Shown here one piece after another: positions 1 to 34,837 of a stretch of DNA of 34,837 nucleotides. Location of the stretch: assembly GCA_020434415.1 (NCBI GenBank), contig JAGRAW010000007.1, positions 1 through 34,837 of the forward strand. The letters run 5' to 3'. Within the stretch, counting starts at the first letter, position 1, and every line of letters begins with the position of its first letter. Below the pieces are notes generated by a model. It was not told the DNA's origin. It was given only the letters and a program-made list of their open reading frames with translations, and did not search any database. Both the position numbers and the translations under genes were made by a program. Origin of the DNA: Bdellovibrionales bacterium. GTDB lineage: Bacteria > Bdellovibrionota_C > UBA2361 > SZUA-149.

Positions 1-1392
1 CTGCTCGATCACGTCCAGTAGCTTCTCTGGATCGTCTCGGTGGAAGTATGCCGCTTCACGAGGCACTACATCCGCCTTGCCACCGAGCTGCAGCAAACGG
101 TCATAGAGTTCGAACTGACCCCTGTCATAGGCGTTCTCTGCAGCGGTGGTCTGCCAGATGCGGTTGAAGTCGTTGGGGTCTGCTCCAGCGGCGAGCAGCA
201 TATCGAACAGCGGCCATGCTTTCTTATGAAACGCAGCAGCAAGGGGAGTGTTGCCGTAGGTGTCGGCCTGATTAAGTTGAAGACCGTATGAAGTGAGCAG
301 GCGCAGCATCTCTACCGAGCGAACGCGAAGGAGCGCCTGAGAGCTAGTGGGGTCGATAAGATTGGGGGAGATACCCCGGGCTAACGCTTCTTCAGCTGCA
401 AGCAAGTCATTTTGCTCAAGCGCAACAAGAAATCGCTCCTCGTGCTTTTCTACTACTTCGGGGTCGCGCGTTTCACGAAGCTGCAGCACGTAGTACGATC
501 CGATGCTACCCGCGGCGAGAAACATGAGCGAGAAGATGAAGTACCAGACTCCGCGTGCCCGAAGTGAATGGAGCGCAGCAGCACTTCCCCCGGGAAGAAT
601 CTGCAAGCCGCCGGTGCTCAGATCCTGCACCAGCCCGCGCTTCTGGGCAGAGTAGGTGCCAATGACACAGACCTCTGCATCTTCGGCTACAATCTGCTCC
701 ATGCAGTAGAGCCCACGAAAGCTCTCGCGCTGCAGCACGTCTTCAGCATCCTCGAACAGCCAGTCTTCTCGGAGCGCGCCGTCATCCTCCAGCAAAAGCT
801 CTTTCATCTTCGAGAGCATCGTTGTCACGGCGAATTTCGAAAGCTTGGTAAACCGGGTCTGCTGCATGTACTGGCGAATCTCCGCGGCATACAGCTCTGC
901 GTCCCAGCGTTCTTCCGGAAAGGTATCCGGAACAGGAAACCCGAGGACTTTGATGTCGGTCACGCCGTCACTCACTGCCCAAGGGCACATTGCGTAGCCG
1001 CTGGCGTACATCTCCTTCGCCGTTTCGGTGCGCTTGTTGACCCGCGTTTGATACTCGCGGAAGAACTCGAAGCCTGCAATTACCGCCCTTTGCTTTTAGA
1101 ATGGCGTGACCAGCGGAGATCCGAGGGCACGCGCGCGCCCGACGGCAGCAAAGACCCGGCCGTCTTCAGGCCGTGAGCCGCGGGTTGTCGCGGAAACAAG
1201 CCGTCGTTGTTTGAATGCGAGAAAGCTATTACGTAGCAGCCCCCAGGCGCATGCAATGGCGAAGCCCCCGCCAAGAGCTCCGTAGAGGTACCCCGGCGGT
1301 TCAAACCGACCGTGGTAGTATGTGTACAAACCGAAAGCGGTGACTGCCCAAAGTAGCAGCAACTCAAGGCAGCCCCTGGCCATTGTGCGCAT
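1..1392 (-). pseudogene. GIDE-like membrane protein with ankyrin repeats, interrupted by an in-frame stop; runs off the left edge
   Basis: On the minus strand one reading frame runs from an ATG at 1392 to the window edge, broken only by a TAA at 1096-1098. Before the stop are 98 codons with two hydrophobic segments (about residues 8-26 and 36-54) and the start of a GIDE-like domain (GRARALGSPLVTPF). After the stop the frame continues with the expected rest of that domain (DDGALREDW, VCVIGTYS, GGLQILPGG). A third membrane segment (GVWYFIFSLMFLAAG) follows, then ankyrin-type repeats (NQADTYGNTPLAAAF, MLLAAGADPN). From memory of the family, a Ser usually follows the APF/TPF motif, so a single base change from a Ser codon to TAA would explain it. 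If the stop is real, the downstream part could start only at an internal ATG (1009-1011), losing half the domain. The 3' end lies outside the window. The family call is by motif recognition. A sequencing error is possible. Confidence 0.7.
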
Positions 1393-1445
1393 ATGCCCCT
1401 ACCGATTTGAAGATAGCGTTAGCCGATCCTCATAATTGATTGGGG

Positions 1446-1486
1446 ATATCTTGTCACGCCGGAAGCGTGGCGGAACAAGAAGATAT
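1446..1486. terminator. Dyad between glgB and the broken ankyrin gene, possible hairpin terminator
   Basis: An inner stem CACGC/GCGTG with a 5-nt loop lies inside an outer imperfect pair, ATATCTTGT against ACAAGAAGATAT, which needs a 3-nt bulge. It lies about 80 nt downstream of the glgB stop and upstream of the next minus-strand gene. No T tract follows, so a classical intrinsic terminator is not supported. A processing or attenuation hairpin is equally possible. The rest of 1393-1566 shows no gene. Confidence 0.35.
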
Positions 1487-1566
1487 GCAGAGACCGAGGA
1501 GGGGCAGCCCAACTACTTCGGTCCGCCCCCGAAAGATGCCTGTCCGGCTCAATCAAACCCCTCCGA

Positions 1567-3504
1567 CTAAAAATACCCCTCCGGCTTAAACAAAAGGGTT
1601 CCAAGAGGCGGAAGGTTCAGGACGAGTGAGTGCGGGCGACCGTGGGAGCCGCGTTCTTCTGCAAGCACTGAATCACCGTTCCCCTGCCCGCTGCCGCCAT
1701 AGATGTCTTTGTCGCTATTGAGCAGCTCCGTCCAGCGTCCTCCGCAGGGTACGCCGATTCGGTAGTTCGACCGGACCACAGGTGTAAAATTGCTGACGAC
1801 CAGGATTGTATCATTGTGCTTCGGAGAGCGTCTGATTGAGCTAATAACGCTTTGGGCATGATCGGTGCAGTCAATCCACTCAAAGCCTTCGGGCACGGTA
1901 TCGGCTGCGTACAGCGCAGGATGAGCACGAACCGTCAAGTTCAAGTCTCGGACCCAACGTTGCATGCCGCGATGCAAGGGGTAGTCGAGTAGATGCCAAT
2001 GTAGACCTCGAGCGTAGTTCCATTCATCCCAGTCTCCCAGCTCTGCTCCCATGAAGAGCAGTTTCTTTCCCGGATGAGCATACATATGGCCAAACAGAAG
2101 TCGGAGGTTTGCAAACTTCTGCCACGTATCTCCCGGCATCTGCGAAAGAAGCGAGCCCTTGCCGTGGACAACCTCGTCATGGGAGAGCGGCAAGATGAAG
2201 TTCTCGGTGAAAGCATACAGTAGTCCGAACGTCAGCTCAGAGTGGTGGTAGCAGCGGTGCACCGGGTCATTTCGCATGTAACGCAAAGTGTCGTTCATCC
2301 AGCCCATATTCCACTTGAAGCCGAAGCCGAGGCCGCCGGTGTACGTCGGCCGCGAAACCATGGGCCAGGCAGTCGACTCTTCTGCCGCGGTGAATGATCC
2401 GGCAGCCTCTTGGTAGGACAGCAAATTGAAGCGTCGGAGAAAGTCGATGGCTTCCAAATTTTCGCGGCCCCCGAACCGGTTCGGGATCCACTCTCCTTCT
2501 TTCCGCGAATAGTCCAAGTAGAGCATCGAGGCGACCGCATCCACGCGAAGTGCGTCGATGTGATACTCCTTGAGCCAAAAGAGCGCGCTGGAAAGCAGGA
2601 AGTTCGCTACTTCGCGGCGGCCAAAGTTAAACACATACGTACCCCAATCCGGATGCGCGCCCTGGCGTGGATCGGCGTGCTCATAGAGGTGGGTCCCATC
2701 GAAATAGGCGAGGCCGTGGGCGTCCGTCGGGAAATGCGCGGGTACCCAATCGAGAATGACGCCGATGCCGTATTCGTGGAAGCGCTCGACAAGGTGTTTG
2801 AAATCTTCCGGTGAGCCGAAGCGGCTTGTTGGCGCAAAGTAACCGGTTGTCTGGTATCCCCAGGAAGCATCATAGGGATGTTCTGTGATCGGCAGTAGCT
2901 CGACATGCGTAAAGCCCATCTCATGGATGTACGCCGGTAGCTCGTCCGCGAGTTCGCGGTAGGTCAGCCAGCGTCCGTCGCGCTGCTTCCACGAACCAAG
3001 ATGCAGTTCATAGACAAGGAGCGGTTCTTCAAGAATGTTCCGCCGTGGGCGCTGCTCCATCCATGCATGATCCGACCATTGATAGCCGAAAATATCGTGC
3101 ACGATAGAGGCCGTATTGGGACGCAGTTCCGCTGCAAACGCGTAAGGATCCGCTTTCTCGCCCTGAAAGCCGGTGTGCCGGTTCTCGATGTAGTACTTAT
3201 AGCGAGTGCCGACAGAAGCGGCATCGACGACGCCATGCCACACTCCGGCATCACTCGAGCGGAGCGGGCTAGCCTTGCGGTCCCAGCCGTTGAAGTCACC
3301 GATGACCGAGACGTACGTCGCATTCGGTGCCCATACTCCGAAGCCGGCTCCGGTGCCGGCGGCAAGGGGATGCGCCCCCAGCTTACGATAGCTCTCTAAA
3401 TGGCTTCCCTCCCCGAGGAGGTGGAGGTCGTACTCCGTCAGCAGCCCTATGCGGGGCGCTTCTCGATGTGTTCGAGAATTCCCTTGAGCGGTATGTGTAT
3501 CCAT
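1567..3504 (-). CDS. glgB: 1,4-alpha-glucan branching enzyme (GH13)
   Basis: 645 aa. It cuts alpha-1,4-glucan and re-attaches the piece in alpha-1,6 linkage, adding branches to the glucan made by GlgE upstream. A CBM48-type N-terminal domain ([20 protein letters not shown], about residues 57-75) precedes a GH13 barrel. The barrel has DALRVDAV with nucleophile D322, AEEST with acid/base Glu near 375, and [10 protein letters not shown] near 440. The protein lacks the extra N-terminal N1 module of about 100 residues found in E. coli-type GlgB (about 730 aa), so it is the short form. It is last in the operon. Its ATG at 3504 lies 58 nt inside the 3' end of treS/mak, with no clear Shine-Dalgarno sequence, so translational coupling is likely. 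No ATG start occurs between it and the conserved region. Confidence 0.96.
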
Positions 3505-6500
3505 GACGGCCTGTAGGCAATTTCATAGTCCAGTTCGTAAAACTCCTTGTCGAGCAAAAACAGGTGTAGCAGCTTGCTAAAATCCTCTGCCGCACTATTC
3601 AAGATATTCGATGCTCGACAAGTTTCTCGATACGTTGCGAGGAACTGGGCGCTTACCGCCTTTACCCAAACCGCCGAGCCGCGAGCCCCGAGTTCGGCGC
3701 TCTCATGCGTTGAAGCGTGTTCTGAGCCTCGCGAGGCCGCCCCAGCGTATCCTGCATAGCTGAAAGACCGAAGCATGCCCGCAACGTCCTTGAGCGGGGA
3801 GTGCTTTCGACGGCGCTCCTCCAATGGTAGGAGAGGTTCACCCTCAAAGTCAAAAATATAGAAATCCTCGCGCACCTTCATGACCTGTCCGAGATGGAAG
3901 TCTCCATGATAGCGAATTGCGTAGGACGCGCGCGTCTGGAGTGCGCTCGAGAGCTCATCCTCGAGCGCATGCACGCTGTCGCTTACGGCGCCACTGGACG
4001 CCAACAAGCGCTCGGTCAAGGCGCTGGGATCTTGCGTCGGCAAGCGTTCACTGCCCAGCCGACGAATCGCTGCAGTGATTCTGCCAAGAATAACTGTCGC
4101 GACATTTTGAATGTAAGCGGTGGTAATACGTTCCGGCTGGAATGCCGAGTCGTCGGTCGCTCGGGCAAGTGCAAGATGAAGTTCGGCAGTTCTCTGACCG
4201 AGCAGCGCAACTTCCGCTCCGAAGCTGCCCAGGAGGTGAACGAGTTCCGGAGGAACAGGGACATCGATATCGCGAGCGGGTAAATACGAACGACTCGCAT
4301 CCTCGGCGGCCGCGATAGCTGCCGGATCTAGCTCATTGTAGAAGCGCTCTAACTGCTCGAGTATATAGCTCCAACCGTCGCCGTGATTCTCGACAAATTC
4401 TTGTAGCACTACCAGTGTAGCGGTAGCCCCATCCGAGAAAATACCGTCGATCCAACCAGCGAGCTGAGGAATATTCCGAAAGCTCGACTGCTCACTGAGG
4501 TATCTGGTTATCTCGAGTTCGGGATTGACACCGATACGCAGATTCCGAAATGCTTTCAGTATCAGCTGTTCTCCGAAGACAAGAGAGGTGTTGCTTTGCT
4601 CCTTCGCAATTGCCCGCATGGGAGCGACAGCTCGCTGTCCCACAACCTGGTCCAACATTTCGAGCTTATGGCCGTGGACGCGCATGATGTGGCCCGCTTC
4701 GAATCGGCGTTCGTTCTGCATCGCTGCCAGAAGCAACTGACAGGATCGCCGCTCAAAAAGAGCGTCCACGAGCACACCCCCCTCGGTTGGTGTTCGAAGT
4801 ACGCCAATTATCTTCTCCGGCATGCGATCGACGAGCTCTTCTGCCGCCGATCCGAATGCCATGCGGACCGGTAAAAAATACCGCTCGCAGGTAGCATCGT
4901 CGTAGGAAGCATCCAGGAACAGAAAATAGCAGTGAGCGCCAATCTTTACGGCTTCTCGTATCTCAGCCGTAATAAGGTTTTTCGCCTTACCCTGATACCA
5001 GCGTTGTCGCGTGACATATTCCAATAGCACTTCTTGAATTTCGAGGGGGAGCTGTTGTCGTTCAAAGAGTTCCTGCTGCGAGTGGTCCAGCAGTATCGTG
5101 GCCGGTGTGAGTCCATCCGGCAGCTTTGACAGGCTCGTCGATAGCGGTTGCGGCTCAGGTTCAAGTTTGAACCACATAAACGAATGCGGGCTTAGCGTAA
5201 GAAAATAGGGAAGCTCGCCAATAGGCGGAAACTCCGTCCGGCCGATGAGTTCCATCGGAGTCCATCCGCGAAAGCGCCCCAAATCGAGCTCGGCTGGTTG
5301 CGTGAAACGAGACAGATTGCAGATGCAGAGAATAACCTCGTCCTCGAATTCGCGGAGGTAGGCGAGCACTCTACGATTTGCGGGGTGAAGAAACTCAAAT
5401 CGTCCGCGGCCAAACGCCTTATACTGGCGACGCAACGAAACAAGCCGCCGTACAAAGTTAAGCAGGGAGGAAGGGTTTCTCTCTTGCGCTTCAACGTTGA
5501 CAGCTTGAAAGCCGTAGACGGGATCCATGACCGTCGGCAAGTAGAGGCGAGCAGGGTCCGCCTTGGAGAAACCGCCATTGCGGTCATATGACCATTGCAT
5601 GGGCGTGCGCACTCCGTGGCGGTCGCCGAGATACACGTTGTCACCCATGCCGAGCTCATCCCCGTAATACATAATCGGCGAGCCGGGGAAGGAGAACAGA
5701 AGACCGGTGAGCATCTCCAGGCGACGGGTGCTGTTCTCGACTAACGGTGCGAGTCGTCGACGAATGCCCAAATTCAAGCGCATTCGGGGGTCTTGAGCGT
5801 ACTCCCGATACATGTAGTCGCGCTCATCCTCGCTCACCATTTCGAGTGTCAGCTCGTCGTGGTTTCTAAGAAACAGCCCCCATTGGCAGCTTGGCGGAAT
5901 CTCCGGAGTGCGCTCGATGATGTCGACGATCGGGTGTCGATCTTCTCGACGGAGTGCGATGAAGATGCGCGGCATCAGCGGGAAGTGAAACGCCATATGG
6001 CATTCGTCACCGTCGCCAAAGTAGGGGCGTACATCTTCAGGCCACTGATTCGCTTCCGCAAGCAACATCCGGTCGGGATAGTTTCGATCGACGAAGCTTC
6101 GTAGCTGCCGAATGACCTCGTGCGTTTCCGGAAGATTCTCGTTGTTGGTGCCTTCTCGAACACAGAGATAGGGAACCGCATCAAGTCGCACTCCGTCCAC
6201 CCCCATGTCCAGCCAGAACTTGAGGACCTTGATTACCGCCTGCACCACACGGGGGTTGTTCAGGTTCAAGTCAGGTTGGTGCGAGTAGAAGCGATGCCAG
6301 AAGTAGGCGTTCGCCACCGGGTCCCAGGTCCAGTTGGAGGATTCCGTGTCGCAAAAGATAATCCGGGTCTGTTGAAATTTCTGGTCGGTATCGCTCCAAA
6401 CATAGAAGTCCCGCTTGGGACTACCCGGTCGCGCGCGGCGAGCTGACTGAAACCACGGATGTTGGTCGGAAGTGTGGTTGATGACCAGTTCCGTAATGAC

Positions 6501-6818
6501 TCGAATGCCTCGGCGGTGCGCCTCGCGCAGAAACAGCCGAAAGTCCCTGATTGTGCCGTACTCGGGATGAATGCCGCGATAGTCGGCAATGTCGTACCCG
6601 TCATCCTTGCGAGGCGATGGATAGAACGGCAGCAGCCACAGCGCCGAGATCCCGAGCTTGGAAAGATAATCAAGTTTCTCGGTCAAGCCGATGAAATCAC
6701 CGATCCCGTCGCCGTTACTATCGTAAAACGACCGCACATGGGTTTGGTAGATTACCGCGTCTTTATACCACAGCGGATCTCGATCCATCGAGACTGAGCG
6801 ATATGGCTGAGCACTCAT
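3447..6818 (-). CDS. treS: Trehalose synthase/maltokinase fusion protein
   Basis: 1123 aa. The N-terminal half is a GH13 trehalose synthase that interconverts trehalose and maltose; the C-terminal half is a maltokinase making maltose-1-phosphate for GlgE. The TreS part starts [15 protein letters not shown], with nucleophile D213 ([10 protein letters not shown]), acid/base E255 (LLAEANQWP) and the stabilising Asp at 321 (RNHDE). From about residue 600 the aminoglycoside-phosphotransferase-like maltokinase begins ([12 protein letters not shown]). It has LILKAFRNL, the catalytic loop HGDFHLGQV at 971-979 and the metal-binding IFDFEGEP near 988-995. TreS-Pep2/Mak fusions are known in many bacteria. 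The ATG overlaps the glgE stop by 4 nt and is preceded by a strong GGAGGTGA inside the glgE end. Confidence 0.97.
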
Positions 6819-8773
6819 CGAGTCACCTCCATTATGTGCGCAGGTAGCATCGGATCGAGGCGGACGTAGTTATGAGGACCGTGCCAGAGAAATGTTTGGT
6901 CCGATAAGCGATCCCAGAGATTGAGCGAGTCGTGCCGACGAAGGCCCAATCGATCCAGAGGAACGGTTATCGTCGCTTCCCTGCTCTGGAAGGGGTGCAA
7001 GGTCACGACGATCAGAAGATGACGTTCATTGGCGGGATCGAGCTTGAGGTAGGCAAGCATCTCCGTGCTGTCTATATCGCAGAAGAGAAGATTGTTCGTG
7101 TATTGGAGAGCACGATACTCCCTTCGCAGCGCATTCACCTGCGATACGAGTGGACGAATATTGCCGGGAGCGCGCCAGTTTCGCGATCTGATCTCGTACT
7201 TCTCGGAATGGAGATACTCTTCTTTACCGGGCACCGCTTCGCTTTCGCAAAGCTCGAAGCCACTGTAGATGCCGTAATTCGAACTCAGGGTCGCTGCGAG
7301 CACCAGCCTGATCTTGAACGCGCCCGGCCCCCCGGTTTGCAGCCCGAGCGGTAGGATATCGGGCGTGTTGGTGAAGAAATTTGGGCGGAAGAACTCGGAC
7401 TGTTCTCCTTGAGTGAGTTCGGTAAGGTACTCGGCCAGCTCTTGTTTAGTCGTTCGCCAGGTAAAATACGTGTACGACTGGGTAAAGCCCAGCTTGGCGA
7501 GGTTCGCCATTCGCTTCGGTCTGGTGAATGCCTCTGAAAGAAAGATGACGCCGGGGTCGATTGCATGAACCTCGCGGATGACCCACTCCCAGAAGGAGAA
7601 TGGTTTGGTGTGCGGATTATCGACACGGAAAATTCGAACTCCTTGCTCAACCCAGTGCAGGAAAACGCTCAGTAGCTCCTGCCACAGGGCTTGCCAGTCC
7701 TCGCATTCGAAGTTCAGCGGATAGATGTCTTGGTACTTCTTCGGGGGATTCTCGGCGTAGTGTATGCTTCCGTCCGGACGACGATAGAACCAATCCGGAT
7801 GTTCTCGCACGTACGGGTGGTCAGGTGAGCACTGAAACGCGATGTCGAGAGCTACTTCAAGTCCCACTTCCCGCGCATGGGCGACAAAGCGGCGGAATGC
7901 ACCAAGAGTACCAAGCTCCGGGTGAACAGCCTTATGTCCCCCTGTGTTGCTGCCGATTGCCCACGGACTTCCGGGATCCGTGGGACCGGCCTCGAGTGAA
8001 TTGTCCTTTCCTTTGCGGTTCGACTGTCCGATGGGATGGATCGGAGGCAGGTAGATGACATCGAAACCGAGGCCAGCGATATCCGCCAGCCGAGCTTCTG
8101 CTTCTGTGAACGTTGCGCTTCGTTCCGCAGAAGTACCCGCTGAACGCGGGAACAGCTCATACCAGGCGCTGAATCGCGCGCGTGGACGGTCGACCCAAAC
8201 CATCAGTGGCGGCGATGCTTCGCTTCGGTCGTCACGGCGTTGGTAGCGCAGCATCACCTCCTGCAACCGATCGTCAAGCGCCGCAGCGACAGCTTCGCTC
8301 TCGCTGTTGTCTTGCAACTTCTCTGCTTGCACCCGTAGCCAGTCTTTCTCGTTCTGGCCCGCTCTGAGGGCTGCAGCCTCAACGAGCGCGGCTCCTTCTA
8401 ACAGTTCACTGCGAAGCGCTTGGCGTGCCGCCAGCTTCTTGGCAAGCATGTGTTTCCAGGAGCCGAAGCGATCGATCCATGCAGCGACCGTGTAGAGATA
8501 CGGCACCTCCTCGGTAATGCGGAACGTTCCCGCCCACCGGTCGTTGCCAAGAAGCAGCATCGGAACCTCCCACCAGTCCTTGTCCGACACCTTGCGGAAG
8601 CGGACCACCGCCTGGATCGCGTCGTGCCCATCAGCAAAAATGTCGGCCTGAACCGTCAGCTGCTCTCCCACGGTGCGTTTGACGGGATAGCGTCCGCCAT
8701 CAAGCTTCGGATAGACCCGCTCGACGACGACGCGATAGAGCGCGTCGTTTGCAGGTTGCCGACCGACGCTCAT
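6815..8773 (-). CDS. glgE: Alpha-1,4-glucan:maltose-1-phosphate maltosyltransferase (GH13_3)
   Basis: 652 aa, the usual GlgE length. It transfers maltosyl units from maltose-1-phosphate to the end of a linear alpha-1,4-glucan. An N-terminal beta domain ([20 protein letters not shown]) precedes the barrel. The barrel has [13 protein letters not shown] (238-249), nucleophile D385 in [11 protein letters not shown], and acid/base E414 in [10 protein letters not shown]. The combination with TreS/Mak and GlgB just downstream is the defining gene set of the GlgE pathway. It overlaps glgX upstream by 4 nt (ATGA, 8770-8773) and treS downstream by 4 nt (6815-6818), so the group is almost certainly co-transcribed. 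Confidence 0.97.
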
Positions 8774-10935
8774 GATGTCCCGTAGTATACACTATCAGCC
8801 TGCTCCACGGCTGGAACTGCCACCCGCAGGACGGCAAGCGAGCAGGGGCGAAGCTGATATGTTTCACCACTGGAAAACTCTCCGGCGACGAAGCGTTCGT
8901 CGAATGTGTCGAGTACCCGCTCCCACTTCGTAGAAATGCCTCGCAAGGGAGGCAAACGGAACGGGATAATGAGCGTGTGGTCAGCGTTGAACAGCATTAT
9001 CAGCGTCGACCCGCTGATGGTTTCCCCACGCTCGTCGACGTCGACCTGCTCACCGAAGAGGAGTACGCCGAGGCAACGCATGTAGGGTTTCTGCCAGTTT
9101 TCCTCCGAAAGCTCTTCGCCATTCGGATCGAGCCACAGAATATCCGGCGCTTCCTCGCCGCGAATCGCTTGTCCATGGAAGAATCGACGGCGTTGGAGCA
9201 CCGGTTCGGACTTACGTAGCGCTATTGCTGCTCGGGTGAAGTCGAGGAGCCTTCGGCCCTCTTCGGTGAGGCGCCAGTCGAGATAGCTGAGGTCGTTGTC
9301 CTGACAATAGGAATTATTGTTGCCGTTCTGAGAGTTGGAAAATTCGTCGCCCGCGAGCAGCATCGGTACGCCCTGCGAAACCAACAACGTCAGCAAGAAC
9401 GCGCGCTTCTTTCGCTCACGCAGCGCGATGATGCCGGGATCGCCGGTTAGGCCTTCCTCCCCGCAGTTCCAACTGATGTTGTCGTTGTGGCCGTCTCTGT
9501 TCCCTTCTTTGTTCGCTTCGTTGTGCTTCTGATTGAAGGAAACAAGATCGTGCAGGGTGAAGCCATCGTGGCAGGTAATGAAATTGATGCTGGCGTGAGG
9601 CCGTCGATTGCTCCATTCGTATAAATCACTGCTACCGCAAATGCGGGTAGCGAATTCCGAGGCGACTCCGCCGTCTCCTTTCCAGAAATGGCGCACGCTG
9701 TCGCGATACTTGCCGTTCCATTCCGACCACAACACGGGAAAGTTTCCGACTTGATAGCCGCCTTCGCCTAAATCCCACGGTTCGGCAATAAGTTTGACTC
9801 GGGAGATGACAGGGTCTTGATGAATTATCTCGAAGAACCCGCTCAGGCGATCGACTTCATGCAGCTCCCGCGCGAGTGTGCTGGCAAGGTCGAACCGAAA
9901 CCCGTCGACATGCATTTCCAGGATCCAGTAGCGCAAACTGTCCATGATAAGCTGCAGCACTCGGTGGTTGCCCATCTCAAGGGTGTTGCCGCACCCACTG
10001 TAGTCCATGTAGTAGCGGGGATTCTCGGGGCTTAGTCGATAGTAGTTGGCGTTATCGATGCCGCGGAACGAAAGCGTAGGTCCGAAGTGATTCCCCTCGG
10101 CAGTGTGGTTGTACACGACATCGAGTATGACCTCGATGTCGGCGAGATGGAGGTTTTTCACCATCGTCTTGAACTGGCTGACGACATCCATCGAGGTCTC
10201 CGCGCTGCCGTACTCGTTGTGCGGCGCGAAGAAGCTAATGGTGTTATAGCCCCAGTAATTTCTCAGTCCCCGCTCGATTAGGTGACGGTCATGAAGAAAG
10301 TGATGCACCGGAAGCAATTCGACTGCAGTAACGCCGAGCTGACGTAGATGGTCGATGACCGGTTCGGTGCCGAGCCCCAGGTAGGTGCCACGAAGCTCTT
10401 CCGGGACCTCGGGATGGCGCATGGTCAGTCCCTTCACGTGCGCCTCGTACACGATAGACTGATGTTGAGGTACATCCGGGGGGCGGTCATCGCCCCAGGT
10501 GAAAGCGGCGTCTATTACCTTTGCCAGAGGCGCGAGCGCAGCATTGTCGTGATCGTCAAACGAAAGGTCCTCTGCAGGGTCGCCGATGCGGTAGGCGAAC
10601 ATTTCGTCCCCCCAGCGAAGCGATCGACCGATCGCTTTCGCATAGGGGTCGAGCAGAATCTTGTTGGCGTTAAAGCGATGCCCTGCACGCGGCTCCCAAG
10701 GACCGTGAACCCGATAGCCGTAGAGCTGGCCCGGCAGAATGTCGGGAAGGTACACGTGCCATACTTGGTCGGTCTGCTCTCGGAGCGTGATCCGTTCGCT
10801 TTCGTGTTCCGCGTCGACAGCATCAAAGAGACAGAGTTCGACCCGTTCGGCAGTCTCGGAGTAGAGAGCAAAATTTACGCCTGCACCATCCCATGTCGCT
10901 CCTAGAGGGTATGGTTTCCCCGGCCATATTCTCAT
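8770..10935 (-). CDS. glgX: Glycogen debranching enzyme (isoamylase-type GH13)
   Basis: 721 aa. It hydrolyses alpha-1,6 branch points of glycogen-like glucan. A CBM48 domain at the N-terminus ([19 protein letters not shown]) is followed by the GH13 barrel. The barrel has [13 protein letters not shown] (269-281), nucleophile D349 ([10 protein letters not shown]), acid/base E385 ([10 protein letters not shown]) and D457 (FITCHDGFT). The [10 protein letters not shown]-type motif ([17 protein letters not shown]) is typical of GlgX/TreX. The ATG at 10935 has a clear AAGGAGAG 3 nt upstream (10939-10946 on the minus strand). It is first in the four-gene glucan operon. No treY/treZ, glgA or glgC is present in the window. 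Confidence 0.96.
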
Positions 10936-11103
10936 GCACTCTCCTTATTGACGGAAATTTTTTCGGAATCTTGCTGACCGATGCTGCCTACTATCGCGTG
11001 AGAGCGCGCTCCACCGAATGACGAGCGTCATGAGACTCGGAAGTCACGGCACCGGAACAGAGCCGACAGAATCACCGTACTGCATGATCGCGAGCAGCCC
11101 TGC
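10936..11103 (-). promoter_or_regulatory. Upstream region of the glg operon with two dyads
   Basis: This 168-base gap lies between the end of the FNT-family gene and glgX and holds the glgX ribosome-binding site (10939-10946). Two short perfect dyads are visible, GAGCGCGCTC (11002-11011) and ATGACGAGCGTCAT (11018-11031). Either could be an operator for the glg operon. No convincing -35/-10 pair was found. Both dyads are short enough to arise by chance, so the regulatory role is inferred only from position. Confidence 0.35.
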
Positions 11104-11976
11104 CTATCCTTCGTCAGGCTCTGCTGTTTGGGTCTGGCGAATGTGGGCGTAATTGAGAAGGGCGACAAAGACGGAGCCGCCTAGGAGATTGCCGATCAGA
11201 GCGATGCCCAGAGACCGCAAGGCTTGAGCGAAGCTGTAGCGGGATGGATCCAGCAGTATGGCGGTGAACAGCTCGACGGCACCGGCTATCGAATGATGGA
11301 GCCCGCCAATGCCGATTAGGAACGTCACGATATAGATACTCACCAGCTGTGTTATGCCCGGCGTGCTTGCAAGTACCAGCCAAGAGCCTTGAGCCATCAA
11401 CCACCCGGCCAGCATCGCGCTGACAAGTAGCGCTCGCGGTGTGAAACCAACCAGATGATCTCCGACCCGCAGAAACCCGTCACGCGCGTGCAAAATTGTG
11501 TCGGCAGAAGCGAACAGTCCGGCACTGATTGCGGCCCCGGCCAGGTTGCCACAGATTACCAAGAACCAAAGACGCGCCAGGTTCAAGCGGGAGGCTCGAC
11601 CATCAAGCACGGGGTAGACCGCAAGAGCTGTATGTTCGGTGAAAAGCTGGGTGCCGCTCAAAATGCAGATGACAAAGCCGAGCGGGTACACTGCCGCAGT
11701 GGCGATACGTTCAACTGCGACGACATCGAGCGCATGCACAATGGTCGAAACGACTGCAACAGACATGCCGCTAAAGCCGAGAATCAGACCGGCGGCCAGG
11801 GAAGAGAGGACCAGAGAGAACGAGGGACGACGGATTTGTTGCAATCCCTCGGAGATTGCAAGCTCCAGAACATCATCTGGGTGACGTCGGACGGTATCGA
11901 CGCGCTTCAGAATAGTCGGGACAAAAGAGGCATCCTCTCGTGTGCGATCTCGAACGCGCTCTGTCGTGGTGGTCAT
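11104..11976 (-). CDS. Formate/nitrite transporter (FNT) family membrane protein
   Basis: About 290 aa with six hydrophobic segments, typical of the FNT pentameric channel fold. Recognisable parts are SSLAAGLILGFSGMSVAVVS near the first helix, YPLGFVICILSGTQLFTEHT, WFLVICGNLAGAAI, and the C-terminal GLHHSIAGAVE and LIGNLLGGSVFVALLNY. It looks more like the YfdC-type branch, which has a hydrophilic N-terminus, than like FocA or NirC, so the substrate is unknown. I chose the ATG at 11976. A TTG at 12084, overlapping the stop of the upstream YihY gene as TTGA, would add 36 residues of low-complexity sequence. Neither start has a strong ribosome-binding site. It probably forms a transcription unit with the YihY-family gene. 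Confidence 0.88.
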   Translation of the reverse strand: MTTTTERVRDRTREDASFVPTILKRVDTVRRHPDDVLELAISEGLQQIRRPSFSLVLSSLAAGLILGFSGMSVAVVSTIVHALDVVAVERIATAAVYPLGFVICILSGTQLFTEHTALAVYPVLDGRASRLNLARLWFLVICGNLAGAAISAGLFASADTILHARDGFLRVGDHLVGFTPRALLVSAMLAGWLMAQGSWLVLASTPGITQLVSIYIVTFLIGIGGLHHSIAGAVELFTAILLDPSRYSFAQALRSLGIALIGNLLGGSVFVALLNYAHIRQTQTAEPDEG

Positions 11977-12080
11977 ACCGTCACGATGCTTGCGAGCGGC
12001 AGTTGTCGTTGCTGCTTGCCGAGCAGCGCGATCGTATGGCGTCTTGCTTAGATTTGGCCGGCATTCCGCTGGATATAGTT

Positions 12081-12995
12081 TCAAGCCGGTCGGGCTGTCT
12101 CGGGCTCACGTATGACCTCTCGATGCTCGACGATGCGGACTGCTCCTTTGCTGGGTAAGATTTGCGCGCCGTGTCGGCGGGCCCAGACCTGGGTAAGCTC
12201 GGCGCCCAGCAATAGTATCAGCGAAGAATAGTAAATCCACAGCATAATCAGAACCAGGGAACCGGCGGCGCCGTATGCCGAGACAGAATCCTTCGCACCA
12301 ATGTAATAGCTTAGCGCAAGCTTTCCGGCAGTAAACAGAATCGCGGTTGTGGCCGCGCCCAGCCAAACGTCGCTCCAGCGCGTGTCTGCATCCGGAAGCA
12401 CCTTGAAAATCGCCGCGAACAACAGGACCGTCATGAGCAGCGTCAAGCCGTTGCTCATAGTCCAAAGAGCTGATTCCGAGAGAGATGGCGGCAACCACTG
12501 CTCGACCGTCGATCCTAGAGCACTGAGGGCTGCAGATAGAAGAAGCGACACGAGCAATAGAAATGCGACCGTCAGCAGTAACGCGACCGATAGTAGACGT
12601 TTCGTGACAAAGGTTCTCACGCCGCCGGACTCCGGGTCCGGTTCGACGTCCCATGCAGTATTGAGCGCCGTTTGAAGCTGTGCAACTACCCCTGTTGCGC
12701 CAAACAGGAGCGCTACGATGCCCATGATGCCGGCAAACCCGCGACCCGTTTCCTGCCCGGCGACTTCGATCATATTGCGGACTTGATTTGCTGCATCTGC
12801 GCCGAGCACTGAAGCGATTTCGTCGCCGATGCGACCTTGAATTGCCGCGGGGTCGACAAAAAAGCCGCATACCATCAACACTAGCACCAGCAACGCAGGA
12901 AGCGAGAAGATGGCATAATACGCGATTGCGGCGGCCATTTGTGGCGCTCGGTCCGACGAGAACTCCACGAACGTTTTCTTGACCAATGACAACAT
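12081..12995 (-). CDS. YihY/BrkB family inner membrane protein
   Basis: 304 aa with about six membrane segments. Family landmarks are the N-terminal DRAPQMAAAIAYYAIFSLPALLVL (family pattern with A-AYY-FS), FAGIMGIVALLFGATGVVAQLQTALNTAW, and the C-terminal SAYGAAGSLVLIMLWIYYSSLILLLGAELTQVWARR. The family was once called RNase BN in error; its real role, perhaps transport, is not settled. The ATG at 12995 is used. The 5' side faces a 304-base intergenic region with an FNR-like dyad. The gene precedes the FNT-family gene on the same strand. Confidence 0.93.
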   Translation of the reverse strand: MLSLVKKTFVEFSSDRAPQMAAAIAYYAIFSLPALLVLVLMVCGFFVDPAAIQGRIGDEIASVLGADAANQVRNMIEVAGQETGRGFAGIMGIVALLFGATGVVAQLQTALNTAWDVEPDPESGGVRTFVTKRLLSVALLLTVAFLLLVSLLLSAALSALGSTVEQWLPPSLSESALWTMSNGLTLLMTVLLFAAIFKVLPDADTRWSDVWLGAATTAILFTAGKLALSYYIGAKDSVSAYGAAGSLVLIMLWIYYSSLILLLGAELTQVWARRHGAQILPSKGAVRIVEHREVIREPETARPA

Positions 12996-13061
12996 AGTTC
13001 CTGTTCATGAGGCGATCAGTTGCAGCCGCACTACCGTAGGGCCGCAGGCAGCGAAATTCCC

Positions 13062-13073
13062 TGATCGCGATCA
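13062..13073. promoter_or_regulatory. Candidate CRP/FNR-family binding site
   Basis: TGATCGCGATCA is a perfect 12-bp dyad with the TGAT-N4-ATCA core of FNR/ANR-type boxes. It sits 67 bp upstream of the YihY gene start and about 227 bp upstream of the secreted-protein gene. Outer bases (C and T) do not extend the consensus TTGAT-N4-ATCAA. The assignment rests on the core motif only. Confidence 0.35.
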
Positions 13074-13261
13074 TTCCGTGGGACGACAGCTTGAACAGGC
13101 GTTGAACTCCTCGAAACAACGTGCCCTCACTACTATCGCTCCGGTTGGTGACGTTCCTCATGCCGCTTCGCCACTCCGAGTAGTAGGTAGGGGAGCAACG
13201 CATCGTCTAGGGCGGACCCCCACTTAGGGGCTGCTCGAGAGGACGAGGTCGCATCGATGTC

Positions 13262-13287
13262 CACTACACAGAGACACTACACAGAGA
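13262..13287 (+). repeat. Perfect 13-bp tandem repeat in a 5' leader
   Basis: CACTACACAGAGA occurs twice head to tail (13262-13274 and 13275-13287). The second copy runs into the Shine-Dalgarno sequence (GAGAGGAG, 13284-13291) of the downstream gene. It could come from slippage or serve as a paired protein or RNA binding site; nothing visible decides between these. Confidence 0.85.
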
Positions 13288-13299
13288 GGAGAATTGGAA

Positions 13300-14112
13300 A
13301 TGAAGCATTTGAACAAGTCGATTTGTTCCGCGCTGATGACTGGCGCCCTTGCCGTTACGGGTTCTGCCGTCGCTCAGGAACGAGACTCCTTGCAGGGCGG
13401 ATTACAGGGTGGAGACCGGCCGGGGCAGCACATGCAGGCCAATGATAGCCAACAGTCACCTTCTGCCTACGAGCGAGCACGAATGCAGGATCGTTCAACC
13501 GTGTCCGAAGATTCTAAGCAAGAAATTGCCGGCACGCTCACGGATGTTCTGCAGGGTGCAATGGGAGGCGATGTGGAAAGCATCGTTGACACTTTTGCTG
13601 AGGCGGATCGTGAGCGAATAGGGGACCAGAGGGAAGACGACTATGCGGCCTTCAACGCTCGGACGAGTTCGCTCCGCGACGCCTGGCAGCAAAAGTATCA
13701 GCAGTCCTTCGAGGATGGTCTCGCCACTGCGGCAATTCCGTTCCAAGTCGAACGAGGGGTGGAAAGTAAGCAGGCACGAATCAGCATACCAGCTGCGGGT
13801 GGGGCTCAAGCCGTCCAGCTCCAGTTCATTGATGAAGGTGTGCTGAAGACTACTTGGCGGGTGGATGTGTCGAACAGCCTGACCGCTGACCAACTCCGTC
13901 AGCGACTGTCCAGTGCTGTCGCACAAATTGACCCTAGTGCGCTGCCGAGTGATGCCAAAACGGCCTATCATGTAGCAGCTCTTCAGCTCTTAGCTCCGTT
14001 GTCATCGGCATCGGCGGTGGGCATCGAGGGCCGTAGCGGGAATCAGGACCTATCGACGATGGAGCAGGACTTGGAAGTGGAAGAGCGTAGTGTGCAACCG
14101 GCAATTCGGTAG
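13300..14112 (+). CDS. Secreted protein of unknown function
   Basis: 270 aa. The N-terminus MKHLNKSICSALMTGALAV continues to a predicted signal peptidase I site after GSAVA, so the protein should be periplasmic or exported. The mature part opens with a Gln/Gly/Asp-rich stretch, then a mixed alpha/beta region with few hydrophobic runs and no cysteine. I do not recognise the family. The ATG at 13300 is chosen over an in-frame TTG at 13294 because GAGAGGAG ends 8 nt before the ATG but only 2 nt before the TTG. It is monocistronic, with a divergent YihY gene upstream and a hairpin and convergent gene downstream. Confidence 0.8.
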   Translation: MKHLNKSICSALMTGALAVTGSAVAQERDSLQGGLQGGDRPGQHMQANDSQQSPSAYERARMQDRSTVSEDSKQEIAGTLTDVLQGAMGGDVESIVDTFAEADRERIGDQREDDYAAFNARTSSLRDAWQQKYQQSFEDGLATAAIPFQVERGVESKQARISIPAAGGAQAVQLQFIDEGVLKTTWRVDVSNSLTADQLRQRLSSAVAQIDPSALPSDAKTAYHVAALQLLAPLSSASAVGIEGRSGNQDLSTMEQDLEVEERSVQPAIR

Positions 14113-14120
14113 CCTGCTTT

Positions 14121-14157
14121 GGCCGCTGCCTTGAACCCTCACCTCAGGGCAGCGGCC
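14121..14157. terminator. GC-rich hairpin between convergent genes
   Basis: GGCCGCTGCC (14121-14130) pairs perfectly with GGCAGCGGCC (14148-14157) across a 17-nt loop, 8 bases after the stop of the secreted-protein gene. It is followed by TTCACTTCG rather than a run of T. It is well placed to stop transcription from both sides, but without a strong U tract its efficiency is uncertain. Confidence 0.55.
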
Positions 14158-14192
14158 TTCACTTCGCCCTCAGCGCAGCGGCCTTCACTTCG
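14143..14192. repeat. 24-bp near-perfect direct repeat including the hairpin arm
   Basis: Two 24-bp copies (14143-14166 and 14169-14192) differ at one base and are offset by 26 bp. The first carries the right arm of the terminator hairpin. The second overlaps the stop codon and last codons of the convergent debranching-type gene. A local duplication of the terminator arm is the simplest reading. Confidence 0.8.
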
Positions 14193-16392
14193 AGAGAGCG
14201 CCATTCACGTCCGAAGCCGACGCTTTCGTTTTCCGAATGATTATATCCACTGCGCCGCGGAGTGGCTTTGCGGTTACGCTCACGCTTGAGTCGGTGTGGC
14301 GTTGGATGTCCAGGTCGACAAGCGTGTCTCCGACCGATAAGTTTCTCACCTCAAGCCGGTCAAGGAAATCCGGGAGATAGGGGTCTACGAACTCGATTTT
14401 CGGTTCGGCTGCGGTGATCTCCAGGCCGAGGCAGGCTTCGAGCAGTAGAAACACGGAGCCGGTTGCCCACGCCTGCGGGCTGCAGGCAACCGGATACAGG
14501 GTCGGACCGATCTCTGGCGCGCGCGGAAATCCGCAAAACAGTTCGGGGATACGATACAAGGGCAGGTACGTGCTCGCCTCGAACAGCGAGCGCAATATCT
14601 TTCCTGCCGATTCAGTATAGCCATACCTGGCCAAACCGCGAGCGATGAGCGAGTTGTCATGCGGCCAAACGGAGCCGTTATGATACGAAATGGGGCTATA
14701 CCGAGGCTCCCCAAGCGCCTTGGTTCGGATACCCCATCCGCTGAAGAACTGCTCAGAGAGTAGCAAGGTTTTCAGGGCTGCTGCTCGTTCTTCGGTAGCA
14801 ATACCCGCAAAGAGACAATGGCCGGCATTTGACCCACGGACGCTGCAAGGAGACTTTTCGCCATCCAGCGCGAGCGCATAGGTGCCCAGTTCCGGGATCC
14901 AGAAAGAGCGGTCGAAGTTGTGTCGCAGTCGCGCCGCTTGAAGGCGCAACGCCTCGGCACGCTCCATCTCTCCAAGTTCAAGAGCCAATGCTGCCGCACT
15001 CTGCTTCGCTTCGTACGCGTAGGCCTGCACCTCACATATCGCGATCGGACCTCGAGCGAGATCGGTCGAACGATGATAGACAGAATCATCGGAGTCCATC
15101 CAGCAGTGATTGACAAGCCCTCCGCCGTAGTTGCCGTACTCGATGAAGCCATCCTTATCCGTGTCCCCATAAGCGTCCATCCACAGCAATGCCTTTTCGA
15201 TACTTGGCCACAGATGCATAAGGAACGTCCTGTCGCCGGTACGCCGAAAGTAGGCGGCGGCAAGCATCACGAAAAGCGGTGTGGCATCCACCGTTCCATA
15301 GTACCGACGAAAAGGGGTTTCTCCGAGGGTAGCCATTTCTCCGAGGCGGGTCTCGTGAAGGATCTTGCCTGGCTCTGCGGCTGTGAGACGCTCCACAGCG
15401 TCGGCTTGATACGCTGCTAGGTATCCCAAGACTCCCTTGGCAAGCGCCGGGTTGAGCCATAGCATCTGTCGGGCTGTCAGAAGACCGTCCCTTCCGAACA
15501 CCGTGCTAAACCACGGAATACCGGCGTAGGGATAGAGGCCGTGGGCGGTGTTCGTCACCAGCATTTGAAGATCCGCGCGGGATCGGTCGATCCAACGGTT
15601 GAACTGTTCATTCGAGGTGCGGATTGAACAGTCGCTAGTAGGCTTCAGTACGTGTGCTCGTTGACTGGCATCATGGACTTCGCTGTAGCGCCGCCGCGGT
15701 GTTGATTCGTTCTGCACTTGAAACGGAATGCAAATATCAAGGGATTCTGCCTGCTGGGGCGCCAGTGCAAACTGAAATGTGGCTCGCCGAGCATCGACTT
15801 CACTCGGGACTCGATCAAAGTCGATGACGGTACGACGGAGCAGTCCATCGAGACCTTCGTAGGAGATTGCCAACAAATTTCCGTCCCCGTGGCCGGTCAG
15901 AAAGCTGCCTCGTCGCTGACGTTTCAGTCCTCGAACCTCGAAAATATCAACAAAGTCAGCATCCCATGCGAAACTCAGCCCCACCTCGACATCGCTTAGG
16001 CCCAAATTGGTAACGGTCGTACGCTCGTGGAGGGCGGACTGCCATAGCAGCAGTTCGCGCCTGATGTGGAGCGTTCCATGCACCACATTCAAGCCGCCGG
16101 TGGAGCTTGTGGGATTCGTCAAGTCTACGGACAGGACCGTGTTGTTTTCTCTGACGGCTGAACTCAAGAGAAGAGGCGCTTGACTGTGACCCAGCCGTAA
16201 TTCCCAACGTGACAAGAAGCGTGTCCCCTCGTGGAACGCTCCTTCCTCCCCTAGCGGTGCATAGGGAATGTCACCGAAGCTGTTGAAGACCGCGAAAGTC
16301 TCTCCGTTCTTCAAGATAAGGGTGTGCGCATGCTCGGCTTTGGAGCTGCCGTAGGTATCCTGCTGTGGGCTCTCTCCGTCGTCAGTCCTCAT
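14185..16392 (-). CDS. Amylo-alpha-1,6-glucosidase-like protein (GDE N-terminal domain plus alpha/alpha toroid)
   Basis: 735 aa. The N-terminal quarter is a glycogen-debranching N-terminal domain (LILKNGETFAVFNSFGDI, EGTRFLSRWELRL, LLLSSAVRENN). From about residue 270 an (alpha/alpha)6 glycosidase-like toroid follows (YPYAGIPWFSTVFGRDGLLTARQMLWLNP, YGTVDATPLFVMLAAAYFRRTGD, SYHNGSVWPHDNSLIARGL). Proteins of this build are annotated as amylo-alpha-1,6-glucosidases; their natural substrate is often unproved and may be a trehalose- or glucan-type oligosaccharide. It lies 21 bp downstream of the glycosyltransferase gene on the same strand, so the two form an operon. Its 3' end meets the secreted-protein gene convergently. 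Confidence 0.9.
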   Translation of the reverse strand: MRTDDGESPQQDTYGSSKAEHAHTLILKNGETFAVFNSFGDIPYAPLGEEGAFHEGTRFLSRWELRLGHSQAPLLLSSAVRENNTVLSVDLTNPTSSTGGLNVVHGTLHIRRELLLWQSALHERTTVTNLGLSDVEVGLSFAWDADFVDIFEVRGLKRQRRGSFLTGHGDGNLLAISYEGLDGLLRRTVIDFDRVPSEVDARRATFQFALAPQQAESLDICIPFQVQNESTPRRRYSEVHDASQRAHVLKPTSDCSIRTSNEQFNRWIDRSRADLQMLVTNTAHGLYPYAGIPWFSTVFGRDGLLTARQMLWLNPALAKGVLGYLAAYQADAVERLTAAEPGKILHETRLGEMATLGETPFRRYYGTVDATPLFVMLAAAYFRRTGDRTFLMHLWPSIEKALLWMDAYGDTDKDGFIEYGNYGGGLVNHCWMDSDDSVYHRSTDLARGPIAICEVQAYAYEAKQSAAALALELGEMERAEALRLQAARLRHNFDRSFWIPELGTYALALDGEKSPCSVRGSNAGHCLFAGIATEERAAALKTLLLSEQFFSGWGIRTKALGEPRYSPISYHNGSVWPHDNSLIARGLARYGYTESAGKILRSLFEASTYLPLYRIPELFCGFPRAPEIGPTLYPVACSPQAWATGSVFLLLEACLGLEITAAEPKIEFVDPYLPDFLDRLEVRNLSVGDTLVDLDIQRHTDSSVSVTAKPLRGAVDIIIRKTKASASDVNGALSK

Positions 16393-16413
16393 CGGCTATG
16401 GTGGTCCCGTCGA

Positions 16414-17604
16414 CTACAACGACGTATCAGATTTTCCCGTGCTGCTCGCTCGGGCCGAAATCTCAAGTACAGCTCCGCGAGCGGAACTCACTTCAGTGAG
16501 TAGCGGCATGCACGCAGCATCTTCAAGTTCCTCCAGCGCTGCCCGTTCTGCCAACAGCGGCTCCCGTCTTCGAATCCCGTTCGCGGCAAACTCCAGCTGC
16601 TCATAGGCTTCAAGGTAGCCGTCGGTCATCACCTCTGCCGAAAACCGCTCCTCAAAGGAAGTCCGGCAGGATTTCCGGTCCAAATTGGCAGTGTGCTGAA
16701 CGGCTGAGACAGCTTCCTCGATGGAGTCGACAATGAAACCATCCACGCCATCCTTGACAACCTCGGGTACCGATCCGCAACGCCAGGCGACCACCGGAGT
16801 GCCGCAGGCGAACGCCTCAGTCATGACGAGACCGAAGGGCTCCGGCCAATCGATAGGAAACAGCAGCGCCCGAGCAGACCGAAGGAGCTCCTCCTTCTCA
16901 CGGTGATCAACTTCACCAAGATACTGAATCTGCTCCGAGAGGTGTGGGCGAACATGAATGTCGAAGTACTCCTCTTGTGCCGCCTCCAGTTTCGCCGCTA
17001 TCAACAGACGTAGCCCCGTCCGTTTGGCGATCTCGATCGCCCGGTCAGGCCGCTTCTCCGAGCAGATACGCCCCACGAACGCAAGATGTCCTGCGTCTCC
17101 GGAGCCAAAGCGAAACAACTCGTTCGGCATCCCATGGTACACCGTTTTCACCCAGCGGGCCTGTGGCACAGGAGTCCGTTGAGCATTGGAAATAGAGACA
17201 AGCGGTACCTCACGAAATTCATCATAGACGGCTGACGCTTCGGGCAGATCCAACCGACTGTGGATAGTGCTTAGCGACGGGGTCTGTAGCGTTCGAAGTA
17301 CAGGGTACCCGCGGGATTCCAGATGGGAGTGGATTACATCGAACTGCGAGGCTTCGCGGCGAACGCGATCCATCATCACCATGTGTAGCGCCTCGCCATC
17401 TTCCATCGAGTCATGCAAGCGAACCGCCTGGTCGCAGATCGCCCGCAACTCAGCCGAGGTTTCGGAATCTCCGCTGGCGTAGAGCGTTACGTGATGCCCC
17501 CGACGGACAAGTTCCTCAGTGAGCCAATGGACGACTCTCTCCGAACCACCATATTTCTTTGGAGGAACACTTTCCCACACGGGTGCAAGCTGAGCGATGC
17601 GCAT
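16414..17604 (-). CDS. Family-4 glycosyltransferase
   Basis: 396 aa, GT-B fold. The N-terminal acceptor half begins MRIAQLAPVWESVPPKKYGG with the GG-SER motif at 19-23. The C-terminal donor-binding half has FVGRICSEKRPDRAIEIAK (176-194), then PEPFGLVMTEAFACGTPVVA with the E-x7-E pair (E255, E263) typical of retaining GT4 enzymes. The ATG at 17604 follows GAAGGAG with 6-nt spacing; a longer reading from 17643 adds 13 residues before the conserved start and is rejected. It is the first gene of a pair with the debranching-type protein, suggesting synthesis or remodelling of a glucoside or glucan. Donor and acceptor cannot be read from the sequence. Confidence 0.93.
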   Translation of the reverse strand: MRIAQLAPVWESVPPKKYGGSERVVHWLTEELVRRGHHVTLYASGDSETSAELRAICDQAVRLHDSMEDGEALHMVMMDRVRREASQFDVIHSHLESRGYPVLRTLQTPSLSTIHSRLDLPEASAVYDEFREVPLVSISNAQRTPVPQARWVKTVYHGMPNELFRFGSGDAGHLAFVGRICSEKRPDRAIEIAKRTGLRLLIAAKLEAAQEEYFDIHVRPHLSEQIQYLGEVDHREKEELLRSARALLFPIDWPEPFGLVMTEAFACGTPVVAWRCGSVPEVVKDGVDGFIVDSIEEAVSAVQHTANLDRKSCRTSFEERFSAEVMTDGYLEAYEQLEFAANGIRRREPLLAERAALEELEDAACMPLLTEVSSARGAVLEISARASSTGKSDTSL

Positions 17605-17827
17605 GATGAACTCCTTCACGTTAAAACCGGGTATGTTGGACAAGTGGAACGTATCGCAGAAACGGCGCCCGCCGGTATGATCACGGTCTATCGAAGAGTA
17701 AACCGAAGACGGGCGCTGAGCTGCGAAACGGTGCTATGAGCCCCCTCATTGGCGTCAGCCATTCGCGAACGCAAGGTGGATGTCGACGTGGCAATCGCCA
17801 TGGCCACGAACGAAGGGAGTCTGCAGC

Positions 17828-18232
17828 ATGACAGAAAAAGCTGTGTTGTCGTCTGAGGCGCGTACCCCCATAGGGCGGATGTGCTGGGCACTCGCGGAAG
17901 GATATCTCCCGGAATGGAGCAATGGGCCTGCTCCAGAGATGGAGAGCCACGAGACGCTCTGCTTCCTGAATGCAAGCGATATCGATGCAGAGGTCAGCCT
18001 GCGAATATACTTTAGTGACCGGGAGCCGGTCGGTCCGTATCATGTGCAAGTTCCTGCCCGTAGGACGAAACACCTGCGCCTCACTGCACTTGATGATCCG
18101 GAGCCACTACCGAGGGGAAAGGAATATGCCGCGGTCGTCGAGTCCAACACTCCTATCGTAGTGCAGCAGACGAGACTCGATTCGCGTCAGGCGGAGAATG
18201 CGCTACTGTCGACCATCGCCTTTCCGGGCTAG
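17828..18232 (+). CDS. Anabaena sensory rhodopsin transducer (ASRT) family protein
   Basis: 134 aa, full length for the family. Nearly all family landmarks are present: IGRMCWALAEGYLPEWSNGP, SHETLCFLNASD, IYFSDREPVGPYHV, VPARRTKHLRL and the C-terminal IVVQQTRLDSRQAENALLST. In Anabaena the homologue is a soluble all-beta tetramer that interacts with sensory rhodopsin and has been linked to DNA binding. Most bacterial homologues occur without a rhodopsin and have no known role. Here no rhodopsin gene is seen; the gene is divergent from the glycosyltransferase/debranching pair. The ATG at 17828 has AAGGGAG with 8-nt spacing; an ATG at 17780 has its putative ribosome-binding site too close. Confidence 0.93.
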   Translation: MTEKAVLSSEARTPIGRMCWALAEGYLPEWSNGPAPEMESHETLCFLNASDIDAEVSLRIYFSDREPVGPYHVQVPARRTKHLRLTALDDPEPLPRGKEYAAVVESNTPIVVQQTRLDSRQAENALLSTIAFPG

Positions 18233-18268
18233 GGCGACCACGGTCGATGCTGTGCCCTAACACTTCGT

Positions 18269-19129
18269 CTATGCGGCAGCTTTTTTACTTTTTGTCTTTC
18301 GGGGTGCCGAGGTTTTCTTGTCTTTAGTCTTCGACGCCCCCTTGGGCTTGGAGGCTTTCTCCCGTTGATGGACGCTCTTCTTGAGAGCATCCATCAGGTC
18401 GATCACCTGACCGCCCTCATCAGCCGAATGCTCGGGAAGTACGACGTCGTGCCCTTTCGACTTTTCGTCGATGAGATGCTCGACGCGATCCCGATACTCG
18501 TTGCGATACCGTCCCGGTTCAAACGGTGCAGCAAGAGACTCGATCAACTGGTTCGCCAGGGCTAACTCACGCTTGTCGATATCAACCTCCGGCGGCTCCA
18601 ATTCGCCGTGATCCCTGACGTCATCAGCGAAATACATAGTCTCGAGTCCCAGGATGCGACCTTCTACAACTCGAATGGCGGCGAGGTATTCGTTACTTCG
18701 CATGACCATCTTCGCGATGGCGACTCGCCCGCTATCCGCCATAGCTCGAAGCAGTAGTTGATACGGTTTTTCCCCACGGGCATCCGGGGCCAGATAGTAT
18801 GCTCGGTCGTAATACAAGGGATCTATCTCGTCCAGGCTGACGAAGTCCAAGATGTCGATGGTCCGACCGCCTTCCGGTTTTAACTTCTCCAGTTCTTCCT
18901 TTTGCACCAGCACATATTGATCGGGTGCAATCTCGACCCCCCGTGCGGTTTCGCCAAAATCATATTCCTCTCCGGTGTCGGGGCAGTACAGTTTTCGCCG
19001 AAGCCGGCATGTGCCCTCTTTATCCAGCATGTGAAACTGCACGCTCTTGCGATCGATAGCAGCGTAGAGCTGGACCGGAATGGAAACCAGTCCAAACGAA
19101 ATCACCCCTTTCCACATTGATCGCGGCAT
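18269..19129 (-). CDS. ku: Non-homologous end joining protein Ku
   Basis: 286 aa. Bacterial Ku is a homodimeric ring that binds double-strand ends and recruits LigD. The start MPRSMWKGVISFGLVSIPV and the core (YCPDTGEEYDF, LDEIDPLYYDRAYYLAPD, KPYQLLLRAM, GRVAIAKMVMRSNEYLAAIR) are characteristic. The C-terminus is a Lys-rich tail (residues about 250-286), as in many proteobacterial Ku proteins where it aids DNA contact. The start at 19129 is chosen because the family begins at this motif; an ATG at 19177 would add 16 unrelated residues. It is divergent from ligD, 116 bp away, and convergent with the ASRT gene. Confidence 0.97.
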   Translation of the reverse strand: MPRSMWKGVISFGLVSIPVQLYAAIDRKSVQFHMLDKEGTCRLRRKLYCPDTGEEYDFGETARGVEIAPDQYVLVQKEELEKLKPEGGRTIDILDFVSLDEIDPLYYDRAYYLAPDARGEKPYQLLLRAMADSGRVAIAKMVMRSNEYLAAIRVVEGRILGLETMYFADDVRDHGELEPPEVDIDKRELALANQLIESLAAPFEPGRYRNEYRDRVEHLIDEKSKGHDVVLPEHSADEGGQVIDLMDALKKSVHQREKASKPKGASKTKDKKTSAPRKTKSKKAAA

Positions 19130-19209
19130 ACGCCACAGTATGCACTCTCGGTCCCGACGCTCCATGACTCCAGTCATACGGGAGCGGCGTCGTTTTTGGC
19201 TTTCTCAAT

Positions 19210-19237
19210 TCTCAAGAGGCGGGTCTCAAGAGGTGGG
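19210..19237 (+). repeat. 14-bp tandem repeat duplicating the ligD Shine-Dalgarno region
   Basis: TCTCAAGAGGCGGG (19210-19223) is followed directly by TCTCAAGAGGTGGG (19224-19237), one mismatch. The second copy supplies the AGGTGG that serves the ligD GTG start at 19246. The repeat lies in the 116-bp ku-ligD divergent region, which must also hold both promoters. Confidence 0.8.
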
Positions 19238-19245
19238 CACTGAAA

Positions 19246-21126
19246 GTGAATGCACTAGAACCATTTTGTGCTCCTCAACTGGCGCAACTCGCATCGAGCG
19301 TGCCGACCGGGAGCGATTGGCTGTACGAAATCAAGCTGGATGGCTACCGTCTACTTGCGCGTATCGACTCAGGCGACGTGCACCTGCTGACTCGGAATGG
19401 CCACGACTGGTCTGATCGCTTTCCTGAAATCTGTGCCGACCTCGAAAGGCTGCCCGTGAGGACGGCGCTGTTGGATGGGGAAGCTGTGGTAGTGCTTCCG
19501 GATGGAAGAAGCGATTTTCAGGAGCTTCAGCATCGACTCGGTAGAAGAGGCGGGCGGGCTGCTGTAGGCGTGCAGTATCACGTCTTTGATCTCATACATC
19601 TGGATGGTGAGGACTTGAGAGAACACCCGCTCGAGCGCCGCAAGGAGCGCCTCATCGAGATTCTTGGCGAGGGGCAGTGGCAGACCGTGCGAATCTGCGA
19701 CTACTTTATTGGCGATGGAGCCCTCTTCTTCGAAGAAAGTTGTCGTCGGGGCTTGGAAGGCGTGATCGCGAAGCGACGTTCAGCCCCATACCGCTCGGTA
19801 CGCTCTCGCGACTGGCAGAAGATCAAGTGTGGGCGGAGGCAGGAATTCGTGGTCGGGGGTCTGACTCGGCTCAAGGGGCGGGACGCGGTGGGGGCGCTTC
19901 TATTGGGGGTGTACCATGAGGGGCACCTACTGTTTTGCGGTAAGGTCGGTACGGGATTCTCGGACAGAGCGAGGCGGGAGCTTTATCTGGAACTCATACC
20001 CCACCAATGCGCAGCTTCACCTTTTCGCTCCATCCCGCGGGAGCGGCAGGTCGTGTGGCTACATCCGCAGGCGGTAGCGGAGGTGAGCTTCACCCAATGG
20101 ACCAATGATCACCGTCTTCGGCACCCTGTATTTCACGGACTTCGTAGCGATAAGGCTGCAAACACAATTGTTAGAGAGTCACCGATGAAGCAGTCGAAAC
20201 CAAAACGAGGGAAGGCTAGAACAAGCAGGCGTCATGAAGTAAGCGATAGTAGCGTTCGATTCACCCATCCGGATCGTGTCGTCTTTCCCGAACAGGGCCT
20301 GACGAAGCTTGCGCTCGCCGAATATTACGAGGCGGTTGCCGATCGCATTCTCACCCACGATAGCCATCGCCCTCTTACGCTCGTACGGTGCCCGGCGGGA
20401 CGAGCAGGGAAGTGTTTCTTTCAGAAGCACGCGACAGGTTCAATGCCGGATGCACTGCCGCGCGCCGCGGTTTCTGAAGACTTGAAGGAAGAGCCGTACC
20501 TTTATCTGGAAAGTGAAGCGCATCTACTGTGGTTGGTGCAGCTCAATGTGCTCGAGATTCACGTAGGGAACTCTCGAATTGAACAGTTAGAGCAACCTGA
20601 CCGTATAGTGATCGATTTGGATCCGGATCCCGCGGTGCCGTCGTCAGCCGTCGTGTCGGCCGCTTTTCTTGTCAAAGAAGCGATGGAGCACCTGGGGCTT
20701 GTGCCATTTGTCCGGATGACAGGGGGTAAGGGGCTCCATGTGGTCACGCCCATTCGGCCGAAGCTCGGTTGGGATGAAGTGAAAGCGTTCTCTGCTGCAT
20801 TGAGCAAAGTCGTGGCAGCAGCGCAACCCGATCGGTTCGTGACGGTGATGACAAAGAAGAAGCGCAGCGGAAAGATTTTTATCGACTACTTGAGGAACGG
20901 CAGGGGAGCGACCGCTATCGCGGGCTATTCGACTCGCGCACGAGCCGGCGCGCCGGTTGCGGTCCCGTTGCGGTGGGATGAAGTCGCCTCTCGCTTCGGT
21001 CGCACAGCTTATACGGTAGCGAATGTTCCGCGGCGTCTCGCCTCGTTGAAAGAAGACCCTTGGGAAGGCTACTTCGACAGCGAGAGGCCGATCACCCGTC
21101 AGATGATACGAGCAGTGGGGATGTGA
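19246..21126 (+). CDS. ligD: ATP-dependent DNA ligase LigD, ligase plus polymerase domains
   Basis: 626 aa. It seals and fills in double-strand breaks held by Ku. The ligase domain comes first: motif I EIKLDGYR with the adenylated Lys K30, LLDGEAVV near 76-82, GLEGVIAKR at 169-177, and motif V DWQKIK near 189-194. After a basic linker (about 313-335) comes the archaeo-eukaryotic primase-type polymerase domain: FTHPDRVVFP, FFQKHATG, metal-binding VIDLDPD (D457, D459), TGGKGLHVV and FIDYLRNGRGATA. There is no N-terminal or C-terminal phosphoesterase domain, unlike Pseudomonas-type PE-LIG-POL proteins of about 840 aa. Start is GTG with AGGTGG 9 nt upstream. Confidence 0.96.
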   Translation: MNALEPFCAPQLAQLASSVPTGSDWLYEIKLDGYRLLARIDSGDVHLLTRNGHDWSDRFPEICADLERLPVRTALLDGEAVVVLPDGRSDFQELQHRLGRRGGRAAVGVQYHVFDLIHLDGEDLREHPLERRKERLIEILGEGQWQTVRICDYFIGDGALFFEESCRRGLEGVIAKRRSAPYRSVRSRDWQKIKCGRRQEFVVGGLTRLKGRDAVGALLLGVYHEGHLLFCGKVGTGFSDRARRELYLELIPHQCAASPFRSIPRERQVVWLHPQAVAEVSFTQWTNDHRLRHPVFHGLRSDKAANTIVRESPMKQSKPKRGKARTSRRHEVSDSSVRFTHPDRVVFPEQGLTKLALAEYYEAVADRILTHDSHRPLTLVRCPAGRAGKCFFQKHATGSMPDALPRAAVSEDLKEEPYLYLESEAHLLWLVQLNVLEIHVGNSRIEQLEQPDRIVIDLDPDPAVPSSAVVSAAFLVKEAMEHLGLVPFVRMTGGKGLHVVTPIRPKLGWDEVKAFSAALSKVVAAAQPDRFVTVMTKKKRSGKIFIDYLRNGRGATAIAGYSTRARAGAPVAVPLRWDEVASRFGRTAYTVANVPRRLASLKEDPWEGYFDSERPITRQMIRAVGM

Positions 21127-21227
21127 CGTCGGTGGAGGCAACGGCCGCACGACTTGCGCGGGCGCCATTCCGAGGCGGTGACCCTGATTTGCTCCCGTAA
21201 GAGTGAAGGTGTGCGGAGCGTCCCGAT

Positions 21228-21243
21228 CATGAGCCGGCTCATG
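21228..21243. promoter_or_regulatory. 16-bp perfect palindrome upstream of the epimerase operon
   Basis: CATGAGCCGGCTCATG is a perfect palindrome 50 bp before the epimerase ATG, flanked by a further GAGCG/CGCTC pair (21216-21220, 21245-21249). It is suitably placed for a dimeric repressor. A 16-bp palindrome is expected about once in every 65 kb by chance, so position is the only support. Nothing else stands out in 21127-21293. Confidence 0.3.
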
Positions 21244-21293
21244 CCGCTCTCAAGCACCGTTCTCTATGATCCAGTGCAATCAGGGAGAGTAGC

Positions 21294-22382
21294 ATGCAGG
21301 ATAAACCGCTAGTGCTTGTCACGGGCAGTACCGGACTCATAGGTACAGCTGTCCTCAACTCGCTTCGCGATCGCTACGAAGTCGTCGGGTTTGATGTGCA
21401 GCAGCCGGTTGACGACGAGTGGGCAGGTCGCTGGATTCATTGCGATCTGACCGAGACACAAAGCGTCCAAGCTGCTTTGCGTTCCGTTCGCGAGCGATAT
21501 GGAAGTCACTTGGCCTCGGTCATTCATCTCGCGGCATTTTACGATTTCAGCGGAGAGCCGAATCCGCTGTATCAAGAGCTGACGGTCGAAGGTTCGGCCC
21601 GGCTGCTGCACGGGTTGCAAGAGTTCGACGTCGAGCAGTTCGTATTCTCGAGCAGTCTGCTCGTGATGCAGCCTGTGGAGGAGACGGCGAATGAAGGCCC
21701 GATTTCAGAGGCGGACCCTCTCGCTGCGAAATGGCCCTATCCGCAGTCGAAGCTTGCTGCTGAGAGCACGATCCTGTGTGACAGAGGCACTATCCCCGTC
21801 GTCATCCTTCGAATTGCCGGGGTCTATGACGAAGAATGCAATTCTATTCCGATTAGCCAACACATTCATCGTATCTATGAACGAAAGCTGGAGAGCTTCT
21901 TTTTCCCCGGCGATGCAGACCACGGCCAAGCTTTCGTACATCTTCAGGATGCAGCCGATGCCGTTCGATTGACCGTCGAGGCGCGGAACGAGCTGGACAC
22001 CGTCGAAGTCTTTTTGATCGGTGAAGAAAAGGTGCTGAGCTACCGCGATCTACAGGAAGCACTGGGGAGGTTAATCCACGGTAAGGCATGGCCCACGATC
22101 CGTATTCCCAAAGTAGCGGCGAAAGCCGGAGCATGGATGAGGGGCTATCTGAGCGAAGGACAATTCATCAAGCCCTGGATGGTCGACTTGGCTGACGACG
22201 ACTACCCCATCGAAACAAGTCGCGCGCAGAGCAAATTGGGGTGGTCGCCACACCATTCCTTGGAGGACTCGTTGTATCGCATGGTGATTGCGCTCAAACG
22301 TGATCCCGTAGCGTGGTATCGTCGGCACAAGCTCCGGCATCCGGACGATCCGTCTGGAGAACGAGCGGCGGCTAATCAATGA
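21294..22382 (+). CDS. NAD-dependent epimerase/dehydratase (extended SDR)
   Basis: 362 aa. The Rossmann N-terminus [12 protein letters not shown] (6-17) carries the GxxGxxG dinucleotide motif. SSS at 119-121 and YPQSK (Y149, K153) form the SDR catalytic set. [12 protein letters not shown] is typical of nucleotide-sugar epimerase-like proteins, and the C-terminal region aligns in style with that group. The substrate is unknown. It starts a three-gene unit with the VKOR-family and SPW proteins, overlapping the former by ATGA. The ATG has an AGGGAGAG ribosome-binding site. Confidence 0.92.
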
Positions 22383-22999
22383 GATTCGGTTGGGGCGATG
22401 GATCTGGGGGTCGAGAGGCAGTTCATCCGTGGGCTTACAACCCTTCTGCTTGGAGCCAACGAGTGCCGGTCGCTCTGATTGCTACTATCGGCTTCTTCAT
22501 TTCGACCTACCTCGGACTGTATCAGTGGCGGCTGATTGACGGGGTCTGGGATCCGGTGTTCGGCGACCAGACCAGACGGGTCCTGGATTCCACCGTGTCC
22601 GAACAAATGCGTAGTTGGTTTCATCTGCCGGATGCGCTCGCCGGAGCATTCGGATATCTCGGCGACATGGTATTCGCGTTGGCCGGTTCGACTCGTCGCT
22701 GGCAGTGCCGGCCGTGGCTCGTTATCATTTTCGGGATCGACGTAATTCCTCTAGGAATCGTGAGTGCTGTGCTTGTCGTGCTGCAGGGCACTACCGTCGG
22801 CTCTTGGTGTTTCTTATGTCTACTCACTGCACCGGTATCGATTATCTTGATCTTCTTCGCCTATGACGAAGTGTGGAGCTCGCTGGTGTACCTGGGACGT
22901 GTGTGGCGAAGGTCGCGGAAGTTCGGAACTGTTTGGCAGGCGTTCGTGGGAAGGCCGAGTGCTGTGGCAGCCGCGGTTGCACGGGAGATGCAAAGCTGA
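22379..22999 (+). CDS. Vitamin K epoxide reductase (VKOR) family membrane protein
   Basis: 206 aa with four hydrophobic segments (about 30-50, 88-104, 113-136, 145-162). The motif [15 protein letters not shown] holds a CxxC pair (C144, C147) at the start of the last segment, as in VKOR-type quinone-linked thiol oxidases. The only other cysteine is C110; the usual pair of loop cysteines is not apparent, so disulfide relay from a periplasmic partner is doubtful. It overlaps the epimerase by 4 nt and abuts the SPW protein gene, indicating co-translation. Confidence 0.8.
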
Positions 23000-23362
23000 A
23001 TGTGGCCCCGTACCGTCGAAATCATGCTTGCCGTGTGGCTGTTCGTGACGCCCTTTGTATTCCGATACCAGGAAGCGTTTCTCCCTGTGGGCTGGTGGTG
23101 GTGTGACTATCTGATCGCGACGGCAGTAGCGGCGATTGCGCTCTGTAGCTATTTGCCTCGATGGCGGATGGTACACTGGGGCACATTTTTTCTCGGGATG
23201 TTGCTTGCAGCACATGGTTGGTTGACGTCGCCTGGGAGTGAGCCGCTTGCTGCGGGGCAGAATCATCTGGTGACGGGTCTACTGCTGATGATGTTTGGGG
23301 CGCTTCCGGCACCCGGCAGCGAGGCGCCTCTCGAGTGGCGCGAGTTTGAGGAGCAGTTTTGA
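23000..23362 (+). CDS. SPW-repeat-type membrane protein
   Basis: 120 aa with about four membrane segments in two similar halves. The N-terminal WPRTVEIMLAVWLFVTPFVF resembles the SPW repeat, which runs through a first helix ending in SPW or TPF-like residues; the second half (LAAGQNHLVTGLLLMMFGAL) looks like the degenerate second copy. SPW proteins are small membrane proteins of unknown role, sometimes encoded beside VKOR-family genes. The ATG directly follows the TGA of the VKOR gene. The gene ends before a hairpin shared with tonB. Confidence 0.72.
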   Translation: MWPRTVEIMLAVWLFVTPFVFRYQEAFLPVGWWWCDYLIATAVAAIALCSYLPRWRMVHWGTFFLGMLLAAHGWLTSPGSEPLAAGQNHLVTGLLLMMFGALPAPGSEAPLEWREFEEQF

Positions 23363-23373
23363 CTGCGGGTTGA

Positions 23374-23403
23374 GCCGACAGTTTGCTGAGTAAGTCTGTC
23401 GGC
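23374..23403. terminator. Hairpin between convergent SPW and tonB genes
   Basis: GCCGACAG (23374-23381) pairs with CTGTCGGC (23396-23403) around a 14-nt loop, 11 bases after the SPW gene stop and 27 bases from the tonB stop. It has no T tract on either side. The convergent position supports a bidirectional terminator. Confidence 0.5.
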
Positions 23404-23430
23404 ACCGTGAGACGACTTAGACCGCGAGGA

Positions 23431-24096
23431 CTACTGCAGTTCGAAGCGGACTGGCACCCGAAATTCCAGGTCACGGCCCGGATAGGTCTCCGGCATTGGT
23501 GGAAAGGGGTTTGAGCGGGTGATCATCTGTTCGACCGCAGTATCAAGCACCCCCGCTCCTGAGGAGCGCTCGATTGCAGAAAAAAGTATCTCGCCGGTGC
23601 GGGAGATTCGAATAAGGATCAAAGCCTCTCCTTCAAGTCCACGACGGCGAGCGCTGCGCGGGTAGCGCTTGTGGCGTTCCAGCCAAGCGAGCAACTGCGC
23701 CTCATAATCGGCACGAATAGCGGGAGGAAGTGCTGTTGCGCTGTGTTGTGGCTTCGCCTCCACCGGAGCGGGATACTGTGGTGGAGGAGGTGCCGTCTGT
23801 GGCTTCGGTGCCGGAGGTCGAGGGGGATCGATCTTCTTTTGTTCAGGCGGCTTCGGTTTCGGCACTTGCTTCCGAACGGGTTCCTTTGGCGGCGGTGGGG
23901 GAGGTGGCGGCGGGACTTCTTCCACAACCTCTTCCTTTGGCGCGTGCTCTTGGATCGGAACTAGCTTTACCGTCAAGTCTCCTTGCTTTACGGGTGCGTT
24001 TGGCGGGTCGTCCAGATCGACCACCGCGAAAGCTGCCGAGTGTGCGAGGCACGACAGCACAAGAAGGCTACGAAAACTTGGGAGTCGAGTCTTCAT
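23431..24096 (-). CDS. tonB: TonB-family energy transducer
   Basis: 221 aa. It passes proton-motive energy from ExbB-ExbD to outer-membrane receptors. The single N-terminal membrane segment (about residues 10-26) holds S15 and H19 in SCLAH, matching the essential Ser and His of the TonB anchor. A long Pro/Lys-rich spacer (about 48-118, with a run of nine prolines) spans the periplasm. The C-terminal domain has the TonB pattern (YPRSARRRGLEGEALILIRIS, GVLDTAVEQMI, FPPMPE). The ATG overlaps the exbD stop by 4 nt. No TonB-dependent receptor is in the window, so the substrate is unknown. Confidence 0.94.
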   Translation of the reverse strand: MKTRLPSFRSLLVLSCLAHSAAFAVVDLDDPPNAPVKQGDLTVKLVPIQEHAPKEEVVEEVPPPPPPPPPKEPVRKQVPKPKPPEQKKIDPPRPPAPKPQTAPPPPQYPAPVEAKPQHSATALPPAIRADYEAQLLAWLERHKRYPRSARRRGLEGEALILIRISRTGEILFSAIERSSGAGVLDTAVEQMITRSNPFPPMPETYPGRDLEFRVPVRFELQ

Positions 24097-24500
24097 CCTT
24101 GTTTCTGCTGGGTTGCAATATTGACGTTCGTTCCACCAGCCAGTCGAACGGCATCTAACACGCCCACCATCGCTTCGACTTGCGTCTCTCCATCGGTGCG
24201 GAGAATGACTGCACGTTCAGCGTCTTTGGAAAACTCGGTTGACAATTCAGCTTTCAAGTCGGCAAGTGAAATCTCCTGCTCCTGGAAGTGAACTACGCCC
24301 TCGGAGGTCACTGAAACTATCAGGGGCTGATCCTCTTCAGTCTGAGCGGCCGACTCTGACTGCGGCAGACTGAGCTCGATCGCTTCCGACTGGATAAAGC
24401 TGCTGGTAAGCAGAAAAAAGATCAACAACAGGAAGACGACGTCGATCAGGGGCGCCATCTCCAGCTCTGTCGAAACTTTGCGAGCGCGCCTAATTTGCAT
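24093..24500 (-). CDS. exbD: Biopolymer transport protein ExbD/TolR family
   Basis: 135 aa. It is the small proton-channel partner of ExbB. The single membrane segment MAPLIDVVFLLLIFFLLTSSF contains the conserved Asp (D20) that carries protons. The periplasmic domain follows (DAERAVILRTDGETQVEAMVGVLDAVRLAG). It overlaps exbB by 11 nt and tonB by 4 nt. The adjacent tonB favours the ExbD over the TolR assignment. Confidence 0.95.
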   Translation of the reverse strand: MQIRRARKVSTELEMAPLIDVVFLLLIFFLLTSSFIQSEAIELSLPQSESAAQTEEDQPLIVSVTSEGVVHFQEQEISLADLKAELSTEFSKDAERAVILRTDGETQVEAMVGVLDAVRLAGGTNVNIATQQKQG

Positions 24501-25173
24501 ATACGCTCATCTTGGCGGCAACGGCGCTGAGCTTCTGCGGAAAGTCCGCGGCCGCGCGTCTGGCGTAGTGCACAAGCACTCGAGCCGCCGCATCATGCAT
24601 TTTAGCCACCGCGTCATCGACCTTTCCGTCCAGAAACGCGTAGGCAGCCATCGTTGGAATCGCGATGCTAAGGCCGAAGGCGGTAGTCAGCAGTGCCTCC
24701 CAAATGCCGCCTGCCAACAGGGATGGATTCACCTTCATTCCGGCCGCTTCAAGTGAGTGAAATGCGCCGATCATACCGGTCACCGTTCCCAGCAGCCCGA
24801 GCAAAGGGGCGATATGCGCCAAATTCGCCAGCGTTTTCAGGTGGAGATCCAGTCGACGAACTTCCTCTGCGGCTGAACGTTCAAGCTCTGCCTTGATCGC
24901 TTCTTCTGAAAGGGATCCTTCCTCGCACAATGTGATTGCTCGAGCAGCTAGGTGCGCAAGCGGGGAGCGAGCGTCTGCCAGCTGTTGTTGTAATCTGTGC
25001 GGGTCTTCGCTACGAAGCCGCTGCTCAAGGTTGTCGAGCACCTTCGACGTTCCCAAGCGTGCCAGGCGGAACTGAACCAGCTTATAGAGAATAAGTGCGA
25101 GGGAAACGACAGAGAGTGCAAGGAGCACCCACATGACGAATCCGCCACGAATGAGCAAATCAAGAGCGGTCAC
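24490..25173 (-). CDS. exbB: MotA/TolQ/ExbB proton channel family protein
   Basis: 227 aa. Three membrane segments: about 11-30, then HIAPLLGLLGTVTGMIGAFHSLE (about 121-143) and the third around 156-178 (LTTAFGLSIAIPTMAAYAF). The central GLLGTVTGMI and TTAFGLSIAIP signatures are those of ExbB. GTG start with GGAG about 9 nt upstream. It is first in exbB-exbD-tonB, behind a sigma-70-like promoter at 25230-25258, and divergent from corA. Confidence 0.95.
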   Translation of the reverse strand: MTALDLLIRGGFVMWVLLALSVVSLALILYKLVQFRLARLGTSKVLDNLEQRLRSEDPHRLQQQLADARSPLAHLAARAITLCEEGSLSEEAIKAELERSAAEEVRRLDLHLKTLANLAHIAPLLGLLGTVTGMIGAFHSLEAAGMKVNPSLLAGGIWEALLTTAFGLSIAIPTMAAYAFLDGKVDDAVAKMHDAAARVLVHYARRAAADFPQKLSAVAAKMSVYAN

Positions 25174-25229
25174 GACGAGATCTCCGGACGGCGGTATATG
25201 AATTTCAGCACTACTGTGCCAGAACTGGG

Positions 25230-25258
25230 TGTCTACAAGCGACAGTTTGAATTGTCAA
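25230..25258 (-). promoter_or_regulatory. Sigma-70-like promoter for exbB-exbD-tonB
   Basis: On the minus strand a perfect -35 TTGACA (25258-25253) lies 17 nt from TAGACA (25235-25230), a weak -10. The predicted start is about 50 nt upstream of the exbB GTG. No Fur-type box was recognised in 25174-25356, which separates exbB from corA. Confidence 0.45.
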
Positions 25259-25356
25259 GCAAGGCTTGGCTATGTGCTGCTGAGCGGCAGGAGCCGGAAA
25301 CCATTGCCTAAAGCTAAGGGACCGGGGACTATGGACCTAAACCTACCGAACTACCC

Positions 25357-26418
25357 ATGGCACTTTATCGAGTAAAACGCTCAAAAAAGAGCGGATTGCC
25401 GCCGGGATCTCTCGTTCACGTTGGCGAGAAGAAGAGCGAGCAAGTCCACATTACCGTCGTTCGATATAACGAAGAAGAGCTTGAAAGCCGCGAGGTCGCC
25501 GGACTGGATGACTGCCTTCGTTCCAAAGGGCTCGACGGCGTCACCTGGATCAACATCGACGGTCTGCATGATGTCCGGCTCATCGAGCAGCTCGGGGCGC
25601 ATTATGGCATCCATCCCCTGACGCTTGAGGATTGTTTAAATACCGGGCAACGTCCCAAACTGGATGAATTCGACGACTATATCTACGTCGTGCTGCGGAT
25701 GTTCGGTGCCAAGGGCACAGTGGCGCCGGAGGGAGAGCAGATTAGCTTGATCCTCGGCCGGGGGTTCGTCATTAGCTTGCAAGAATATCGAGGAGACGTT
25801 TTCAACGCTGTTCGAGAGCGGCTTACCAAAAAGCAAGGAAAGATTCGTCGTGTTGGAGCGGATTATCTGTTCTACGCGCTCATCGATTCGATCGTCGATA
25901 GCTACGCCGTCGTGATCGAAGAAGTCGCCGAGCGTATCGAAGCGCTCGATACACAGGTTTTCGAGCGTCAGTCCGAGACAACGTTGGATGGAATACACCG
26001 CCTCAAAAAGCAGCTGCTCAACCTTCGTCGGTCAATCGGTCCGTTGCGAGAGGTGACCAAAACGCTGGAGCGTGACGAGTCCGACCTCGTTGAGTCCGCA
26101 GTGCAAGTCTATCTTGAAGATGTGCATGATCACGTCGTCGCTGCGGTCGAACAGCTTGATGTCTATCGGGAGATGCTGAAGGGAATTCTCGATACGTATT
26201 TGTCACTCCTGACGCAGCGGACCAACGAAGTGATGAAGGTGCTGACCGTGCTTGCAGCAATCTTCATTCCCCTTACTTTCATTGCCGGAGTATACGGAAT
26301 GAATTTTCATCATATGCCGGAACTCCGGTGGCGATATGGCTACCCTGCGGCATTGACAGGAATGGTCCTGATTGCCGTGTCGTTGCTCTACTACTTTCGC
26401 CGTCGCAACTGGTTGTAG
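25357..26418 (+). CDS. corA: Magnesium/cobalt transporter CorA
   Basis: 353 aa, the usual CorA length. A large cytoplasmic alpha/beta domain (THPLTLEDCLNTGQRPKLDEFDDY-like region near 85-110) precedes the long stalk helix (near 200-290). Two C-terminal membrane helices follow, with the selectivity motif YGMNF (G314-N316) between them. The short basic tail FRRRNWL ends the protein as in other CorA proteins. ATG at 25357 with no obvious ribosome-binding site. The stop TAG at 26416-26418 is followed closely by the next gene. Confidence 0.96.
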   Translation: MALYRVKRSKKSGLPPGSLVHVGEKKSEQVHITVVRYNEEELESREVAGLDDCLRSKGLDGVTWINIDGLHDVRLIEQLGAHYGIHPLTLEDCLNTGQRPKLDEFDDYIYVVLRMFGAKGTVAPEGEQISLILGRGFVISLQEYRGDVFNAVRERLTKKQGKIRRVGADYLFYALIDSIVDSYAVVIEEVAERIEALDTQVFERQSETTLDGIHRLKKQLLNLRRSIGPLREVTKTLERDESDLVESAVQVYLEDVHDHVVAAVEQLDVYREMLKGILDTYLSLLTQRTNEVMKVLTVLAAIFIPLTFIAGVYGMNFHHMPELRWRYGYPAALTGMVLIAVSLLYYFRRRNWL

Positions 26419-26432
26419 TGATCGGAGGTGTC

Positions 26433-27248
26433 GTGCGTTACCCTTGTCTCGTCGCGGGTGTCGTAGTGCTAAGCGTGTGGGGTAGCTTCGGGTGCAGCGG
26501 TGCGCTTACCGAGCAAGAGATTCGGCATCGGAAAGCAGCTCGAGAGTTCGTGGAACTCGTAGCGAACTATACTCCTGAGGACTTCGAGGAGCGGATTTCA
26601 CGTGCAGGGGAACTTTTGGCAGAACCTGCGGCAAGTTTGTTCGGCGAAGCCATTCTCGGCGCTGAGCTGATCGCCGTTCGCGCGACCAGCCGTTCGCAGC
26701 GTTTCGAGATCGCGGAGGAGAGCATCGTGTCCGAGTCGATTGCCGATGGCGGTACTGTGGTCGAGGTCTCAGGCACACGTCAGCGTCGTGTAGGCGAGAA
26801 GGTGTCGCCCCCGCTTGCAATGACCTATCAGCTTTTGGTCCGTTCTTCTCCGGCGGAGACTCCACGCATCCACGAAGTCGGTGCCAGCGTTGCCGATGGA
26901 CAAAGCGATGTGCTCGGTGAAGAAGCGCTGTTGGAGAAGCTGAATCAAGCTTCGGCAGCAGCTCAGGAAGAGCGTGACACTTTCAAGGAAGCAGTGCGGT
27001 TCGTTCAGGAGGATTTGCATGCGCATCAGCAGAAAGTGGAGAAGGACTTCCAGCAGCTTACGGAGTCTCTCGATCGCCTGGGGAATAAGGTCAAGCAGCT
27101 GGGCGCTGACGTTCGAAGCATGAAAGATAGGCCTCGAGGTGGTGCGCAGCGGGTTGGCCGGTCGCGGCCGGCGGTTGAAAAGGCAGCGACGCCGTCAGCC
27201 GAGGGCGATACGCCTGCTACACCCACCGTTGAACCTGTGAGAGACTAG
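26433..27248 (+). CDS. Putative lipoprotein with coiled coil, function unknown
   Basis: About 271 aa from the GTG at 26433, which has GGAGG 4 nt upstream. The first 20 residues are hydrophobic and end in VWGSFGC, a weak lipobox. The body (about 22-170) has no motif I recognise. Residues about 175-235 form a likely coiled coil rich in Glu, Lys and Gln (KLNQASAAAQEERDTFKEAV and following). The tail is Pro/Ala/Thr/Arg-rich and probably disordered. A longer frame opening at 26328 lies inside corA and lacks support. It begins 14 nt after corA and may be co-transcribed with it. Confidence 0.72.
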   Translation: MRYPCLVAGVVVLSVWGSFGCSGALTEQEIRHRKAAREFVELVANYTPEDFEERISRAGELLAEPAASLFGEAILGAELIAVRATSRSQRFEIAEESIVSESIADGGTVVEVSGTRQRRVGEKVSPPLAMTYQLLVRSSPAETPRIHEVGASVADGQSDVLGEEALLEKLNQASAAAQEERDTFKEAVRFVQEDLHAHQQKVEKDFQQLTESLDRLGNKVKQLGADVRSMKDRPRGGAQRVGRSRPAVEKAATPSAEGDTPATPTVEPVRD

Positions 27249-27260
27249 AAGTTGTCCTAA

Positions 27261-27337
27261 AGCTATACCGAGACGAGCGCCAACTGCTATCCCGAGCCCG
27301 ATTCATCGGGCGTGGGGATCTCGAGCGCTGTATAGCT
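27261..27337 (+). ncRNA. Candidate structured RNA element between two lipoprotein genes
   Basis: Nested pairings are visible: AGCTATAC (27261-27268) with GTATAGCT (27330-27337); CGAG (27269-27272) with CTCG (27320-27323); ATCCC (27289-27293) with GGGAT (27315-27319); GCCCGA (27296-27301) with TCGGGC (27306-27311) around a TTCA loop. They are mutually compatible and leave two internal bulges. No T tract follows, so it is not a standard terminator. It lies 12 nt after the upstream stop and about 120 nt before the TPR gene, so a leader element or processing site is possible. Confidence 0.45.
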
Positions 27338-27456
27338 CCTATTGAAGGATGGGCTCAGGAAGCTGGGGCGACACTTTTTCATAATTTGGGGCAACTTCAA
27401 GTATGGGTGGTCAGACAGCATACGCCAAGGTACTCGGTTGGACAGTCACCGGAGGC

Positions 27457-28146
27457 ATGACGGAATCTAGAAAGCCGAAAGGTATGGTCGGTTCGCTTTG
27501 CCTACTCGTGTTGTCCTTCGTCATCCTGGCGTCCGGCTGCCGTGCCGCGGAGCGGGCGGATGAAGCTGTGCGCTGGCACGACCAAGGCTTCGCGTTGTAC
27601 AGAGAAGGAAAGCTCGATGAGGCGGAGGCTGCCTACAAAAGGGCCCTAGAGTTACGGCCTGACTATCCGCAGGTCCACATCGGGCTCGGTAACATTTATG
27701 AGGATCAAGGAAAGTTCGAGAAAGCGATTGCTGAATACAACGCCGCGCTGAAAGATTACCCCAAGCATCTTATGGCGCTGATGAACATCGGCAATGCGTA
27801 CCGTCGGCAAGGCGACCTGGAGAAGGCGCTCGACTATGTGTGGAAAGCGGCAGAATACTCGCCGGGTGAAGGCTGGATTGTTGATAATCTCGGCAACATT
27901 TATGAACAGGCGGGTGATCTCGAGAAAGCTATCGAACAGTATCGCAAGGCGGTCGAGCTCGAGCCACATGATCCGGAGTTTCAAACGGACCTAGCGAACG
28001 CATATCTCAAACAGGGAAACAAGCAGGCAGCGCTTTCGCACTATCGTGCACTACTCCACATAGTGCAGGGCCTTGAGCAGTATCAGAAAGAAGAGACCTT
28101 CGCTCGTAGCATGATTGCCGAGGTGAGCGAGGATATTGGAAAATAG
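27457..28146 (+). CDS. TPR-repeat lipoprotein
   Basis: About 229 aa. A basic N-region (TESRKPKG) and hydrophobic core end at SFVILASGC, a likely lipobox, so the protein is probably anchored in the envelope facing the periplasm. About five tetratricopeptide repeats follow (ALYREGKLDEAEAAYKRALE, GNIYEDQGKFEKAIAEYNAA, GNAYRRQGDLEKALDYVWKA, GNIYEQAGDLEKAIEQYRKA, ANAYLKQGNKQAALSHYRAL), a scaffold for protein contacts. The start is unsettled: ATGs occur at 27403, 27457 and 27484. The first gives an overlong N-region; the latter two have purine-rich sequence very close upstream. No catalytic domain is visible. Confidence 0.87.
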   Translation: MTESRKPKGMVGSLCLLVLSFVILASGCRAAERADEAVRWHDQGFALYREGKLDEAEAAYKRALELRPDYPQVHIGLGNIYEDQGKFEKAIAEYNAALKDYPKHLMALMNIGNAYRRQGDLEKALDYVWKAAEYSPGEGWIVDNLGNIYEQAGDLEKAIEQYRKAVELEPHDPEFQTDLANAYLKQGNKQAALSHYRALLHIVQGLEQYQKEETFARSMIAEVSEDIGK

Positions 28147-28184
28147 CTTCGAAGGCGAACGACGGTAAACAACGAGGAATCACT

Positions 28185-29366
28185 ATGGCTTTATCACCGG
28201 TCTTTCTCTGTGCGCCGAAACGTACTGCCATCGGAAGTTTCCATGGAGCACTTGCTGATGTTCCGGCTCCGGACCTGGGGGCCCACGTTATTCGAGCAGT
28301 GCTCGAATCTGCCGGTGTCGCTCCCGACAGTATCCAGGAGGTCATCCTCGGTTGTGTACTGATGGCGGGATGCGGTCAAGCGCCCGCGCGTCAAGCGGCG
28401 CTCGGTGCAGGGCTGCCAAACACGGTCCAAGCGATGACCATAAACAAGGTTTGTAGTAGCGGACTGAAGGCGGTAATGCTTGCCGCTGACGCCGTTCGAT
28501 TGGGCCGTGCGGATGCGGTGGTTGCTGGAGGAGTCGAGAATATGTCACGAGCTCCTTACCTCCTACCTCAAATGCGCTCGGGCGCGCGTCTTGGCCATAC
28601 GCTGGCTGAGGATAGTGTTATCAAGGACGCTCTGTGGGATGTGTATAACGACCTACACATGGGGAACTGCGCCGAGCTTTGTGCACGGGAGTACGGGTTT
28701 AGTAGGGAGGCTCAAGATGCCTACGCAATTGAGAGCTATCGACGGGCAACTACCGCAATCGCGGAAGGCGCATTTCGCGAGGAAATAACGCCGTTTGAAG
28801 TCCGTCGAGGACGGGCTACCGAGACGTTTGCCGTCGACGAAGAGCCGGGCCGCGGCATCCCGGAAAAGATGCCAAGCCTCCGACCGGTTTTTCAGAAGGA
28901 CGGTACCGTGACGGCCGCCAACGCCAGTTCCATCAATGACGGCGCAGCAGCACTGCTGGTATGCTCGGAAGCCTATGTGCGGCAGCAGCAACTCGAGCCT
29001 TTCGCCCAAATACTCGGCCAGGGCGTGAACGCTCAGGCACCGGAGTGGTTCACTACCGCTCCCGTAGGAGCAGTCCGACGTGCGCTAGATGACGCGTCCC
29101 TCACGGTCGACCGAATCGATCTGTTCGAGATTAATGAAGCTTTCGCCGCAGTCGCACTTGCATGTCAAAAGGATCTGCAGATCCCGCACGAAAAACTTAA
29201 CGTGCGTGGAGGCGCTGTCGCGCTGGGGCATCCCGTGGGTGCATCCGGGGCAAGAATACTCACCACCCTTCTTCATGCGATGAAGCAGCGTGCCGTGAAG
29301 CGCGGCGCTGTCGGCATTTGTAATGGCGGCGGTGAGGCGACCGCTATGGTCGTCGAGCGAGTGTAG
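28185..29366 (+). CDS. Acetyl-CoA C-acetyltransferase (thiolase)
   Basis: 393 aa, the size of biosynthetic thiolases. It condenses two acetyl-CoA to acetoacetyl-CoA or the reverse. Active-site Cys C90 lies in INKVCSSGLKA; H349 in GHPVGASGAR; C379 in CNGGGEA, where most family members have CIGGGxG. NEAFA in LFEINEAFAAVAL is present. The ATG has GAGGA 8 nt upstream. It stands alone: no phaB, hydroxyacyl-CoA dehydrogenase or CoA-transferase gene is adjacent, so the pathway (PHB, fatty acid or ketone metabolism) cannot be assigned. Confidence 0.95.
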   Translation: MALSPVFLCAPKRTAIGSFHGALADVPAPDLGAHVIRAVLESAGVAPDSIQEVILGCVLMAGCGQAPARQAALGAGLPNTVQAMTINKVCSSGLKAVMLAADAVRLGRADAVVAGGVENMSRAPYLLPQMRSGARLGHTLAEDSVIKDALWDVYNDLHMGNCAELCAREYGFSREAQDAYAIESYRRATTAIAEGAFREEITPFEVRRGRATETFAVDEEPGRGIPEKMPSLRPVFQKDGTVTAANASSINDGAAALLVCSEAYVRQQQLEPFAQILGQGVNAQAPEWFTTAPVGAVRRALDDASLTVDRIDLFEINEAFAAVALACQKDLQIPHEKLNVRGGAVALGHPVGASGARILTTLLHAMKQRAVKRGAVGICNGGGEATAMVVERV

Positions 29367-29442
29367 CGTCTCGGGAGATTGTAAGTTGGCCCCAATCTGT
29401 ACAGGGATGGGTGCCACCTTAAAATCTATCTTGGTGCGCGCT

Positions 29443-30030
29443 CTAACTGTTCGCTACTTTCTTTTGCTCCGGCATTGCAGAGAGCAGGTGGCTTAAATCC
29501 ACCGGGCGGTAATGCGCGGGCTTGCGAACCTTCCCCGAGGCATCTTTTCCGACGGCGAAATAGGTATCAGCGATCAATAGAACTTCCACGCTGACCACCT
29601 CTTGCGGCCATTCGACTTCACGCTCGCAGTGCCAGGCTTCATTCGGCAACGGCCCGGTCTCGCCTGCCCAATCGGTAAGCGCGACGAACTTCTCCAGGTT
29701 ATTGTCACAGACGAGCTCGTAGGCTTCCCGAAGAGGAAGACCGAAAGCAGACGAATTCCAAAACATCGTATAGGCCACATCGGCGAGGCCATCGAGCATC
29801 TCCAGCTCGTCAGGCTCCGAGGCCGCCTCGTATTTTAGGTCATTCGGGTCGGTAATTGCGACGCCCTGGACGATCGGCGTGACCCCAAGGCCGTGAATGA
29901 CATACTCGAGGACTTCCGACAGGAGCAGCTGTGCGCCCAGCCGCCGTTGCTCCGGTGTGCCGATGGTAAATGCTGCGGGTGGCTGCTGTCCTGCCAGCGT
30001 CAGAAACTGCCGTACTTTTTCGTCTTTCAC
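29443..30030 (-). CDS. MazG/phosphoribosyl-ATP pyrophosphohydrolase-like protein
   Basis: 195 aa. An all-alpha NTP pyrophosphatase core is indicated by SEVLEYV with E39 and E42 (ExxE) and EMLDGLADVAY with E77, D80 and D84, the usual Mg-binding set. NNLEKFVALTDW near 110-121 fits the third helix. The C-terminal 60 residues (AVGKDASGKVRKPAHYRPVDL) resemble the tail of the PRA-PH-like proteins said to remove non-canonical nucleotides. GTG start with an excellent AGGAGG 6 nt upstream. It is convergent with the thiolase and divergent from the Rieske-like gene. Substrate unknown. Confidence 0.82.
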   Translation of the reverse strand: MKDEKVRQFLTLAGQQPPAAFTIGTPEQRRLGAQLLLSEVLEYVIHGLGVTPIVQGVAITDPNDLKYEAASEPDELEMLDGLADVAYTMFWNSSAFGLPLREAYELVCDNNLEKFVALTDWAGETGPLPNEAWHCEREVEWPQEVVSVEVLLIADTYFAVGKDASGKVRKPAHYRPVDLSHLLSAMPEQKKVANS

Positions 30031-30106
30031 CGGTAACCTCCTATTCGTATAAGCCCAACAGTTCGAGCATCGTTCTACGGTTCGGTCAAGCGCTCAATAA
30101 AATGGT

Positions 30107-30189
30107 GAAAATAAAATGGTGACAGAGACGAATATTCCTATTTGCCGGAAGCAAATAGGAATATTCGTCTCTGTCACCATTTTATTTTC
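30107..30189. repeat. Perfect inverted repeat, 39-bp arms and 5-nt loop (REP/MITE-like)
   Basis: Arms 30107-30145 and 30151-30189 are perfectly complementary around the loop CGGAA. The core of each arm contains GGTGACAGAGACGAATATTCC-type sequence, cut here to under 20 bases: GTGACAGAGACGAATATT. A 13-bp piece (AATAAAATGGTGA) also occurs as a direct repeat at 30096-30108 and 30110-30122. I associate such sequences with REP-type palindromes mobilised by RAYT (IS200/Y1-type) transposases. None is in the window, so the link is inference. It sits between divergent genes, 45 nt upstream of the Rieske-like ATG. Confidence 0.9.
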
Positions 30190-30233
30190 CGAGCGCACAT
30201 TTACCAAAAAGTGTGTGATAACAGGGGATAGCA

Positions 30234-30851
30234 ATGTGCAAGGAACACCAGAAGCAGCCTCCCGCCGTAAGTCGACGGCGATTTCTTCACGCGGCCGGCG
30301 TGGGGGTCGGGGTGCTTTTTTTGCTGCCCGGTTGCGAACGCCACCGCTATATTCGACCGGGGGGGGAGCTTGATTTGGGCGCGGTCGAGGATTTGCTCTA
30401 TTCAAGCGTCCATATTCGCAGTAAGGCGATCCTGCTGTTCCGCGATGCTGACGGATGGGCAGCGCTGAGTACGCGATGTACTTACCGTGGCTGTGATTTG
30501 ACCCATCAGGAGCCTGTGCTGCTCTGTCCTTGCTGTCGGACCCGGTATTCGTTGGACGGCATTCCACATCAGGGCTGGCCGGCGACGAGGCCTCTGCCAT
30601 GGGTCGATTTGGCGTATCGCGAGGGCCATATCTGGGCCAATCCGGGAACGGTACGTCCACCAGGATGGCGCTTCTCGACCCCGGAGATCGAAGAAGCGGT
30701 CCGAAAACTGCGGCTTCGTGTTCGTGAGGAAAAGCTCCGCGACGAGGTCGCGATTCCGAGCGGTCTCAAAGGCACCGGTGACGGAGAAGCAGGGACAATG
30801 TTTCTCGAAGAGGACCCAAATCTCATCCACGAACTCAAGATGATCAAGTAA
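30234..30851 (+). CDS. Tat-exported Rieske-like protein with substituted cluster ligands
   Basis: 205 aa. The N-terminus has a twin-arginine motif SRRRFL (13-18), a hydrophobic stretch and a lipobox LLPGC (C34), so it is probably exported folded and lipid-anchored. Residues 82-101 read CTYRGC and, after a spacer, CPCC, where a Rieske domain has CTHxGC and CPCH. The two Cys ligands (C82, C98) and the disulfide Cys (C87, C100) are kept, but the His ligands are Tyr84 and Cys101. It therefore cannot bind a standard 2Cys-2His [2Fe-2S] cluster; it may bind another metal site or none. The C-terminal 80 residues are helical and charged. The ATG has AGGGG 8 nt upstream. No cytochrome b or dioxygenase partner is adjacent. 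Confidence 0.8.
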   Translation: MCKEHQKQPPAVSRRRFLHAAGVGVGVLFLLPGCERHRYIRPGGELDLGAVEDLLYSSVHIRSKAILLFRDADGWAALSTRCTYRGCDLTHQEPVLLCPCCRTRYSLDGIPHQGWPATRPLPWVDLAYREGHIWANPGTVRPPGWRFSTPEIEEAVRKLRLRVREEKLRDEVAIPSGLKGTGDGEAGTMFLEEDPNLIHELKMIK

Positions 30852-30920
30852 TTGAGGATGCAACTAACGTAAGAAGCACCGTCCTTACGAGAGCATCCAT
30901 TTAGAGCCCTCTACTCGCCG

Positions 30921-30932
30921 TGATCTAGATCA
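30921..30932. promoter_or_regulatory. Candidate CRP/FNR-family binding site
   Basis: TGATCTAGATCA has the TGAT-N4-ATCA core of FNR/ANR-type boxes, and CTAG is a common spacer in such sites. It lies 105 bp upstream of the small gene at 31038 and 69 bp after the Rieske-like stop. A CGTAAG/CTTACG hairpin lies just before it (near 30868-30889). Confidence 0.4.
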
Positions 30933-31037
30933 TCACGCGGAAGCCCGCATCGATCGACCAGTACTCAGAATCGTATCGGAAAGAGCGGGAGCGCGCTTCC
31001 CGGAGAAGAAATTTCAATGTTCGCGAATGTTTGACCT

Positions 31038-31412
31038 ATGGCGAAGTTACCATTCGATCCCTTCTCACATCCCTACGCCTTCTTTACTTGTCGTGGTCCC
31101 AGACAGAATAAATGGCATTTCGCCGCAAATGCTGACGAGCTGCGCCCGCTGGCGCAACGAACGGCGAAACAGCTCGGCTATCCGATTCGCATCTTTCGCG
31201 TAATCAAGAACCAAGAAAAGGCTCGTCCGGACGGGTTTCTGATCGTTCGACGAATTCTCGGGGCCTACGGTTCCGGTCCCAAGGAAATAGAGTGGACGAG
31301 AGTGGATACGGAAGAGGCCGCGCGAACGCTCCGAGATGTGAGTTGCGGCCCTACGCCCTATTTCGCACTTTCAATTGCTGAGACCCACGAACCGACACAA
31401 GGGGGAAGGTAA
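31038..31412 (+). CDS. Small protein of unknown function
   Basis: 124 aa, soluble, mixed charge, no signal peptide or membrane segment, no recognised domain. Arg/Pro-rich pieces (RGPRQNKWHFAANADELRPL, YPIRIFRVIKNQEKARPDGF) and a hydrophobic strand (FLIVRRILGAYG) look like a small alpha/beta protein. ATG start, weak ribosome-binding site. Coding style matches the neighbours and no better overlapping frame exists. It faces the zinc-ribbon gene convergently and lies behind an FNR-like dyad. Confidence 0.62.
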   Translation: MAKLPFDPFSHPYAFFTCRGPRQNKWHFAANADELRPLAQRTAKQLGYPIRIFRVIKNQEKARPDGFLIVRRILGAYGSGPKEIEWTRVDTEEAARTLRDVSCGPTPYFALSIAETHEPTQGGR

Positions 31413-31479
31413 GTCCGCGACCGACGGAGCCTTCGCAAACTTGCTTCGGTAGTTTCAACGCTACCACTGAAGGGTCGGC

Positions 31480-31713
31480 TCAGAAGAGACGAGGCTCGTC
31501 GCTCATCGTGGGGCGCAATGTTGCAACTACGCCCAACTGCATGCCGCACTGGTGACAGGAAAACTCTCCAGAGGAACAGCCGTCGTCGGAGACAACTCCC
31601 TCGGCAGACTGTCGCCAATGGCATTCGGGGCAAAGAATCAATTTCTCACGTCCGCTATCATAGTACTGAACCATGACGCGATCATCTATTTTATAGGCTC
31701 TGATATTCAGCAT
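31480..31713 (-). CDS. Small zinc-ribbon-like protein
   Basis: 77 aa. Two CxxC knuckles, C28/C31 (LCPECHWRQ) and C53/C56 (SCHQCGMQL), are spaced as in a zinc ribbon; C46 is extra. The N-terminus is a beta-rich stretch (RVMVQYYDSGREKLIL). The ATG at 31713 is preferred over one at 31764, which adds 17 unrelated residues; the ribosome-binding site is weak for both. Function cannot be told from sequence; regulatory or RNA/protein-binding roles are common for such proteins. Confidence 0.6.
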   Translation of the reverse strand: MLNIRAYKIDDRVMVQYYDSGREKLILCPECHWRQSAEGVVSDDGCSSGEFSCHQCGMQLGVVATLRPTMSDEPRLF

Positions 31714-31882
31714 TGTCGTCCACTCAAGGGCGTTGTCGTTTCGACGACCGTGATGCGACCACAATCGTCACGGCGGACAGTAACGCTAGGAAGCGAGCGA
31801 CGGAAATTGATTCTTCAAATTGTGGTGATTAGCATTGCCAATTGGAAGAAGTCCTGGGCGAGGTGCCGACGGCCTTCCTGAG

Positions 31883-32719
31883 CTACGAGCCCAGCTCGGC
31901 ATCTGCTAGCTGGCGCGCCTTTTCGGATTTCTTCTTCTTGGAATGAGCTGCCGGAAGCTCAGGTTCCGGAGCGGGTTTCGCCGGCTCTGTCCACGCTCCT
32001 TCTTCCTCGTGATAACGAGGAGCGGGCGCACCATAGCCGTAACCGGGCCAGTAATAGGGCACCGGGTATTGGCTGTAGCCCAAGTGTCGAACGGGGATGC
32101 GCTCCAGGGCAGTGGGAAACGAACCGGTTCTAAGCAAGCGGGTGATCTCATCGGTCTTGGTCATCTCGACGCTACCTGCGGAGATGACCAAGGAGGATCT
32201 CGGATCAAGCACTCTGGTGTTGAGGTAGACGCGCACCGGTGACACGGTATAGGTGCCGACGACGAGCGCCGAGATATCCTGCATCCCCCGCAGGGTTCGG
32301 GTATCTCGCGACAGGCCGAATTCCCCCTTATCGAACATTATCTGCATTGCATCGGAAGCGCGGACTTCGACGACGTTGTACCCACGCATCGCCAGTTCGC
32401 TCATTAATTGTTCGGAAAGCACTCGGCCAAAGCTCGAACTTTGGTAAAGATTGTCGATGTCTACGAAGGTAGTTACCGCGATCGGGCCGCTAATGCTGCC
32501 CTTGAAATATGCGTGAATCTGGTCCGCTAGATAACTCGTCTTAAATCTACCAACAGACTGATTCTCGGGGTCTGAAATCGGTATTGCCCAGTACGCGGGC
32601 AAGTCGTGATAGCGCTTACTGCAGCCGCTGAAAGCTCCGAAGAGTAAGATAGAGACGACGAATGAAACGCCCCACAACCACCAGCTTTTGGCCGCTTCGC
32701 TGGAACATCTTGTCTTCAT
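31883..32719 (-). CDS. FlgO-family outer-membrane lipoprotein
   Basis: About 278 aa from the ATG at 32719 (a GTG at 32728 is the alternative). A signal peptide ends at LLFGAFSGC. The core (ADQIHAYFKG, PIAVTTFVDIDNLYQSSSFG, LSEQLMSELAMRGYNVVEVR, ALVVGTYTVSPVRVYLNTRV) matches the FlgO domain, first described for a Vibrio outer-membrane protein needed for motility. No flagellar gene is in the window, so a flagellar role is not supported here. The tail (about 215-278) is Tyr/Pro/Lys-rich. Its 5' end overlaps the next gene on the opposite strand by 58 nt. Confidence 0.88.
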   Translation of the reverse strand: MKTRCSSEAAKSWWLWGVSFVVSILLFGAFSGCSKRYHDLPAYWAIPISDPENQSVGRFKTSYLADQIHAYFKGSISGPIAVTTFVDIDNLYQSSSFGRVLSEQLMSELAMRGYNVVEVRASDAMQIMFDKGEFGLSRDTRTLRGMQDISALVVGTYTVSPVRVYLNTRVLDPRSSLVISAGSVEMTKTDEITRLLRTGSFPTALERIPVRHLGYSQYPVPYYWPGYGYGAPAPRYHEEEGAWTEPAKPAPEPELPAAHSKKKKSEKARQLADAELGS

Positions 32720-33429
32720 TGCAAACACTCGCTTTGTCGTCGCTGCTCGTCACGAGCGGCTGTAGTTTCACCGGGTTCCCTAAAAAGACCGATGGATGCA
32801 AGAGTCGGACCTACGTGAACGCTGGACTTTTGGACTACCTAAGTAATCGATACGATTCAGAACAGCTTCCTCGCCTGGCGATCCTGCCGTTCAATGTGCC
32901 GGAAAATTTTGCTCCTCCGGGGAACGAATCGCACCACTACGGGCGAGACCTCGCCCAGCTCTTTCATCGCGAATTGCTGAAAGCTTCAGATTTCGGAATT
33001 ATCGAAGTCTTCAATCGCGACCGATGGCCCGGCAAAAGGGCGGAATTCAATGCGGGCAACTACCAGGCGATGCAACTCGCCCGTAACGCCGGGTATGATT
33101 TCGTGCTGGTCGGCTATCTCGAGGACATCATCAACGAGACGGATCTGAGCGTCCTGACAAGGGTGATCGACACTTCCAACGGCGTGACTGTGTGGTATGG
33201 GCGGACCGTGGTCTACTCCAATGACCGTCCGCTGCGACGCACGCTGGCGGAGTATACCTTCGGGTTCGTTGAAGACCGACCGGATCTTTTCGGCTTTCCG
33301 GAGCGCGCAGAGCGGATGGCGCGTTGCACCGTTGAGCACATTCTGAAAGGGGAGGTAATTCAAGAGGAACAGCCGACACGGCTCGGCCAGTTCGGTCTTC
33401 AGCCGCCTGTGTCGGAGCAACTCGAGTAG
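32662..33429 (+). CDS. Lipoprotein, possible CsgG/TolB-N-like fold, function unknown
   Basis: 255 aa. The N-terminus has Arg residues at 3 and 13, a hydrophobic stretch and LLVTSGC (C34), a lipobox-like site. The body starts LPRLAILPFNVPENFAPPG and continues RDLAQLFHRELLKASDFGIIEV and GYDFVLVGYLEDIIN. This order resembles the CsgG/TolB-N/FlgO-like lipoproteins of the opposite gene, but the family is not recognised firmly. Later starts inside the signal region (TTG codons) are possible. The 5' end overlaps the FlgO-family gene antiparallel; it may be a functional partner. Confidence 0.72.
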   Translation: MKRPTTTSFWPLRWNILSSLQTLALSSLLVTSGCSFTGFPKKTDGCKSRTYVNAGLLDYLSNRYDSEQLPRLAILPFNVPENFAPPGNESHHYGRDLAQLFHRELLKASDFGIIEVFNRDRWPGKRAEFNAGNYQAMQLARNAGYDFVLVGYLEDIINETDLSVLTRVIDTSNGVTVWYGRTVVYSNDRPLRRTLAEYTFGFVEDRPDLFGFPERAERMARCTVEHILKGEVIQEEQPTRLGQFGLQPPVSEQLE

Positions 33430-33442
33430 CCGTGCGCTTCCG

Positions 33443-33472
33443 CTTAGAGCTTATCCATGAATATGCTCTAAG
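33443..33472. terminator. Hairpin between convergent lipoprotein and fabD genes
   Basis: CTTAGAGC (33443-33450) pairs with GCTCTAAG (33465-33472) around 14 nt. The right arm covers the fabD stop codon. No T tract on either side, so termination is suggested only by the stem and the convergent position. Confidence 0.45.
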
Positions 33473-34382
33473 ATTCGAGCGCAGCTTTCACCTTGTCGAT
33501 CGATCCCGTGTCGTAGACTTCGAGGCGCTGCACATCATTGGTGATGCGCTTCAGCAATTTCGTTAACACGCCGCCGGGTCCAAACTCGACGCAGTGGGAT
33601 AGCTTCTCGCCTGCAACCATCGCAAGCATTGAATCGGTCCATCGCACGGTACCGCACACCTGTCGCTTCAGGAGCTCTCGGGCATCGCTGCCGGAGGTAA
33701 CAGGTTGCGCCGTCACGTTGGCATAGACCGGGAAGGCAGGCTCGTTGAACGTGGTCGCGTCTAAGTCGGCCGCGAGCTTGGCGGCTGCCGGGGTCATCAG
33801 GCGGCAGTGAAAGGGAGCACTGACGTTGAGCGGAATCAGTTTGCCGCCCTTCATGGCCTGACTGAAGGCTTCCACTCCCTGCGCATCGCCGGCGACGACA
33901 GTCTGCCCGGGACTGTTCAAATTCGCGATTTCGCAAACACCTTCTTCAATTGACTCGATGACAGCCTGTATCTCCTCTTCCGAAGGTCCCATCACCGCGA
34001 GCATTTTGCCTTCACCCACGGGCACGGCTTCCTGCATGTAACGACCTCGTTTATGGACCAAGCTGACGGCGTCGCCAAAGCTGAGTACTCCGGCGCTGAC
34101 AAGGGCTGTGTATTCACCAAGGCTATGGCCGGCGGCGGAATGAATTTGGATACCGGCGGCGACGAAACAAGCGTAGCTCGTCGAGAGAATTGCCGGCTGA
34201 CTATTTTGCGTCAGGGTGAGCTCTTCCAGCGGGCCTTCAAAGCAAAGTTTCGAGAGAGCGAATCCCAGCGACCGATCTGCTTCAGCAAACACGTCTCGAG
34301 CTTCCGAGTTAGCGTCTGCAAGCTCGCGCCCCATCCCGACTTGCTGTGACCCTTGCCCCGGAAATAGACCACCGATGCGCAT
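33468..34382 (-). CDS. fabD: Malonyl CoA-acyl carrier protein transacylase
   Basis: 304 aa. It loads malonyl onto ACP for fatty acid synthesis. It has GLFPGQGSQ at the N-terminus, active-site S87 in GHSLGEY, a YMQEAV segment near 115-120 and catalytic H192 in VSAPFHCRLM. The ATG has GGAGG 4 nt upstream. The gene stands alone: a lipoprotein gene faces it downstream, and more than 370 bases without a clear gene lie upstream. In many bacteria fabD lies with fabH, fabG and acpP; that arrangement is not seen here. Confidence 0.96.
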   Translation of the reverse strand: MRIGGLFPGQGSQQVGMGRELADANSEARDVFAEADRSLGFALSKLCFEGPLEELTLTQNSQPAILSTSYACFVAAGIQIHSAAGHSLGEYTALVSAGVLSFGDAVSLVHKRGRYMQEAVPVGEGKMLAVMGPSEEEIQAVIESIEEGVCEIANLNSPGQTVVAGDAQGVEAFSQAMKGGKLIPLNVSAPFHCRLMTPAAAKLAADLDATTFNEPAFPVYANVTAQPVTSGSDARELLKRQVCGTVRWTDSMLAMVAGEKLSHCVEFGPGGVLTKLLKRITNDVQRLEVYDTGSIDKVKAALES

Positions 34383-34754
34383 ATCGCCTCCATCTGAAAC
34401 TGAATTCTTATAGGTTAGAGAAAAGCCTTCCGCCCGCTCCGCCGCAAGAGAGGACTGTGAGAGCGGGTATTGGCTAACCTCGTCAGTCAGCCGAGCGGCT
34501 GCCGAACGGCGCCCAGCTTATCAATTCAGGTGTGGTTTACAAGCAGGGGGCGGGCGAAAATACTCGAAGTAAATTCAGGCGCTTAGTTCGATAATGCAGT
34601 TCTTGGCTTTCTTGCTGAAGAATTTAGCCGGGCCTGTCACATGGAGTAGTAACTACTACACATCAGTTAAATACTTATTTAAGTGATACGCTTCATGCGT
34701 CGATGAAATATCCAGGGTGGCAAGTTTGAAGCGGCCAGGTTTTGGCTAGATTTT
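34383..34754. other. Intergenic region right of fabD, no credible gene
   Basis: About 370 bases with no convincing ORF. The fabD promoter should lie here; TATAAG on the minus strand (about 34409-34414) is a weak -10 candidate. Two dyads are seen in an AT-richer part: AGTAGT-A-ACTACT (34645-34657) and TTAAATA-CT-TATTTAA (34667-34682). They could be operators for a gene entering on the right. Confidence 0.45.
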
Positions 34755-34837
34755 GTGGACGCTCTGATTGGGTTAACCAAAGAGAGCGGAAGCACATCGG
34801 ATCTTTCCCGGGAAGTTCGGCAGTTGGAACACCAGAG
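34755..34837 (+). CDS. Possible 5' end of a gene running off the right edge
   Basis: An open frame follows a stop at 34704-34706 and reaches the window edge. It reads like an amphipathic helical N-terminus (FWLDFVDALIGLTKESG, then SDLSREVRQLEHQ). The only usual start codon is a GTG at 34755 with a weak ribosome-binding site. The product cannot be named; the open frame could be chance. Confidence 0.3.
   Translation, partial: MDALIGLTKESGSTSDLSREVRQLEHQ

Follow-up and report, generated by a model that had tools for sequence, protein, structure and literature searches.

A gene at positions 30234-30851 on the forward strand of the window, the 34,837-nucleotide stretch of DNA analysed here, encodes a 205-amino-acid Rieske-like lipoprotein that cannot carry a [2Fe-2S] cluster in the usual Rieske way. 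On the basis of its profile match and modelled fold, the protein belongs to the Rieske superfamily, but both histidine ligands are missing, and sequence alignment indicates that relatives across the order share this loss. The Cys2His2 ligand set serves as the signature of the Rieske family; judged by a profile match alone, the product would be mislabelled as a [2Fe-2S] Rieske protein. Our best explanation, which we judge to have about an even chance of being correct, is that the gene encodes a Rieske-fold envelope lipoprotein with a three-cysteine metal or Fe-S site, which would be exported by the Tat pathway after loading, and that this site was lost in some lineages.

The open reading frame starts with an ATG at 30234, downstream of a ribosome-binding-like AGGGGA (30223-30228, forward strand), and its stop codon ends at 30851. 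The N-terminus begins with M-C-K and contains the motif S13-R-R-R-F-L, a hydrophobic stretch and the lipobox L31-P-G-C34 (residues 1-34; 30234-30335, forward strand). The TAT_signal_seq model (NCBIfam TIGR01409) scores 17.5 bits, above its cut-off of 16.7. With a twin-arginine motif, an h-region and a lipobox in the protein and TatC encoded in the genome, the product is predicted to be a Tat-exported lipoprotein, in agreement with the Tat motif and lipobox that had been read in an earlier note on this DNA. The residue directly after the lipobox cysteine (C34) is Glu. If the +2 rule of Escherichia coli applies in this phylum, Glu after the lipidated cysteine would not lead to retention in the inner membrane.

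The two ligand loops were read from the codons and from the alignment. Loop 1 (C82-T-Y84-R-G-C87; 30477-30494, forward strand) contains Tyr in place of the first Rieske histidine, and loop 2 (C98-P-C100-C101; 30525-30536, forward strand) contains Cys in place of the second. Relative to the Rieske pattern C-x-H-x-x-C ... C-x-C-H, all four cysteines are thus kept and both histidines are missing. The codons of the site are unambiguous (TGT for C82, C87, C98 and C101, TGC for C100 and TAC for Y84), and re-reading of the DNA yielded no His at position 84 or 101. The absence of a canonical Rieske site, which was the central claim of the earlier note, is therefore present in the DNA itself.

The Pfam Rieske model (PF00355) matches residues 57-121 (E 2.2e-5; 24.7 bits against a gathering score of 20.3), and the protein scores far under the cut-offs of the curated NCBIfam Rieske equivalogs, including TIGR01416 for the bc1/b6f Rieske subunit (17.9 bits versus 97.4). 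In the AlphaFold2 model (14 orthologues), the mean pLDDT is 82 and exceeds 90 across most of the Rieske-fold domain (residues 45-141; 30366-30656, forward strand). The model and the alignment also place a C-terminal helix (residues 150-165; 30681-30728, forward strand) within an order-specific C-terminal extension. The top Foldseek match in the PDB is 9rk4_A, the Rieske protein kuste4569 (E 8.5e-7, target-normalised TM 0.80, rmsd 2.1 A); Rieske ferredoxins, b6f Rieske subunits and arsenite oxidase small subunits rank next. The modelling that the earlier note had proposed thus points to a Rieske fold. However, the protein is not a canonical Rieske protein, because the ligand set C-x-H ... C-x-x-H is absent from it (Tyr84, Cys101), and none of the 14 orthologues, itself included, has His at either site. 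Searches of a viral fold library and a plasmid search by protein gave no match.

Orthologues were found in 14 of the 15 genomes examined in the order, usually as a single copy; the remaining genome is 77% complete. Their matches have E-values of about 1e-60 or better, far from that of the next match (about 1e-22). A narrow profile search of genome contigs detected five loci, every one of which is in the same family. The overall architecture is kept in the orthologues of the 13 other genomes. We looked for His in these close relatives and found none at either position: residue 84 is Tyr in eight of the 14 orthologues, Arg in three, and Lys, Ile and Val in one each, and residue 101 is Cys in 10 and Ser in four. 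Thus, the conservation that the earlier note had suggested examining does not hold for Tyr84, and the variability of this residue indicates that it is not an essential ligand. For Cys101, conservation is seen only together with C82 and C98. G86, C87, D88 and C100 are invariant, so that the second cysteine pair, a putative disulfide that the note had described as fold-stabilising, is retained throughout. Both histidines are present in all of the 30 Rieske matches sampled from other phyla, 29 of which exhibit the full canonical pattern; the other one (L111) lacks the disulfide cysteines.

The triad C82/C98/C101 is complete in 10 of the 14 orthologues. In the four triad-less proteins (L005, L007, L012 and L014), both C82 and C101 are replaced by Ser, and C98 is replaced by Asp in all except L012. 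Judging from this distribution, the five cysteines, which had been regarded as one candidate metal-binding set, are all present but fall into two sets, a three-cysteine unit (C82/C98/C101) and the pair C87/C100. The triad-less four share every alignment column kept in at least eight of the ten triad proteins, apart from R14, R15, C82, C98 and C101. The twin arginine is present in nine of the ten triad proteins and in none of the triad-less proteins (Fisher p 0.005, uncorrected for kinship). By sequence comparison, the triad cysteines and the Tat signal, which marks the route for already-folded proteins, have therefore been gained or lost together, with the exception of L006, which contains the triad and no recognisable Tat motif. 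L012 and L014 are also devoid of a lipobox and appear to be anchored through a hydrophobic segment. Because TatC is still encoded in the genomes of all four triad-less proteins, the loss concerns the Tat signal of this protein, with the pathway itself still in place in the cell.

The number of independent events behind this association is small. The gene tree requires two changes of triad state, but an AU test did not reject a single clade for the four triad-less proteins (p 0.214), which may thus descend from one loss; given this kinship, the link between the triad and the Tat signal stands on one or two events. The gene tree places L012, which retains C98, as the fully supported sister of L014, and the replacement of C98 by Asp therefore very probably arose twice. 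The TatC tree is dominated by long branches and is uninformative on one versus two losses. In this tree, the TatC sequences L125 and L129 are extremely diverged (branch lengths of 10 and 4.8, respectively); they are encoded in G005 and G009, the genomes with membrane-anchored, triad-less copies.

A sister clade of 11 members (L015, L017-L023, L028, L029 and L057) was identified in the same class. It can be aligned with the order family along the entire domain (hhalign probability 99.7%, E 1.8e-25, using eight of the 11 members), shares with it the start RPxGxxxLG, and is modelled with a Rieske fold (mean pLDDT 89) whose top PDB match is again 9rk4. Among the six site positions, only C82 remains Cys or His in this clade, and it is kept in all 11 members; L019 and L017, for example, retain this lone cysteine and have lost all other Rieske cysteines. 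Position 84 is Tyr in most members and Lys or Ser in three, which suggests that the loss of the first histidine may predate the split between the two clades. Canonical Tat Rieske proteins (L016 and L026) were also found in this class, and a canonical copy (L045) coexists with a His-less orthologue (L002) in one genome of the window's family. Like the window protein, L016 and L026 have a Rieske domain and are apparent Tat lipoproteins. Unlike it, L016, L026 and L045 carry CTHQxC...CPCH with both histidines. In the gene tree, the canonical proteins, the order family and the sister clade form separate clades with good support.

These observations can be combined into a mechanism in which the two ligand loops of the Rieske fold have been rebuilt as a three-cysteine site. 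C87 and C100 would form the usual Rieske disulfide and brace the loops, and C82 and C98, the ancestral Rieske cysteine ligands, would hold an Fe-S or other metal centre together with C101, which replaces the second histidine. Such a centre would most likely be a low-potential [2Fe-2S] cluster held by three cysteines, with residue 84 (Tyr, Arg or Lys in the ten triad-bearing orthologues) contributing a weak or variable fourth ligand, and it might serve in electron transfer. It would be inserted in the cytoplasm, after which the folded protein would leave via Tat and be lipidated at C34. The site would have disappeared along with the Tat motif in certain lineages, where the domain would persist as a cofactor-free anchored protein. 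There are partial precedents for this chemistry. The substitution H64C, equivalent to C101, produced a low-potential 3Cys/1His [2Fe-2S] cluster in the archaeal Rieske ferredoxin (ARF), but the cluster did not assemble when the first histidine was replaced (H44C) (PMC2946596). Biotin synthase uses three Cys and a single Arg as the ligands of a [2Fe-2S] cluster (PMC11138216). These analogies make a three-cysteine site chemically plausible, and the lack of conservation of residue 84 among the 14 orthologues argues against the proposed mechanism. We found no tested precedent for the exact ligand set in a Rieske fold, and the open-access literature searched, with incomplete coverage, contained engineered three-cysteine Rieske sites but no natural His-less one. 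The full proposal, namely, that this is a natural His-less Rieske-fold family with a Cys3-ligated [2Fe-2S] cluster, acting as an exported low-potential centre, and with lineages in which the Tat signal is being lost along with the cluster, is put forward as a tentative one that we consider more likely to be wrong than right.

The absence of the triad from four orthologues, and the retention of a Rieske fold in a sister clade without any of the site cysteines except C82, are also what would be expected of a cofactor-free lipoprotein, in which the domain serves only as a scaffold or binding module, C87-C100 is structural, and C82, C98 and C101 are drifting remnants. Purifying selection seems to act on both kinds of protein (dN of about 0.19-0.20 in close pairs, with dS computable in one close pair only, at 2.5), and the plant and algal protein PSB33/TEF5 provides a working example of a ligand-free Rieske-like domain (PMC12164590). 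However, two base changes separate C101 from the canonical His, 10 of the 14 orthologues across several families of the order retain this cysteine, and drift does not predict the joint retention of exactly three cysteines and the Tat motif. A purely structural role, one of the options that the earlier note had listed, thus fits the triad-less relatives and does not obviously fit the triad-bearing ones; we regard the cofactor-free reading as a serious but unlikely explanation. The two base changes between C101 and His also mean that a single sequencing error cannot explain this residue. Although the source is a fragmented metagenome-assembled genome (677 contigs, about 80% complete), in which sequencing or assembly might have altered a normal Rieske gene, the orthologues of 13 other genomes likewise lack both histidines; these His-less homologues refute the error explanation, to which we assign a negligible probability.

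Two further explanations accept the triad as functional. A set of three cysteines with a variable fourth residue would suit a structural zinc site or a mononuclear iron site formed by C82, C98, C101 and a fourth ligand, and the conversion of ARF into a rubredoxin-like Fe(Cys)4 protein by three substitutions indicates that the loops tolerate a mononuclear metal (PMC2946596). That design, however, required a fourth Cys beside the first His position, where the window protein has none. Because this possibility is inseparable from [2Fe-2S] by sequence and is a sub-case of the three-cysteine metal site, the probability that we give it, which is low, overlaps with that of our preferred reading. The CxxC spacing in C98-P-C100-C101, together with the fact that C82 is the sole site cysteine of the sister clade, would also be compatible with a Rieske scaffold that carries a site for dithiol/disulfide redox chemistry or thiol relay in the periplasm. 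A CxxC motif in which a middle residue is a disulfide cysteine would be unusual, though; the coupling to Tat better suits a cofactor-containing protein folded in the cytoplasm than a Sec-compatible thiol site, and none of the neighbours examined was recognised as a Dsb-like or thioredoxin-fold gene. We therefore consider thiol chemistry quite improbable.

The conserved gene order at the locus is thiolase, ThrRS (assigned from its translation), an ABC_tran_2 permease, the Rieske-like gene, a FlgO-type lipoprotein pair and FabD, and the permease is often divergent from the Rieske-like gene across the order. The earlier note had reported no adjacent partner gene. This is correct in that no redox partner was recognised among the neighbours examined, yet the neighbourhood itself is conserved within the order. 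Because no neighbour varies in step with the triad, we do not claim any functional partner. TonB receptor-like genes adjoin L008, L012 and L014, but these loci include both triad states and this lead was dropped. No match to cytochrome b (PF00033) was obtained in the window's genome or in 13 of the 15 order genomes, which are incomplete, and no cytochrome b gene was recognised in the neighbourhoods of the orthologues; the two genomes with a PF00033 match contain it in frames of 679 and 703 amino acids. A role in a bc1 complex is therefore judged unlikely.

Several other features of the window were observed. Directly upstream of the Rieske-like gene, positions 30108-30190 form a long near-perfect inverted repeat, which gave 48 two-strand matches spread over roughly two dozen sites of this genome; some copies are halved and about 70-110 bp apart, suggesting a REP/MITE-like palindromic element. 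At 31883-33429, a FlgO-type lipoprotein gene (reverse strand) overlaps a divergent lipoprotein-like gene (forward strand), and this pair is located near FabD in several genomes of the order. As read from the translations, a compact alpha-glucan/trehalose cluster at 1567-10935 (reverse strand) encodes GlgB, a long TreS-maltokinase-like fusion, and GlgE-like and GlgX-like proteins, and a divergent Ku-like (reverse strand) and LigD-like (forward strand) pair for bacterial end-joining repair is present at 18269-21126.

The significance of the family lies in the natural series that it provides on one fold in related genomes, comprising proteins with both histidines, with three cysteines and no histidine, with the disulfide cysteines only, and with almost no cysteines, alongside which the export route varies. 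This series makes it possible to test which natural ligand sets a Rieske scaffold can support, and whether proteins keep their Tat targeting only while a cofactor needs to be loaded before export.

Among known systems, the window protein shares with the bc1/b6f-type Rieske protein kuste4569 (PDB 9rk4) the fold, the two cysteine ligands and the two disulfide cysteines, and by alignment its Thr103 and Tyr105 occupy the Ser/Tyr positions that have a tuning role in high-potential Rieske proteins (PMC12954380). However, bc1/b6f-type proteins have both histidine ligands, a membrane helix and a cytochrome b partner, and the window protein has a predicted lipid anchor in place of the helix. A parallel in ligand terms is engineered ARF, in which the second-loop histidine was replaced by Cys in H64C and a rubredoxin-like site was obtained in H44I/K45C/H64C (PMC2946596). 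In contrast to these, the window protein is natural and predicted to be exported, it possesses a disulfide cysteine pair that ARF lacks, and it has no histidine ligand left, whereas the H64C cluster retained His44. PSB33/LIL8/TEF5 resembles the window family, at the level of the fold alone, in that a membrane-anchored Rieske fold was kept after the loss of cluster ligands (PMC12164590). PSB33/TEF5 proteins are devoid of all metal-binding residues and serve photosystem II, whereas most members of the window family have kept three cysteines.
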